Shown here: positions 1 through 64,000 of the stretch, in pieces
Numbering within the stretch: position 1 is the first letter of the stretch
How the letters are laid out: each line of letters begins with the position of its first letter
Assembly (NCBI RefSeq): GCF_001640025.1
Contig: NC_031674.1
Span: forward strand, 3,968,001 to 4,032,000
DNA length: 64,000 nucleotides
Direction of reading: 5' to 3'
From: Sugiyamaella lignohabitans
Taxonomy: Eukaryota; Ascomycota; Dipodascomycetes; Dipodascales; Trichomonascaceae
Translations under genes and position numbers: made by a program
The notes under the pieces: generated by a model
The model's database searches: none
The model's input: only the letters and a program-made list of their open reading frames with translations
Told to the model about the DNA's origin: nothing

Positions 1-268
1 CAAACACACATGCCCATTGGTGTACAGTCCAATTCTGCTCAGTGCGAACTGGTAGAACATATTCCTCACTTATCTCATAATCGTCAGGATGTAATTTCGC
101 TGGAGGCACCCCAGTACATATAACTATATTTGACTCTGCTGCTCGAATATTGAGCGATTTAAGATTGGTCCATAGATGCTGATGCACCAAATTCTCGGCA
201 ACTCGATCTTCAATAGCCATGACATCTAACGCAGTGGTAACTGATCGTTGAAAATTCCTGCTGCTCAT
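1..268 (-). CDS. SEN15: tRNA-splicing endonuclease subunit Sen15 (partial, C-terminus beyond left edge)
   Basis: An open frame of 89 codons runs from an ATG at 268 to the window edge without a stop. It reads MSSRNFQRSV at the start, then LVHQHLWTNLK, TGVPPAKLHPDD, EEYVLPVRTEQNW and HQWACVF. This order of a histidine-rich HxHLWT block, a G-(L/V)-PP-x-KL-HPDD block and a (E)-x-VLP block followed by W is the pattern I know from fungal Sen15, a small structural subunit of the heterotetrameric nuclease that removes tRNA introns. The family is about 100-170 residues, so a short C-terminal piece is missing. It is divergent from MRX19, sharing a 365-bp intergenic region. The window holds an intron-containing tRNA gene that would be a substrate. 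The assignment rests on motif recognition only. Confidence 0.7.
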   Translation of the reverse strand, partial: MSSRNFQRSVTTALDVMAIEDRVAENLVHQHLWTNLKSLNIRAAESNIVICTGVPPAKLHPDDYEISEEYVLPVRTEQNWTVHQWACVF

Positions 269-633
269 TAGACTAGGGGGATTGTGCTGCTGAAGCCCAA
301 ACGTCACATGATTCCATATGCAGGGTCCAGCAACAGCGGTGTTTCAAGGGTCGACAAAACTGGGCTGAAATTATAGAAGTACTCAATAAATAAAGTTGCA
401 ATTGCTTTAACTATAGTCAATATTAATCTGATTCTTTTTTTTATTATTTTATGAGAGACCTAGTGAGTCAACTCCAATATGAAGGGGCAAAGAATATCAG
501 GCAAACAAGCGCTGCTGCGGCTGCAAGTGCATCGCCTCGATGGATCTCGAGATTTGCCGGTAGCAACTACAATTAGGAAGCACAATATATTGGCCAACAG
601 ACAGGTAGAACAACAAGAGAAATATAGAGCAGA
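269..633. other. divergent SEN15/MRX19 intergenic region with overlapping short upstream ORFs
   Basis: This 365-bp region holds one copy of the GCAGGGTCCA motif (320-329), a T-rich tract near 432-450, and two short overlapping ORFs in front of MRX19. One is 41 codons from ATG 451. The other is 55 codons, 479-646, and overlaps the MRX19 start by 13 nt in another frame. Either could be an upstream ORF that lowers MRX19 translation; no family was recognised for them. Confidence 0.5.
320..329 (+). promoter_or_regulatory. GCAGGGTCCA motif, copy 1
   Basis: Exact 10-mer, 52 bp upstream of the SEN15 start codon in the divergent SEN15/MRX19 promoter. It is one of five copies in the window, all between genes. 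Confidence 0.4.
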
Positions 634-1506
634 ATGCGTCTCATAGTAGTTCCACTGTCAGTAAAAACTTCAATGGTTTATTGCCAAAAGTTGGCACTTC
701 CAGCAGCTCGGCAGACGCCTCGAATCGACGACAAGCTAGTTGCAAGGGCCGCCAAAACTTGGGGGGAATGGCAAAAATCCGATTCTAAACTTAAAAAGAC
801 AATTATTTCTTGGGCTAATATAGCACTGGAAAGAATCAGCTATGAAGAATGGAGCTTGAAAACTATTCCTGCCCAATCGTCGATAAAAAGAAAGGTTGTA
901 GAAGCCAATTCTAAAGTCAATGAAAGTGACCCTCACCACGTAACGCATGCAGAGTTTGAGAAACATGAGCTGGAAAATTCGGATTTAGAAAGCATCCCGG
1001 TAATATTTCCAAGTTCCATACTGGATCGTCACCAAGTCACTAGTCGATTACAAGCCTTAGCTTCTAGAGGAATCAATCACCACACGAAATATATGTGGAT
1101 GAGCGCCATTGGTGCTCCATTGACGCTTCCTGTTGCTCTCTTACCTGTCATTCCCAATCTTCCAGGATTCTATTTGTTGTTCAGAGCTTGGTCCAACTGG
1201 AAAGCTGTCGAAGGTGGTAAGCATCTCAATTATCTACTTAAAAACGATCACTTGTCGTATCACGATGATGCAAGGTTGAGCCAATTGTTCACACAGCTCA
1301 AAAATCATAGTGAAAATGTTGCTGAAACCGAAAACCCTGATAAAGAAACGGCCCAATCAGTTGCCAACGATAGCGATCAGCTGTTGCTGGACGAAGAGCA
1401 TATAAACGAACTAGTAAACATATTGGGTGCAAAGGAAATGGCTCCAGAACTACATAGAGCAGTTCGCCAGATAAAGAAAAAGTTCCAGTCGGATATCAAA
1501 AATTAG
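634..1506 (+). CDS. MRX19: mitochondrial K+-H+ exchange-related protein (YDL183C/MRX19 family)
   Basis: A 290-residue single-exon protein. It begins MRLIVVPLSVKTSMVYCQKL, the usual N-terminal signature of the Mit_KHE1 family (yeast YDL183C). This is followed by the conserved core near residues 150-190: a hydrophobic, proline-rich segment (APLTLPVALLPVIPNLPGFYLLFRAW cut into its parts: APLTLPVALLPVIPNLPG then FYLLFRAWSNW). The family sits in the mitochondrial inner membrane or matrix and has been linked to potassium/proton exchange; the exact activity is unsettled. The charged C-terminus (REE/KKK-type helices, ending KKKFQSDIKN) looks helical. The start at 634 is chosen because the family signature begins right at this Met. 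The upstream overlapping ORFs could modulate translation. Confidence 0.85.
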   Translation: MRLIVVPLSVKTSMVYCQKLALPAARQTPRIDDKLVARAAKTWGEWQKSDSKLKKTIISWANIALERISYEEWSLKTIPAQSSIKRKVVEANSKVNESDPHHVTHAEFEKHELENSDLESIPVIFPSSILDRHQVTSRLQALASRGINHHTKYMWMSAIGAPLTLPVALLPVIPNLPGFYLLFRAWSNWKAVEGGKHLNYLLKNDHLSYHDDARLSQLFTQLKNHSENVAETENPDKETAQSVANDSDQLLLDEEHINELVNILGAKEMAPELHRAVRQIKKKFQSDIKN

Positions 1507-1818
1507 TTATCGGGGTCACCCCTAGCAGCTAATCCCCCATTTGCTCATAACCCCTCATATTACACCGCATGTGCTATATACATATCTTCATTCGCAATAC
1601 ATTTTTCACTAGTGAACCTTTCTTTCCTGACGTCAAATATGACCTCGATGGGAATTTATCGGCCTCGACATCCCTGTTGTTATAGAACAAATCGGATGCA
1701 GTTCCCAGGAAATCAAGCTTACTTGAATGAATTGCAGCCAACTTGTGATTTACTCATACATGTATATATTTGACTTCCTACTACTTAAATCTCACTAGCA
1801 ATTTGGATAGATAGATAT
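1507..1818. other. convergent MRX19/ECM4 intergenic region
   Basis: 312 bp between two gene ends. I see only AT-rich 3'-flanking sequence and no gene or RNA. Confidence 0.5.
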
Positions 1819-2926
1819 TTATTCGGCTAGGGGCAAAATATTAGGAACCGGTCCCGCAGGAGTGATACCATAAGGGTTGTACTTGATATGAGATTTGGTG
1901 TAATGATACTTGATGTGCTCAAAATTAGTGGTCTCCTTGAAAGCAGGATCTTTCCAGTAAAGGTTGCGCAACCACTTGTGAATTTGGGGATAGCCAGTCC
2001 GAATCATCTCAATATTACATTTGAAGTGCTGTACGTAGACAGGGTCAAATCTGACAATGGTGGGATAGAGTCTGATGTCAGCTTCAGTCAACTCTTTACC
2101 AAGAAGGTAATCACCAGAAGACTCTTTCAGAATCTTCTCGACTCTATCCAAACCCTCGAACACCTTTTTTACGTTCAAGTCATAAGCCTCTTGAGTGGTA
2201 GCAAAGCCAGACTTGTAAACACCATTGTTGATAGAATCGTAAATCCACTCATTCAACTCATCAATTTGCTTCTGGTATTGCTCCGGATAAATATTGACTT
2301 TTTGATATTCAGGGGCAATCAAATCGTTGAAGGCGGTATTCAAGATACGAATAATCTCGGATGATTCATTGTTAACGATTGTCTTATTCTCCTTGTCCCA
2401 TAGTACGGGGACAGTGAATCTAGCGCTATAGTCAGGCTCTGCCTTATAGTATACCTCGCTCAAGTAGTTGGCACCATTCAATGGTTCTGGGGTAGTAAAC
2501 TTCCAGCCTTTATCACCCAAAAGCCAATCAACCACAGTGACACTAATGATATCCTCCAGGCCCTTCAACTTTCTGGTAATCAAAGTACGGTGAGCCCAAG
2601 GACAAGCATATGAAACATATAGATGATATCTTCCTTTCTCAGCTGGGAATTTACCCGAGCCATCAGCTGTGATGGTATCTCTGAATGAAGACTAGTGAAG
2701 TTAGCATTCAAACCTCTATCCATCTACTATCTCAGCTCAAGTTGCTCCAATTAGTAGCAACATTTTATCAACCGTTCCAAAGAGCTCGAATCGTTATTAT
2801 CATAACCGCATTGTTACTTACAACTTGACGACGAAAATGTCCGTCGCTATCACTCCAATGTTTCTGTATATGTTAGTACTTGGTCGACGGACATACGCCA
2901 TTATTTATAATACTCACAGAGGCCAT
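1819..2926 (-). CDS. ECM4: omega-class glutathione transferase / glutathionyl-hydroquinone reductase, three exons
   Basis: Spliced protein of 307 residues. Exon 1 is 2918-2926 (only ATG GCC TCT), exon 2 is 2822-2863 (14 codons, [14 protein letters not shown]) and exon 3 is 1819-2691. Introns start GTGAGT and GTAAGT and end TACTAAC-N5-CAG and GCTAAC-N5-TAG; all frames join exactly. The joined start reads into SSFRDTI, then [18 protein letters not shown], whose Cys in the CPWAHR motif is the catalytic residue of the Ecm4/Gto/YqjG family. These enzymes are cytosolic or peroxisomal omega-type transferases that reduce glutathionyl-hydroquinones or act as thiol transferases. A C-terminal helical GST domain follows ([20 protein letters not shown]). 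It is slightly shorter than S. cerevisiae Ecm4. A single-exon reading would lose the catalytic Cys. Confidence 0.9.
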
Positions 2927-4318
2927 TGTTCTTACTGTATTGACTGCTTTCCAATTGTGATTAATACAATTTTTGTTAATAAAATAGGTCGGTCTAAAAC
3001 TTCTCCGGCTTAATCCCAACAATCCTCTTTGTACTTGGCTAACAATGACCATTGGCTATAATCGTCTAGTTGGTTATTCACCATTTATATAGAATCCTTA
3101 ATTGTTCTGACCCTTAACCCCATATTATTAAGCGTTGCTAGGCATGCACTGTTTTAGTCGGATGCATGGCTTACTGACCGGTTAGTAAAGGAAATTCTTA
3201 ATCTGATCTATTATGCGCGGAACAACTAATGATACATATCGCGATAGAGCGATAGCTGATCCAAGTGACTTCAGCCCCTTAAGTTGTCTCTCCATTGTTC
3301 GCTCAATATTGCGAAATTGTGGTCTGACAGTGCGTCTAGTAGTTCGTTGAAATCCACCAATTGATAAAGCTCTCTCTACCAAAAGCGATCTTTTTAGTGC
3401 TTGTTCAATAACTCGTATGTGATATTTAGCTCTTCTTTTTATTAGGCCGAGAAATTGATCTGCAGGGTCCATAGGTCTTCAAATGTTGCATTAACATTCA
3501 CAAAAGAGATTACTGATTAAGCACTGAATAGGAAGAATAAGAGGAAGAGCCTCGTAAATCAAGCAATGTCTAGTAACAAGTTCAAATGGTAAACACCATA
3601 TGTGGTGACCAAGCAAAAAGCACCTTATAAGGATGTGTTGGGGCTGTTAACGGTGTGGAATGTGGTCTATACCAACACAAGAAGAGATGGTTATAACTGC
3701 TCATAGATATGTAATCTGGTCCTATATTTATCTTATAACAAATAACATTCAAATCTTTTTTCTGGGGAGGAGGGCGGCAAAGTTGGCTGTTTCTGTCAGA
3801 GTCCCCGTCCTCCTTTGCTGTTGTGAGTCCCTTAATAGCATATGTATTCATATTCTTACCTTCGATACCTTTTAGTTCTATCTGCTTCTCTTTCTCACAC
3901 ATAACGGAGGCTTAGTGGAGTTCTTGAGTTAAATTCAGAGGATAAGTCCATATTTTTTAGTTCTTAACTCTGATATCTGGACAAGTAAGGGTCTGGTAAA
4001 TCTCTCCGGGTAGACTAGTCTCCGGTGGACGTAGTTGATATCAAAATTCGACTTTAGTTTCCCGAGCTCATGGATATAGTGTTTACACTGGAAGCGTCAT
4101 CTACGCAAATATAGGCTGACGGTCGACTGCTTTAAGGTATGCAATATTTTATCGGATTTCTTAATTTTCTCTATTTATTTATTTTTGTTTTTGCGTTCCG
4201 TGGTCTAGCTAGGTTCTAGTCCTTCTCTTTCGGCTTCTTCTCATGCTTGATCTCTTAACGATTGGCTGATCTATTGCCCACAGACACTAACATCTCCAGA
4301 TCCTAGAAAAAAGTCAAA
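2927..4318. other. 1.4-kb divergent ECM4/IRE1 intergenic region
   Basis: The region contains one GCAGGGTCCA motif (3462-3471) and a pyrimidine-rich stretch (about 4160-4250) just before IRE1, typical of a yeast promoter or 5' leader. Short ORFs occur on both strands, the longest 96 codons at 3182-3472 on the minus strand; none shows a recognisable domain. Confidence 0.5.
3462..3471 (+). promoter_or_regulatory. GCAGGGTCCA motif, copy 2
   Basis: Exact 10-mer in the ECM4/IRE1 divergent intergenic region, about 850 bp upstream of IRE1 and 540 bp upstream of ECM4. Confidence 0.35.
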
Positions 4319-7300
4319 ATGAAAAAACGAATAACAAAGGTAAATGCATTACTCCAAAGAACTTTTATTACGGCCCTGATCGGGTGGATATGTTTGTTGG
4401 GATTTGTACAGGCATCTTGGAACATCGGCTCCGAGTCGGCCTCTAAATATGGCTATGGATATGGCTATGGCTATGAACCAGACACTATATCTGGGTCTAA
4501 TGCGCTGGTCGCTGATGGTGGAAATTCGGGGTCTACTGGTGAAGAAAGGGCAGATGCATTACAAGTTCGACGGTCGCTATCGAAATGGGAGCTGACGGAT
4601 ATTCTTCTCATCAGCACAATAGATGGCTCTCTCCATGCCAGAGATAGAAAAACTGGTCACGAGTTGTGGTCTATTCCTGGGAGTGGCCCGCTCGTTAAGG
4701 TATCAACTTCAGATAGTACCCTTATTGACGAAGATAAAGATATCACCTGGATAGTAGAACCTCTAGGTGATGGTACTCTTTACTACTTTTTACCTTCAAC
4801 AGGGTTACAAAGACTATCTGTCAATATCAAGACGCTAGTATTGAAGTCTCCTTTTGCTATTGAGGGAGATGACAAGATTTATACAGGTAGTCGACAAACA
4901 GTTTTATACTCGATCAATGCAAAGTCTGGTGAAATTCTGAAAGTTTACGGATCTAATGGTAAAGAAAACGGTGGGTTGGGAAGAGCTGTCTGTAGGCCCA
5001 AGAGTAATGGGCTAGATTATGAGAACAACACACCCAACGATGACACCCTCCTATTTGATGATGAGTCTGATTATTACCTGCCACCTTTGTCAGATGATGA
5101 AGGTAACGGTGTGTTTATGATTGGACGAACAGATTATCACCTAGAAATACATGGCAAAAATGAAACCATCTGGAATGTGACTTATTCTATGTGGGGACCC
5201 AATAATATGGATGGTGATTTGGTTTCTCAGCATGTTAGATCGCCAGATGACTTATATATCACTCCGTTACATGATAATTCTATGTTGGCATTATCAACTG
5301 ATGGTCGAAGTAAGCCGGCAATCTGGGTGAGACCGGTGCCATCAGTCGTCGTTAGCATTTTCGACATTCTGAAACCAACCCAAGGGGACGGAAATGAGCC
5401 ACTTGTGTTGTTACCCCAGCCACAATTTCCTTTCAACATCGGTGACGATGATAAACAGAATTGGTCATCATACCAAACTCAAGAAGAAGATGAGGAGATA
5501 GATGAAGATCTGGAAGTTATCGGGACTTATGTGGAGAAAACTAATGATGGGGGTTGGTTTGCGCTTTCTGGTAAAGCGTTTCCATATCTTGTTGATACAG
5601 CGCCAATTGCTGAATGGTGTTTGCAAAACCGACAATATGAGAAGTCGGATAGGCCATACTCAAAAGACTCTTTAGTAGGAGTTCACCCTATTCAAGGACC
5701 GCTAGTCCATCGTGAGTCTACTTCAAGAAATGTGGCCTCGATTGCACCCCAACTACTTCCCCCAGAACCACCGCTCCTAGACCAGGGATCTTCCTCGCTT
5801 CCAATAGCTGCAGTTGAAAGGAACAGAAATCGTAATGAGGTTGCCAAATATTATCCGAATCAGGGAATATTCGGCGGAACTCAGCAGCAATCTCCACGGC
5901 AAGTGGACCAATCGCCGCCTATTTACATGCCTCCGCCTCCACCTACGATCTTACCAGTTCCATACTCTTCAAGTGGCTGGAATTTTATTACAAGACTCGT
6001 TGAAAATGTACTCAGTGTTCTTATTATTGTCGTTATTGTGGTCGTAGCGGCAAGGCTGGGTTGGTTGCCACAGATAGTGGATTTGCTAGAGTCTGCAGTC
6101 TTAATTTTAACCAGAAAGAATACTGCTTTGGAGAGCATAGACGACAGTATTGCCAATGAAAAATCACCACTCACTGTGTCATTGGAGAATAACATTGATA
6201 TGATCAACAGTGAAAAAGATCATGGTGTGGTCACTAAGGCAAGTGATGAGCCTGCGAATCCAGTTAGTCGGGAAATTGAGTTGCAGAAGCAGGACCCTGA
6301 GTATCTTGACACTAAGCATGATAATAACAATATCCCAAATAGTGCAGTTATTACGTCTAGTAGTTCTGTCGGCTCTGAAGAGCTTCCAAAGACAAGTGGA
6401 CTGGGCGCATTGAATGGTATAGCTGGAAACACAGATGAAGAGTCTGCCACTCTATTATCACCCAGACTGGATGGTTCTCTTAAAGATGTGACTTCTCCGG
6501 GTGAAGTACCGAGTGAAGTTGTTGTTGCTGAACTAAAAGAAGTAACAACTAACGAAGGAACTCAGGTCACTGACATTGATATGATGTCAGAGGCTGAAGA
6601 TGTCTTAAACAGCGTTGACGTGGGAATCAAGAATATCCGTGAACAGTGTGTGGCTCAGACGGATAAGGGCGATGATGTTCCATCCTCTGAGTCGTCCCCA
6701 GTAAAAAAGCCCAGAAAACGGGGTAGCAGAGGGGGGCGGAAGAACGCTGCTCGCGAAGCTCTTAGACAGGCGGCTCGTAAGCGAGATGAAGAACTTCTCG
6801 CCCAACAAACGCGAGAACGGGAAATCATTCAAGAAGAAGGAGAAAATGTTGAACCTAATGATAGTGAAGTAGGAGGTGTACCACCAGCTCAACTTCCGCC
6901 ACCGGAACTGTCTTCGAAAGCTACCAATTCATTGGACAATGAGAGTTCAAACACTGGCTCAGGTGCTATCTCAAACGTTAAGCTACCCGAATCACCAGCT
7001 ACACCAGGCCTTATTCTCCCAAATTCAACTTTAAGTAGTGAAGCCAGTGGCCTTCAAGCAAGCCCATTAACTGTCTCAAAAGACATTATTGGCTACGGCA
7101 GCCAAGGAACAGTGGTTTATCGAGGGTTCTTTGAGAACCGCGAGGTAGCTGTCAAACGCATGCTTCTCAATTTTTACGATCTTGCATCACAGGAGGTAGC
7201 CCTTCTTCAAGAAAGTGACGACCACCCCAATGTTATTCGCTACTATTGTAAATACCAGAGTGATCAATTCCTATATATTGCATTGGAGTTGTGCCCTGGC

Positions 7301-8383
7301 AATCTTGAAGATGTTATAGAGAAGCCGTACAAATTTGAAGAATTGGTGGACAGGATGAACCCTATTCAGGTTCTTTACCAAATTGCCAGTGGCTTAAAGC
7401 ATCTGCATTCCCTTAAGATCGTCCATCGTGATATCAAACCTCAAAATATCCTGGTTGCCCCTCCAAAATGGGTCCATAGTAAAGTCATGAATGGAAAGCA
7501 GCCATATGGCCCAGTAAGAATGTTGATTTCTGACTTTGGTCTCTGCAAGAAGTTGGAAGGGGACCAATCCAGTTTCTGGCCGACTACAACACAGGCAGCT
7601 GGTACTGCTGGTTGGACTGCACCAGAGATTTCTATGGGTGGGCGATATCCCGGTAATATTTCGACCACATCGTCCACTGATCTCGTTACTAATATATCAA
7701 ACCAGAGGAGATTAACCCGTGCTGTTGATATCTTTTCATTGGGTTGCGTCTTCTATTATATTCTCTCTAATGGCCAACATCCATTTGGTATCAATTCAAA
7801 GCGGGAAAGTAACATTGAAGATAATAATTATTCTTTGACCGAATTTGACGATCCATATGTACCAAACAACGTCGAGGCTAAAGATCTTATCTCTCGAATG
7901 ATATCCTTTAACCCGAATGATAGACCAGACGCTAGCTCTGTACTTCTGCATCCGTTGTTTTGGTCTCAGCAAAAGAGGTTGGACTTTCTTCTCAAGATCT
8001 CTGATAGATTTGAAGCCGATGCTCGGGAGGAGTATAGCGAGTTGCTCAGTATACTGGAAAGAGATGCCTTCGAAGTTGTTGGGCATGACTGGCACACCAA
8101 TTTCGATAGAGCATTTCTCGAGAATTTGCGACAGTATCGTAGGTACCGTGGAGAACGGATCATTGATTTATTAAGAGCCATGAGAAACAAATGCCACCAT
8201 TTTAATGACCTACCACTTCATTTGCAGACTTCGATTGGACCTATTCCAGACTCATTTTTATCATACTTCACTAAGAAGTTCCCATATCTCTTGATGAAGG
8301 TTTACTACTTTGCCAAGGAACACCTTGCAGATGAGTTTGCTTTCAGATCTTTCTTCTATGAAGAGAAAAATGAAATGAGCTAA
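4319..8383 (+). CDS. IRE1: unfolded-protein-response sensor kinase/endoribonuclease Ire1
   Basis: A 1354-residue ER transmembrane protein. An N-terminal signal segment (about 12-33, ALIGWICLLGFVQA) leads into a luminal stress-sensing domain (about 85-430) starting near LLISTIDGSLHARDRKTG. One membrane helix lies at about 562-582. A long low-complexity cytosolic linker (about 590-915) holds a basic patch, KKPRKRGSRGGRK, like that in S. cerevisiae Ire1. The kinase domain starts at GYGSQGTVVYRG (about 922); its Lys is 946, the HRD Asp 1038 and the DFG Asp 1072. The KEN RNase domain (about 1225-1354) retains RAMRNKCHHF (1286-1295) with the catalytic Arg, Asn and His. It senses misfolded proteins and cleaves HAC1-type mRNA. 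It is longer than the S. cerevisiae protein (1115) mainly in the linker. A GYGYGYGY stretch follows the signal segment. Confidence 0.97.
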   Translation: MKKRITKVNALLQRTFITALIGWICLLGFVQASWNIGSESASKYGYGYGYGYEPDTISGSNALVADGGNSGSTGEERADALQVRRSLSKWELTDILLISTIDGSLHARDRKTGHELWSIPGSGPLVKVSTSDSTLIDEDKDITWIVEPLGDGTLYYFLPSTGLQRLSVNIKTLVLKSPFAIEGDDKIYTGSRQTVLYSINAKSGEILKVYGSNGKENGGLGRAVCRPKSNGLDYENNTPNDDTLLFDDESDYYLPPLSDDEGNGVFMIGRTDYHLEIHGKNETIWNVTYSMWGPNNMDGDLVSQHVRSPDDLYITPLHDNSMLALSTDGRSKPAIWVRPVPSVVVSIFDILKPTQGDGNEPLVLLPQPQFPFNIGDDDKQNWSSYQTQEEDEEIDEDLEVIGTYVEKTNDGGWFALSGKAFPYLVDTAPIAEWCLQNRQYEKSDRPYSKDSLVGVHPIQGPLVHRESTSRNVASIAPQLLPPEPPLLDQGSSSLPIAAVERNRNRNEVAKYYPNQGIFGGTQQQSPRQVDQSPPIYMPPPPPTILPVPYSSSGWNFITRLVENVLSVLIIVVIVVVAARLGWLPQIVDLLESAVLILTRKNTALESIDDSIANEKSPLTVSLENNIDMINSEKDHGVVTKASDEPANPVSREIELQKQDPEYLDTKHDNNNIPNSAVITSSSSVGSEELPKTSGLGALNGIAGNTDEESATLLSPRLDGSLKDVTSPGEVPSEVVVAELKEVTTNEGTQVTDIDMMSEAEDVLNSVDVGIKNIREQCVAQTDKGDDVPSSESSPVKKPRKRGSRGGRKNAAREALRQAARKRDEELLAQQTREREIIQEEGENVEPNDSEVGGVPPAQLPPPELSSKATNSLDNESSNTGSGAISNVKLPESPATPGLILPNSTLSSEASGLQASPLTVSKDIIGYGSQGTVVYRGFFENREVAVKRMLLNFYDLASQEVALLQESDDHPNVIRYYCKYQSDQFLYIALELCPGNLEDVIEKPYKFEELVDRMNPIQVLYQIASGLKHLHSLKIVHRDIKPQNILVAPPKWVHSKVMNGKQPYGPVRMLISDFGLCKKLEGDQSSFWPTTTQAAGTAGWTAPEISMGGRYPGNISTTSSTDLVTNISNQRRLTRAVDIFSLGCVFYYILSNGQHPFGINSKRESNIEDNNYSLTEFDDPYVPNNVEAKDLISRMISFNPNDRPDASSVLLHPLFWSQQKRLDFLLKISDRFEADAREEYSELLSILERDAFEVVGHDWHTNFDRAFLENLRQYRRYRGERIIDLLRAMRNKCHHFNDLPLHLQTSIGPIPDSFLSYFTKKFPYLLMKVYYFAKEHLADEFAFRSFFYEEKNEMS

Positions 8384-8908
8384 TGGCCAAAACAATTAAC
8401 ACGAACACCTTTTATGCATTTTTATAATGAAATTAATTATTTATTATTTATCACTTGCTTATATTTGTAGAAGATCCTGGCTCTCAGTTTGCGAGCTCCA
8501 AGGTTGTGGTGAACAAAGACATCCCCAACAGTTCTCACATAACTCCGTAAATTCATCGGTAAATCCATATGAATATTGGCTGTCCGGCAAATAAGCCTCA
8601 GCAACTGGATACTCCAGATGATTTCCGACGGAAACCTTAAACTCGCGTGAATTTAGCTTCAAGAGGGGGGAGATCGACATAGATGTCCGCTATGTCCATC
8701 GGACATAGGGCACATATATCCCCACATGGAATAACACCGACATCTAGCCTCTTGAGCCGCAATCGGCATCACGATTACTTGATGGGGTTCAAGTTTGTTT
8801 ACCAAATATAAAAGAACAAGAAAATGCTATCTATTCAAGAGCAATAACTGTTAAAACAATAAAGGTAAAAGCACTATTCATCGCGAGCTTACATACAAAG
8901 ATACTAAA
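8384..8908. other. IRE1-PLR1 intergenic region
   Basis: 525 bp holding the IRE1 3' flank and the promoter of the downstream reductase. A perfect inverted repeat, CTATGTCC-ATC-GGACATAG, lies at 8690-8708 with a related half-site just before it. A 73-codon minus-strand ORF here shows no domain. Confidence 0.5.
8690..8708. promoter_or_regulatory. 19-bp palindrome in the PLR1 promoter
   Basis: CTATGTCC-ATC-GGACATAG: two 8-bp arms around a 3-bp spacer, about 200 bp upstream of the reductase start. A further ATGTCC half-site lies at 8683-8688. Such symmetry is typical of a dimeric transcription-factor site; the factor is unknown. Confidence 0.45.
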
Positions 8909-9910
8909 ATGGTTTCTAATTATCATATCGATGGAAAGTCTGTTGGACCCACTGGCCTAGGCTTGATGGGTTTCTCCTGGAATCCGGACGTAGTTGTTTC
9001 CGATGAACAAGCTTTTGAAGCACTCAAAGCTGCTATCGAGCATAATGCGACTTTTTGGAACGGTGGTGAATTTTATGGTAGGCCAAAGCCAGAGACCAAT
9101 TTGCAGCTGATTTCCAGATATTTCACCAAGTATCCTGAAGACGCCGATAAGGTCTTTCTTTCAATCAAAGGTGGTGTAGATCAATTGACTTGGATGCCCG
9201 ATGGAACACCAGAAAAGATTCGCGAGTCAATTGACAATTCGTTGAAGTTTCTTGATGGAAAGAAGGCGTTAGATATGTTCTGTCTGGCTCGTATCGGAAA
9301 GGTATCAGTTGAGGAGTCTGTGAAGGCTATAAAGGAGTATCTGGATGAAGGGAAGATCAAGGGAATCTGTTTGTCAGAGGTTGGTGCTGATACCATCCGC
9401 AGAGCCTCGAAGATTGCTCCTATTTCTGCTGTTGAAATTGAGTTCTCTCTATTTTCACGTGAGGCCGAGACTAATGGCGTTTTTGATGTCTGTAAGGAAT
9501 TGAATATTCCTATTATTGCTTATTCTCCTATCGGTAAAGGCTTGCTTACTGGACAATTGAAACCTCAAGATTTAAGTGCAGGTGATTTCCGTGCTCACTT
9601 CGACCGTTTTAAGGAGGAAAACTTCAAAAAGAATTTTGCTCTCGTAGAAAAAATTCAACAGATTGCTGCTAGAAAGGGTGCTAGTGCGGGTCAAATTGCT
9701 CTCTCTTGGATTCGCTCGCTATCAAATACTGGTAATTATCCGGTTATAATTCCAATTCCTGGTACTGTAAACCCCAAAAGAGTTGTTGAGAACTCTACTC
9801 ATATTGAGCTTAATGCTGAAGACTTGAAGGAGATCGACGAATTTTTGGCTACTTTCCAAGTTTCTGGATATCGTTACAACCAGCAAATGGAAGCCGGAAA
9901 CTATAGATAG
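8909..9910 (+). CDS. PLR1: aldo-keto reductase, pyridoxal reductase (YPR127W/Plr1 type)
   Basis: 333 residues, the usual length for the family. The sequence opens with a short strand and then PTGLGLMGFSWNP. The catalytic aldo-keto reductase residues are seen as the Tyr in GGEFYGRPKPETN (about 55-67) and the Lys in FLSIKGG. The (alpha/beta)8 barrel continues to the NADPH-binding end (PIPGTVNPKRVVEN, about 287-300). This arrangement matches fungal pyridoxal reductases, which reduce pyridoxal to pyridoxine with NADPH in vitamin B6 salvage. Substrate assignment is by similarity, and other aldehydes are possible. Single exon; the promoter carries a 19-bp palindrome. Confidence 0.85.
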   Translation: MVSNYHIDGKSVGPTGLGLMGFSWNPDVVVSDEQAFEALKAAIEHNATFWNGGEFYGRPKPETNLQLISRYFTKYPEDADKVFLSIKGGVDQLTWMPDGTPEKIRESIDNSLKFLDGKKALDMFCLARIGKVSVEESVKAIKEYLDEGKIKGICLSEVGADTIRRASKIAPISAVEIEFSLFSREAETNGVFDVCKELNIPIIAYSPIGKGLLTGQLKPQDLSAGDFRAHFDRFKEENFKKNFALVEKIQQIAARKGASAGQIALSWIRSLSNTGNYPVIIPIPGTVNPKRVVENSTHIELNAEDLKEIDEFLATFQVSGYRYNQQMEAGNYR

Positions 9911-11031
9911 AGTGCCAGGTGTATCTAGCTATTTGAACTATTTTTTAGGGCAGTATATTATTTTTAACTTGATGACCCCAAGATCTGTGTTGAGGGCAAT
10001 TCGATTTGGTACCTAACCGTCATGCAGGAACCCCTGTGAGGCTGAAAAGGTTTGGAGAATATAAAATGCAAAAAAAATGCCCATTCTACTTCTCTCTATA
10101 ATATATTAGTATATTATGGTCAACATGTCTGTGATACCATTATAAAGTAAGTATGCTAAGAATTACACCGGATTGTGATAGTTATCTTACTTGATGTGAT
10201 GACTAGCTGTCGCCCCAATCTTAGCTTAATGCTTTGAAGATTCGACAAAACACACTGAAAATTCTGATATCAGTAATACGATCACCTTATGTATTCCGAA
10301 GGGAATCAAATCCAATGTGCAACTGCTTGATTACTATAAAAGCAATCTTGCTAACTATTTAGATGTAAGAATTTAACCTCTTCATGTTCTTAATGATGTT
10401 AAAAATATTTTCATGCTAATCATGAACTGGGTATTTATCTCGGTTTTGATTCAAACCAATATTCGATAATGCTACTGAATCGAGAGCTATATTCACATTT
10501 TGATAAGAGTGTGGGACTAACAATTTAGCTTATATATTTCTGTAGGTTGGTTAATTTCGTGGTTCTTACCCACTAGTATATGATTTATATTTTTTACTGC
10601 AATACACTACTAAATTTCTAATAGGTTGGCTGGTCATGGCAACGCGTAAAGTTTTTTGTTACGCTGTGGACCTAACCCTTTTCGATAAGCTCAACTGCCA
10701 CGACTATAAATGATATATGCAGGGTGAATTTCTGGCATTTGTCGATGTATTAAATGCAGTTAGTTGATTTAAAGAGCTATTAAACAATTGATGATCGAAT
10801 TTTAATTACTTCAAGGTGCATTTAAATATCAGCTTGTAATCCAGAAGTTTAGCCGTTAAGACTCGGGATCAAGAGCAATTTAGACGCGTTCTAATTATAT
10901 TACATCAGTTGAATGATCCCTGAGCTTGCTTAGACACATCTTGGATCCAAACGTGAAATTGGATTCATATTTGTGACGGATCTCTCTCCCGTCACAGGAT
11001 TGCTGGAGATATCGTGGTTGTTATATGAGCC
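9911..11031. other. 1.1-kb intergenic region upstream of ERD1
   Basis: AT-rich with no ORF of useful length and no tRNA seen. Single ACGCGT hexamers occur near 10644 and 10884. Nothing else is recognisable. Confidence 0.4.
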
Positions 11032-12273
11032 ATGTCAGAGCTAACGGAAACGCATTCCTTGCAAAACCATATCTCTCATAGATTCGACCCTCTATTCCCG
11101 CTTCCGTATAGGATAGCTTTTGAAATTATCCTCGGTATTTGGGGCTGGGGCCTCAATGTTCAAGTACTGGATGCTATCCATGTGGATCTCAGCTATTTAC
11201 TACGATACCAGACTGGCAGATCGTTGCACAAGGCTGTTTATCAATTTGCTCTTGGGCTCTCGCTAATATACACTGTATCAATTATATTTTATTGGCAACT
11301 GTTACGAAAAGCTGACGGTGGCATTGTAACGGCTGGTGTAGGGGATGATTCAGAAGAGCACCCTATTTTGTCGGGACTGGATATCTTACCATGGACTACT
11401 TTTGCAGTTATCATTGGAATTTTTTTGTATCCAGGGCACAAGTTCCACCATAGTGGTCGCAAACGGGTCATTTCTGTGCTTAAAAGGGTTTGTACAGGAA
11501 GCATCAATCCTGAACACCGTCTACCAGATATACTATTATCTGATGCACTTACCTCATATTCTAAAATATTTGTGGATTCAGGAATCATGACGTGTATGTT
11601 GATTTCGAAACAATCATCTTTAGGACTACCAGATAGGTCTTGTGGGGGACAGTGGCTGGTCCCAGTAATTTCAAGCATACCGTTTCTTATACGTCTTCGT
11701 CAGTGTACAATTGAGTATCTGGCGACTGGGAACAAGCAGCATTTATTTAATTTCGCGAAATATTTGTCGGCTATGCCCGTTATCCTCTTGTCAGCGTTGC
11801 AGCGTAATTTTAAAAATGTGGAGGTTAGTGCCAGTGCGATTGATCATGATATGGCAGCATTCCAAATATTTACACCTAGGATGTTGACAAAACTATGGGT
11901 GGCTGCTGTGCTTATAAACTCTACATACAGTTTTTACTGGGACATCACATATGATTGGGATCTAGAGTTATTGGGAGGATTTAGTTGGTGGCAACGAAAA
12001 CATCAGGGTCTTAGAGCTATCATGTACTTCCCAGCAAAACATTGGTACTATTTTGCTATTTGTGTAGATTGTGTTCTTCGCTTCACCTGGAGCTTGAAAT
12101 TATCGTCACATTGGTATTATGTTGCTGATCGTGAGTCTGGTTTATTTGTATTGGGCGTACTCGAAATTATAAGAAGATGGGTGTGGGTCTTCTTCCGGGT
12201 GGAGTCTGAATGGGTCAAGTCACTTCGTGATCCGTACAAAGGTCATGAACTTGGTCAAGTAACTCCAATGTAG
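11032..12273 (+). CDS. ERD1: ERD1-like EXS-domain membrane protein (Golgi/ER retention)
   Basis: A 413-residue polytopic membrane protein, slightly longer than yeast Erd1. The N-terminus reads PLPYRIAFEIILGIWGWGLN, the Erd1 hallmark. Further hydrophobic segments follow, and the EXS domain occupies about 190-400, with SIPFLIRLRQCTIEY, the HLFNFAKYLSA block and NSTYSFYWDITYDWDL. Erd1 acts in the Golgi; in yeast it is needed for retention of luminal ER proteins and for correct glycosylation, probably by recycling phosphate and sorting glycosyltransferases. Other EXS proteins are phosphate exporters with an SPX domain, which is absent here. Single exon. Confidence 0.85.
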   Translation: MSELTETHSLQNHISHRFDPLFPLPYRIAFEIILGIWGWGLNVQVLDAIHVDLSYLLRYQTGRSLHKAVYQFALGLSLIYTVSIIFYWQLLRKADGGIVTAGVGDDSEEHPILSGLDILPWTTFAVIIGIFLYPGHKFHHSGRKRVISVLKRVCTGSINPEHRLPDILLSDALTSYSKIFVDSGIMTCMLISKQSSLGLPDRSCGGQWLVPVISSIPFLIRLRQCTIEYLATGNKQHLFNFAKYLSAMPVILLSALQRNFKNVEVSASAIDHDMAAFQIFTPRMLTKLWVAAVLINSTYSFYWDITYDWDLELLGGFSWWQRKHQGLRAIMYFPAKHWYYFAICVDCVLRFTWSLKLSSHWYYVADRESGLFVLGVLEIIRRWVWVFFRVESEWVKSLRDPYKGHELGQVTPM

Positions 12274-12462
12274 GCAATTATTGTTCATTGCCTACGTTTA
12301 ATAGATTGTGGACGATTATTTCCATTAGCTAGTTTTGATAGAATTGGAATGCACGTCTCCCTTCTGATCACAAGACAAAATGTTATGAGTATTTATTCAA
12401 AATGACGCACAAGCGGGGTTGTAAAAATCAATGTAAGTGTCAATAAATTAAATGCAACTGTT

Positions 12463-13279
12463 CTATTTTTTAAATTTATCTCTTTTTTGTCTGTTTCTAC
12501 TACGCTCCTTAGACACATGGGCTTTTCGTTCAACTTTTGTTAAGTATCTGAATTTCTTTTTGGGTTTGGATTGTTGTGGTTTTTTCTTTTCATCTTTAAG
12601 AACAAACTTGGCATATTCTTGAGCTCTATTAATACTTCCCTCGAGTACAGATTCAGATTTATCAACATCAACATATTTATCTATATGTAAAGGTTCACTT
12701 AGGTCCTCGATAGTGACGACCACAGTTCCATCATCATCGTCGTCAAATGTTTGTTTTTTTTTGAGAATTCCATTGGGTCGTGATTCGCTGTCGAATCCCG
12801 CCCAAGATTCACCCTCAGGTTCATCATCAGAATCTTTCTCGCTTGAAACTTCTTCTGATACTTTTGTTGATTTTACTTCTTTAGTCTTCTTAATATCCGT
12901 CCACTCATCATCACCATCATCGCTCACCTCGCCATTCAAATCTTTCATAGCCTCTTGAAACCGCTTCATGTCCTTCTCCATCAAATCCTTTCGCTCTTGT
13001 CGAAGCCTTTTTCGTTCTTCAAGTTTTTCTTTATGAGCAATCTCTTTCGCTTTTTCCAGAGCCTTCTCCTTTCTTTGGACTTTTCTCTTATGGAATCCCG
13101 TTAAATATTCCCTGATATGCTTGTTAGGCTACCTCAGCGAAGCGAGTCTTTTGCACTACTTACGCTCGAGCATCTCTGTCAAATGACACTGCTTCAACTC
13201 CATGAGCTTTTTGCTTCTTTCGGGCATAAATGTCATCTCCTCGGGTGAGAATTTCACGGTTTGTACGTCGTGGAGGCAT
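12463..13279 (-). CDS. RRP17: ribosomal RNA-processing protein 17 (Nol12 family), two exons
   Basis: Exon 1 is 13164-13279 (MPPRRTNREILTRGDDIYAR onward) and exon 2 is 12463-13111. The 52-nt intron starts GTAAGT and ends CCTAAC-N8-CAG. The join restores an uninterrupted 254-residue protein across ARDA-EYLTGFHKRKVQRKEKA. The basic coiled N-terminal half with the GFHKRK(V/K)xRK motif is the Nol12/Rrp17 signature; an acidic middle and a basic tail (KFRYLTKVERKAHVSKERSR) follow. The yeast protein is a nucleolar 5'-3' exonuclease-like factor for 5.8S and 25S rRNA 5'-end maturation in the large subunit. Length is close to yeast (235). It is divergent from YPI1. Confidence 0.9.
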
Positions 13280-13571
13280 TTTCTTTTTGTTTCTCTGGGT
13301 GGTGTACTTTTGGATGGAGAACGAAATCCTAGAGCGTTTCAAAAAATATTTTATCACGTGATGTATATTGAAAATGAAATGGAGGCACAGGATTCTATAC
13401 TTTGATAAGCACAAGTTCCTCGCTGATTAGGCGCCCTACTTTCGTTGCTACCAATAGTTAACCTGTTATTTAATTACTCTTAACCACTTTACTGCCGGTA
13501 TTTATCGCTTTTATAGCTTGTGCATCTACAACCGAGCACGTAACTTCAACTTATGAACACAGCTGGTCGAC

Positions 13572-14233
13572 ATGTCAGCAAGGCAACAGGCACCTGCTGT
13601 TGCTGGGTCTTCATCCAGAACAGAAGTCACAAATGTCACCTCTGTACCAGTTACATTGACCCTACGAGGTGAAGGGGTTTCTTCGCGGCGCCAAGTGAGT
13701 TGGACTGATGACGTAATTGATAATGAGCATATGAACAAGAAAAAGTCAAAGAGTAAGTATCATTCAGTTATTCATTCCTAGATTATATGGTATATGCCCG
13801 TTTCTTCCCCTTCTGCTGCTGCTGCTGCTGCTGCCACTGCTACTCTCTTTGGGTCTCAGCACATCTCAGATAAAGCGGGGTCGGGATCTTGCTCAATTTT
13901 ACTAACTTGTTAGTCTGTTGTATTTTTACGAAGACTCGCGAATTTGGCGAATCTAGTTCAGAAAGTGGAACTGACTCTGATTCTGACTCTGATTCTAACT
14001 CTTCAAGCTCGGATTCGGAATCGGATTCTCGTAATGCTCATAAATCTTGTGACCACAGCGTAGGCGATCACAACCATACATCTGCTCACTCCCATAGCCA
14101 CAGAAATTCCGGCCGTACCAGGCATCGTTCAAGAGGCGTGGCCCCTCCGAACGCTTACGAAAGACAGCCTAGATATAAATCATCTTCCACAAAGCTTAAA
14201 GGTGGTTCCGCGACAACTACTGTTACAGAGTGA
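13572..14233 (+). CDS. YPI1: type 1 protein phosphatase inhibitor Ypi1 (PPP1R11 family), two exons
   Basis: Exon 1 is 13572-13752 and exon 2 is 13914-14233. The intron begins GTAAGT and ends ACTAAC-N4-TAG. The spliced 166-residue protein contains RQVSWTDDVIDNEHMNKKKSK directly joined to ICCIFTKTREFGES, the diagnostic core of inhibitor-3/Ypi1. The RQVSW piece is the RVxF-like docking site for protein phosphatase 1, and the KKKSKxCC block is invariant. The C-terminal half is Ser/Asp-rich, then His-rich. In yeast Ypi1 binds Glc7 in the nucleus and helps glycogen, ion and mitotic control. The intron carries a short CTG repeat near 13811-13835. Confidence 0.92.
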
Positions 14234-14873
14234 TGTAGGGCAGGCGTCGGCGGAGCTTTACAGTTCCATCATGTGATATGAAACACCTTAGTTATTTATT
14301 ATTTAGGCTCTTTATAATCTACATTATTAGCTTGACCCACCCTTCCGACGGTTTGTGACCTCGAATTGAATTAATACCCCTGGCATTCCCTCCAACTAGA
14401 TCTATGCCACTTACCCGGCCTCATATTATTAGGTTAAGGGTTGGTCTCTCGCAGCCAAGGGGAATCGGGCTTCACACTGGAGAACTAAGCCACATCCGAT
14501 TATAACAAAAGACAAAGTAACAGCTGGAAATACAACGCAAACCCCTTATCTGTTGCTTGTAAATAGCGCAATTGACCATAAACTCCGACTTGCAATAAGT
14601 AATAAGAAACAGGTTTTATATTCGCTCAATTGTTCCTTTTTTAATCTTCAGTTGAAGCTGTTTCAGACAAGCACAGTCATTGCTTCTCCACACAAGGCCC
14701 CGCACTGATTGTTCACGATTGTGTGAAATTGCGCGTTATATTGATAGTTTCTTTATAGCGTGGTAACCTATTGTTAATATTGCTGGCTCATTTGATTAAC
14801 TTCAAAATCGCACCTTTTGTTCCCTTTGTAGTACCCCCCTATATTGTGTCGTCACTCTATCATTTTTACCACT
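14234..14873. other. intergenic region upstream of BCY1
   Basis: 640 bp of promoter and leader sequence without a credible ORF or RNA gene. I see no clear regulatory motif. Confidence 0.4.
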
Positions 14874-16289
14874 ATGTCCCTTCCAAAGGAATACGTTGAA
14901 GAGCTAAATATTCTTAACCGTGAGGTTGCTCAAAATAAGCCTACAGACGTACTTCAATTCTGTGCAAACCATTTCAACTCGCGTTTAGAGGAACATCGCA
15001 AGCAGTTGTTGAGTGGCAGTTCATCCGCTGGTACTAGTGCTGCTCGTTCTGTGGGATCCCCCGGTGGCCCCACCTCTGCCCCTTCTCCTCCTACTGGTGC
15101 AGGTTTTGGTGGTTTTAATACTCATTCATTTTCAAGCGGCGATCCTACGTCTTTGGCCCCTTCCCATGGTCATTCCGATGACCCTGCTTCATCAGATGAC
15201 CCAATGACCGGAGTCACTCCCTCCACAAATAGAGATAATAATACCGCCCCTGCATTTGGTTCTGGAAGTGCAGGTGAACGTACTGGTAGCCCTGGTCCCA
15301 CCAGTGGTAATGCGCCATTTGGTTCATCGCGTTTAGTTCTCGGGGGAACTGGCGTGCCAGCTTTCGCATCCAATTTCAATGCTAACAGGAGAACATCTGT
15401 AAGCGCTGAAAGTTTGAACCCACATTCTTTTGTTGGCTCTGCGGCTCCCCCTATCCCAGAGAAAATGCTTTCTCCCGAACAATTGAAGCGACTCAATGAC
15501 AGTGTCTCGAAGAACTTCCTTTTTAGCAATCTCGACGAAGATTCTCTTCATTTGTTACTTCACGCCCTAGAAGAGAAGAAAGTGGCTGCTGGTACGACCA
15601 TTATTCAACAGGGCGATCAGGGTGATTTCTATTATATTGTTGAAAGCGGTTCAGTTGATTTTTACCGTGATCACGAGAAGATCAGCTCAAGCGGCAGTGG
15701 AAGCAGCTTTGGTGAACTAGCCCTTATGTATAATGCCCCACGAGCTGCGACTGTTGTAGCCGCCACTGATAGTGTCCTCTGGGCCCTGGATAGAATAACT
15801 TTCAAGAAGATTCTTCTTGACAAGACCACTAAGAAGAGAAAGTTATATGGCGAGTTCCTAAAAGAGGTACCGGTTCTGAAGGTCTTGAGTCCCTATGAAC
15901 TCAGCAAACTTGCTGATGCTCTTGTAACAAAAGTATATGAACCTGGATCGGTGGTTATTCGAGAAGGCGATAAAGGTGATGAGTTCTACCTTATTGAATC
16001 TGGTACTGCCACTGTTTCCAAGGCTAACGAGGGAACTGTATCTGAATTGAAAAAGGGTGACTACTTTGGCGAGGTTGCTCTGTTGCACGATAGCCCTCGT
16101 CAAGCCACTGTGACAGCGACAACGAAGCTCAAGGTAGCTTCCCTAGGAAGAAGTGGCTTTCAGAGATTACTTGGCCCTGTTGTAGATATTTTGAAGAGAC
16201 AGGACCCTACTCATGCCCCTGTTGCGGCTTCTGTAGCCCCTAATTCCACTGCCAATCAGAGTGCCGGTGTGTCCCAGGCTGTTGCCTAG
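14874..16289 (+). CDS. BCY1: cAMP-dependent protein kinase regulatory subunit Bcy1
   Basis: 471 residues from the ATG at 14874 (MSLPKEYVEELNILNREV); the frame stays open 10 codons further upstream without an ATG. The N-terminal docking/dimerisation helix bundle is followed by a Gly/Ser-rich stretch (about 45-165). The inhibitory site RRTSV is next (Ser about 175), a phosphorylatable type II-like sequence that occupies the catalytic cleft of PKA. Two cyclic-nucleotide-binding domains follow, with phosphate-binding cassettes FGELALMYNAPRAATV and FGEVALLHDSPRQATV, both retaining the Glu and Arg that hold cAMP. It keeps PKA inactive until cAMP rises. Single exon. Confidence 0.96.
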   Translation: MSLPKEYVEELNILNREVAQNKPTDVLQFCANHFNSRLEEHRKQLLSGSSSAGTSAARSVGSPGGPTSAPSPPTGAGFGGFNTHSFSSGDPTSLAPSHGHSDDPASSDDPMTGVTPSTNRDNNTAPAFGSGSAGERTGSPGPTSGNAPFGSSRLVLGGTGVPAFASNFNANRRTSVSAESLNPHSFVGSAAPPIPEKMLSPEQLKRLNDSVSKNFLFSNLDEDSLHLLLHALEEKKVAAGTTIIQQGDQGDFYYIVESGSVDFYRDHEKISSSGSGSSFGELALMYNAPRAATVVAATDSVLWALDRITFKKILLDKTTKKRKLYGEFLKEVPVLKVLSPYELSKLADALVTKVYEPGSVVIREGDKGDEFYLIESGTATVSKANEGTVSELKKGDYFGEVALLHDSPRQATVTATTKLKVASLGRSGFQRLLGPVVDILKRQDPTHAPVAASVAPNSTANQSAGVSQAVA

Positions 16290-16442
16290 TCATTAAAGAA
16301 ACTATAACTTGGGATGTCACTCCCTGTTGTTCCTGTAACCGTGCTAATATTTGTTTTATATATCTCACACATATATTTATTATATACCATTGTCATGAAG
16401 ATTTTAAGCTTTACATACATCGGCTACTGGTACATCCGCCCA

Positions 16443-16925
16443 TTACTGTTGCAAATAGAAATCTCTTTGAAGAACCATCCAACAAGTAGTGACACTGGCC
16501 ACAACAAGTGGACCAAGTAGTCCTTTTCCTAGTTTCGCAGTACCAAAAAAAAGCCACTCGGAAACAAAATGAAAGCCTGCCACTACATAGGAGCTGAGGG
16601 CCAAATCGAAGACTGTTGGATTGCTAATCGAGTAGGCAGCATAGAATCGTATGATCGAGGCAAGAATGGTCCACGTTCCAAACGTGCGGGCTGATAAACC
16701 GGTCACTTCCTCAGGCTTAGCCTCGTATACTCGGCGCGTCAAAGCCAAACCACTAACATACGTCTGTGCAGAGTTGAACACAGATACAACAGAAACCTGT
16801 CAAAGGTTAGAAATTTTATCATTGACACACTCTAGTCATTATCCAATATATCTCCTACCTACAAAGAGCATCCATTTCGGCAGCCAACCCTCAGATTGAG
16901 GAAGAAAGTTAACTAGTGAGAGCAT
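16443..16925 (-). CDS. ERG28: ergosterol biosynthesis scaffold Erg28, two exons
   Basis: Exon 1 is 16863-16925 (MLSLVNFLPQSEGWLPKWMLF) and exon 2 is 16443-16796. The 66-nt intron begins with the variant GTAGGT and ends TTCTAAC-N6-CAG. Splicing joins to VSVVSVFNSAQTYVSGLALTRRVY, the Erg28 core, giving 138 residues with four predicted membrane helices. Erg28 is an ER membrane scaffold that tethers the C-4 demethylation complex (Erg25, Erg26, Erg27) and other sterol enzymes. Its length is near the S. cerevisiae protein (148). It lies just downstream of BCY1 in convergent orientation. Confidence 0.93.
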
Positions 16926-17046
16926 GTTTGATTCTCAATGGAGGTGCAGAGCACCAGTCAATGAATCAGAGGTTAATGTTGATCTTACCCTAACATCTAT
17001 TACTCAGGGGAACTATAGATTAGATTTATTTTGGTGCTGAAGACAA

Positions 17047-19563
17047 TTATAGTAAGCCCTTAGGCTTGGTTGCAGATATAATTGACGCAATGTGTTCAGA
17101 AAGTCCCTCAGCACCATCTCGGGCACGTTGGTAGGCCTCGGGCGACCTGTCCATTATAATTTGAAGATCTTTATTAGAGATTTCCATAGAGGACTTGAAA
17201 GCAGCCTTGCCCTTATTCAGCTCTTTCTTCATATTTTCGACTGTTTCCTCTTGATTAGCTCCCTCAAAACCAAATCCCTTGAATCGGCCAGATTCAATAA
17301 CAACTTGTTCGAGTTTCCTCTTTGCTCCAGCTCGCTCTAAAAGCTTCTGTTCCACCGTATTTGAGGTTGCAAGTCGATAAATAACGACCGGTTTTGTCTG
17401 ACCAATTCTATGTACTCTATCCATGGCTTGCAAATCTTGTTGAGGATTCCAATCACTATCAAATATTATCACCGTGTCTGCCGAGGTCAAATTTATTCCT
17501 AGACCACCTGATCTAGTCGAAAGTAAAAATAGTTTATAACTCGAATCTGAGTTGAAGACATCCATCTGCTCTTGTCTGAATTTTTGGTCCGTCGACCCAT
17601 CAATCCGACAATATTTCCAATTTTTGAGGTAAGCCCAGTCTTCGAGAAGATCTAGCATCTTGGTGAACTGACTGAAAATGAGTATCTTATGTTGCTTTTC
17701 TAAAAGCTTTGTGGCGAGTTTGTCTAGCAACATCATTTTACCCGACACGGTAATAATCTTATCGTCTACCGGTTCATCTGCCGACCAAGGATAATAGAAT
17801 AAATACGGTGAATTGCAAGCTAATCGCAACTGCATGACAAGGTTTTGGAAGCTTTTAGTTCGCGCCTCGTTGTTCGCTTGTTTTATTAGTCTTGCAGTCT
17901 CATCATTATACTCCTCCTGAATACTGGCTGATAATCTTGCGTCGGCTTTAGCTTGAAGAGACTTTATGAACTCGTCATCATCCTGGAGGTCATCATCCTC
18001 AGTATCGTCAATACTTTGATTGGCTAGCGCGCGAGTCTTTGCACCACGCCTAAGAATCGACCTACTAGGACTACTATGTTTTGATTCGATTCCTTTGCTT
18101 CTAGTGGAACGGATTGGACGTCCCGTTTCTGGGTTCCTTTGCTCATCAGCTTGTGGTGATGTTTTCATACCATTCCCAGTAGTCTTTTTTGCGCGGTTTC
18201 TATCTTTTCCATACTTTGCATCCCGGTGTTGATAAATTGTATCGACCACATACTCCCTTGCCGTACGTTGCAAAATTCTCTCATACAGTTCAGTTTGTTC
18301 GTCTGTTAGGCCGCCATATATAATGTACTCCCTTTTATCGGGCAAGAACATAGAAATATCTGTTTTGAGTCTGCGTAATAAGAATGGTCTCAAAATGGCA
18401 TGTAAACTTGATATTAAGTTATCGCCAGCTGAACCGATAAAGTCTCCATCATCTGAGCCAGCGCTTTCGAACCATGCTTGGAATAGCTCAAGATCAGTAA
18501 ATATATCTGGTAACAAAAAGTTGAGCAAAGACCACAATTCTGCTAAATTGTTTTGTAGAGGCGTTCCTGTTAGTAACAGCCTGTTTGCTGAGTCGAATTT
18601 TTTCAGCTGCTTTATCAGTCTGCAATTCATATTCTTCAAACGATGACCTTCATCGACAATAATATATTTCCACTCGTAATGTCCAAGAAACTTAGCGTCA
18701 TTGTTAATAATCTCGTAACTCGTAACGATAATCGGGAACGCTCTGTCGGTCGCTCTCTTCCTATTCATGTGATTATTCCTAATTTCAGCCCTTTCTTCAG
18801 GCGTACCATGGTATTTAATGACAGGAATGCCAGGTGCGAATTTGTTGAATTCTTTAATCCAGTTCTCGATAGTTGATAGTGGAGCAGCAATCAAGAAGGG
18901 ACCAGGAATAGAATGTTCAATAAGATAGGCGATAAATGAAATTACCTGTAGAGTCTTACCCAGTCCCATCTCATCTGCCAAAATACCATTAAGACCATTT
19001 TCAAATAATGAAACCATCCATTGAACACCAGCCACTTGGTAAGGGTGAAGAGTACCACCAGTGATAAGAGTTGGCTGACCTGTACCTGTTTTCGATGGTT
19101 CAAGGGGGGCTTGGGCAGCTTTTGCCACAACGTTCGAATCTTCGTCTCGAGATGAACGCTTTTCCTTTTTAACAAAATTCAAAATACTTCTCTGGGTGTT
19201 TTTAGCTGAAGCAGATTTGGCTGCAGATTGAGCAGCTAATGCTGCCTTTGACTGTCTACCACGACGCCTTTTAACGAGAGGTTCAACATCCTTTTGGTGC
19301 CTAGTGCTCGGTGGCGTAGTAGGCGGGGTGCTTATCTCTGAAGTTTGTTCCTCCAAATTTCCTGGCCCAAGGTCATTTGAGTCAGAAGTAGGTATTGCCA
19401 GACGCTGTGTTAAGATAGACGCGTAAATTTTAGATCGTTCAACCAAAAACTGTAATCGTTGTAATCTCTTATCTGATTGAAGTCCCTGCAGCTCTTTGAT
19501 ATCCGGGGTTCCTATAGGACTGGATGTGCCAGAAGGCGATTTAGAAGAACTAGGTGTCTCCAT
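17047..19563 (-). CDS. IRC5: SNF2-family chromatin remodeller Irc5 (LSH/HELLS-like)
   Basis: 838 residues from the ATG at 19563 (METPSSSKSP); the frame stays open upstream only with a non-ATG start. The basic, Ser-rich N-terminus is followed by the Snf2 ATPase: Walker A in ADEMGLGKTLQV, the DEGH box in IIVDEGHRLKN, TGTPLQNNLAELWSLL, and the C-terminal lobe with SGGLGINLTSADTVI and DRVHRIGQTKPV. The spacing and an insertion between the lobes match Irc5/LSH rather than ISWI or CHD. Irc5 is a nuclear ATPase that affects cohesin loading and limits spontaneous recombination; mammalian HELLS works in DNA methylation. It is divergent from RSC8, sharing a promoter region. Confidence 0.9.
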   Translation of the reverse strand: METPSSSKSPSGTSSPIGTPDIKELQGLQSDKRLQRLQFLVERSKIYASILTQRLAIPTSDSNDLGPGNLEEQTSEISTPPTTPPSTRHQKDVEPLVKRRRGRQSKAALAAQSAAKSASAKNTQRSILNFVKKEKRSSRDEDSNVVAKAAQAPLEPSKTGTGQPTLITGGTLHPYQVAGVQWMVSLFENGLNGILADEMGLGKTLQVISFIAYLIEHSIPGPFLIAAPLSTIENWIKEFNKFAPGIPVIKYHGTPEERAEIRNNHMNRKRATDRAFPIIVTSYEIINNDAKFLGHYEWKYIIVDEGHRLKNMNCRLIKQLKKFDSANRLLLTGTPLQNNLAELWSLLNFLLPDIFTDLELFQAWFESAGSDDGDFIGSAGDNLISSLHAILRPFLLRRLKTDISMFLPDKREYIIYGGLTDEQTELYERILQRTAREYVVDTIYQHRDAKYGKDRNRAKKTTGNGMKTSPQADEQRNPETGRPIRSTRSKGIESKHSSPSRSILRRGAKTRALANQSIDDTEDDDLQDDDEFIKSLQAKADARLSASIQEEYNDETARLIKQANNEARTKSFQNLVMQLRLACNSPYLFYYPWSADEPVDDKIITVSGKMMLLDKLATKLLEKQHKILIFSQFTKMLDLLEDWAYLKNWKYCRIDGSTDQKFRQEQMDVFNSDSSYKLFLLSTRSGGLGINLTSADTVIIFDSDWNPQQDLQAMDRVHRIGQTKPVVIYRLATSNTVEQKLLERAGAKRKLEQVVIESGRFKGFGFEGANQEETVENMKKELNKGKAAFKSSMEISNKDLQIIMDRSPEAYQRARDGAEGLSEHIASIISATKPKGLL

Positions 19564-19713
19564 TTTTGTCTGTGGCAGGAGTATATACACTTTTATATCC
19601 AAGCCTATAGGCAGTCGCACAAATGTATAGACCTACTGGTTTCCCGGTGCTGCATCTTTTAATTTAACGGACGCGCTTGCGCACCTTCTTCGTGACAAAG
19701 ATACCCCTACCCA

Positions 19714-19723
19714 TGGACCCTGC
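19714..19723 (-). promoter_or_regulatory. GCAGGGTCCA motif, copy 3
   Basis: The reverse complement TGGACCCTGC on the plus strand, 151 bp upstream of the IRC5 start in the IRC5/RSC8 divergent promoter. Confidence 0.4.
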
Positions 19724-20226
19724 TTTGTTCGCATAATACTGAACTGAGAAGACAATACCGACCACCCTTTGGAATTTAATTTAAAAAAAAACTCTATCGA
19801 ACTATGGTCACATTGATCGAAGCATGACTACTGCTTTCTCCACTGTGGGTAAAAGTATTCTGTAAGGCACATCTTAAAGCAGAAGCGTCTCGACGGTTGG
19901 CATATGGTAGTAGAATGAAGGAGTAAAACGCATTAGACCATTCCCATCGGACCAAGTAGTCTTGTTTTATGAAACAATCTCTCAGGTGCTCACAGAACAG
20001 CTCAGAACGATACAAATCGTTTATCCAGCCCAAATACTCTACTTGCCAGACACTGTGGGGGTATCTTAGGACTATACTCATTACCTAGCCCTTATGACGT
20101 ATAGACGAATAAAACTCCTATAGAGGTGTATGCAAAGTTTACAAGTCGGTTCAAACTATGAAATTCGTGAATAACTCACAGTCAGACACATGCAATCACC
20201 TTTTCGACGACAATAGAGAAAGATTA

Positions 20227-20331
20227 ACGCGTGAAGATTAAGTATCGGGTCAACGCGTCTTTTGAGAGATATAATTGCAACACATCAGTTAGTTTGACGT
20301 ATCGTCAATCTTTTAAGTAAAGTAGACGCGT
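20227..20331. promoter_or_regulatory. three ACGCGT (MCB-type) boxes before RSC8
   Basis: Exact ACGCGT at 20227-20232, 20253-20258 and 20326-20331, the last 20 bp before the RSC8 start codon. ACGCGT is the binding site of the G1/S factor MBF (Mbp1-Swi6) in yeasts. Three copies in 105 bp suggest cell-cycle control; this has not been shown here. Confidence 0.55.
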
Positions 20332-20351
20332 CCCCTAGCTAATATACAAGA

Positions 20352-22244
20352 ATGGAAGACGACAAAATGCAGGTTGACGACACCGCTGAGCATGAAATTG
20401 AACACAATGACGAACGCAAGGTAGAGACGACTACAGTTGCCACCAACAATGATAGTATAGCATCTGATGAAGTGGTAACAGTACCCAATGACGAGGTTTC
20501 CAATGTTTCAGAGGATGTGACCGGAGTTAATAAAGAACAAGTAGAAGAAACAAACCCAGATGACACGCCTCAGAATCAACTTGAAGCCCCTCAACCGGCA
20601 ATTAGCTCGAGATCAGATCAAGACGAAGACAACAGTACGGATCTTAATGGCTCGGCAAATACCAATGGTGATTCGGAGCAGGCAGACGGACCTAAAACAG
20701 AAGAATTATCGAAGGGTTCTGTACCGCAACAGCCATACGATCCTGTGGCCCTTCAGAAAAATATTGAAGAAAAGGCTCGTCAATATTTAGCAAAGCAATT
20801 ATACCGTGTTATAATTCCCTCATACTCTGCTTGGTATGATCGAGGTGCTATTCATGATATTGAAAAGCGTTCATTACCTGAGTTCTTCACAGGCGTAAAT
20901 AGAACTAAGACCCCGGAGGTTTATGCAGACTATAGGGATTTCATGATTGATACATATCGCCTTAATCCTACCGAGTACCTGACTGTTACAGCGTGTCGTC
21001 GTAATTTGGCTGGAGATGTCGCAGCGATTATGAGAGTTCACTCATTCCTCGAACAATGGGGTCTAATCAATTATCAAATTGACCCAGAAACGCGCCCATC
21101 GCTAATTGGACCTCAATACACGGGTCATTTTCAGGTTATTCTGGATACTCCCCTTGGCCTTCAACCTGCTGTTCGAGTCAAAGAAGAGGAGCGGTCTTTG
21201 CAAGTTACTGAGCATAGTACTATGCAGGTCAAAGAAGAGGACGTTGAAGAATCGAAATCGAAAAGTTTACCCTTCAATCTCTCTCTTCGCAAGAGCATAT
21301 ACGATAATGCCGCCGATGCGGCTGCACTGTTAGAGGACAGCCAACGGAAATTTAACGCTGTTAATACTAGAGTTTACAACTGTTTTACATGTGGTGATGA
21401 TGTTACAAAAGTTCGATATCATAATCTACAATCTAAGCAAACTGTGGGCTCGTTATGTTTCAAGCACGGTTTATTCTCTTCAAACATGCAAAGCGCAGAC
21501 TTTGTGAAGATCGAACAGGAGCTCGCCAATGGTGCTACATGGTCTGATCAAGAAATCTTACTTCTACTCGAAGCCATTGAAATGTATGAGGATGATTGGA
21601 CTGCAATTGCGTACCATGTTGGGTCTAGAACAAAGGAGAGCTGCATTGTGAAGTTTCTTCAGATGCCAATTGAAGATCCCTACTTTTCTGAAAATGCAGA
21701 TGGCACTGGTAACAACAAAAAGGGGCTTGTGAATGGTACATCCAATGCCACATCCTCGTCTGCATTGATTGAAAAACTTATTGAAGTTCTTAATAAACCG
21801 GCTACTCAAACCAATGGAATCGTCAATAAAGCTCAAGAGCTGGTTGGCGAAGAACACCAAACACAGACAAAATTAATAACTTCACTGGTAGAGGCTGAGC
21901 TGCAAAAAATTGAGCTCAAGCTGAAACGATTTGAAGAGCTCGAGGCAACTGTGAGAGCTGAACAGCGACAAGTGGATCAAGCCAGGCAACAGCTTTATCT
22001 CGATAGATTGTCCCTTAAATCCCAGTCAGACTCTGTATTACGGAAGCTTCAACAAGCTGTTAAGGCCGAAGGTGAAGAGGCTGTGGATCTGGCTGTGGAA
22101 GCATCTCGACTAGCAGCTGAAAACCCACAAATCACACTTGCTAAGGGTGCTACCGAAATTAAGCCGGGTTCAGCTACTCTAAAGCCTTTGTTGAAACCTG
22201 TCAGCCTCGACGCTCCTCAGGAGTTCAAGATTTGGTCCGCCTAA
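20352..22244 (+). CDS. RSC8: SWIRM/SANT chromatin-remodelling subunit (Rsc8/Swi3 family)
   Basis: 630 residues. An acidic N-terminus (1-120) is followed by the SWIRM domain (about 145-245; IIPSYSAWYDRGAIHDIEKR, YRLNPTEYLTVTACRRNLAGD, VHSFLEQWGLINYQ). Then come PSLIGPQYTGHFQVILDTPLGLQP-type sequence (characteristic of Rsc8; split PSLIGPQYTGH and LDTPLGLQP), a Cys-rich ZZ-like patch (FTCGDD...CFKHGLF, about 345-378), a SANT domain (about 396-445; TWSDQEILLLLEAIE) and a C-terminal coiled coil (about 500-585). It is a scaffold subunit, acting as a dimer, of RSC or SWI/SNF remodellers. Length is between Rsc8 (557) and Swi3 (825); the motifs favour Rsc8. Three MCB boxes precede it. Confidence 0.88.
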   Translation: MEDDKMQVDDTAEHEIEHNDERKVETTTVATNNDSIASDEVVTVPNDEVSNVSEDVTGVNKEQVEETNPDDTPQNQLEAPQPAISSRSDQDEDNSTDLNGSANTNGDSEQADGPKTEELSKGSVPQQPYDPVALQKNIEEKARQYLAKQLYRVIIPSYSAWYDRGAIHDIEKRSLPEFFTGVNRTKTPEVYADYRDFMIDTYRLNPTEYLTVTACRRNLAGDVAAIMRVHSFLEQWGLINYQIDPETRPSLIGPQYTGHFQVILDTPLGLQPAVRVKEEERSLQVTEHSTMQVKEEDVEESKSKSLPFNLSLRKSIYDNAADAAALLEDSQRKFNAVNTRVYNCFTCGDDVTKVRYHNLQSKQTVGSLCFKHGLFSSNMQSADFVKIEQELANGATWSDQEILLLLEAIEMYEDDWTAIAYHVGSRTKESCIVKFLQMPIEDPYFSENADGTGNNKKGLVNGTSNATSSSALIEKLIEVLNKPATQTNGIVNKAQELVGEEHQTQTKLITSLVEAELQKIELKLKRFEELEATVRAEQRQVDQARQQLYLDRLSLKSQSDSVLRKLQQAVKAEGEEAVDLAVEASRLAAENPQITLAKGATEIKPGSATLKPLLKPVSLDAPQEFKIWSA

Positions 22245-22926
22245 CTGTGTAAACTATTATTATTTCCATAGGATATTCTCATGATTGTAATTATTCATAT
22301 GTTTTCTTTTTTTGCCTAACTAGCTATAGAAGATTTAATGCTAATTTTGTGTCTGTAGGTAGGTAGGTGCCTTGCATGTGCCCTGCTTGAGAACCCTTCT
22401 TTCTAGGCTGTGGTACATTGTCACAGGAGCCTTAAGCCGGTTCGTTGCTGCTATTTCTGGCAACGAGTTACTAAAAATAACACAAATCTCTGCTTATCGG
22501 CATATTGTTTGTGATGGTGACTTATACGAGAACGATCTCGGATCTGAAATGTCAGTATTCCTCACTCTGAAGGTCAGCTGCACCACATGTGCATGCATGT
22601 TAGTTTATCCGCGAGGGGTCTTTGGTAATGTGGCCCATATGCGTAGTTTCTTTCTTATCTTTCTGAGATAATACTGTCAATTGATTAGAAATTGTTAGAA
22701 GCGGGTCCTCTGCATCTGTACTACTGGGTAGTTCTGTAGAAATGCGTCCGATAGGACCCGCTCAACCAGCACAGGCACCTTACAGTCAATATCGTAGTAA
22801 TGTATTGAAATTGTATTATTCACGTATACGACTTTATTATACATAGAAAAACAAGAAGATGTAGTAAATAACCATAAAAATGCAAATTGAAAGTTGGGAT
22901 GAGAAGTAGCCGTCTCCTTGAATAAA
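22245..22926. other. convergent RSC8/WSC-gene intergenic region
   Basis: 682 bp. A short tandem GTAG run lies near 22354-22369. An ORF of 99 codons (22372-22671) is not supported by any domain. No RNA gene was seen. Confidence 0.4.
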
Positions 22927-24141
22927 TTAATTGATACCCTCTTTTTCTAAACTATCTAGACCATGATCGGGATTGGCGACTCTTAAAACCCTCCTAGAAT
23001 AGTCATATTCATCGTGTAAACTTCTTCTAGAGTCGCTCTCATGCCATCGTAGGTACATTTGACCAGGATCTAATCGTTGGTCAACAATAGGTATGATTGT
23101 ACCGTTTTCCATGCGGGACTTTTCGTCGTAGCTCAAACCTGCAAGAGTCGTGGCATTCGACTGATCTCTCTTAATAGCTGCACCCCCATTGGTAACAACA
23201 ACATTTGATCCACCAAACTGAGGAGACCCTCCGGGTTTACCTGTGTCACTGAATGAGCTTGTGGGACTGCTCTTTCCAGTCGCAACCACATTTCTTCTAC
23301 GATAGCATAAGAAGAATATCAGACCAAGTAGAAGTAGTATAATTATGGCCACAGCTGTAAAAACGCCTGCTACTTTTCCTTTGTCAGAAAAAAATGATGA
23401 GTGATTAGCAGATTCTCCTTGACCGTTTACCTTGCGACCAGATTCAGATGCAGCACTGGCACCGGCTGTCGACGAAGACATAACCGTGGATAATGTAGTC
23501 GACGAAAATGATGAAGAATCTTCTGAAGATATTGATGAGATTGAGGAGACAGCTGCCGATGGCGTGGAAGTCGAACTTGAGCTGGAGCTGGTTGCCTGTG
23601 ATGATGAGCTACTACTTAAGGAGGAACTAGAGCTGGAGCTAGAGCTAGAGCTAGAGCTAGAGCTAGAACTAGAACTAGAGCTAGAGCTAGAACTAGAACT
23701 AGAACTGGAGCTTGAGCTGGAGCTAGAGCTTGAACTTGAGCTTGAGCTTGTACTACTGCTAGCACTAGTACTTGTTGCTTGACTTGACGACTCACTCATG
23801 GTGCCACTAGGAGTGCCTAACAAGATATATGCAAAATATCCCTTGAACAGATTGCCACATTTGTCACTGGGGAACCCTGGACATTGATCATTACAGTCAC
23901 CCACAGACTCTGCTGAGCCCGGAGTGATATTAGAACACCAACAGGTCTTGTCTTGTAACACACCGAAAGCATAACCTTGGCATGTTTGTGAACATAGGCC
24001 ATTTGATTGATATGGGCTCACATGCATTTGTCCCGAAGAACCTGTGTTCTCTGAAGAACACATAAAAATCTGAGCATTTGTGTGACTTAAAAGAAAGAGA
24101 ACTGGTAGCACCAAATAATATAATTTTGATAGGAACAACAT
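22927..24141 (-). CDS. WSC-type cell-wall stress sensor
   Basis: 404 residues from the ATG at 24141, chosen because it opens a clear signal peptide (MLFLSKLYYLVLPVLFLLSH, then TNA). A WSC domain (about 25-110) follows with its Cys pattern: FMCSS, GLCSQTCQG, KTCWCSN, CNDQCPG, KCGN. Then come a Ser/Thr-rich stem with a run of about 60 serines, one membrane helix (about 257-281) and an RRR stop-transfer. The cytosolic tail ends near LRVANPDHGLDSLEKEG, like tails of Wsc sensors that contact Rom2. Such proteins act as O-mannosylated plasma-membrane mechanosensors feeding Rho1 and the Pkc1 MAP-kinase pathway. Which Wsc paralogue it matches is not clear. Confidence 0.88.
   Translation of the reverse strand: MLFLSKLYYLVLPVLFLLSHTNAQIFMCSSENTGSSGQMHVSPYQSNGLCSQTCQGYAFGVLQDKTCWCSNITPGSAESVGDCNDQCPGFPSDKCGNLFKGYFAYILLGTPSGTMSESSSQATSTSASSSTSSSSSSSSSSSSSSSSSSSSSSSSSSSSSSSSSSSSSSSSSSSLSSSSSSQATSSSSSSTSTPSAAVSSISSISSEDSSSFSSTTLSTVMSSSTAGASAASESGRKVNGQGESANHSSFFSDKGKVAGVFTAVAIIILLLLGLIFFLCYRRRNVVATGKSSPTSSFSDTGKPGGSPQFGGSNVVVTNGGAAIKRDQSNATTLAGLSYDEKSRMENGTIIPIVDQRLDPGQMYLRWHESDSRRSLHDEYDYSRRVLRVANPDHGLDSLEKEGIN
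23615..23770. repeat. tandem AGCTCT/AGCTC-type repeat encoding the Ser run of the WSC sensor
   Basis: Near-perfect repeats of GAGCTA and GAACTA (plus strand) code for consecutive serines on the minus strand. The array is likely to vary in length between strains and would alter stem length of the sensor. Confidence 0.7.
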
Positions 24142-25497
24142 AATCCGAAGGGTATTGTAGAACTTTAAATAGAAGATATCGCCAATTGACAATAATAAAT
24201 ATGAGAAGTGTATAAGACGGGGCCTTTTGAAGTTTTTGAGAGACGACACCACACCTAATAATGAGCCACCAGCATCAAAGCAAACAATAAAGAAAAATTT
24301 AAACGCGATTGTAATTAACTGAACTTCAGCCAAGGCAAAAAAGTCAACACTTTATAGAGAAGGTTTGAAATCTTTTGTCACTTGGCGTGATATAAAATAG
24401 AAGTCCACCAAACCGTTCCAGGCGTTCTATAAAAAGCGAACGAATAGAGTACTCGTGCAGAGCCCAAAGTCAACTACAGCGACCAACGAGATACGGGTCG
24501 GACGATTCGAGGAAGAAATATACCCTGTAATGAAGTTGTAGTTTTTTTTACCAGGTTCAGTGCTGCCTACTGACGTGGTGATTAATAAGGTCTCTGAAGT
24601 TACAGCAACGATCCTAGTCTGACACAATGTACAACGTGAAAATTAGTATCGACTCGAGTTTGTCCAACCAAGGTTATCAGCAAAAGTTACTAGCTATCGA
24701 GAAACTGACAAATAATAGAAAAAATACACACCACCCCTCCAGTACAAAATATGAATAAACCAATTATTCAAATCAAAAAGACAAAAAATTGTAATAGAGA
24801 AAGTAGATCTGATACTAAACTCAACTCATACGCCCTCCGAAACCAAGCTATCAGCATGGGTTAAGGATCGTTCGTTTCGGTAGGTGACGTTGTTGTTTTT
24901 TGTTTTTTTTGTTGTTTTGCGCTATTACGTGCCAGGCCGGTGCTGGCTGCTGCCCATCTGCTGCTGCTGTCTGGCGGCCCACTTGATTTGCCGACGTGCT
25001 GCCTGCCAACCAAGTAGTCGAGGTGCCGACGACTTTCCTGACTTGCTGGAGAGTGCCAGTAGGGGCTGCTGCCTCAACTAAGGAAAAGTAGGTTTAACCA
25101 CAGTTTACTTTTCTTGTTGTTAAGTATGCATGCATGGTTGATCGAGCCTATTTCTTTTTATAGAACCGATAAAGTCAATGAGAAAAAGTAATATGGATAA
25201 ATATAACACAATGCCTCAACAGGGCAGGTTCTGTGCACGAAGCAGCCAGTTGCCAAATATGTCCTAGCGGGCAAACCAGACTGACAGGGACTTGTCTAAC
25301 CTGAGAGTGAATCTGTTGGTTTGAAACAAAACTAGGAATAAAATGGAAATTGTTACTTATTATTCAGTGGGGTCCGTTCCAGTATACTTTCCACAAAAAG
25401 GCTGTCGGCATTTATGACTCGTTACAGTGGACCGACCAATGCGGCTGTCTAAACCGAAAGTTGGCTTACCGGACTGGAGTCTAAGTTTACCTGAAAA

Positions 25498-25528
<31 letters not shown>

Positions 25529-28458
25529 ACAAACCGAAGCTAAAACCCATATCTGGATACCACTTATATATACATAACAGTCAGTAAGATGTTTTTATCT
25601 TGTAACAGATTTCTTACGACTGGATGTGATATATATCTTATTATCGTGTCTCTTCCACTAGACCCTCCATGGTAAGAGAGTGTACTCTCCAAAATATACT
25701 GACTATAGGAAGAATGACTCCTTGAGCCTAGTGAACCAGAGCCCATTCTTGGACGACCACTTAGACCCAAGGGTAGGGCTGCTTAGTGTAAAGCTTCTAT
25801 TATTATTTATCTATTTCACCAAAGTTACAAGCTTCACATTATGAGTGAAGTTCAAAGCAATAAATTATAAGTTGAGACATAATGGTTTAAGTTGTATACT
25901 CCATAAATACTATTTGCCAAACCGGGCTCTCGCTACAGGACAAGATTCTAAGCTGCATCTCTCCAACATTTTGAGCTAAAGTACGAGCTACATGTGCATT
26001 GTCTTGCCTACGTCGCGACTGGAACTGGAGCTCCATCCGTCCACAATGCCATCCATCCATTTCATTCCCATGTCCTTTATTATCAACCTTATATATACTG
26101 TAATAGTATTGCTCTTGCTGCCGAATCTTATTCGTAGTTCGCCTTCATTTTCATTTTAGGCAAACTATCTCCCTTGCGGCTGTCTTTATAAGCCTGAATT
26201 TCGCAACTCTAGCCATGTTCAGTATTACTACTGATCTTTGAGGTTACCTAGTTACCATGTCAAAGCTACATGCCAACGACAACGTTACCCTGCTCCAACT
26301 CACCTTAAACCAAGCAGGTACAGTATAACGATAGCATGGATGTTTCCAAAATAGGCAGTAAAAGCAATTAGAGATCTCTCGAACTTTAATAAACAAAGCA
26401 GGACCGCCATTAGCAAAATAGAATATAGACAGACATTCGTAAAACGTATCTCAAACAAAATGTATAGTAATACAATGAGTTGACAATTATATGAAGCTTG
26501 GAACATCTAAAAAAAATTAATACAAAAAGGGGTTCGTTCTAATGAATTAGCACCTGTCTGATAGATACTGAAGGAGCCGGCACAAGCGGGAAGATGCCTT
26601 AGATCTAAAGCAGTCGAGAATGCCACCAGCCATAGGAGTTCCGCCTGACGACACGTCAAATTCCACGCCGATCCAATCGATGTCCAGGCACAACAAAACT
26701 CGATCTATCGGCGGTTTCAACTGGCTCATACGCAATATGCACCATGCAAGAGTATATTAATTTCATTACGAAAACAGTTAAGCCAAGCAGTTCGGGATCT
26801 ATGGGAGTCCCGCAGCGTTCTTTTGGATCGTGGCACCTGACAAGAGGCTGGTAATGATAATCTTGAAAGTTTCAATCAATGTGGTATCGCGCAAATCTGC
26901 TAACTTGTTGATAGTCTGCCTTTGCGGCTAAACAAAGCTCGGCAATTTGCGGTGATCACCGGCTGACCCGAATTGCAAAGCTATGAGAAATTTAAGGCGG
27001 AAGGTTCTGTCCCATATCTCTTACTCAGTTACCTAGTCAGCAACGCACTGTAGTGACGCCTCAAAATTCCTCTCCTTACATCCTCCACTTTCCGTTATAT
27101 TTTTCACCCCTGTTCAAGCTCTCCCTGATTTAAACATGCATATAAAGCGACGGTTGTCTGGCAACCAGTGTCGGTGGATAAAATATGTCTATCATCAGGT
27201 TGTGCCTAGACTTATCTCCCAGGGAAGTGGATACAAGTGTTTAAAGTTTGTAATGAGTATGCAGGGGAGCAACTTGAGATAACCGGAAATGCCCCTCAAT
27301 TGCTGTACTATGATGTGTAATATGGCATGCATATCTTATTTGAGTATATCTCTTTGCAGATCTAGACTAGAACAGTACTCTCAAACAAAACTTGTCAACA
27401 ATACCTGTATTATTGAAAGTGGAAATGGTAACATTTGGATAAGTGCCTAGGACCGTTCTGAGACAAGCTAATTGAGAGTAGTTTACGGCACTTTATGGTG
27501 TACGACGGGCGACTGTTGTAGGTTTACAAGACAAGCATCTAACGACCAAATGGTGTCTAGAAGCAGCTCCCCTTCAGATTTGGCCTAGAAATAAGTGTGG
27601 AAGCAGCTTTACTATTATGTCGTTGGAATTGCAATTGATTACTTGCATTCCAGGTTGTATAATGAGAACTTAAGCACTATAGATTTCAATGGTGGTTCCT
27701 AAGCAGCCCACGTTCATGTAGCACTTTGCTGTAGACAAGCTACCAGTGTAGGTGATTCGGTCAGTTTGTGCAGTGCATGTGCTAGAGACTCTTATCTGAG
27801 TGAAGTCCCTGTTGGTTGTTTTCTATAAAGCAGCTGATAATAATACTCAGTTTAATGTCCGACGTAGACTTGGTTAATGAGTTATTCGAATCTCGTGTTA
27901 CGGCTTAAACCTATCTAGTTTTTGTCGAGTGATCTCGCACTCTCTTCATGATTTCCGTAGTCCTTGGTAGCTGGTTGCAGGAATTTCAAATCTAGAGGAG
28001 TATCGTTAGAATGTCCAAAAGACAATTTGAGTCCTATTCCACGATTTTTTTTTAATCAAATTATTGCACTACTCAAAAAAAGTCATTTGCTAGTCTTTAT
28101 TCTGAAATAGTCTCTACCTAGAATCAGAAGTTGTAGAAGAATCCATTGAATTCAAGTCCGCTTTTCTTCCCTGTTGCCTGTGTGCCATGGTAACGAGTGT
28201 TTTGGGGTATGATACTATGGTTGGCGACTGAGGGCAACACTGGGGCTAAATGTTGCCGCAAAAAGGGTGATAGATAACAATAAATTGCCTATTGTAAATG
28301 TTATTACTAGCATGATCTAGATATTCATGAACCCAGATGCTTCGATGTGTTGTATAGTTATTCCGGTCAACGTGATTCTTTTGATCTGCAGCAGTATCCT
28401 GCAAGAGACATGTAAGATGCATATTAAACCTGACGATCACCTGGCTCACAAAATCAAT
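24142..28458. other. 4.3-kb region without a recognisable gene
   Basis: The longest stretch of the window with no credible CDS; ORFs stay below 70 codons. Visible parts: a T-rich then GC-rich block with repeated GCTGCTG/GCTGCC (about 24888-25080), an (AAAT)n microsatellite (25493-25530), and a 10-bp palindrome GGTGATCACC (26950-26959). No tRNA, 5S, U1, U2, U4, U5, U6 or SRP signature was found by eye. It could hold a long non-coding RNA, an unrecognised structured RNA such as telomerase RNA, or centromeric or origin sequence. The sequence alone does not decide. Confidence 0.5.
25493..25530. repeat. (AAAT)n microsatellite
   Basis: About nine uninterrupted tetranucleotide units within the gene-free region. 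Confidence 0.85.
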
Positions 28459-29878
28459 TTACGACAATATGAACATTATATATAAACCACCTAATGCAGA
28501 AACAAGTTGAAATATGCATTTAACGGCATGCCCCATTTTAGTAGTATTTACATCCTCTTCACTATGAAGGACTTCCGGAAGAATGCCCACAGTGGCAATG
28601 TAGAGAAAAGCGCCAGTTGAAAATGGCAGCATGAGATCACTGATCATCACATTGGAACCAAATATACCAGGCGCAACAGACGCCCGCGCAGTTTCAGCGT
28701 TAGTCGCAAATGGTAATGCAAAAGAGTTCAAGGCGATCCCAATCATAGTCCCAAGGTAGGCACCAAACACTGTGACAAACTGAGCCTTTAACGCTTTCTT
28801 TTTACTAAAGCCTCCCTGTAACAGAAGAACAAAATCACCAACTTGATGTGGAGCCTCATGCCAGAACATTGCAAAGCAATTCGAAGCACCAATATTTTGG
28901 CCAACGTAGAATGATGCTGACATAGCGAGTCCATCTGTGATATTGTGTGAAAAGTCAGCTATCATGTTTAAATAAGCAGATAATGTTGCCGAAGTGCTTG
29001 GATTAGACACCGCTGACTCTCTATGCCTAGCCTCTTCTTCAAAAGTTTGATCCCTTTTTTTGGACTCATCTGTTTCACTTTTATTTCTCTTTTTAATCGA
29101 TGATATAGAGCTTGACTTCTTGCTACCCGAAGCAATTGCAATATTTTCCAAGGTTTGTTCTGATTCTTTTTCATGCTTGCTCTTTTGGCTATGGCAATGG
29201 TCGTGAGCATGGCTATGATCATGACCATGACTATGTCCATTTTGGCCACTAAAAACCCTCATAGTCTTATCAATAACAACAAATAACAGAAAGCCCATAA
29301 ACAGAGTAACTCCCAAAATCGAATTTCTACCTTCGTCGAATATAACGAATTGGACTCCATGATGATGATCCCCAAAGAAAATCTGAGGAATCAAGTGCAA
29401 AAAGATGTCACCCAGTAGCCCGCCTAGAGCAAAAGAGACTAAGCTAGATTGAATAATCGGGCTTATATGTGTTGGCAAAAATACTAGCATGAGATTTGGT
29501 AGACCAGAAATATATGTTGTTGCTAGAATTGAATTCATGGCTGGGCCAAATGGGAAGAGCATATCGAACCAGGGCGCCAGGAATTGATCTGATTCGGCTC
29601 CATTATCATCCAATTGCTGCAGTTGTTGCACTACTGAGCATTTCTAAAATGTTAGTTGTTATTTATAGACTTCTAGTACAATGCCTTACTTGAATCTGTG
29701 TTTCAATTGCGCCCAAGTTATAAATACCATTCTCGTAAACTAGAGGACTCGAGGTGGAATTCACTTTGAGACTCAGAACCTGTTGCTCTCGGTGATGATG
29801 TTGATGACCATTCACTTGCAGTAGCATAAGCCCGTTGACAGCTAATGCCAAAGAGAGCTTGTTGAAAAACAAAACCAT
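28459..29878 (-). CDS. YKE4: ZIP-family zinc transporter Yke4 (SLC39A7-like), two exons
   Basis: Exon 1 is 29690-29878 and exon 2 is 28459-29643. The intron begins GTAAGG and ends AACTAAC-N4-TAG. The 457-residue protein starts with a signal-like helix (MVLFFNKLSLALAVNGLMLL) and a His-rich luminal piece (NGHQHHHREQ). A loop with GHSHGHDHSHAHDHCH follows the third helix, and the ZIP signature comes in the fourth and fifth helices: NMIADFSHNITDGLA and FWHEAPHQVGDF. These His/Asp/Glu residues form the metal site. Yke4 moves zinc across the ER or secretory membrane. An in-frame ATG 32 codons upstream (29974) is possible but precedes no signal peptide. Confidence 0.92.
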
Positions 29879-30283
29879 ATTGGCTTTCAAGTGTTGCAAG
29901 ATTATGATCAAGTCAAATAAAGAGTCCGATGTTTTGTTTACCCACTGGCAGTCGGCATTGGCGGTTAATAGCATTCAAATCCATCTGCATCTAAAGTAAG
30001 AGTACCCCTGAGAATGCTGCATGAGATCAATTTGGTTTCACTCAGAGAGAAGCGAGATTCTTGTGTTTTTTCTGTCTCCCTTCGGCTATTTTTGGCTCAG
30101 AAACAGCCAGGAAGTGCTTTCAGGCAGAAATATTAACATATTAAGGCCTATAGTGTTTTCGGCTTTTGGCACGATACAGCGCCTAAGGCATATCTAATCG
30201 GTGAGGGTTGCATGTCTTCGAAGATAAGAAACTCCCCTTCAGTTCATGCTATGCACAATTTGGCTATATAAGTTAGCAGGAGC
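29879..30283. other. divergent YKE4/D-amino-acid oxidase promoter
   Basis: 405 bp. A TATA-like ATATAAG lies about 20 bp before the oxidase ATG, implying a very short leader or a downstream start site. No other element recognised. Confidence 0.4.
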
Positions 30284-31324
30284 ATGATTATTGTTATTGG
30301 TTCAGGAGTTGTGGGCCTCTCAACAGCCGTCGTATTGGCTGGGAAAGGATATCGAGTGCTTGTTATTGCTGACTGGTTTCCAGGTGATCCTGAAGTCGCA
30401 AAATATGCATCTCCATGGGCCGGTGCCCATTTCCGCCCGTTTCCCTCATTCTCAGCTCAAGATTTAGTGGAAAAAGGCTATACTCGAGAGACCCTAGCTC
30501 ACTTTGAGACTCTCGCTGTAGCACACCCCGAATCTTCGATTAAGTTCATCCAGGGAGTGGAGTATATTGACTGTCCAACTAATAAGCATTTAAAGGGTGA
30601 AGGATATGAAGATATTCCACATTTCAAGTGTATCGATCCAAATTCCGAGGGCGTCCCCAATGGTACAAAATTTGCATGCTCTTATCGGACATGGGTTTTG
30701 GACCCTCCAAAGTATTTAGAATATCTCCATAGAAAGCTCCAATTTGAACAGGGAGTACGATTTTACAGAAAGCGCTTGGGGTCATTAAGGGAGGCATACG
30801 ATGTATGTCCTGGTTCAAAACTCATTGTAAATGCTACTGGAAAGGGTCTGCAATGGAATGGAGGTTATGATCCAGAATGCTTCAGTATAAGAGGGCAGAC
30901 GTTATTAGTAAGAGGACCTTACGAATGCCCACTGGCTGGAAAAACAATAACTCATCAACCATCTGATGGTAAATGGACTTTCGTAATTCCCCGGCCGCTC
31001 AATGGGGGTTATATCATCGGAGGCACTAAACAAGTTAAAGATGAATATCCTTCAGTCCGAGATATAGATACAGATGATCTTATCTCAAGAGCGAAAGTGC
31101 TGTTTCCAGAACTCTTGATTGACGGTTCGTTTGATATTCAAAAGATTAATGTTGGATTTCGACCTGCAAGGAATGGAGGCTTTCGACTTGAAAAAGAGAG
31201 TTTAGGTAACTCCACTATTATACATGCTTACGGTGCTGGCGGAATGGGATACGAGATGTCACATGGAATTGCCATGAGGATTGCGGAATTAATTCAGCTA
31301 AATGGTGTTCAAGGCAAGTTATAA
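30284..31324 (+). CDS. DAO1: FAD-dependent D-amino-acid (or D-aspartate) oxidase
   Basis: 346 residues. The FAD-binding fold opens at the N-terminus with IIVIGSGVVGLSTAVVLAGKG (GxGxxG; split IIVIGSGVVG and LSTAVVLAGKG). The family motif SPWAGAHFRPFPS follows at about 44-56. Near the end come NVGFRPARNGGFRLE and YGAGGMGYEMSHGIAM, holding the substrate-binding Arg and the flavin-contacting Gly-rich turn. It oxidises D-amino acids to 2-oxo acids with ammonia and hydrogen peroxide, normally in peroxisomes. The C-terminus is GKL, a weak relative of the SKL signal. D-aspartate oxidases share these motifs, so substrate range is open. It is convergent with an acyl-CoA oxidase, also a peroxisomal peroxide producer. 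Confidence 0.9.
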   Translation: MIIVIGSGVVGLSTAVVLAGKGYRVLVIADWFPGDPEVAKYASPWAGAHFRPFPSFSAQDLVEKGYTRETLAHFETLAVAHPESSIKFIQGVEYIDCPTNKHLKGEGYEDIPHFKCIDPNSEGVPNGTKFACSYRTWVLDPPKYLEYLHRKLQFEQGVRFYRKRLGSLREAYDVCPGSKLIVNATGKGLQWNGGYDPECFSIRGQTLLVRGPYECPLAGKTITHQPSDGKWTFVIPRPLNGGYIIGGTKQVKDEYPSVRDIDTDDLISRAKVLFPELLIDGSFDIQKINVGFRPARNGGFRLEKESLGNSTIIHAYGAGGMGYEMSHGIAMRIAELIQLNGVQGKL

Positions 31325-31359
31325 TTATTAAAATTTACGTTATGTCATATATAGATGTC

Positions 31360-33438
31360 TTACTCCAATTCCGACCGGTCGATAGGTGAATCCTCCTTTC
31401 TGAAAAGGAAAGGTTTAATGAGCTGATCATGATATGGTGCCTTGAAATTCTTTCTCGGATTGTTCCTTCTTGTGACCTTAGAAAAATAATTCTTATAAAC
31501 ATCACCATCATAATTTCCAATAGGCGAGTTGATCATGAAGTCACTGAGGTTGAAGGCATCAGTCAAACCGATTGCTTGTTCCCGTACACGCTTGCAATAA
31601 GAATCAACATGATCAGTGATTTGATCCAATTGATCAGATGTAATGAATCCATACTTCAAGAAAGCGCCCTCTTTCTCAATGGACCATAGAGAAAATAACC
31701 TGGCCAAATCAGAAAGGACATCAATGATGCTACCATCAGTACCATCATCCTTTGCCTTCTGAATTCTGTTAATAAATGCCCGAACAAAGAAATATCTAGT
31801 ATTGATACGAGCAATTTCAAAGCGGTGTTGAGATAACTCTTCAAATGCTTGAGTGGGGTTGAGGGACTTGGTCAATTCTCGATATAGTGCAACCGCATGA
31901 TTGATCGCTTGAGAAGATACAGACTCCCATGCTTCAAGAATTACATCAAAGTCCCGAATATCACGTCTACCAAGTGATTTACAACGTACTGGCAGAGTTT
32001 TCTTCAGTCCCTTTTGGATCAACGCTCTGCCATTAGATAAACAGAGAACATTGTTGTCACCTTCCCAAGTACAGTTCACTGCCCAATCACCGTATCCTTG
32101 GCCAAATCCATTGTAAGCACTGTAACCGTGGCCACCGCACGCCTGTCTACACTCGTCAATTATTTCCGAAGTAGCCCAGGTTGAGAATGCTTTGATTCCC
32201 GCTGATTGGGCGAACAGATCCTTCAAATCAGCTAATACCGAGCTCAAAGTAGCCTTATCAGAACTTGTTTGCAGGTTGTCTAGTTTACTTGTGGTAGAGT
32301 ATTGAAGGTCAAGGAGCTCATCAACACCAGCCTTCATAGCATATAAGTAAGCAAGTCGTGGTAGCAGTCGTCTTTGGTGATGCGTGTAATCCAAAATCTT
32401 CGATTCAGGGGCGTGGGGATCTGATCCAAACTGTCTCCGAGCTGCTGCATATCGAATGGCAATTGTGATAAACCTTTTTCCCACACTGAAAGAGTCTAAG
32501 GAAATGTTAACACGACCTATTATAAGAGGGCCGTATGCCAATTGTGCCATTGGGGGCTCAGTGACCTTACCGTTGCGGTCGACTTTGGCGTACCTCATGA
32601 GCATAAAGGTACGCGGAATACGGACATTTGAGAACTGGATCCAACCATTATCAACGCCATCTCTACCCATCTTCTTGCCGATATCTCCCAGAGCAATACC
32701 CTGTTTGAGACTATGGTCATGAACATTGCGCAAAGGAACTACAAAGTTTTTGACACCGTAATCTTTTCCATCAACAATTAATCTCGCAAATACAAGCGCA
32801 TGGGTGGCAGTATGAGCAGCACCACCGATCCACCATTTACAAGCACCTGAATGAGGAGTGTTGATAATGAACTCATCAGTTTGACGGTCAAATGTTGCAG
32901 TAGTCTCTAAACCAGCGACATTGGAACCGTGACCCAGCTCAGTCATCGCAAAACATCCATAGAATTTCTTAGCATTGCTAGCGCCCTTCGATTCCCAGTA
33001 TGAGATTTGCGCGTCAGTGCCTGATCCTCGGATACCATTCATAAATAGGCCCAGGTAAATTCTGATTCTAGTCAGTGCGCTTTGACTAACCAAGGACACA
33101 ATTGACATTCTTCGGGCAATTTCTTGAACATCACCGCTCACCTGGAAGGTATATTCTGCCACTTTCGCAACATGCTTCATCGTCACCTCACGAGCCTTCT
33201 CGAGAGGCAAGTCATAGCTATCATCATTTGAGAAAGTAGGATCTCGCTCGATGGTGGTTGCAAATGACTCCAGCTTTTCAGTGATCTCTTTACCGCCGTC
33301 CAAAAAGTATGTTAGTTGTCGGACATCAAACTTGGTTTTAGCACGCTCTCCAGCCAAAGCAACTGATGGCTCTGTGTAGGTGTTGTAATCTTTTCCATTA
33401 ATCGTCACATTGGACGTCAGGTTCGGTTGGAGAGCCAT
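31360..33438 (-). CDS. POX1: peroxisomal acyl-CoA oxidase
   Basis: 692 residues, typical for yeast acyl-CoA oxidases. The flavin-binding signature is GCFAMTELGHGSNVAGLETTA (split GCFAMTELGHG and SNVAGLETTA), followed by WWIGGAAHTATHALVFARL and RQFGS. The catalytic Glu sits in the C-terminal domain motif CTWEGDNNVLCLSNGRAL, and ACGGHGYSAYNGF is also present. It performs the first step of beta-oxidation, converting acyl-CoA to trans-2-enoyl-CoA and making hydrogen peroxide. The C-terminus (DRSELE) has no SKL signal, as in other yeast Pox proteins that use a Pex5 site elsewhere. Chain-length preference cannot be read. Confidence 0.95.
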   Translation of the reverse strand: MALQPNLTSNVTINGKDYNTYTEPSVALAGERAKTKFDVRQLTYFLDGGKEITEKLESFATTIERDPTFSNDDSYDLPLEKAREVTMKHVAKVAEYTFQVSGDVQEIARRMSIVSLVSQSALTRIRIYLGLFMNGIRGSGTDAQISYWESKGASNAKKFYGCFAMTELGHGSNVAGLETTATFDRQTDEFIINTPHSGACKWWIGGAAHTATHALVFARLIVDGKDYGVKNFVVPLRNVHDHSLKQGIALGDIGKKMGRDGVDNGWIQFSNVRIPRTFMLMRYAKVDRNGKVTEPPMAQLAYGPLIIGRVNISLDSFSVGKRFITIAIRYAAARRQFGSDPHAPESKILDYTHHQRRLLPRLAYLYAMKAGVDELLDLQYSTTSKLDNLQTSSDKATLSSVLADLKDLFAQSAGIKAFSTWATSEIIDECRQACGGHGYSAYNGFGQGYGDWAVNCTWEGDNNVLCLSNGRALIQKGLKKTLPVRCKSLGRRDIRDFDVILEAWESVSSQAINHAVALYRELTKSLNPTQAFEELSQHRFEIARINTRYFFVRAFINRIQKAKDDGTDGSIIDVLSDLARLFSLWSIEKEGAFLKYGFITSDQLDQITDHVDSYCKRVREQAIGLTDAFNLSDFMINSPIGNYDGDVYKNYFSKVTRRNNPRKNFKAPYHDQLIKPFLFRKEDSPIDRSELE

Positions 33439-33772
33439 CTCTATAATTCAAGAAATAGCTATAGTTATTTCAACGGTCTGAGCACAAATGTAGTTCATTT
33501 ATATGCAATAATGTGATTGTGGGGTAAGAGTAAAGGGCCGACGCGACCGGGCCAGTTTTTTGCCGTGCCGCTTAACTGTACAGAAATGGGGTGAAACTTG
33601 GGCCGAGGAGGATACTGCAAAATGTCAGACGATACCGGCAGTTCGGACAACGAGTAACCGGGCATGAATTTGACTAGCAAAATTCTTAATTCTAGAATAT
33701 ATTGCAACTTCTTGTATTTCTTTTTTAGTTTAGAGGTTTACCGAGTGTTCGAGGAGTGCAAAACAAAAAAAT
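33439..33772. other. acyl-CoA oxidase promoter and tRNA 3' flank
   Basis: 334 bp. No ORF of note other than a 12-codon MSDDTGSSDNE ORF beginning at 33622. The tRNA terminator T-run lies at its right end. Confidence 0.4.
33765..33771 (-). terminator. RNA polymerase III terminator of tRNA-Ala
   Basis: Seven T residues on the minus strand begin one base after the discriminator position of the tRNA. Confidence 0.8.
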
Positions 33773-33870
33773 GGAGCAGCCCGGGATTGAACCGGGGACA
33801 TTTCGCAGTCACCTCCTTACGGAGCTCTAATGAGTGCGAAGCGAACGCTCTACCACTGAGCTACTACCCC
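33773..33870 (-). tRNA. tRNA-Ala (anticodon CGC) with a 27-nt intron
   Basis: Minus-strand sequence folds as GGGGTAG / CTGCTCC acceptor, GCTC-AGTGGTA-GAGC D arm, TTCGC / GCGAA anticodon arm and CCGGG-type T arm with TTCAATC loop. The anticodon CGC is at 33836-33838. An intron of about 27 nt (33808-33834) sits right after position 37, the canonical place. The G3-U70 wobble pair, the main alanine identity element, is present. Box A and box B promoter sequences are intact and the gene ends in a T run. Confidence 0.95.
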
Positions 33871-34579
33871 AGAAACCTAACCCAGATATTACCGGTCGTT
33901 CGCAGGCTTGTTACTGAACTAGTAGGATCTAACTTCTATTTGAGCCCTTCATAAGAAATCGTGTGTTGGGAGTAAAATGTGCTATATTTCATCAGTCAGA
34001 TAGTTCTAGAAGACAACCGATATTACCATAGTAACGAGTAATCTATTTTGTAAATAATGCAGGTCTTGTTTACCAGTAGTGGGTGGGGAAGTAGTTTTTG
34101 TTCACTAAAATGACGTATTTGAGACTAAATTTTAAAACTTCTTCAGTATTTATCAAAGAAGGAATAGAACTAGATTAATCAAGATAGTGGGACTCAAATA
34201 TTACTTGGATTGGGTTAACTATGCGTAATATATTTTACATTTAGATGAACTAATTAATTGACATGCGTCGTTGTTTCTCAGCTTATGCATAAATTATATG
34301 TTGGATATAACCCGATATATGACGCCCCATGCTTAATCTCATGGATCATTGTTATTTCTGATGGTACTTTCTGGCAATTCAGCTTGTTGATAGGAGTTTT
34401 CAATCAGAAGAATTCTAGGGGGTTTTCCCCTCTTGCGAGATGCAGGGACCATGATTCACGTGACAATGCAGCCGCACAACTAATATCGAGCCTGCCGCTG
34501 GAAGATATATTTTTTTTGACTGATCAACATACAAGGTCTTTCCTGTTTTCACAGAGAGTTCAATTTAATACCAAACAAA
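33871..34579. other. intergenic region upstream of RPC19
   Basis: 709 bp between the tRNA and RPC19. It holds a CACGTG-like TCACGTGA (34457-34464), the core bound by Cbf1-type bHLH factors, and a 117-codon plus-strand ORF that overlaps the RPC19 start out of frame and looks accidental. Confidence 0.45.
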
Positions 34580-35099
34580 ATGTCAGAGTTAGAAAAGAAA
34601 CAGACTACTGATAACGATGGAGATGTCTCAATAGTGGATGTCGCAGAGGACTATGCCACACCAGCTAAAGACCCCGAAAAGATTGTCATTGTAGGTTGAT
34701 GAAATCACAGACGTAAACCAAATCACGGTACACTAACAGAAATAGCTACCAGGCGCCTCAGAGGATGGTACTGCTGTCTCGTTTCAAATCAAAGAGGAGA
34801 GCCACACGCTAGGAAATGCATTAAGATATATAATTATGAAAAAGTAAGTTCTGGCGCACTTATAAGCTTGATCGTGACTCTAACAAATATATAGCCCAGA
34901 TGTTGAATTCTGTGGATATTCCATACCCCACCCTTCCGAGGCAAGAATGAACTTAAGAATCCAAACATACGGAGATATCACTGCTATCCAAGCGCTGAAC
35001 AAGGGATTAAAAGATCTGGTTGAATTGTGCGGTCATGTAGAGACAGTTTTTAGAGACCGTGTTTCTAGACCAAATTACTCAACTGTTGAGCCCGAATAA
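34580..35099 (+). CDS. RPC19: RNA polymerase I and III common subunit AC19, three exons
   Basis: Exons 34580-34690, 34746-34843 and 34895-35099 give 137 residues. Intron 1 starts GTAGGT and ends CACTAAC-N5-TAG; intron 2 starts GTAAGT and ends CTCTAAC-N7-TAG. Joined sequence reads DPEKIVI-LPGASEDGTAVSF, then [36 protein letters not shown], the Rpb11/AC19 dimerisation fold. AC19 pairs with AC40 in the assembly platform of RNA polymerases I and III, corresponding to a bacterial alpha subunit. Length is close to yeast (142). A conserved Leu in KDLVELCG is encoded by CTG, evidence for standard CTG decoding. Confidence 0.96.
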
Positions 35100-35378
35100 A
35101 TCGGCGGCCCAAAACCTGCCTGTATTATTATGTAATAATATTATTTATTTTAAGTTGGATCGATGATGTATATAATATACAACAAAATCAGCTTTATTCA
35201 TAGCGTTAACTAAAACTGGCGACCATTCAAACAGAACTTATGGAAGCAGTCGGCAAGTGTCATTATCGGCTAGAATCGACGAGAGGAGTCAAATACAGGT
35301 TGTGTATGAACAGATTGGAGAGAAATAATAAATGCAGATTATATAAATATATGCAATAATAAAGAAAATATGCAGCAA

Positions 35379-36800
35379 CTACTGTAATAGTTCATCACGA
35401 TAATGCTTCTGTTGGTTGATAAACTTATCTCTACGATAATTGATGTTCTGCTGTTTTCTGGTATTCTTCCAGATAAGCTTCTGCTGCTTTTCTTCAACAG
35501 GATCACGAGCCGTAATAAGACCAGCAGACCTTACATCCACAGCCATAACAGTTCCTTGACCCTCTCGAGTGATCTCATTTGATCGCAAGCTTTGTTTGTA
35601 GTATCTTTGCAAACTACGATGGCCAGCGCGTAAACCAGGAGCGAGAGCAAGTTCAAATCCTGAGTCGTCAACAATCTCGTCTTCCGGAACCTCATCATCA
35701 TCCCCAAAGTCATCATCATCATCCTCATCAACTTCTTCCCAATCGTCCTCATCTTCATTTCCATCATATTCAACCTCGTCATTAGCGGGTGCCTTGGATT
35801 TACGGGTATAAGAAGATGAGAAATCATAAAACTCAGAAACTTCCAATTTTTCTTGGGTGGTTTCATATGGAATGCGCACATGGCTCTTAGCAATCATATG
35901 TGCACGCACACTCTCGACATTGCGACCCTGGAAAGAACAGGCCAAACACATGTTACCAAGACCAACCTTTTCGCCAAGGTACGTAATAAGCCCCTCAAGG
36001 TCGACCAAATACTCCTGTTCCGGCACATACAAGCCATACTTCTTCGTCATATAGGCAACATTTTCCTCTACAGTTTGTAGCTCCTTACCATCAACCAGAC
36101 AAACATTAGGAGGAATATGCAATGCCTTTGCCTTGTATCTGGCTAATTCCTTTTCAATACGAGCGTCCTCGTCAAGATCTTCGTCATCGCTAACTTCCCT
36201 AGTTTCAGGCACAGGGACCACATTCTCAGCCTTGGTGTAATGAGTGTCTTCTTCCGAGTCATCGTTATAAAGATCCGAATCCTCATCAGTCACACTCGGT
36301 GCATAATGGCTTCCAACAGGATCACCGAGAGAGAAAGTAGAAGAGATGCCACTGGCAACACTACCCTCAGGGCTACTTGGCCTCGAAATCTCTTCACCAG
36401 TAGCTGGTCCCTTTGCTGCTGTTGAGCCACCAGTCTTAGAATATGTACTAGAAGCAGCTCTATTGTTGCTAGTGGCCTTTCGTAGCAGTCTCTCTTCTCT
36501 CTTTTTATCCTTCTTCGTTACTTGTCTCTGGCCAGAGCTTCGGGATGATGAACCTCGACCAGTTCTTTCTTCAGCAAGCTTTTGAATGTGTTGTTGATTA
36601 ATCATCTTTTCAGCAAACATTTCAGAGGAAATAGGAGGAAGAGATGCTACTCTTCTCTTCAAATTATACCTGTGCCAGTCGGTTTTCATATGAATTCTTT
36701 GTAAATCAGCTGTAGGGAATGTCAAACCACAGGTATTACAGGTAAACAGAGGGGCGCCTTCACCGCCCCTGTTGGGCTCAGTGACCACAATCTCGTTCAT
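35379..36800 (-). CDS. REI1: 60S subunit biogenesis zinc-finger protein Rei1/Reh1
   Basis: 473 residues. The N-terminal C2H2 finger (FTCNTCGLTF...HMKTDWHRYNLKRRV, about 19-50) is the Rei1 signature. A Ser-rich middle region is followed by further C2H2 elements (NMCLACSFQGR...HMIAKSHVRIPY, about 282-312), an acidic run and a basic C-terminus. Rei1 acts in the cytoplasm late in large-subunit maturation, inserting its tail into the exit tunnel and helping release Arx1 and Tif6. The paralogue Reh1 has the same layout and cannot be excluded. Single exon. Confidence 0.9.
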   Translation of the reverse strand: MNEIVVTEPNRGGEGAPLFTCNTCGLTFPTADLQRIHMKTDWHRYNLKRRVASLPPISSEMFAEKMINQQHIQKLAEERTGRGSSSRSSGQRQVTKKDKKREERLLRKATSNNRAASSTYSKTGGSTAAKGPATGEEISRPSSPEGSVASGISSTFSLGDPVGSHYAPSVTDEDSDLYNDDSEEDTHYTKAENVVPVPETREVSDDEDLDEDARIEKELARYKAKALHIPPNVCLVDGKELQTVEENVAYMTKKYGLYVPEQEYLVDLEGLITYLGEKVGLGNMCLACSFQGRNVESVRAHMIAKSHVRIPYETTQEKLEVSEFYDFSSSYTRKSKAPANDEVEYDGNEDEDDWEEVDEDDDDDFGDDDEVPEDEIVDDSGFELALAPGLRAGHRSLQRYYKQSLRSNEITREGQGTVMAVDVRSAGLITARDPVEEKQQKLIWKNTRKQQNINYRRDKFINQQKHYRDELLQ

Positions 36801-37313
36801 TATAATCGTTTCGTTCAGATACTTGTAAATTTCTTCAGATTACTTTCTTCTCGAATCTGTGCAACAAAAATAAATAAATAAATACACAAAGCGTGGATAA
36901 TGGATCAGATTAGATACTAAATTGCTGCTGATAAATAGCTGGAAAAAATATATTTCTGGGTTAGGATGGACTTCTTTCTGTGTAATCTTTTGTCAGAGGC
37001 GCATAAGCGGGTTTCTCAGGTCAGCCGGATTATTACGGCGACCATAGAGCAGCACCCAGAGTAGAGTCCAGAGCCGAATGGAGTTCATCAGACAAGAGTG
37101 CCTTTCTAAGATCTAAAAGATCTCTTTCGACTCGGATTACTGGCATTATAACTAGCTTTTGTCCTCAGAGCTGGACGGAGCCCAACTCTGTTCGATTGCT
37201 TGTCCGAGATCCAAATCATCTCTTAAGCCGTTAATAGAATAACATTACTATAGCACAACTTTTTAGTCAAATATTTTATGTCTCGTCCCAGCTAATAGGT
37301 TGAGTTCGATAAT
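36801..37313. other. REI1 promoter / RPS29 3' flank
   Basis: 513 bp with a short AAAT repeat near 36869-36884. No gene or RNA seen. Confidence 0.4.
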
Positions 37314-37541
37314 TTAACGGTACTTGACGAAACCGATGTCAGCAGCCTTCTCTCTGAAAGATTGACGACAGAGGTTCAATCCGTACTTGCGGATGACGGC
37401 GTTACGGGAGCCGGTGATACGACTGATTACAGGTTAGTCTCGAGTGTAATCACAGAACGCTTCTATGATAGTTACTTACCATTGACGGGATCCCTTACCG
37501 TAGTTTCTTGGGTGCGAATACCAAACGTTCTCGTGAGCCAT
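37314..37541 (-). CDS. RPS29: small-subunit ribosomal protein uS14 (Rps29), two exons
   Basis: Exon 1 is 37480-37541 ([20 protein letters not shown]) and exon 2 is 37314-37422. The 57-nt intron begins GTAAGT and ends GACTAAC-N7-CAG. The 56-residue product has exactly the length of yeast Rps29 and ends DIGFVKYR. It sits in the 40S head near the decoding region. Oddity: the four zinc cysteines of the common form read here as C-R-I-T and C-R-Q-S, so the second Cys of each pair is Thr or Ser. Natural zinc-free versions of this protein exist in other organisms, so it is probably functional. Confidence 0.95.
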
Positions 37542-38409
37542 ATTGTCTAATTTGTTAGTTACTAAAATCTTGTGTCTGACTTGTCGAACAAGCCCGATGA
37601 ATTGACGTTGAAGATAGAGAGATAGAGAGCAAAAAGGAGGGTCTTAATAGACGTAAAAATGAACCGAGCCGTAGAGTAATCTTGTATCTGATATCTGGCT
37701 TAGCGTTGACGAATTTCTAAAGCAACTGCTCCGTCACCTTGGAAATCCAAATTCTCTGAAATTCAACCCAGATTATAGTAACCTTCAAAAATAAGTTGAA
37801 CAATAATATTGTGGTTTAACATATGGAGGGAATCTAAAAATCCTCCTCCCAAATAGTTGCTTTGTGAAAATAGTTGTTGAAGAACACGAACTCAAGATAC
37901 AGATTTAGCAGGTTTACAGTTGCGATATCTCGGCAATATAGCCAACAAAATTTCTTCTGATAATTCATCCAAGATTTCCCTATCTCCCTCTTGCTCTCTA
38001 ATCATCCCATCGATACGGGTTGTCTTCTTACTCACATTATTTGTTGAGGTTAGAGTTGCTGTTGCTGCTGCTAGCTTGACTTCAGGTAACGCTTTCACTT
38101 TGTCAGTACGAACGTGCGTGAAGCTTGTGTGGTGAGTGAGTGCCCTAAAATCATTTAACAGTCACATTTCCTATTACGGCAAAAACTCGCGACTCGCATT
38201 TGTTCCTCTAGAAAAAGATATTCAATTTCGACGTGCATTTCTGAACCCTTGACCAGATCGATGATAACAAAAGCCTCACGATATTGATAACCGCCGCACA
38301 GTGAAATTTTGTAGTTTATCGGTGATCTGCAAAAAAAATATATATGAATACACATAGATCTAGCTTCAAATTCTGTATTATTTTACAGGAGAAGTGAAAT
38401 AGAACTGTG
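37542..38409. other. RPS29 promoter and TSR1 upstream region with a possible small minus-strand gene
   Basis: 868 bp. The RPS29-proximal half is promoter. The TSR1-proximal half contains open frames on the minus strand (37892-38150 and 38155-38355) described separately. Confidence 0.4.
37892..38147 (-). CDS. possible exon of an unidentified small protein
   Basis: An open minus-strand frame ends at 37892 with a charged, natural-looking sequence (KKTTRIDGMIREQEGDRE, then ILDELSEEILLAILPRYRN). It lacks a good ATG but extends up to a TTTTAG that could be an intron acceptor at about 38145. A second open frame upstream (38155-38355, with CGGYQYREAFVIIDLVKG) might be another exon, but I could not find a clean donor or start. 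It may be the C-terminal exon of a small spliced gene divergent from TSR1. No family recognised. Confidence 0.25.
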
Positions 38410-40761
38410 ATGGCAGGCCATTCTCATAGGCCAAGTGTCAAAAATGGACACAAGCCATTCAAGTCAAAGCATGCTAGTAAGAGTGCTCTAAAAACCCGCA
38501 CTAAGGGCAAAGTTGAGAAAGAAGGCAATATTAAGGGCAGAGTTCATGTAATGTCTAAGCAAGAGCGAAGAAATACTGCCAATCAACTTCGAAGCAAAAA
38601 GGTCATTGAGGTCTCGGAGACCAAAAAAATCTTTGACGGCCGTAATTCTGCACCTAAAATCGTAACCGTTATTCCTTTGTCCGAAGACTGTGACCCTAGT
38701 TCTGTTGTCTATCTCCTTAACGAAGCTGCGTCTGACAATGCTAATTCGGTCGTGGTCGAGAACCCTGGATCCACTACTATTTTCATTGACAGATTTAAAC
38801 AGAAATTGCGATATATCATTCCCAAAAGAAACTTTATTGATGTCCTAGACGCGGCGAAGGTTGCTGATTTTGTCATCTTTGTACTTTCGTCGTCCACAGA
38901 AGTTGATGAGTTGGGCGAGTCTTACATCCGTTCAATTGAATCTCAAGGTGTCTCCAACTGTATTGCAGTCATAAATCCTGGTATTTCAGATGTTGGTAAT
39001 ACCAAGAAACAAACTGATGTTCGAGGTTCACTACTGAGCTACTTCACGCACTTCTTCCCCACGACAGAAAAGATTTATGCCCCTGAGATCAGTGCTGAAG
39101 CATTGAATGTTACTCGTTTATTATGTCAAAAGTTTCCTAGCGGAGTTGGCTGGAGAGATGCTAGACCCTATATTTTAGCTGAATCTGTTGGCTTTGACCG
39201 AGATACCAATAGCCTTACAGTCGAAGGATATTTGAGAGGAAAAGGTTTGAATGCTGATCGCTTGGTTCATATTCCCGGATTTGGTGATTATCAAATTGAA
39301 AAGATTGTCGACAGTTCCATCGTTCCTAAACATAAACAGGAACCTATGGAGGAGGATGAAAGAATCCTTGCAGTTCCTTCGGAAAACCAGGAGAATTTGG
39401 AAGAACTGGTGCCTGTCGATGAAGATATGGACTCTAACGATTTTGAAACTCAGACTATGGAGGATCAACAGTTAGGTGTTCGCTTGGATGGCCATCACTA
39501 TTTTACTCGTCAAGACTTGCACGAAGACTACGACAGTGAGGCTGAGGAGTCATACAAACGATCCAAGCCATTGCCATCTGGCACTTCTGAATATCAAGCA
39601 ACTTGGATCATTGATAACGAAGAAGATGAAGCTAATGATGAAGAGCAGGCTGATGACGCTATGTTATCAGACTCTGAAATGCATGAACTCAATGGCGAGG
39701 AAGACAGTTTTGGCGCATCTAGAACAACTCAGTCGGAATACGCACCCAGCGAGGCAGGTGATGTACAAAGTGAGTTATTCGTTGATCTTAGCGCTGAAGA
39801 AGAGAGCAGACAATTAGAAGAATTTAGAGCTAGAGCTAAGGAAGACCTTGATTTCCCAGACGAGATTGAAATCCCTCCTAATGTGAGTGCCAGAGAACGT
39901 CTCCACAGGTATAGAGGTCTTAAGAATTTGCGGACTTGTACCTGGGATGTCAATGAAAAAGATCCTCGCGCTCCTGAAGAATGGTCAGGGTTAACCCGCA
40001 TTGCCAATTTCAAGGCCACTAGAAACAGAGTAGCAAAGCAAACTGTTTTGGAAGCTCAGGTGCAACCTGGTGCAAGAGTTAAATTATTTATTAGAGCCCC
40101 CGAGTTTATTGCATCTTCATTCACTGGTGAGAGTGTTTTTGTTGTTTATGGACTATTACAGCACGAACACCAGCTGTCAGTTGTAAATCTATCCATCACC
40201 CCTAACAGCGAATACGCTGAACCGGTCGCATCCAAGGATGCCCTCATTCTCCAATGTGGTCCCAGAAGGCTTGTTATCCGCCCACTTTTCAGCCAAGCTG
40301 GATCCAATGCATCGAATAACGTTTACAAGTATGAACGCTTCCTTCAGCCTGGCAGATCCTCAACAGCTACAGTTATTGCCCCAATCACCATGGGTAATGT
40401 ACCTGTTTTATATTTCAAACAAAATGCATCATCTTTTGACCTTGTAGGAACTGGTAGTGTTATGGATACAAATGTTTCGCGTATTCTTGCTAAGAGGGTC
40501 ATTCTCACTGGACATCCATTGAAGATTCACAAAAAGCTTGTCACTATCAGGTACATGTTTTTCAATCCGGAGGATATTCTGTGGTTCAAGGCCGTGCCTC
40601 TATTCACCAAGCTGGGACGTTCTGGTTATATCAAAGAGAGTCTTGGTACTCATGGATACTTCAAGGCCACCTTCGACGGCAAAATCACATCACAGGACAC
40701 TGTTGGTATGGCGCTTTACAAACGTGTCTGGCCTCGTGCTTCTACTCTCTGGACTATGTAA
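38410..40761 (+). CDS. TSR1: 40S ribosome biogenesis GTPase-like factor Tsr1
   Basis: 783 residues from the ATG at 38410. The basic N-terminus (MAGHSHRPSVKNGHKPFKSK) is followed by a degenerate GTPase-like domain, the AARP2CN domain (about 215-300; RPYILAESVGFD, LRGKGLNADRLVHIPGFGDYQ), an acidic central region and a C-terminal RIBIOP_C domain with a translation-factor fold (KFLQPGRSS-like stretches, ALYKRVWPRASTLW end). It is the Bms1 relative Tsr1, lacking the P-loop needed for GTP hydrolysis, and is required in late 20S pre-rRNA processing where it blocks early subunit joining. Near-family length (788 in yeast). Confidence 0.95.
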   Translation: MAGHSHRPSVKNGHKPFKSKHASKSALKTRTKGKVEKEGNIKGRVHVMSKQERRNTANQLRSKKVIEVSETKKIFDGRNSAPKIVTVIPLSEDCDPSSVVYLLNEAASDNANSVVVENPGSTTIFIDRFKQKLRYIIPKRNFIDVLDAAKVADFVIFVLSSSTEVDELGESYIRSIESQGVSNCIAVINPGISDVGNTKKQTDVRGSLLSYFTHFFPTTEKIYAPEISAEALNVTRLLCQKFPSGVGWRDARPYILAESVGFDRDTNSLTVEGYLRGKGLNADRLVHIPGFGDYQIEKIVDSSIVPKHKQEPMEEDERILAVPSENQENLEELVPVDEDMDSNDFETQTMEDQQLGVRLDGHHYFTRQDLHEDYDSEAEESYKRSKPLPSGTSEYQATWIIDNEEDEANDEEQADDAMLSDSEMHELNGEEDSFGASRTTQSEYAPSEAGDVQSELFVDLSAEEESRQLEEFRARAKEDLDFPDEIEIPPNVSARERLHRYRGLKNLRTCTWDVNEKDPRAPEEWSGLTRIANFKATRNRVAKQTVLEAQVQPGARVKLFIRAPEFIASSFTGESVFVVYGLLQHEHQLSVVNLSITPNSEYAEPVASKDALILQCGPRRLVIRPLFSQAGSNASNNVYKYERFLQPGRSSTATVIAPITMGNVPVLYFKQNASSFDLVGTGSVMDTNVSRILAKRVILTGHPLKIHKKLVTIRYMFFNPEDILWFKAVPLFTKLGRSGYIKESLGTHGYFKATFDGKITSQDTVGMALYKRVWPRASTLWTM

Positions 40762-41243
40762 CTTCAAATTATGTAACTAATGACTATATTTCTCCATTAA
40801 CTTGACTGAACAGTGCAAACCCAGCCCAACATGTTCATAAATATACTACTCAACTATTTCTCGGTAGTATGACACCTCTCGGCTAGCACTATTTTGGCAA
40901 GTGAGCGGCACGGCATTGAACCCTTACATCTAATTAACCTTCTTCTACTGATATGTAGATGTACTGTGGAGATATCAGCGTGAACGGCATCAAAATCTGC
41001 ATAACAAGTATTATTCCGAATCTCCAGCTGTGCGAACTTCGAACGTCGACTACTCAGCTAACAGTTGTTATACTTGGGCCAGGTGCCTAATATTAATCTA
41101 GTTGGTTTGATCTCACCTTCACTCGAATACTGGACTTGTTCTTCTTGAACCTCTAAATAGCAACAGAGCTTGGGCCCAACTGCGTTTTTGTTACGGGTCT
41201 ATTGTACGGTACCATCAACACTTACTAAATTTGACTCTTCAAA
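40762..41243. other. TSR1-SSY5 intergenic region
   Basis: 482 bp with no ORF or RNA recognised. Confidence 0.4.
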
Positions 41244-43886
41244 ATGCCTAATCCCTATAAAGGCTTATTAACCAGCTGGAGACACCCGTCTGAGAAAGGC
41301 GAGTCTAGTCGAAGGTCTTCCACGGAACAAGCGAGTCAGCCGGACTTGAACAATGACGCTGATACTACCGGTACCCCTTCGTCTATCTCTTCGCCGCAGA
41401 CTATACCGAATCCAAATCAGAGTCTGTTATCTCTACCCTCACTTGGTAATTTTGACCCATCAGATGATGATATTTATACGTCTATGAGTCCCAATACTGT
41501 GGCACCTTTTCCACCAAGTACTGATGGCTCCGGTACTGCTGCAGGATCCAGTACAGGTCCATTCTCAACATCGATTCAAAGACAGGTCCCGACACAGATT
41601 TCGCATTGGGAGAACGTTTCCTCCTCAAGTGCATCTATTGCATCTAGTAAGCCTTCGACTATTAGTACTGTTCAGTCAAGTATGTTCTCCAGGAATGCAC
41701 CAACTTTTGGTACCGTGTCTAGTTACGGGTCGTCAGCTGCTAGTGGATTTGGACGTAAAGGTGGTCTTGAATTTTCAGCTGCTATCGCTGAAGAGGGCTC
41801 TTTGTCCACTTCATCAGAGGGCAGAAACGTTATGAGAGTTGTGGACCCAGATGAAATGAATTCTTTGGTAGACGACGTTAATTCCCTTAGAACCCGAGGT
41901 TCAAACTTCGGACCGCATTCATCCTCTCCTCATCAACCTAGGACGGCGGTAATCCCCACTAGAAGTCTTTTGCCAGATGTTTCTACTTCCAACGTGTCAA
42001 CTTCTGCTCTCTCGGACCATTCTTATTGGCCCGAACGGGGCAGCTCTGTTTCCTCATCATGGTCTTCTGCTGGAGCTGCCGGTGGTAGTGGCGGCTCCGG
42101 AGGAGGGTCCTTTGGTCGTCCGAATGTTCGAAGACCATTAACTGCCCAAGACGAACTTAAGGATCTTGCTGATAGTTTGACTCAGCTAATGGAGCAAACA
42201 ATGTCTCGAACGATTGATGTATCCAGAGCTGCGGTATCAGTAAATCAGCTACTGAGACAAACTCTAACATCTCCTCTCCTAGAGAATATTCCTGAAAATG
42301 AGATAACACTTCACTCCACCCCTTCTCTTACTCGCATCATTAAAGTTTCATTTAATTTCACTGACAATCTTCTTCTGTCCCCGGTATTCCAGCCCATCAA
42401 GATGTTTATATTAAGGGCACTTCATAGTTTAGGCGTTCACCTTAAGCTTGTTCCTCCAGTAATAGGAACTGTCCCTCATCCAAAGAACTTTGCGATTGGA
42501 TCTATCCCTGAATTACCAGGACAGAATACTGTTGAAGCTTTGATTAATGCGGTTGCAGCAAATGATTCTAACGGTATATCCGAACAAGATGGTGCATTTA
42601 TTGCTCCTATATTACGTGGGTTTTCTCCTGACTTTTCTGTTCTATCACTCTCTTTTGGATTTCCTCAACGGGAACAGCACCATGTTGATAACACGGCAGC
42701 TCTGTACGACATTTCAAGGGACATCCATTTTTATTCACAGAAGAGCTCTATCAGGGTATGTTCTGATGTAGCTACCGCATCTACGTCCACTCAAGTACCA
42801 GGTAGTTTCAATACGACACCTCATCAATCCGCTCATTTCATTCCGCCATATAGAGTGCCAGTGAATAGTAAGAGTCCACCAATTTCGATTTCTCTTGCTA
42901 CTGAGACTGCAACTAATCTAAGTGGTACTCTCGGAGGATATGTATATCCTAAGATCGATCCTTCAGATCCCAACTTGGCCGAGTACGCGAAGTCGACCTT
43001 TGCGATTACATGTGCCCATGTTTGTCTCTCAGAGTCCCGTGGTTCTCCCCATCCATTCGTATCTGTTCCTTCTCCAGTTCTTGTCAACATTTATAAAAGT
43101 GCCTTAGTACGAGAGCGCAACAAGTACCCTGCGAATAGTCAAGAGCACCAAGAGTATGAAGTGGCAATCAATCAATTGACTTCCAAAACAACGGAGAAGC
43201 CGCATGAGCCATTTGGACAAGTAGTATGGGGTGAGCGCACCGTGGTCAATGGATCTATTTCGGATATTGCTATTATTAAATGTAGTCCTAAGATGAAATG
43301 CAGGAACTTTTTGGGTGACGATATCTCGTTTGCCCAGTACGATCCAGGGCTCATGTTTGGCAACCTTCACATCAAAAGGATCATTCGAAAGCTACATCCT
43401 GGTATGAATGTTTTTAAATATGGAAGCACCTCAAAATATACTACTGGTAAACTCAATGGAACGCGCATGGTATATTGGGCGGATGGAAAATTGCAATCTA
43501 GTGAATTCGTCGTATGTTCTGAATCCCCTGTATTTGCTTCAGGAGGAGATTCGGGAGCTTGGGTTTTGCAGAAGAGCGAAGACATGCAAGATGATGACGA
43601 TACCTACTCTGGATCTGACCATGATTCCACTCTTACAAGTCGTAGCACTGGTGGGCCCTGTCTTGGTGTATTAGGAATGTTACATTCTTATGATGGCGAA
43701 CGTAAAGAATTTGGATTGTTTACCCCCATCGAGTCGATCCTTAATAGACTACATGAGGTAACACATATAAAATGGGGTGTGGTAGGAGTTCCTGACAGTG
43801 AGTCTGAGGATCTGTTGATTGGAGGAAGTGAAAGTAGTGATTCAGGGGATGATGTTAGTGATACTGATCCTGTTTCTGTTGTTTGA
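41244..43886 (+). CDS. SSY5: SPS-sensor endoprotease Ssy5
   Basis: 880 residues, longer than the S. cerevisiae protein (699). A Ser/Gly-rich prodomain (1-400) precedes a chymotrypsin-like protease domain. The catalytic triad is visible: His about 592 in FAITCAHVCLS, Asp about 674 in SISDIAIIKC and Ser about 770 in FASGGDSGAWV. In yeast Ssy5 self-cleaves and its prodomain stays bound as an inhibitor. When external amino acids reach the Ssy1 sensor, the prodomain is degraded and Ssy5 cleaves latent Stp1/Stp2 to switch on permease genes. The acidic C-terminus (SSDSGDDVSDTDP) is disordered. Convergent with RRP6, 101 bp apart. Confidence 0.93.
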   Translation: MPNPYKGLLTSWRHPSEKGESSRRSSTEQASQPDLNNDADTTGTPSSISSPQTIPNPNQSLLSLPSLGNFDPSDDDIYTSMSPNTVAPFPPSTDGSGTAAGSSTGPFSTSIQRQVPTQISHWENVSSSSASIASSKPSTISTVQSSMFSRNAPTFGTVSSYGSSAASGFGRKGGLEFSAAIAEEGSLSTSSEGRNVMRVVDPDEMNSLVDDVNSLRTRGSNFGPHSSSPHQPRTAVIPTRSLLPDVSTSNVSTSALSDHSYWPERGSSVSSSWSSAGAAGGSGGSGGGSFGRPNVRRPLTAQDELKDLADSLTQLMEQTMSRTIDVSRAAVSVNQLLRQTLTSPLLENIPENEITLHSTPSLTRIIKVSFNFTDNLLLSPVFQPIKMFILRALHSLGVHLKLVPPVIGTVPHPKNFAIGSIPELPGQNTVEALINAVAANDSNGISEQDGAFIAPILRGFSPDFSVLSLSFGFPQREQHHVDNTAALYDISRDIHFYSQKSSIRVCSDVATASTSTQVPGSFNTTPHQSAHFIPPYRVPVNSKSPPISISLATETATNLSGTLGGYVYPKIDPSDPNLAEYAKSTFAITCAHVCLSESRGSPHPFVSVPSPVLVNIYKSALVRERNKYPANSQEHQEYEVAINQLTSKTTEKPHEPFGQVVWGERTVVNGSISDIAIIKCSPKMKCRNFLGDDISFAQYDPGLMFGNLHIKRIIRKLHPGMNVFKYGSTSKYTTGKLNGTRMVYWADGKLQSSEFVVCSESPVFASGGDSGAWVLQKSEDMQDDDDTYSGSDHDSTLTSRSTGGPCLGVLGMLHSYDGERKEFGLFTPIESILNRLHEVTHIKWGVVGVPDSESEDLLIGGSESSDSGDDVSDTDPVSVV

Positions 43887-43987
43887 TTCGGGAGCATAGC
43901 TCACTACGTAAATTATTATTTATTTATTTTGACATATGCTAGTTGTAATATTATAATCAGGTTTAATGCAAATGTATTAATGTGGAG

Positions 43988-46420
43988 CTAGCGCTTCTTT
44001 TTGAAGGTGAATGTCTGGCCACCACTTGGCCTGGAGATTCTGCGCGCCCCCTTCGGTGTTGCATCAGAAACATCTCCGTAAGGATTGAAAGCTACGCTTG
44101 ATGTGTCCTTGCGGCCACGTTGCTTGTCTTTAGCAAGCTTTCTTTTGTCAACAGCCTTTTGAGGTTTGTTGAGCACAGCTGGGGCAGATTTGAAATCAAA
44201 AGCATTAAAGGGAACGTCTCCAAAGCTTTGGGCGCTTTGATCTGTTTCTTCATACCGTGTGCCATCTAGGTTTTCATCACCTTCGACCTCTTTTTCATCC
44301 AGGACCTTGAGCTTTCGACGCTTTGATCGCTTTGTCTTTTTCTTGATAGTTATTAGCGCACCTTCTTCAATATCAACCTCACGATCTTTACGCTTATTAG
44401 AATCTGAAGACTCAAAGATATCACTCGACTCATTAACATTATCCTCAGAAACTGCTGTTTCAAGAGTTTCCATCACCTCTGTTTCACCATTTGCCTCTGT
44501 ACCAACCCCAGAGCTGACCCCTATTTCTTCGTCAAGATCTCCTTCAATATCAATGTCGCTCATATCGCTATCAGGTGGTACAGACACATACAAGTCCAAC
44601 CTATCCCTGACCATCTGAGACCGCTTGGAATATGTTACGGGATCAAGAGATGCTGGATTAATTATGCAAGTAAAAAATTTTGATTGGGTGTCCCGCAGTT
44701 TCTCAAGGGCAGATCCAATTCTGCTACTACTGAACAATCCTTTTTGTCTCTCTACAACAGCCTCGTATTTCTCAATGTATTGATCATAATCCTCTACAGT
44801 GCTGACATCAGAAACCATGTGGGGCTCATCATTAGAGACTTGTGTTTCCTCCTCTAGATCATCTTCAATTCGAGCCTTTGAGCTTTCAATAATCTTAGCC
44901 AGTTCGACAGCTGAGGCGCGGACATGACTTGTAACACCACTGGATACACTTAAAATACCAGCTACGGTTGTGGGTTGTGAAATGCTTAATCCTACCAAAA
45001 AGTGGTTTGGAACTATAAACCTCTGACTTTCATCTGCTCGGCGTGCAACATTGTCTCGCCATTCATACAAATCTCTGAGAACAATTTGCTGGCTGCGAGA
45101 TAGTCTGTATTTGATCAATATGGATTGACACTGGTCTTCTATACTGTGGCCGTATCCTGGATACTCATATCTTTGACCAGCTACCTCCCTCGATTCCTTC
45201 AAGACGATATGAAGTATATCATTGGCAACCAATCTATTCCGCAGTTGATCAAAAATGTTGAGCAAAAAATGAGTATCAGACCTTGCATAACTTAACATTG
45301 GACTCGGGAGAGGTCTGATCCTCCAGTCAGCCAGTTGATACTTTTTGGAAGTCAAAAAATTTGCATGAGTTTCTAATAAATAAGCAAGACCATGTTTAGG
45401 TAGTCCAAGGGCCTTGGAAGCACAAAATGTGTCAAATAGACTGACAATGTACAGACCAAAATCTCTCTGCAGCCACATGATATCCATATAGGCACCATGA
45501 AGAACTTTTATAATGTTTGGATCGGTAAACACCTCATTCAGTATTTGCAGCTCTTCACGTAGAACAAGAGTGTCGACAATCCAATCAGTCTGGCGGTTGC
45601 TTATTTGCATCAAACAGACGATTCCATAATACGATCGGTAGTCGTGATGCTCAAGGTCAACAGCAATTTCTGAAGATTTTTTTAATTCTTCCAACATGCC
45701 TTGCAATGTTTCAACGGTGTCGACATAAATAGCCTCTGTACCCTCCCAGCTCTTGGAAGGGATAGGATCACGTACTATCATATCTGGATATGGCTGGTTA
45801 GCAATTTCATTCTCGTAGGGTTGTGAATAATGAGATGCTAGCTGGGTATTATCGGAGTCTTCTTCTAGTTCACCATCGACAAACTTGATAGATTCGTCAA
45901 AAGGAACTAAAGAGTGTGGCTTCGAGGTTAATAACGGCTTGAAAGGAAGATTCTTGGAGTTGTTGATCGGTCTCTTAAAATTCAGCTGAGGTTTCGGCAA
46001 ATCTTTGGAATGATGAATGACACTATCCGAAGCGGCACCATCTACCTTCTTGGTCGCTTCTTTGGCATTCGAGCCAATTGCAATGCCATTCTTTTGAACA
46101 CTGCTGCCACTCTTTGATTTTTTCAGGGCATCTAAAGAAATATCAGTTTTCTCGAACAAAGTATCAATTACGTTGCTTAGATCCTTCCAATGTGTGTTGA
46201 TATCTTGGGCAACTGTCAAGGTCTCTACTTCGCCTGGACTCACACTCGCAACAAGACGATTTACCAAACCAAGTAGCCTGTTAGAAACCTCTTCTGAAGA
46301 TTGCTCAAGAGTCTTGTCTAAGGACTTATAAAATGCTATATCCTGAGATGCAACTTTACTGGCATTCCTAATCGTGGAAATAAGCGCAGACAGCACTTTT
46401 TTGTTTTGGTCTTCGGACAT
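43988..46420 (-). CDS. RRP6: nuclear exosome 3'-5' exoribonuclease Rrp6
   Basis: 810 residues. An N-terminal PMC2NT domain (about 5-100) binds Rrp47. The DEDD exonuclease domain opens with IAVDLEHHDYRSYYGI (Asp/Glu about 253-255) and continues with LHGAYMDIMWLQRDFGLY and the DEDDy motif YARSDTHFLLNIF. An HRDC domain (about 445-525; LRDLYEWRDNVARRADES) follows, and the C-terminus is acidic, then strongly basic (NLS-like KKKTKRSKRRKLK and a final RPSGG stretch). Rrp6 trims 5.8S rRNA, snoRNAs and unstable nuclear transcripts. Length is close to yeast (733) with a longer tail. Confidence 0.96.
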   Translation of the reverse strand: MSEDQNKKVLSALISTIRNASKVASQDIAFYKSLDKTLEQSSEEVSNRLLGLVNRLVASVSPGEVETLTVAQDINTHWKDLSNVIDTLFEKTDISLDALKKSKSGSSVQKNGIAIGSNAKEATKKVDGAASDSVIHHSKDLPKPQLNFKRPINNSKNLPFKPLLTSKPHSLVPFDESIKFVDGELEEDSDNTQLASHYSQPYENEIANQPYPDMIVRDPIPSKSWEGTEAIYVDTVETLQGMLEELKKSSEIAVDLEHHDYRSYYGIVCLMQISNRQTDWIVDTLVLREELQILNEVFTDPNIIKVLHGAYMDIMWLQRDFGLYIVSLFDTFCASKALGLPKHGLAYLLETHANFLTSKKYQLADWRIRPLPSPMLSYARSDTHFLLNIFDQLRNRLVANDILHIVLKESREVAGQRYEYPGYGHSIEDQCQSILIKYRLSRSQQIVLRDLYEWRDNVARRADESQRFIVPNHFLVGLSISQPTTVAGILSVSSGVTSHVRASAVELAKIIESSKARIEDDLEEETQVSNDEPHMVSDVSTVEDYDQYIEKYEAVVERQKGLFSSSRIGSALEKLRDTQSKFFTCIINPASLDPVTYSKRSQMVRDRLDLYVSVPPDSDMSDIDIEGDLDEEIGVSSGVGTEANGETEVMETLETAVSEDNVNESSDIFESSDSNKRKDREVDIEEGALITIKKKTKRSKRRKLKVLDEKEVEGDENLDGTRYEETDQSAQSFGDVPFNAFDFKSAPAVLNKPQKAVDKRKLAKDKQRGRKDTSSVAFNPYGDVSDATPKGARRISRPSGGQTFTFKKKR

Positions 46421-46513
46421 TCTATGACATGAACAGCTCGAGTAAGGTATTTCAATATGGTTTGCAATTTAATATGCAATATAATATATAATTTTCGATC
46501 TGCATAAAAATTA

Positions 46514-46687
46514 ATGGACCTAACCCAGGTCGAATCAATCGAGTTTGGTTTGCAAGCAGTAGTCGCGGGTTCATCTATTATTACTTTTATTTCTATTTTA
46601 GCTATTGGTTTTATTTATAAGAATGAGATCATTAAACAGAAAAATCCTGTACTTCACTCAATGCAAAACCTAATATTGCATATGTAA
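46514..46687 (+). CDS. small single-pass membrane protein (hypothetical)
   Basis: 57 codons starting with ATG 93 bp from the divergent RRP6 start. It reads MDLTQVESIEFGLQAVVAGS, then a membrane helix SIITFISILAIGFIY and a basic tail KNEIIKQKNP. The acidic N-terminus, one helix and basic tail resemble small organelle or ER membrane proteins. I do not recognise a family, and an additional spliced exon is possible. It is too short to be certain from ORF length alone. Confidence 0.35.
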   Translation: MDLTQVESIEFGLQAVVAGSSIITFISILAIGFIYKNEIIKQKNPVLHSMQNLILHM

Positions 46688-47010
46688 TCCTATTACCCGC
46701 TAGGTAGTAGTATAGAGGTTATCTTTAAGTCCGAAGACTATAAGTAGTTGATGCTTCTTAGTTTAGTTGTCCCATTATGAGGTTGTTATAAACTTAGGCT
46801 TCAGTGCAATGCAGCTGCTAAATTTTTTTGAACCCTGCTTATGGCTACACAGTCGTCGAATAGTGTTTTATTTCTAAATGAGACTTTTTCCACAGCATAC
46901 TGCGTTCTATGACTCGTATAATATTACCATATATTACATTTAATGACCTTCAGAGGAGTCAAATAGTGCGGCAGTCATGTCTTGGTACAACCCCAAGACA
47001 AGACCCCGAT

Positions 47011-47020
47011 GCAGGGTCCA
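47011..47020 (+). promoter_or_regulatory. GCAGGGTCCA motif, copy 4
   Basis: Exact 10-mer 590 bp upstream of RRP6 and 21 bp beyond the stop codon of the HD-hydrolase gene. Confidence 0.35.
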
Positions 47021-47041
47021 GTAATGGAGAAATATGCAGGT

Positions 47042-47963
47042 CTATTCGAGATCTTCAAACGTCATTTCCCTTTCAAGTCTATCAATGAAATCTGCCATTG
47101 TCTTATGTCTATTTTGGGCAGCTCTTTTACCAGGCTCAGTTTTAAAAGTATCTTTCAAAAGGAGAAGTTTATAGTAGAAATGGCCGTATGCCGTGTCAAC
47201 AGTTTTGTCCACATTGTATAGAGGACGGGAGAATGCCCCTGAGTAAGCTGCCACACGAAATATTCCCATGGCGCCAATGGCATCCAGCCTATCAGCGTCC
47301 GAAACACTATAAGAAATGTTAATATAGACACAATCACTTGAAAAGCTCATTGAAAGCTTGTAGGCTCAAGAACTCTTCGGTTTGATATGGAACCTGGGAT
47401 TCTCTTCTGGATACAACTGCCGACTTGGGGTAAGCACGAGTGAGCAGGTCAGTCGGATCCAATCGTATGAGAAAGAGTTGACTTGCGTCTTCAACCCATC
47501 GGTTCAGCACAATTTTTACCTACCAATGGAACTCGACACAATTCTCATGCCAATCTGTCCAGCTGTTGCTCGACTTAAGCTTCTTCTCGCGCTGATATCC
47601 ACAATCACGAACGATTCGAAGAACAATGTTGGCCATTTCTGTAGGAACACGTGCCTCATCTACTAAGCCAGTTCTTAAATCTTCCTCTATTGTGCTATAC
47701 TTGTCTGATGATACGTATTTATAGTCCAAAAGATCATGGTACAAAGCTGCTATTTCTACTATAAAGAAGTCGATTGGAGTCTCGCTGGATACCTTGTGTG
47801 CAATTTTTACCGCCTGATCCCGAACGCGAAATACATGTGCGACGTCATGCGACGGGTCGTTCTTAGACATGGCCGACTTGACTCTATTTTCAGCAAATCT
47901 CACCGCATCCTCCTTATTAAAAGACATGTTCAATGCATTTGGAACCGCCGAGATTGTAAACAT
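47042..47963 (-). CDS. HD-superfamily phosphohydrolase (YedJ/YpgQ-like), two exons
   Basis: Exon 1 is 47524-47963 and exon 2 is 47042-47306. The intron begins GTAGGT and ends ATTAAC-N8-TAG. The joined frame gives 234 residues and completes the domain: ENCVEFHC-VSDADRLDAIGAMG. Metal-binding HD residues are seen: His in NDPSHDVAHVFRV, His-Asp in IAALYHDLLDYKY and Asp in SDADRLD. Such proteins hydrolyse phosphoesters or nucleotides; the substrate of this subfamily is not known to me. The start could instead be the second Met at 47927 (222 residues). Confidence 0.85.
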
Positions 47964-48190
47964 ACCAGGAGGTGAGAAATTGAGATTCGTTGAACCATGC
48001 GCGCGTGTATTCTGGAACCTGCATAGAAGCAGTCAGTCCATACGGCTACATGTTCAACGTTCTCCGCACCAGTGGCCGTGCAAACGTCATGCTGGTGATA
48101 ACAGACTCTTGGTTCAGTAGAGTATTTTAATCTTTGCCAGCAAAAACCCTGTGCTCTGGCTAACCCGGTATAGGTGGTAAAAAGACCGTC

Positions 48191-49507
48191 ATGTCATACA
48201 TTTCTGACTTTTTCGACAGTTTTGCGTCATGCTTGACTTGTTTTCAATCGCCAGCTCTACGCATTAACAACCGCAAGTTCAAAATCGTTAAATTACTCGG
48301 TGAAGGTGGGTTCTCGTATGTTTACCTCGTGCAAGATATCCGATCAGACCAGCTGTTTGCTTTGAAGAAGATTCGTTGCCCATTTGGACAAGAGTCCATT
48401 CGAGCGGCAATGAGGGAAATTGAAGCGTATAAGCTTTTCAAGAGTGACTATATTATTCGAGCGGTGGACAGCGCCGTAGTGCAAGAGAAAGATGGGTCTA
48501 AGACAGTATATATCCTGCTACCATATTTCGAAGAAGGCAATTTACAGGACAAAATCAATGACAACCTGATAGATGGCTCATCTTTCAAAGAGCAAGAACT
48601 AGTACAATTGATAATAGACATCTGTAAAGGATTACGGGTTATGCATAACCATCATGGTACTGTCAGAGATATTTCATCTCAAGATGCTTTTTTAGATCGT
48701 ATCAGCGAGACAGATACATATGTTATTGGCCAAGAAGAAGAAGAAGAAGAAGATGATGATGATGATGATGATGATGATGACGACGAGGGGGACAATGGCA
48801 TTGACACTCAAACCGAGGGTGAAGACGACAACGATGGAGGTACTAATGGCGGACCATTGGCACGAGGAGGAGATGGCAGTGAACAAGCTAAGAACAAGAA
48901 AAGAGATTACTCAAGAAATTCAAGTAACACAAACGTGTCGTCACATGAATCACATGCTCTGCTGCTCAACCCAGACGATACAGATGGTGTCAATGACGAC
49001 CTTCCAGAAGGAAGCACGCCGCTGACGGAAATAATTCCTTTTGCCCATCGAGATATCAAACCAGCCAATATTATGATTAGTCATACTACTGGAAAACCCG
49101 TGCTCATGGATCTTGGCTCTTGCTCAAAAGCACGGGTCCACTTACGGACACGGCAACAAGCACTAGAACTACAAGATCTGGCGGCAGAGCATTGTACACT
49201 CCCATACCGCGCTCCAGAGCTGTTTGACGTCAAGACAAACTCCTCGGTTGATGAACGAGTAGACATTTGGAGTCTCGGATGCTCCATTTTTGCATTAATG
49301 TACAGTGCGTCACCCTTTGAGCTCCAGAACTCAGAGACTGGTGCTAACCTTAGTATGGCCATTATCAATGGTCAATACAAATTTCCAACCACGCCAGTCT
49401 ACTCCGACAAACTCAAAGATCTCGTCAAGATGTGTTTGACAGTGTCGCCTACTGACCGGCCAACCATCGATCAGGTTCTGGAAGCGGCAGAAGCTCTCGC
49501 TCAATAA
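48191..49507 (+). CDS. ENV7: vacuolar membrane serine/threonine kinase Env7 (STK16/NAK family)
   Basis: 438 residues. The N-terminus has a Cys cluster (ASCLTCF, about 12-18), as palmitoylated in yeast Env7. The kinase starts LLGEGGFSYVYLV with its Lys in FALKKIRCPFG (the NAK/Env7 marker). An insertion (about 165-280) carries a run of Glu and about 13 Asp, followed by HRDIKPANIM (Asp about 287), DLGSCSKARV in place of DFG, and APELFDVK. Env7 regulates vacuole fusion and is membrane-anchored by palmitate. An insertion is present at this place in yeast Env7 too but not this acidic run. Single exon. Confidence 0.9.
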   Translation: MSYISDFFDSFASCLTCFQSPALRINNRKFKIVKLLGEGGFSYVYLVQDIRSDQLFALKKIRCPFGQESIRAAMREIEAYKLFKSDYIIRAVDSAVVQEKDGSKTVYILLPYFEEGNLQDKINDNLIDGSSFKEQELVQLIIDICKGLRVMHNHHGTVRDISSQDAFLDRISETDTYVIGQEEEEEEDDDDDDDDDDDEGDNGIDTQTEGEDDNDGGTNGGPLARGGDGSEQAKNKKRDYSRNSSNTNVSSHESHALLLNPDDTDGVNDDLPEGSTPLTEIIPFAHRDIKPANIMISHTTGKPVLMDLGSCSKARVHLRTRQQALELQDLAAEHCTLPYRAPELFDVKTNSSVDERVDIWSLGCSIFALMYSASPFELQNSETGANLSMAIINGQYKFPTTPVYSDKLKDLVKMCLTVSPTDRPTIDQVLEAAEALAQ

Positions 49508-50431
49508 ACGATTCTTTACTGTATTATTTGCATGTTTCTCTCTGGGAGGCTGGGGCTCTGCCCCGCACCCTGTGCACCCTGTGGCTTGTCTAACTATGGT
49601 CGAGTCATTAAGTGAGTGCATCCCATTAATTTGAGGGACACTTGTGGAAGGAAGATTGAACATCTGCCATCAGGTGACATTAGAGTTCAGCTCATTGGGA
49701 TCACCCATCATAGTGCTCTCAGTAAAACTCCCCGTCAAAAACAATGGAGCTCTGCTCTATACGCATACAAATATTTTTTTTTTACTTCGTGTTTCTAGGG
49801 CAAACCCTCGGTGTATCGGTCGAGCCTTCGATGTACCCTAGGCCAAGCCCGGTTTACAAGCATTCTAATTTGCAGTGGCATCTGTATCAGGTCTAATTAG
49901 TAATGAAGTTAATTAAATAGACTAAGACGATCGGGGCGTTCTCGTTATGCAAGATCAAGTACACTGGGTATGTATATACTACAATGGTTGGCATGTGCGA
50001 GCCGCACTTGGTACTTGAAACAAGGTTTGAGATGAACATGAGCGCATGGGCGTGCTTTAGATGAGATACAGCCAATCTGGATTTAACCCTAACTACATAC
50101 ATTTTAATAGAGTTTGATCTTTAAGTGGTATATGTATCAACAATATCCCTGTCTAGTGTCATTCGTTTGATTCAGTTGCATTCATTGTGTTTTGAGGTGG
50201 GTTTTTAACGCTATAAATTTTCCGGTTTACTTCCTGCTTACACCTTCGTTTATTATATCGTGTGTTTTTATTTTCGGTCACATACTGCCAACCTACCTTG
50301 TTCACTTTGGTCTGTTTGTTATCCGTATCGTTTTTGTATCGCTTCTACCATTTTAAACCTTTGAATTTTTTTTATCATCTCATTAGCCAAAAGTTGGTTT
50401 TTGAATTACGTGTATTGTTGTTACTTGAATC
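49508..50431. other. ENV7-SRA1-like intergenic region
   Basis: 924 bp. AACCCTAAC (50085-50093) resembles a Tbf1 site. A pyrimidine-rich leader-like stretch covers about 50200-50420. No gene or RNA seen. Confidence 0.45.
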
Positions 50432-51055
50432 ATGACGTCGTTTCAAAACTCATACTGTGGTCAAGGTTGGAATGATTGCATGCCCACTGTTTTCGCTGGT
50501 GCTGGCAAAAGATCTGCTAGTGGTGGAAAAAGAGCTTACCCAAAAACCATAATCGCAGCTCCGTCGGTTGGACCACCTCCTTCTGTAAATGGTGCTTCTT
50601 CTATCGATAGTATCAAAGCTTCAGTAGTTGTCACGACCCGTCCTGCTCCCCCTATCAAAGCAAACTCGTACACAAGTATTTATTCTACAGCTAGTGCTGA
50701 AAGTGAGGTAGCTGGTGTGATTACTGGGGCTGCTGTTGAAGATACTCCAGCTGAAACTGATGGCGACACTAAGGAAGCCCAGGAGCATGCTGCAAAACTG
50801 TTAGAATCGATCCTTTCACGCCCCTCGACTCTTTCCGGTCGTGAATTTGGTCACTATAAAACGAGGCTGAGTAAAGAGATTCCATGTTTGACGAGTCCAC
50901 ACATTTATATCGTTACTCAGTCCCTGGTACTGGTTGAGCAAGGCGATATTGGTAATGCCCGGGACTTGCTTGTTCAACACAGCCTGGTCCATAATGGTAT
51001 CTCAAGCTGGGTCTTGCCTTTACGCAAGGTCATTGAATGTGTTTCTACTCAGTGA
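50432..51055 (+). CDS. SRA1-domain protein
   Basis: 207 residues. The N-terminal half is Ser/Pro-rich, with the opening YCGQGWNDCMP-type motif typical of SRA1-like proteins. The C-terminal 85 residues form a helical bundle resembling the SRA1 domain (PF07304): LLESILSRPSTLSGREFGHYK, SPHIYIVTQSLVLVEQGD and SLVHNGISSWVLPLRKVIE (each block read separately). This domain also forms the C-terminus of COPII subunit Sec31. Free fungal SRA1-like proteins are poorly described; I cannot say what this one does. The gene has a long pyrimidine-rich leader, suggesting good expression. Confidence 0.6.
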   Translation: MTSFQNSYCGQGWNDCMPTVFAGAGKRSASGGKRAYPKTIIAAPSVGPPPSVNGASSIDSIKASVVVTTRPAPPIKANSYTSIYSTASAESEVAGVITGAAVEDTPAETDGDTKEAQEHAAKLLESILSRPSTLSGREFGHYKTRLSKEIPCLTSPHIYIVTQSLVLVEQGDIGNARDLLVQHSLVHNGISSWVLPLRKVIECVSTQ

Positions 51056-51484
51056 TTGACTTTGTGTTACGGTCGGCCATGACTCCGGAAATACCACTAG
51101 CTGGAGGTGATTGGATTATTTGAAGACGGGCTTGATTTTGCATATGATGCATATATTTATAAATAATAATAATAATTTGATAGTAGTAGACTTGGGAAAA
51201 ATAGGGGTCTCTATTGCTTGATAGGTGTAAGTCGATTGATTATACCTCGAGCCCTAGATCGGGGGGGGGGACCCGGGGATCTCCTGCCGAACAGGAGGTT
51301 TCCGGACCAGCAGCATCCGAGCAGATCAAGATGAGCAGCTGGTTTTAAAGTAATCCCCCTTCCCACTTTCCACTTCCCCCTTCCCCCCATCGGCTGTCCC
51401 GAGGCAGAATCCGCTTGTCTACTACCCCATGTTTCATGATCGATCTACCCCCGTCATCCACCATCTCATGCTCATGTTGATTAT

Positions 51485-51495
51485 AACCCTAACCC
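51485..51495 (+). promoter_or_regulatory. AACCCTAACCC, Tbf1-like site
   Basis: Matches the RCCCTAA core bound by Tbf1-type Myb factors; 175 bp upstream of the striatin start. Confidence 0.4.
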
Positions 51496-51581
51496 ACATG
51501 GCATGTTGCCAATGTTAACTGACGGGGCGATATCAACAACGTTTAGATACAAAACCAACCAACAGAAATTCGCAAGCAATT

Positions 51582-51591
51582 GCAGGGTCCA
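51582..51591 (+). promoter_or_regulatory. GCAGGGTCCA motif, copy 5
   Basis: Exact 10-mer 79 bp upstream of the striatin start codon. Confidence 0.4.
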
Positions 51592-51669
51592 GTAGTTGCA
51601 ATAGAGGCTCTCTATTCCTAAAGTTGACCGCCTTGTAGTGCTTTTATTATTGGACAAGACCGGCACAAC

Positions 51670-53988
51670 ATGGCACGTCCTCAACCTACTGACTACTCCT
51701 TACCAGGAGTTATGCGATACTTGCAGACCGAATGGCAGAGAAATGAAAGAGACCGTATCCAGTGGGAACTGGAGCGAGCTGAAATGAAGGTAAGTTTATC
51801 AATTCATTTGAATTTATTGGCGATATAGCCACTTGATCTGAGACAATCTCTCCCTTAAGTACCACAACTTGTTAAGTAGGCAAAACATTTGGAGCTAACT
51901 TACGTACAGGCGAGGATTGCTAAATTAGAAGGAGAAAAGCGTGCACTTCAGTTTTCCGTAGAGAATCATATTAAGAAGATCAAGATCTTGGAAACCTCTT
52001 TGTAAGTGTGTGCCTGGCCTTTAGCAGCTGGAGCCTAGAGCCCGATTGTCCTCCTCTTGTCGGACATAAGTATACCCAACATCATTGGTGGAAGCAGAAA
52101 TAGCGGCCTTTAGAGATTTAGCCACATGTTTAGTTCAACTGATATAGGTTATGTTTGTCTAACACATCTAAGAATGGTAAAGGAGGGACACAAGGACCTT
52201 CTGAAAGGAGCAAAAGAAGATTTTGATAAACTGGTCAATGAGACACCTCCGCAGGAAGCAGACCTTGGCCCCTTAATAGAGTCACGACAGTATTTGGAAA
52301 AGTGTATACAGGAAGTTGAATATTTGTTACAGTCCTCTTCTTTAGAGCAACCCGATCAGGATATTATTTTGGATCAGCAGGCTGAGCAGGAGCTACAGCG
52401 ACAACAGCAACAACAGCAGCAACAACAACAACAGCAACAACAACAACAGCAGCAGCAACATCATCATCATCAACAACAACAACAGAGACAGCAGCAAAAC
52501 ATACAACAGCAAATTCAGCAGCAAGATCCACAACAGCAACCGCCAGGACAGAGACAGCAAAATGAGACACCAAATGAATCATACAACAAAGTATCGCCGC
52601 TAAATCGCGATTTGCATCCATCTAAGCTTAAGACAGACATGTCGAATACAACGATACAGAATAAACTAGGTAAGAAGAGAACTCAGTCTTCCCGCGGTCA
52701 GCGACAGGTTCAATCATCTCAATCTTCGAACTCGCCGCAGCCTGTTTCGATCCCCGTAGACGATAGCCAGGATATCGTATCAGAGTCGACAGCAAGTAAC
52801 ATATTGAACACCAACTCTATCTCCCAGTCAAGCCCTAGTACCGTTGTCTCAGTTGAATCCGTGTTCAACCCCCCTGCCGATATGTCAATAGAAGTAACAG
52901 CATCCTCGGGCGATACTAATACTGCCAATAGAATGGAATCTAACGTGCCAGGTTCTGAAGGATTGGACGTATCTAAGGTAGATAGAAGAAGTTCGTGGAG
53001 CTTAGCCCATACAATCTCCATTCAAGGGCGAGCAGATCCTGTACGCGCCACTGAGTTTGTATCCCGAAATTCGCTACTTACTGCCACGGATGACGGTGCA
53101 ATCAATTTGTGGGATCTATCTAAAGGGGTCTCGCGACTTGTGCATTCATATCAGGGACACCATGGAGTTATATCTTCGCTTGCATACTCCAGTTCGACTG
53201 GCATATTTTACTCTGCTGGTCAAGATAGAACAGTGAGATACTGGAACAAGAATCCAACCAAAAATTCGCGACCCAATGTAGGGATCCTCACAGGTCATAC
53301 TAATTTTATCTGGGAATTAGCTATGCATGAAGAAAGTGGCTATCTAGCAAGTTGTTCCTCGGATGGAACTATTCGACTATGGGATACCACTAATCATCAG
53401 TTAATATCTGCATTAGGAAAAGGAATGGGCGCAAATTCGGCAACTCAGCCAACATCGCTAGATGATAAGGGACTCCCTATCACGACAATAAAATTTCATG
53501 ATAACGGTAAAAAATTGATTGTCGGTTACGAGGATAGTCACATTGAGTTGATCGATATTGAAACTGGCAAAACGATATTCGACTACGAATCAGTAATGTC
53601 GCGGTCGGACAATATATATCACGATTCAAATAGCCCACCAATTAGCAAAGTTGTTGTCTCACAGCACGATAATCTGCTTTTGGGGGCTTACTCGGATGGA
53701 TATGTTCGCCAGTTTGATCTAACATCGGGTTCATGTGTCCATGAATTACGGGCTCAGCCAGACAGTGTATCTAGTGTTTCTGTATCACCCAGCGGTGGAG
53801 AATTTATTTCGGGTGGGAATGATGGTAGTGTGAACATTTGGTCTATCCATTCACAATCCCTGATTAGCCAGCTGCATAGCCACAGGTCGGTAGAGGGTTG
53901 TCTTGATGTCTACTGGCAAAGCCCCTCTACCATAGCCAGTGCCGGAGGCGATGGTGTAACTCGTGTATACACCTCTTCGCTAAACTAA
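51670..53988 (+). CDS. FAR8: striatin-family scaffold (Far8/PRO11), three exons
   Basis: Exons 51670-51789, 51910-52001 and 52173-53988 give 675 residues. Exon 1 and 2 encode the striatin N-terminus: SLPGVMRYLQTEWQRNERDR, WELERAEMK-ARIAKLEGEK and a coiled coil to KKIKILETSL. Intron 2 ends GTCTAAC-N7-AG with an AAG acceptor; the frame then runs into LMVKEGHKDLLK. A Gln-rich stretch of about 50 residues follows (about 150-200), and a C-terminal WD40 propeller (about 370-675) with LWD, RYWNK, IRLWDTTN and VNIWS repeats. Striatins are the B-type PP2A subunits and scaffold of STRIPAK, acting in cell fusion, mating arrest (Far complex) and TORC2 signalling. A single-exon reading from 52126 would lose the diagnostic N-terminus. 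Confidence 0.92.
52385..52540 (+). repeat. CAG/CAA repeat encoding polyglutamine in the striatin
   Basis: Mixed CAA and CAG codons encode a long Gln run with a short His interruption (about 52460-52470). The mixed codons limit slippage, but length polymorphism is likely. Confidence 0.8.
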
Positions 53989-54185
53989 AAGTTTTATATA
54001 TATACCGTTGTACATTCGTCTTATATTATTCCCTGTAATACACTTACCACTAGCAGCCAGCACTTAGATAACTGTACCGGGCAGTCATTATGAAGCTACG
54101 TAACCCCCTAAGAAACTTGGAGGTAGAACAACATCATACAAAAATGAAGGAAACTAAATGAATATTAAAATACTTTTTATTGTGC

Positions 54186-55201
54186 TTATTTTCTTCCACG
54201 CTTGATAATGGCTTGGTAACCCGTCTTGATAGAAGAAACTGATCTTCTAGATCCACAGCTGTTACACTCCAAAAAGTACAGTCTATTCTCTTTGGTAAGC
54301 TTGGTGTTGACGGATTTACAAGTTTTACAAGTCACATATTCAATAATATAACGACGCAGGACAGTCTCGATTTGCTTCTGTTGGAATCGTCCCTTGATAA
54401 CCAAACGGTTGGAACCGTCCACAGATCCTGAAGTACCCAACTCAGCAAACAGGAATTGAATAACATGCTCTGTGGGACGATGCATTCTATCGGCAATATC
54501 TTTGACGTTCGAAAATAGTGACTTCTTGTTACCATCACGAGCAACAGCGGGAGGAGGAATCTTATACTTAATACCAGTTCTATCACCAGCCAAATCAGGG
54601 TTGTTCTCACGGAGGATAGAGAAAAATCTAGAAAGAAGCTCTTCATAAGTGAAGTCAGGGTCGCCATCGGCATTGACGTTGCTATATTTGTTCTTGGCAG
54701 TGGCCTTTTCAGTAGTTGCTTCACCCTCGACTCCAGCTTCTTCTAACTGAGCGTCGAATGCAGAGGTTGCAGCAGACTTGCTCTTCTTCTTCTTTTTCTT
54801 AAACTCAAAAGCTCCTGCTTCGCCAGCTTCATCTCCAACTGGTGTTCCCTCCCTGCTTTCGCCATCCTCAGACTTCTTTTCCTTCTTCTTCTTTTTCTTC
54901 TTTTCAAGCTCAGACTTCAGGTCGTCAACTTCGTTGCCAACATCTTCAAAAGTAGGCTTACTCTTCGAAGACTTCTTCTTCTTTTTCAGTGATGGATCAA
55001 AGAGGGTCTAAAGCTGTGTTAATATTGGAATTGTGTATCTTGGCATGCCACATGTCGTTACACATGACATACTGTGTGTTCATGGCCGCCGTTGCTTGAC
55101 CTTATATGAACGGTGGTCTTATCATAATGGAAAAAAAAACTTACCTCTTCATTATTCTCTGCAGCAGGCGTACTGCTAATTTGTTGTTCAACTTCGGCCA
55201 T
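54186..55201 (-). CDS. SUI3: translation initiation factor eIF2 beta, two exons
   Basis: Exon 1 is 55145-55201 ([19 protein letters not shown]) and exon 2 is 54186-55007. The 137-nt intron begins GTAAGT and ends ATTAAC-N7-TAG. The product has 292 residues. Lysine blocks of the N-terminal half (three runs of 5-7 Lys) bind eIF5 and eIF2B. The C-terminal domain has the eIF2-beta/eIF5 fold, with [17 protein letters not shown] and the C4 zinc ribbon TCKTC ... LECNSC. It belongs to the ternary complex that carries initiator tRNA to the 40S subunit. Length matches yeast Sui3 (285). Confidence 0.96.
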
Positions 55202-55599
55202 ACTGTTTGTTCGTAATAAAACCTGTTACTGTGCTAGTGTTCTATCAGATCGCTTTTTTTCAGATTTAAGGTCTAATTTGTAAAAGTGAGTGCAGTCATC
55301 TCAGCCTTTCCATGAATATTGATGTTAGGGCATGTTTTGCGGCTCAAGTGGCGGTGATTGCTCACCTCAGCTTATGTTCGCTTCGCGTATGCATGGACGT
55401 TCTGCAGCTGACGCGATCTAATGTTGACTCTCGATATGAAGCACTAATAAGATTAATGAAAAAATTAATCAATGTAGATATAAAATTCATCTCAATGTTC
55501 TGTTGCTATTTAGCTCAAATATGTTATAAATGTGATGGAGATTCGTACACTTTGCTCATTGCGACTGACGATATCATAAGTATCTGAATCAAAGATTAC

Positions 55600-56939
55600 A
55601 AGGGCCACCCAACCTGAGGATTTCCCAGGCTTAACACCTGAGACAAATAGCAGGTCAATCTGCTCCATGCTCAACCCTTTAGTTTCATGTACGACGAAGT
55701 AGACGAAAATTATTGCGAATAAGTTGCAGCCTGCGAAAACAAGTCCGTAGTAAAAATGTATGGCACTAGTGATAAATGGGGTAACGAATGAAGAACGTTA
55801 GCTAACCAGTTGGCACCAAGTCCAAGAGACATGCCCTTTGATCTAGTTCTGGTGGGAAACAATTCGCTAACAAGAACGAATGCACAAGGAGCCCAAGTTG
55901 TAACAAAACAGAAGATATAACCGCAAGTGACAAATACCACTGCTCTTCCTACTTTTACATCGGCATCATTAGCATACCGTTGGCATATAGAGCCTTGGCA
56001 CCCATGGAACCATAGATGAGAAAGAATACAAACATACCACCATCTCCATATAGTGGCACATTCCGTCGACCGAATCTTTCTACAACGTATAAACCAAAGA
56101 AAGTCGAGGCGAAATTAACGACACCAAAAATGATAGATGCCAGAAATTGAATTGTGCATACCGATGCCTATGAAAATAGTGGTTCCAAAATAACAAAACT
56201 AGATTGCTCCTACAAGTTGTTGCAATGCATGAACAACTATACCGACCATAAGTCTATAACCGATTCGAGGCTTTCCTGTGATGACCTCTGACCACTTAGC
56301 TCTGCCAGATTGTCTCTCATGTTCAATAGCAGCAGCAACGTATTTGTAGAGTAGCGCTCTACGTAGCCGGTGAAGATACCGAGGGTAATCATTAATTGGT
56401 AGGAAGACACCAAAGTACCGCGAATTTCTTGAGGGGCTACTTCTGATTGAAACATTGGAACCAAGACTGCGATTGTACTCACACCCAAACCTCCATTTAA
56501 ACGCCCAATCATAAATTGATACCAAGTATTGGTAGTAGTGACCTGTATGAGAACGCCAACAATATAAATGACTGTTCCAACCCATATGCCGATTTTCCTA
56601 CCGTACATATCACCCAATCGAGAAAGATACCACCAATAGAGGCACCAATAGAGAAGATACCTATTAGCATTCCAGAACGAGCCTTAGACAAATAGTGTTA
56701 ACCAGATTCATCAGAGCTGCCTAATTTCTCGAGGAAACGGGCATATTAACATAAGCTAAAATCGTTCCTGTGTCATAGCCGCCAAAGATAAGACCTCCCA
56801 TTGCAGCAAATATACATAGGGTAGAGACGAGCAAATAACTTGACTTGGATGGTGAAGCACCTTTTCTTATGGTGGAAGCTTGAGTGACATCGTCACTTTC
56901 CGGATGTTCTTTTAAAGAAGGCAGTGAATCGGAACTCAT
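55600..56939 (-). pseudogene. degenerate major-facilitator hexose-transporter-like gene
   Basis: Fragments of one MFS sugar transporter lie in order on the minus strand but in different frames. The N-terminus (56721-56939) has GGLIFGGYDTGT. Next comes SKARSGMLIGIFSIGASIGG, then DMYGRKIGIWVGTVIYIVG and MIGRLNGGLGVSTIAVLVPM (56240-56620). Then come WAPCAFVLVSELFPTRTRSKG (55710-55940) and the C-terminal HETKGLSMEQIDLLF near 55640. Several frameshifts and small deletions separate them, and total length (about 1.34 kb) is short of an intact gene (about 1.6 kb). The gene is a clear relic. It lies beside an intact sugar-acid dehydratase, so it may have been the uptake gene of the cluster; substrate unknown. 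Confidence 0.85.
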
Positions 56940-58150
56940 TGTAATACTTGTGAAATGTGCTTCTAATTGATTATTTGTCCTATGATGACAATTGAGAGCA
57001 CTCTGTACAGATTTGCCCTCATTTTATGGTTCTGGAAGCGATTTGTTGTATGTAACGTTTCCATGGAATGGAATCATACTAGTCTTCTCGTGGGGTTCCG
57101 ATGGGAATAATAATATGTGTATGCTGCCCCTGCAGCAGCGTTGAAGATGTATGCAAGGAACAAGCAGATGTCGAGGATTTTCACAGATACAGCAAATAAT
57201 TGCCCCATGTGGTTGGCTTCTCTGCATGGTCTCGGACACTCTACCGATTTCAACTAGGATCCAGTAAGGATGTGCAACTCAGTTGTCACAAAGGGACAGT
57301 CTGTTGATAGGCTGAGGAGAGATAGTAATTCCTGTCTAAAAGTTACTTGATAGCTGTAAATAATTGTGACTTTTCCGATGGTATCTTAGTAACTTCAACT
57401 GTTTTTCTACTTTAAGTTCCTTCAATTTCCCGTTGGACTTAGTTAGTGATCTTGACCTTGTACATGATGTGCAATTTTTTTTCGGAGAACGGGAGCCGGC
57501 CGGGAGTAAAATGCCTGATTCTGCCAAGTAGATACTGTCATACTGACAGCTAAAGAGAGGATCGGTTTGGGGAAACTAACTATCCAGAGCAAACCGGCCT
57601 AACTGGATCTGGACCCGGTAGTCAGGGAACCCCTCCTCTGGGTTATAGCATGAGATGACTGATACTCTCAGAATAATGTCGTTAATCCTTTACATGAGAT
57701 ATAGACAAAGTCTCTTAGTAGACAAGAACTAAGCAGGGCCTGTGACCGACCCTGCCCATTGGAAGAAGCGTTCTTGAAAGCTTAAAAATGTCCTCCCGGG
57801 AACAGCACCAACCCTGGAAAAGAGCGGCATCATATATCCATGATATGCCGGACCGTATGGAAAATCCCCCACCGGAAATCACCCTTGATAATACTCGTTA
57901 TTTGAGTCTTGGAACCCAGGGCAGTATGGCATTCGGTTATTTACGTGCAACGGAAGTCCTGTGCATTATGCACTATTCGGCAATTACAGGCTATTTATGT
58001 TCAATTGGATCCCCGCATTTCAACCACTCAGGGGGTGATCCCCCCACGCGCCCCCACATACAGATGTTATCAAACACTATATTAAGCTGAGTTCGAGTTC
58101 AACTGTGAACAAAAGTAAGAGCTAATATCTCCTTGACAAAATAATTCAAT
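56940..58150. other. 1.2-kb region upstream of the galactonate-dehydratase gene
   Basis: It contains an inverted repeat GCAGGG-N11-CCCTGC (57733-57755) and CCGGCCGG at 57496-57503 (a Zn2Cys6-like CGG pair). It also contains a strong C-rich motif cluster at 58031-58060. Minus-strand frames near 57060-57240 read like a membrane-protein tail (KILDICLFLAYIFNAAAGAAY) and may be another relic. ORF 57788-58090 has no domain. Confidence 0.45.
58031..58060. promoter_or_regulatory. CCCCCAC motif cluster in the dehydratase promoter
   Basis: GGGGGTGATCCCCCCAC is followed by CGCGCCCCCACATA, so three CCCCCAC/GGGGGTG cores lie within 30 bp, about 100 bp upstream of the ATG. Confidence 0.55.
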
Positions 58151-59408
58151 ATGCCATCTCCTCTTGAAACTGACACCCGTAAGGGTTTATCTGCTGAGGC
58201 CAACCAGTCCAACAAAATTACAAAAATCGAGACATTCAGGGTCCCACCCCGCTGGTTGTTTATTCGAGTCGAAACTGAACAAGGCATCGTGGGATGGGGT
58301 GAAGCAACCTTAGAGGGCCATGGAGAAGCTGTTGAGGGCGCTATTGAGGACTTCAAGGAACGTTTTATTGGCTGGGAAGCGTCGAACATTGAAGATATTT
58401 GTAAGTGTTCTTATTATCTTAACCCATTATAATTGAAACTAACTGTAGCAAGACCAATCCGCCTACCGTCATAGATTCTACCGTGGAGGTGAAGTTTTAA
58501 TGTCTGCTATCTCGGGTCTTGATATTGCATTGTGGGACATTAAAGGCAAACAACTTGGAGTTCCTGTTTATACACTCCTGGGAGGAAAAGTTAGAGAAAA
58601 AGTCTCCGTATATGGTTGGATTGGTGGAGACCGTCCTAGTGATGTCTTGGAGCAAGCTAAGGAAAGAAAAGCTCAAGGATTTACCAAGGTAAAGATGAAT
58701 GCTATCGAATCTATCGGTTGGTTAGATTCCCCTGATCTGCTAGATGCTACGGTCGAAAGAGTGAAGCAAGTCCGTTCAATTGGGCTTGACGTTGGTTTGG
58801 ATTTTCATGGACGACTTCATAAGGCCATGGCCAAGCAGCTTGCAAGTAAACTTGCCCCTTATGGACCACTCTTCATCGAAGAGCCGTTACTCCCAGGGCA
58901 TGTTGACGAGCTGAAGACTTTATATCAGCAGACAACTATTCCAATTGCCCTCGGAGAAAGACTCTTTACTAGGTTGGATGTCAAGAAGTACTTTGAGAGT
59001 GGATGCATTGACATTATTCAACCTGATATTTCCCATGCTGGTGGTATTTCGGAGACTAGAAAGATTGCGATCATGGCTGAAGCATATGACATCGCCGTTG
59101 CCCCGCATTGTCCACTGGGACCACTTGCCTTTGCAGCAAGTCTGCAAATTGCACTCTCTTCACCTAACTTCGTTGTTTGCGAAATGTCCTGGAAGATGCA
59201 CTACAACCAGGGACACGATCTACTATCATACGTGAAAAATAAGGAGGCATTCAAGGTTTCTGAGGGCATGATCGATGCTTTGACTACCCCTGGATTGGGT
59301 GTCGAGATTGATGAAGATCTGGTTAGACAAGCTGCCAAAGAAAACGGAAACTTCTCTTGGAGAAACCCCGTCTGGAGAGGTCCTGATGGTGCCATTAGAG
59401 AGTGGTAG
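58151..59408 (+). CDS. D-galactonate dehydratase-like enolase-superfamily enzyme, two exons
   Basis: Exon 1 is 58151-58400 and exon 2 is 58453-59408, giving 401 residues. The intron starts GTAAGT and ends AACTAAC-N6-AAG; the nearer TAG is only 5 nt past the branch and would give an immediate stop. The protein matches the E. coli DgoD layout closely: ITKIETFRVPPRWLFIRVET, MSAISGLDIALWDIKGK, the metal site GLDFHGR, FIEEPLLPGH and ALGERLFTR, then SHAGGI and APHCPLGPLA (His about 301). It dehydrates D-galactonate to 2-keto-3-deoxygalactonate. Fungal homologues serve oxidative galactose breakdown. Other aldonic acids are possible. Bacterial ancestry is plausible but untested. Confidence 0.88.
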
Positions 59409-59601
59409 AAAAAGACTATGTAATCAATAAACCTTGCTTTATAAACATTCAGCTCTAATGATTTTCATGTTCGGTGAGCTCATTCGAGATATAACTAATT
59501 CCCTATCCTGACCAAATACATATCTGAGATATTAGCTGCCTGCTAGAAATCCGCTCATACTAAAAATGCGTCGAAATCAATTTTGAACTACATCTGTATA
59601 T

Positions 59602-60729
59602 TTAAAGTTTTGAATATCTAGGACCAAAGCGAACGATGGATTTACGACTTATATCAGCTACAGATGGCGTACCCGCAAGACCCATGGTAATGCTGAGATC
59701 TTTGATAAGGATTTCGAGCATTTTTTCGACACCTTTTTGGCCATTGCAAGCCAATCCCCATAGGGCAGGTCTACCAACCCAGACAAAATCAGCCCCAATA
59801 GCCAATGCTTTAAAAATATCTGCACCAGTTCGGACGCCGCCATCCAAGTGGACGGGAACACGGCCCTTCACAGCGTCCACAACATCTTGCAGTGCCTCAA
59901 TTGTAGGGAGGGTCTCATCCAACTGTCTACCACCATGATTGGAGACCCAAATGCCATCAATTCCAGCATCAATTGCCAGTTGGGCATCTTCACCACAGAT
60001 GATTCCCTTAGCCCAAATCTGCATGTTTGTAATAGACTTCAACCAAGGAATGGTTTCCGCCCAATTCAAACTAGGGTCAATAACATTACTAGCTGTCTGA
60101 GAATCACCTTTCTTTTGCTCCACGGGATGAGGAATTTTGATTTTATTGCCCTTTCCATCATCCAGATCTTCAAAATTTCCTAATCTAACGTTTCTAGGCA
60201 AACGGAAGTTATTGCGAGCATCAGCATATCTTTGACCAAGGTAAGGAGTATCAGAGGTCAACAGAATAGCTTTGTATCCGGCCTGCTCCGCTCGACGGAC
60301 TAATTGCTCACTCACTTTGCGGTTCTTAAAGACATATAGCTGGAAAAATACCGCTGAATTTGGAGCAGCATCCTTCACTTCGGCACCAGAGTAGTTGGAA
60401 TAGCTACTCAAGCCAATGGGAACCTTGGTGTTTTCACATGCACCTGCTGTTGCCAATTCACCTCGTGGACTGGCAAGAGTATGGTGTGAACTTGGAGCAA
60501 CACCTATAGGAGCCCTGAATTTTTTACCAAATAGCTCGTTTTTGGGTGAAGTATCCAACCTAGAGACATCCACCATTGTTCTGCCAATGATTTTATATCT
60601 TGAGAATGCATTTCTATTCTCCTTTAACGTGGACAAATCACCCGCACCACTCTGCCAGAAATCAAACACTGATTTCTCTATCCTTTGGGATGCCTTCTTC
60701 TCGAGATCATCTAAAGTAAGCAGCTTCAT
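59602..60729 (-). CDS. FMN-dependent alpha-hydroxyacid oxidase with peroxisomal SKL ending
   Basis: 375 residues, the size of glycolate or lactate oxidases without a cytochrome b5 domain. FMN and catalytic motifs are present: PIGVAPSSHHTLASPRGELA, FFQLYVFKNRK, LTSDTPYLGQRYADARNNF, catalytic His in VSNHGGRQLDETLPT (about 263), LDGGVRTGADIFKAL and GRPALWGLAC. It oxidises a 2-hydroxyacid to a 2-oxoacid, making hydrogen peroxide. The protein ends RYSKL, a textbook PTS1 peroxisomal signal, which fits a peroxide producer. Substrate (glycolate, L-lactate or another hydroxyacid) cannot be read. It lies in the putative sugar-acid cluster and is divergent from a reductase. Confidence 0.9.
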   Translation of the reverse strand: MKLLTLDDLEKKASQRIEKSVFDFWQSGAGDLSTLKENRNAFSRYKIIGRTMVDVSRLDTSPKNELFGKKFRAPIGVAPSSHHTLASPRGELATAGACENTKVPIGLSSYSNYSGAEVKDAAPNSAVFFQLYVFKNRKVSEQLVRRAEQAGYKAILLTSDTPYLGQRYADARNNFRLPRNVRLGNFEDLDDGKGNKIKIPHPVEQKKGDSQTASNVIDPSLNWAETIPWLKSITNMQIWAKGIICGEDAQLAIDAGIDGIWVSNHGGRQLDETLPTIEALQDVVDAVKGRVPVHLDGGVRTGADIFKALAIGADFVWVGRPALWGLACNGQKGVEKMLEILIKDLSITMGLAGTPSVADISRKSIVRFGPRYSKL

Positions 60730-61108
60730 AATAATGGAAGTATTTGATTTCTAATGCAACGAGGCCCAACGAAGTATCCACCTGATATGATTGCCAATGT
60801 GATGAATATAAAATGGCTAGTTCCAGCTTTTTTTTATTCTTATATACAGTAATAATTTCACCCCACACTGGCCCCCATGTCGTGATCCTTGATAACAGCT
60901 GATACGGGGATTTGACGGTAAAACGCGGTAATATGGAAAGACGTTGGATCGGCGAATGGCGGGGAGCTGTGTGGGGGTGTTCCGTGAGATGCCAGGTTAG
61001 ATCGTTATCACCCCCACACTTCTGACCGGTTTATATTGACATACAAAGCCTAATTGAGGGATGATGTATATTAAGAAATTTATTTGAAGTTTGATAGTAA
61101 GCTAAAAA
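60730..61108. promoter_or_regulatory. shared divergent promoter of oxidase and reductase with three C-rich motifs
   Basis: 379 bp with CACCCCACACT (60859-60869), its near-complement GTGTGGGGGTG (60969-60979) and CACCCCCACACT (61009-61020). The last two are inverted copies sharing an 11-bp CACCCCCACAC. The same CCCCCAC core occurs before the dehydratase gene, suggesting one shared regulator for the cluster. Confidence 0.6.
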
Positions 61109-62272
61109 ATGGTTCAGGACATTAAAAGAGTTTTGATTTATGGACTTGGAGCGTAAGTATTGGTGCTCGCGAAGGAGCTGGGAACATTGTTTATCTCAAC
61201 CTGGCATGTATGTGAAAATCATAGTTAGACTCTAACAATATACCAGCATCGGTGGTTATTACGCATTCATCTTGCACAATAGCAAGGAGGCAAATGTCTC
61301 CGTTATTGGTAGATCTAATTACGAAGCAGTCAAAAAGAATGTGAGTTTCTGTAACATCATCTCAAGAATACGTAGGATATGGTTTTCAGATCAAGTCCGT
61401 GATTCGGATATGTACTAACTATGCTGCAGGGATTGGTCTTGAATTCAATTCACTTTGGAGATGTTACATTTAGACCCGATGGCGTATACAAGTCTCCCAT
61501 GGAGGCCAGTGAGCATGAAATCTATGATTATGTCATTTGTACCAATAAGGCATTGGATCCATCTGCCCTGCCGGGAACTTTAGCTCCAGTAGTGACACCT
61601 GAGGTGACGACAATAGTCCTAATTCAGAATGGTGTTGGCTCAGAGATTTATTTAACAGAGGCTTTCTCAAAGAATACTGTCATCACTTGTGTTACTTGGG
61701 TTGGTGCAAAGCAAGACTCGCCTGGTGTTATTGAGCATAATAACGGAGATCAGATTACAATGGGTGTGGCCTGGAACAAAAACTTGGACAGGATTGTTGA
61801 AGAAAAGAAGGTTGAGACCTTTGCCACCATCTTGCGAAATGGTGGAACGGGTGTTCAAGTTGATGATGACATTATTGCTCGAAGATGGGAAAAGGTTGTT
61901 TGGAATGCTGCCTGGAACTCGTTCACAGCCTTGACAATGCTAAATACGCAACAGTTCCTAAATTCAAGTGAAGAAGCTATTGTCATCAGCAGAAGATTGA
62001 TGACCGAGATCATTGATGTAGCCAAGGCTCAAGGAATAGGGCTTGAGTACAAACTTGTTGACGAACTTATTGACAAGACTTTGAAGTCTCATGGCCTTGT
62101 ATCAAGTATGATGATGGACCTAAAGAACAACAGACCTATGGAAGTTGAGGGTATTTTAGGTAACCCAATGCGTGCCGCAAGAAAGTTTGGTGTTGCTACT
62201 CCGACTTTAGATCTTGCTTATGTATTGGTAAAGGCTCAAAACTGGAGAGTTACCAACCCATCTAAAGTGTAG
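61109..62272 (+). CDS. ketopantoate reductase (PanE/ApbA)-like NADPH reductase, three exons
   Basis: Exons 61109-61152, 61247-61340 and 61430-62272 give 326 residues. Introns start GTAAGT and GTGAGT and end CTCTAAC-N7-CAG and TACTAAC-N7-CAG; frames join exactly. The spliced N-terminus MVQDIKRVLIYGLGA-IGGYYA restores the dinucleotide fold (GxGxxG), then SVIGRSNYEAVKKN and NGVGSE. The C-terminal ApbA domain keeps RRWEKVVWNAAWN, whose Lys is catalytic, and ends MRAARKFGVATPTLDLAYVL. PanE reduces 2-dehydropantoate to pantoate, and relatives reduce other 2-oxoacids. Placement in the sugar-acid cluster makes a 2-oxoacid reductase role likely, but pantothenate synthesis is not excluded. Confidence 0.88.
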
Positions 62273-62465
62273 TTATATATAGTCAATAGCTTATGAACAA
62301 CATATATTTTGAATCGTCCAAGATTAAAGACATAGACATGAGGAGATTTTGGATTGCGGGATCTCAAAAGGGAGCTCAGTTTTACACCCGACGTGTGCAA
62401 GTTCATAAACTAATATACAATATCATAAATAGAGGCTAATAAATAATCTATACTATATGTGTAGG

Positions 62466-64000
62466 TTATAGGTCCAAGTTGAGCCAGTTTTCATTCACTT
62501 CCAGAGTTAATAGACTATTCAACTGATCAAGGTCATCGTCATTTAATTCAAAGTGAAACTCATTAGCAGTCTCATCAGGACCAAATCTCGTACTTGCTTC
62601 TTCAGGAGAATGTTTATGCTCTTCGTTGAAAGAAAGAAGCGAGTTCATGAGAAATTTCAACTGCTCAGATATCGGCGCACAGGGGTGATAGTAGTTTTGT
62701 CTTGAGGTATTGTTTTCGGTCCCGATAGTTTCCAGATTACGGATCAGCCTATCCAATAGACCGAGAGTTGCTGGCTGACTAGAAGACGAAATCGCACCCG
62801 TGAAGACGGCTTTGATCAGAAACACTGCTGCATAACTTATATATCCATAGAACCGATAGGGGAGATAGGACAATAAACCTGAGGGACTCAGTTCATTAAC
62901 ACAAATCGAAACAATTTTGGTGGCTGCTTTTATGGATTCAAGAATATATTTCGAGTCTGCCGTAGCTGTTACACCTCGAGGAAAGATGCTGGCAACAATA
63001 GGCACATCGCCATCAGCAGTAGGATTCATCTGCCTTGCCAGTCTGACCATAGCAATAGCCCTTCGAATATGAGCTTGGAAACCAAATGAATAAGCATACA
63101 GGGCCGAAAAGTGAAAACTCATCCAAACCATCTCATTGACAGGAGGAATTCTCCATTGGCGAGACTCCCAGGTAATTTCGAACTCGGAAAAAGTCCTGAT
63201 AAACTCGTCCAATAATCGACAATAGTCGCCTACCTCAGCAAGAGCAATAGTTCGATCTCTGCTGGGGTACAGTGAATCATGGACATTAGTAAGAATTTGT
63301 GTAACTTCAAGCATCACTTGAACGAATGCAGCATTTTCATCACCCAAAATTGAAGATGCAAGAGTTGGGAAGTTCATTATTGAGGTCTGACCAACAGGTA
63401 ATCCAAATCCAACTTGATTTTGAAAACAGATACCAGGACCCCGACTCCAAAAGGCCTTACCAGCACGAACGGATGTCTGTCTATCGAAAATATAACAATA
63501 GGTCCATGCCAGGCGTTGCCGATGAGTGTCTTCATCAGTGACTTCGGACACTGACAGCAGTGTTTTTTGATCAAACCCCATCAGGTAACTATTCCTGATA
63601 GCCAAGCCTACCAGATTCCAGGATAATCTCTCTTCGTATTTATGAATTTCTTCATCTTCAGTACTGACATCTGCATCGGTTATCAGTGGAAGATTGTCAC
63701 TAATCAGTAGTAATGCCTCAACGATTCCAGTGTTGGGTTTTCCTCCCCACACTAAAGAGCTTATCTCGAGTTGAAAGTATTTCCAGCATGCCTTATGAAT
63801 TAAGATAGACTCGTAGCGGGTGGCCACCACAACCATTGCACAAAGCAAAATGGGCTCTTTCAGAGCAAATTGGACAAGTTGCTGGTCATTTAACGGCATC
63901 TTTGATTCAGGAACAATGGGCATGAAGTGATGGTATCTGTTGAAAAACAAAGATACATAAGTTTTGAGCTCTGTGGGGCTCAAAATACCTACTCGAACAA
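62466..64000 (-). CDS. fungal Zn2Cys6-type transcription factor (N-terminus beyond right edge)
   Basis: The frame from 62466 stays open through the window edge (residues ...VRVGILSPTELKTYVSLFFN onward); about 511 codons are present. They form the fungal-specific transcription-factor domain (fungal_trans/MHR): FFNRYHHFMPIVPES, FALKEPILLCAMVVVATRY, WKYFQLEISSLVWGG and RLAWTYCYIFDRQTSVRAG. The Zn2Cys6 DNA-binding region should lie beyond 64000. The C-terminus is acidic (DETANEFHFELNDDDLDQL), as in activation domains. By position it is the likely regulator of the sugar-acid cluster; that is inference. Confidence 0.85.
   Translation of the reverse strand, partial: VRVGILSPTELKTYVSLFFNRYHHFMPIVPESKMPLNDQQLVQFALKEPILLCAMVVVATRYESILIHKACWKYFQLEISSLVWGGKPNTGIVEALLLISDNLPLITDADVSTEDEEIHKYEERLSWNLVGLAIRNSYLMGFDQKTLLSVSEVTDEDTHRQRLAWTYCYIFDRQTSVRAGKAFWSRGPGICFQNQVGFGLPVGQTSIMNFPTLASSILGDENAAFVQVMLEVTQILTNVHDSLYPSRDRTIALAEVGDYCRLLDEFIRTFSEFEITWESRQWRIPPVNEMVWMSFHFSALYAYSFGFQAHIRRAIAMVRLARQMNPTADGDVPIVASIFPRGVTATADSKYILESIKAATKIVSICVNELSPSGLLSYLPYRFYGYISYAAVFLIKAVFTGAISSSSQPATLGLLDRLIRNLETIGTENNTSRQNYYHPCAPISEQLKFLMNSLLSFNEEHKHSPEEASTRFGPDETANEFHFELNDDDLDQLNSLLTLEVNENWLNLDL

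What the first reader, a model, noticed from the sequence alone, without database searches (positions are those of the whole stretch)
55600..64000. Putative sugar-acid / hydroxyacid catabolic gene cluster
A sugar-transporter relic, a DgoD-like dehydratase, an SKL-tagged alpha-hydroxyacid oxidase, a PanE-like reductase and a fungal transcription factor are consecutive. The rest of the window is housekeeping yeast genes. DgoD makes a 2-keto-3-deoxy acid; the oxidase and reductase interconvert 2-hydroxy and 2-oxo acids in opposite directions, so a route handling aldonic or 2-oxoacid intermediates is plausible. I know of no described yeast pathway with exactly this set.
Basis: partly seen in the sequence, partly recalled or inferred. 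Interest (0 to 1): 0.75.

Follow-up and report, generated by a model that had tools for sequence, protein, structure and literature searches.

The report
Yeast sugar-acid and hydroxyacid gene cluster
At one end of this yeast genome window lie five intact neighbouring genes and one dead one that look like a switchable toolkit for eating an unusual sugar acid, probably D-galactonate, built from known kinds of enzymes in a combination I did not find described.

Summary
The dehydratase is a complete two-exon gene (401 aa) far above NCBI's galactonate-dehydratase cut-off (543.8 vs 311 bits). The oxidase is an intact, SKL-ended FMN 2-hydroxyacid oxidase. The PanE-like gene is intact with two introns. 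The regulator has a Zn2Cys6 finger. The transporter is a pseudogene. A KduD-like dehydrogenase past the window end is divergent to the regulator. The six genes form three divergent pairs. Their intergenic regions share TGTGGGGG, a CreA/Mig1-type word: 4 copies where 0.045 are expected genome-wide, but not significant after correction against a non-coding background. The oxidase/PanE pair probably recurs in an unnamed relative: both best matches lie on contigs of 4,997 bases. Synteny of the dehydratase with the rest is not shown: in 5 of 6 named yeasts the dehydratase and oxidase matches have different contig lengths. No aldolase or kinase is among the cluster's proteins. Fungal D-galactonate dehydratases are already known. 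Best reading: a glucose-repressed aldonate/2-hydroxyacid catabolic cluster, substrate unproven. New combination of known enzymes, moderate interest.

The parts
55573..56939 (-). Pseudogene of an MFS sugar transporter (relic)
   Evidence: 72-77% DNA identity to two intact paralogs at C2:576k (549-aa frame) and C2:3747k (575-aa frame); tblastn gives 5 pieces in 3 frames and a gap of about 70 aa
58151..59408 (+). Galactonate dehydratase-like gene (MR_MLE family), exons 58151-58400 and 58453-59408, 401 aa
   Evidence: NF010624 543.8 bits vs cut-off 311; PDB 3rr1 E 1.1e-129; intron model; catalytic motifs
59602..60729 (-). FMN-dependent 2-hydroxyacid oxidase, 375 aa, ends SKL (peroxisomal-type signal)
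   Evidence: PF01070 401.9 bits; best PDB relatives are lactate/glycolate/hydroxyacid oxidases
60730..61108 (.). Region between the divergent oxidase and PanE-like genes; CCCCCACA at 60970 (-) and 61011 (+)
61109..62272 (+). PanE/ApbA-family ketoacid reductase, exons 61109-61152, 61247-61340, 61430-62272, 326 aa
   Evidence: PF02558 and PF08546; TIGR00745 194.1 bits vs cut-off 141.35; splice model
62466..64000 (-). Zn2Cys6/Fungal_trans regulator; continues beyond the window to C2:4032688
   Evidence: PF00172 and PF04082; start from the frame
56941..58150 (.). 1.2-kb region upstream of the dehydratase; CCCCCACA at 58051 (+); single copy in the genome

Best explanation
This is a facultative, glucose-repressed catabolic gene cluster of a Trichomonascaceae-like yeast for an aldonic acid, most likely D-galactonate.

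Mechanism: the dehydratase removes water from the aldonate to give a 2-keto-3-deoxy acid (strong inference from family). The KduD-like SDR beyond the window edge oxidises or reduces that acid or a product of it (inferred). The peroxisomal-type oxidase and the PanE-like reductase form a second, tightly paired module acting on short (S)-2-hydroxy and 2-oxo acids released downstream (pairing supported, substrates inferred). The Zn2Cys6 protein is the pathway switch (inferred). CreA/Mig1-type words in all three divergent promoters keep the set off on glucose (words shown, binding and repression inferred). The neighbouring transporter has decayed; two intact paralogs remain elsewhere. Cleavage of the keto-deoxy acid must use an enzyme encoded elsewhere, for example one of the two DHDPS-family aldolases.
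For: The dehydratase passes a curated equivalog cut-off. Short motifs holding the expected metal ligands and acid/base residues are present, each kept in 113-119 of 119 listed relatives. Six genes lie consecutively as three divergent pairs, with a regulator. CCCCCACA occurs 4 times in the 2,072 bases between the pairs against 344 in 15.93 Mb, 0.045 expected. The same word lies upstream of an FBPase-like gene (L009:9140, ORF from 9307), an aldolase (L009:1246, ORF from 1488), a cytochrome-b2-type gene (L015:1348, ORF start 1262, minus strand), a GAPDH-like gene (L032:3028, ORF from 3242) and beside the other KduD-like gene (L011:5574) (gene names partly by eye). SYGGRG is the CreA motif (PMC3183063, passages). 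The best relatives of the oxidase (70%) and reductase (63%) both lie on contigs of length 4,997.
Against: No aldolase, kinase or lactonase is among the cluster's proteins (the sixth gene is the transporter relic). The genome's two DHDPS genes are about 0.18 and 1 Mb away; other aldolase families and sugar-acid kinases were not searched. Nearest named relatives differ: Lipomycetes and basidiomycetes for the dehydratase; Trichomonascaceae, then Geotrichum, Nadsonia and Lipomycetes for the oxidase; filamentous ascomycetes for PanE. The KduD-like gene misses its equivalog cut-off (314.6 vs 338.85). The promoter word was picked from all 8-mers: corrected value 0.005 on the genome-wide background, but 0.66 on a background of 81 kb of fetched non-coding DNA, which holds 6 copies outside the cluster (these loci were mostly fetched for their catabolic genes, so that background leans high). 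The reversed control word is commoner still, 680 copies, and SYGGRG itself is common. No expression or growth data were found.
Confidence: 0.42

Rival explanations
1. Two independent modules lie side by side by chance: a galactonate dehydratase gene, and an oxidase/PanE pair for short 2-hydroxy acids, with or without the regulator. They do not share a pathway.
For: Different nearest relatives for dehydratase, oxidase and PanE; apart from the window's own contig the dehydratase shares no contig length with PanE, and with the oxidase only the Dipodascopsis uninucleata scaffold. The shared promoter word is not significant on a non-coding background.
Against: Co-location of four such families is unlikely by random placement; the same word occurs in all three intergenic regions.
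Confidence: 0.33
2. The cluster is a catabolic unit, but its substrate is another acid, for example a uronate-derived acid from glucuronoxylan or a 2-hydroxy acid. The dehydratase family name misleads on the stereochemistry.
For: Fungal sugar-acid dehydratases can be promiscuous (GaaB is 10-fold more active on L-fuconate than on L-galactonate, PMC12370193 passages). KduD-type enzymes act on uronate-derived keto-deoxy acids (recalled; family name). The second KduD-like gene is divergent to a zinc-type dehydrogenase (by eye).
Against: The galactonate-dehydratase model outscores every other model matched by over 280 bits.
Confidence: 0.17
3. The cluster is decaying and no longer works as a pathway; the transporter relic is the first loss.
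For: Transporter pseudogene.
Against: The other five coding regions are intact; catalytic motifs were checked for the dehydratase and PanE-like protein.
Confidence: 0.08

Closest known systems
Fungal D-galactonate / non-phosphorylating De Ley-Doudoroff route (Aspergillus)
   Same: D-galactonate dehydratase step; A. niger enzyme expressed in Myceliophthora with build-up of the keto-deoxy product (PMC8113861 passages); route described for A. terreus (PMC11219438 passages)
   Different: The cluster has no galactose dehydrogenase, lactonase or aldolase; it adds a 2-hydroxyacid oxidase, a PanE-like reductase and a KduD-like SDR. The enzyme of the fungal aldolase step is called 'still elusive' in PMC9781776 (passages)
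A. niger gluD-gluE D-glucuronate cluster
   Same: Sugar-acid catabolic genes with a bidirectional promoter (PMC5306355 passages)
   Different: Reductase plus idonate dehydrogenase; no enolase-type dehydratase, oxidase or PanE protein in the passages read
Bacterial dgo operon, D-galactonate (recalled)
   Same: Dehydratase family
   Different: Kinase and phospho-aldolase are absent from the cluster here
Fungal ketoisovalerate reductase KivR, PanE family (PMC3478992)
   Same: PanE family with Glu-Asn-Lys active site (passages)
   Different: KivR serves depsipeptide synthesis and sits by a synthetase gene; none among the cluster proteins scanned here
Glycolate/hydroxyacid oxidases (PDB 1gox, human HAO1)
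   Same: FMN_dh domain over the full length; the SKL end is a usual peroxisomal signal (recalled)
   Different: Phe where spinach has Tyr24 and Tyr where it has Trp108 (alignment; numbering and roles recalled). Phe or Tyr at the second site is usual among the listed relatives (112 of 119)

Membership tests
D-galactonate dehydratase (DgoD type) | Passes curated equivalog model | tested here: met
   NF010624 543.8 vs cut-off 311; next model 258.5 vs cut-off 750
D-galactonate dehydratase (DgoD type) | Catalytic residues (Asp/His, Glu, Glu, Asp, His; roles recalled) | tested here: met
   Motifs LDFHG 199, IEEP 225, LGER 250, PDISH 274, PHCPLGP 301
D-galactonate dehydratase (DgoD type) | Activity on D-galactonate | not testable with these tools
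   needs the enzyme
FMN (S)-2-hydroxyacid oxidase | FMN_dh domain over full length | tested here: met
   PF01070 residues 13-365
FMN (S)-2-hydroxyacid oxidase | Peroxisomal C-terminus | tested here: met
   ends SKL; among the 120 listed proteins, own included, 21 end SKL and 29 SRL
L-lactate oxidase (equivalog) | TIGR02708 cut-off | tested here: not met
   237.2 vs 645.5
PanE/ApbA ketoacid reductase | Both domains and subfamily cut-off | tested here: met
   PF02558, PF08546; TIGR00745 194.1 vs 141.35
Housekeeping ketopantoate reductase | Needed for pantothenate synthesis | not testable with these tools
   Two other ApbA_C genes exist in the genome, only one of them detectably similar (30%)
KduD (2-keto-3-deoxygluconate 5-dehydrogenase) | TIGR01832 equivalog cut-off | tested here: not met
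   314.6 vs 338.85: KduD-like only
Fungal metabolic gene cluster | Consecutive metabolic genes with a regulator | tested here: met
   that they form one pathway is not shown
Fungal metabolic gene cluster | Conserved gene order in relatives | tested here: inconclusive
No fungal genome collection was on hand
Fungal metabolic gene cluster | Co-expression | not testable with these tools
   no RNA data
De Ley-Doudoroff pathway cluster | Keto-deoxy-galactonate aldolase (and kinase) in the cluster | tested here: not met
   No such domain among the cluster proteins; DHDPS-family genes only at C2:3.04 and 3.84 Mb. Other aldolase families and kinases were not searched genome-wide

The most novel reading that the evidence does not exclude
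The oxidase/PanE pair is a stereo-inverting module. The FMN oxidase turns an (S)-2-hydroxy acid into the 2-oxo acid, and the PanE-like NADPH reductase turns that into the (R)-2-hydroxy acid, for example L-glycerate to hydroxypyruvate to D-glycerate. It is coupled to a dehydratase plus KduD-like oxidation that bypasses the missing fungal keto-deoxy-galactonate aldolase. This would be a new fungal aldonate route.
Probability: 0.12. Interest if true: 0.6.

Novelty: new variant of a known kind. Interest (0 to 1): 0.35.

Why it matters
The enzyme that follows D-galactonate dehydration is described as still elusive for fungi (PMC9781776, passages). A cluster that puts a galactonate dehydratase beside a KduD-like dehydrogenase and a regulator names concrete candidates to test. 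It also gives a tractable yeast case of a sugar-acid cluster with a decayed transporter.

Tried and rejected
Considered a broken dehydratase: the obvious splice site (AG at 58448) shifts the frame. Rejected, because the next AG (58452) keeps it and restores residues found in close relatives. Considered recent bacterial transfer of the dehydratase. Not favoured: in a tree of 48 rows (47 of the 120 listed hits plus the window protein) it lies with Lipomycetes and two environmental proteins (99/94), apart from the bacteria and also apart from the Trichomonascus and Blastobotrys copies; transfer among fungi, or old paralogy with losses, both remain open. Considered the oxidase's Phe/Tyr changes as a specificity signal: dropped, as the second is usual among its relatives; my pattern for the first site failed in 109 of 119, so its frequency is not known. 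A Zn2Cys6-type CGG spacing common to all three promoters was not found; one spacing was in two of three. A peroxisomal signal on PanE is weak: SKV in 3 of the 120 listed (the window's own and two of its closest relatives), SKL in 3 others. The promoter word as proof of co-regulation: weakened, see the Against line; a first count of mine could not say where the background copies lie, and one search showed that all four cluster copies sit in frames of 100 aa or more that the mask hides and that six copies lie elsewhere in non-coding DNA. The genome-contig scan with the dehydratase found no relative; its patterns came from variable stretches, so it says nothing about bacteria, and one search lists bacterial relatives at 63-65%. 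Paper searches that gave nothing on the cluster.
Full report
What is there. The window is C2:3968001-4032000 of a 15.93-Mb, four-contig genome. Size and contig number fit the yeast Sugiyamaella lignohabitans; that name is my inference from memory and no call states it. From left to right the end of the window holds: an MFS transporter pseudogene (-), a dehydratase (+), an FMN oxidase (-), a PanE-like reductase (+) and a Zn2Cys6 regulator (-). Beyond the edge follows a KduD-like SDR (+). The next long frame after 2.3 kb is a C2H2 zinc-finger gene. No frame longer than 111 aa lies in the gap.

Gene models. The dehydratase has one 52-base intron ending at a CAAG acceptor. The upstream TGTAG acceptor breaks the frame; the chosen one restores IEDIYQSAYRHRFYRGG, which relatives P0001 and P0007 have. 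The PanE-like gene has two introns. The protein database's own entries for these loci, 302 and 283 aa, lack the first exons (P0013, P0121). The transporter relic matches residues 14-531 of an intact paralog in five pieces and three frames, with about 70 residues missing.

Identity of the proteins. The dehydratase matches the galactonate dehydratase equivalog at 543.8 bits (cut-off 311) and a putative D-galactonate dehydratase structure, 3rr1, along its length. The best named are Lipomycetes (mostly 77-78%), then basidiomycetes (up to 75%); Trichomonascus, Blastobotrys and Wickerhamomyces copies are at 67-69%, and at least four listed rows are bacteria (63-65%). The tree puts the window protein with the Lipomycetes, apart from the copies of the yeasts that I take to be its family (recalled taxonomy). 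The oxidase is closest to four unnamed proteins (62-70%); the best named are Trichomonascus (53-57%), Blastobotrys and Geotrichum (52-54%), Nadsonia (55%) and Lipomycetes (49-53%), apart from an odd 641-aa plant protein at 47% (also capped: 6,982 of 7,999 candidates matched). The PanE-like protein's named relatives among the 120 listed (of 333 found) are filamentous ascomycetes at 45-50%; seven unnamed ones reach 51-63%.

Conserved pairing. I compared the contig lengths of the listed hits (119 dehydratase, 120 PanE, 119 oxidase). Leaving out the window's own contig, PanE and oxidase share one length: 4,997 bases, their respective best hits P0122 and P0242. Dehydratase and oxidase share one, 861,323 (Dipodascopsis uninucleata). 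Dehydratase and PanE share none. Equal length is good but indirect evidence of the same contig; the contig could not be read, because no metagenome scan was allowed. For dehydratase and oxidase, five other yeasts named in both lists (Lipomyces tetrasporus, L. kononenkoae, Dipodascopsis tothii, Myxozyma melibiosi, Trichomonascus vanleenenianus) show different lengths. The lengths are those of the longest contig per protein cluster, so this is only a hint against close linkage.

Regulation. The genes form three divergent pairs. One 8-letter word, CCCCCACA (reverse TGTGGGGG), is common to all three intergenic regions and is the only such 8-mer: once before the dehydratase, twice between oxidase and PanE, once between regulator and KduD-like gene. 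It occurs 344 times in the genome (the reversed control word occurs 680 times), so 0.045 are expected in 2,072 bases. The Poisson chance of four is 1.6e-7, or 0.005 after multiplying by all 8-mers. Against a non-coding background the case is weaker: 81,383 bases of fetched DNA without frames of 100 aa or more hold 6 copies, none of them the cluster's, which gives 0.15 expected and 0.66 after correction. Most of those stretches outside the window were fetched for their catabolic genes, so this background leans high. The six copies lie upstream of FBPase-like, aldolase, cytochrome-b2-like and GAPDH-like genes, beside the second KduD-like gene, and at window 20054 (gene names partly by eye). Other copies lie in frames, one inside a dehydratase gene (L009:5124) and others not assigned (among them L005:3921, L012:2266, L029:3786, window 11641, L033:3147). 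The word fits the CreA motif SYGGRG (PMC3183063, passages), which the same paper calls fairly common. I take it as a probable carbon-catabolite site, not as the binding site of the cluster's own regulator and not as proof of co-regulation.

How it may work. Shown: intact genes, families, divergent arrangement and shared words. Inferred: dehydration of D-galactonate to 2-keto-3-deoxy-D-galactonate; KduD-like redox step; oxidase and PanE-like reductase working on released 2-hydroxy/2-oxo acids; regulator as switch; import by one of the intact transporter paralogs. Missing: an aldolase in the cluster. The genome has two DHDPS-family genes; other aldolase families were not searched. One DHDPS gene sits at C2:3844k beside a reductase, another MR_MLE dehydratase and a regulator, which looks like a separate sugar-acid cluster (names partly by eye).

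Against what is known. D-galactonate dehydratase in fungi is established (PMC8113861 and PMC11219438, passages; Motter et al. 2014 is cited there, not read). The enzyme of the fungal aldolase step is stated to be elusive in PMC9781776 (passages), although PMC8113861 used an A. niger gene as that aldolase; the passage I saw on its effect is cut off after 'Unfortunately'. I found no paper on this gene set (listings). In all, passages of eight papers were read, none in full. So the enzymes are known and the combination is new to me.

Verdict. A real, probably functional catabolic cluster with a well-assigned first enzyme and a plausible but unproven substrate. The oxidase/PanE pair looks like a conserved unit of its own; whether it belongs to the same pathway is the open point.

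Noticed in passing
L005:5279-7129 (C2:4036279-4038129): Next long frame after the cluster is a C2H2 protein whose two-finger region looks like Mig1/CreA (recalled). A search with its fingers finds no closer copy in the genome: the other places are at most 56% identical. A catabolite-repressor-like gene adjoins the cluster.
   Followed up: partly
L011 (C1:2024001-2034000): A second KduD-like gene (58.5% identical) is divergent to a zinc-type dehydrogenase, with the same CCCCCACA word between them.
   Followed up: partly
L009 (C2:3842501-3852500): What looks like another sugar-acid cluster: DHDPS-family aldolase, NAD-dependent reductase (by eye), MR_MLE dehydratase and a regulator (by eye), next to an FBPase-like gene.
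   Followed up: partly
L010 (C1:943001-953000): MR_MLE dehydratase beside an amidohydrolase-like gene, a glycoside-hydrolase-like gene, a MocA-like oxidoreductase and a regulator; looks like an L-rhamnose or L-fucose catabolic cluster (by eye).
   Followed up: no
window 58151-59408: The dehydratase groups with Lipomycetes, not with the copies of Trichomonascus and Blastobotrys: two separate dehydratase lineages in yeasts.
   Followed up: partly
window 30284-33438: A FAD-dependent oxidoreductase (DAO family) and an acyl-CoA oxidase are convergent neighbours 35 bases apart.
   Followed up: no
window 56941-58150: A 1.2-kb intergenic region, single copy in the genome, holding only a doubtful 100-aa frame that overlaps the shared promoter word.
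   Followed up: partly
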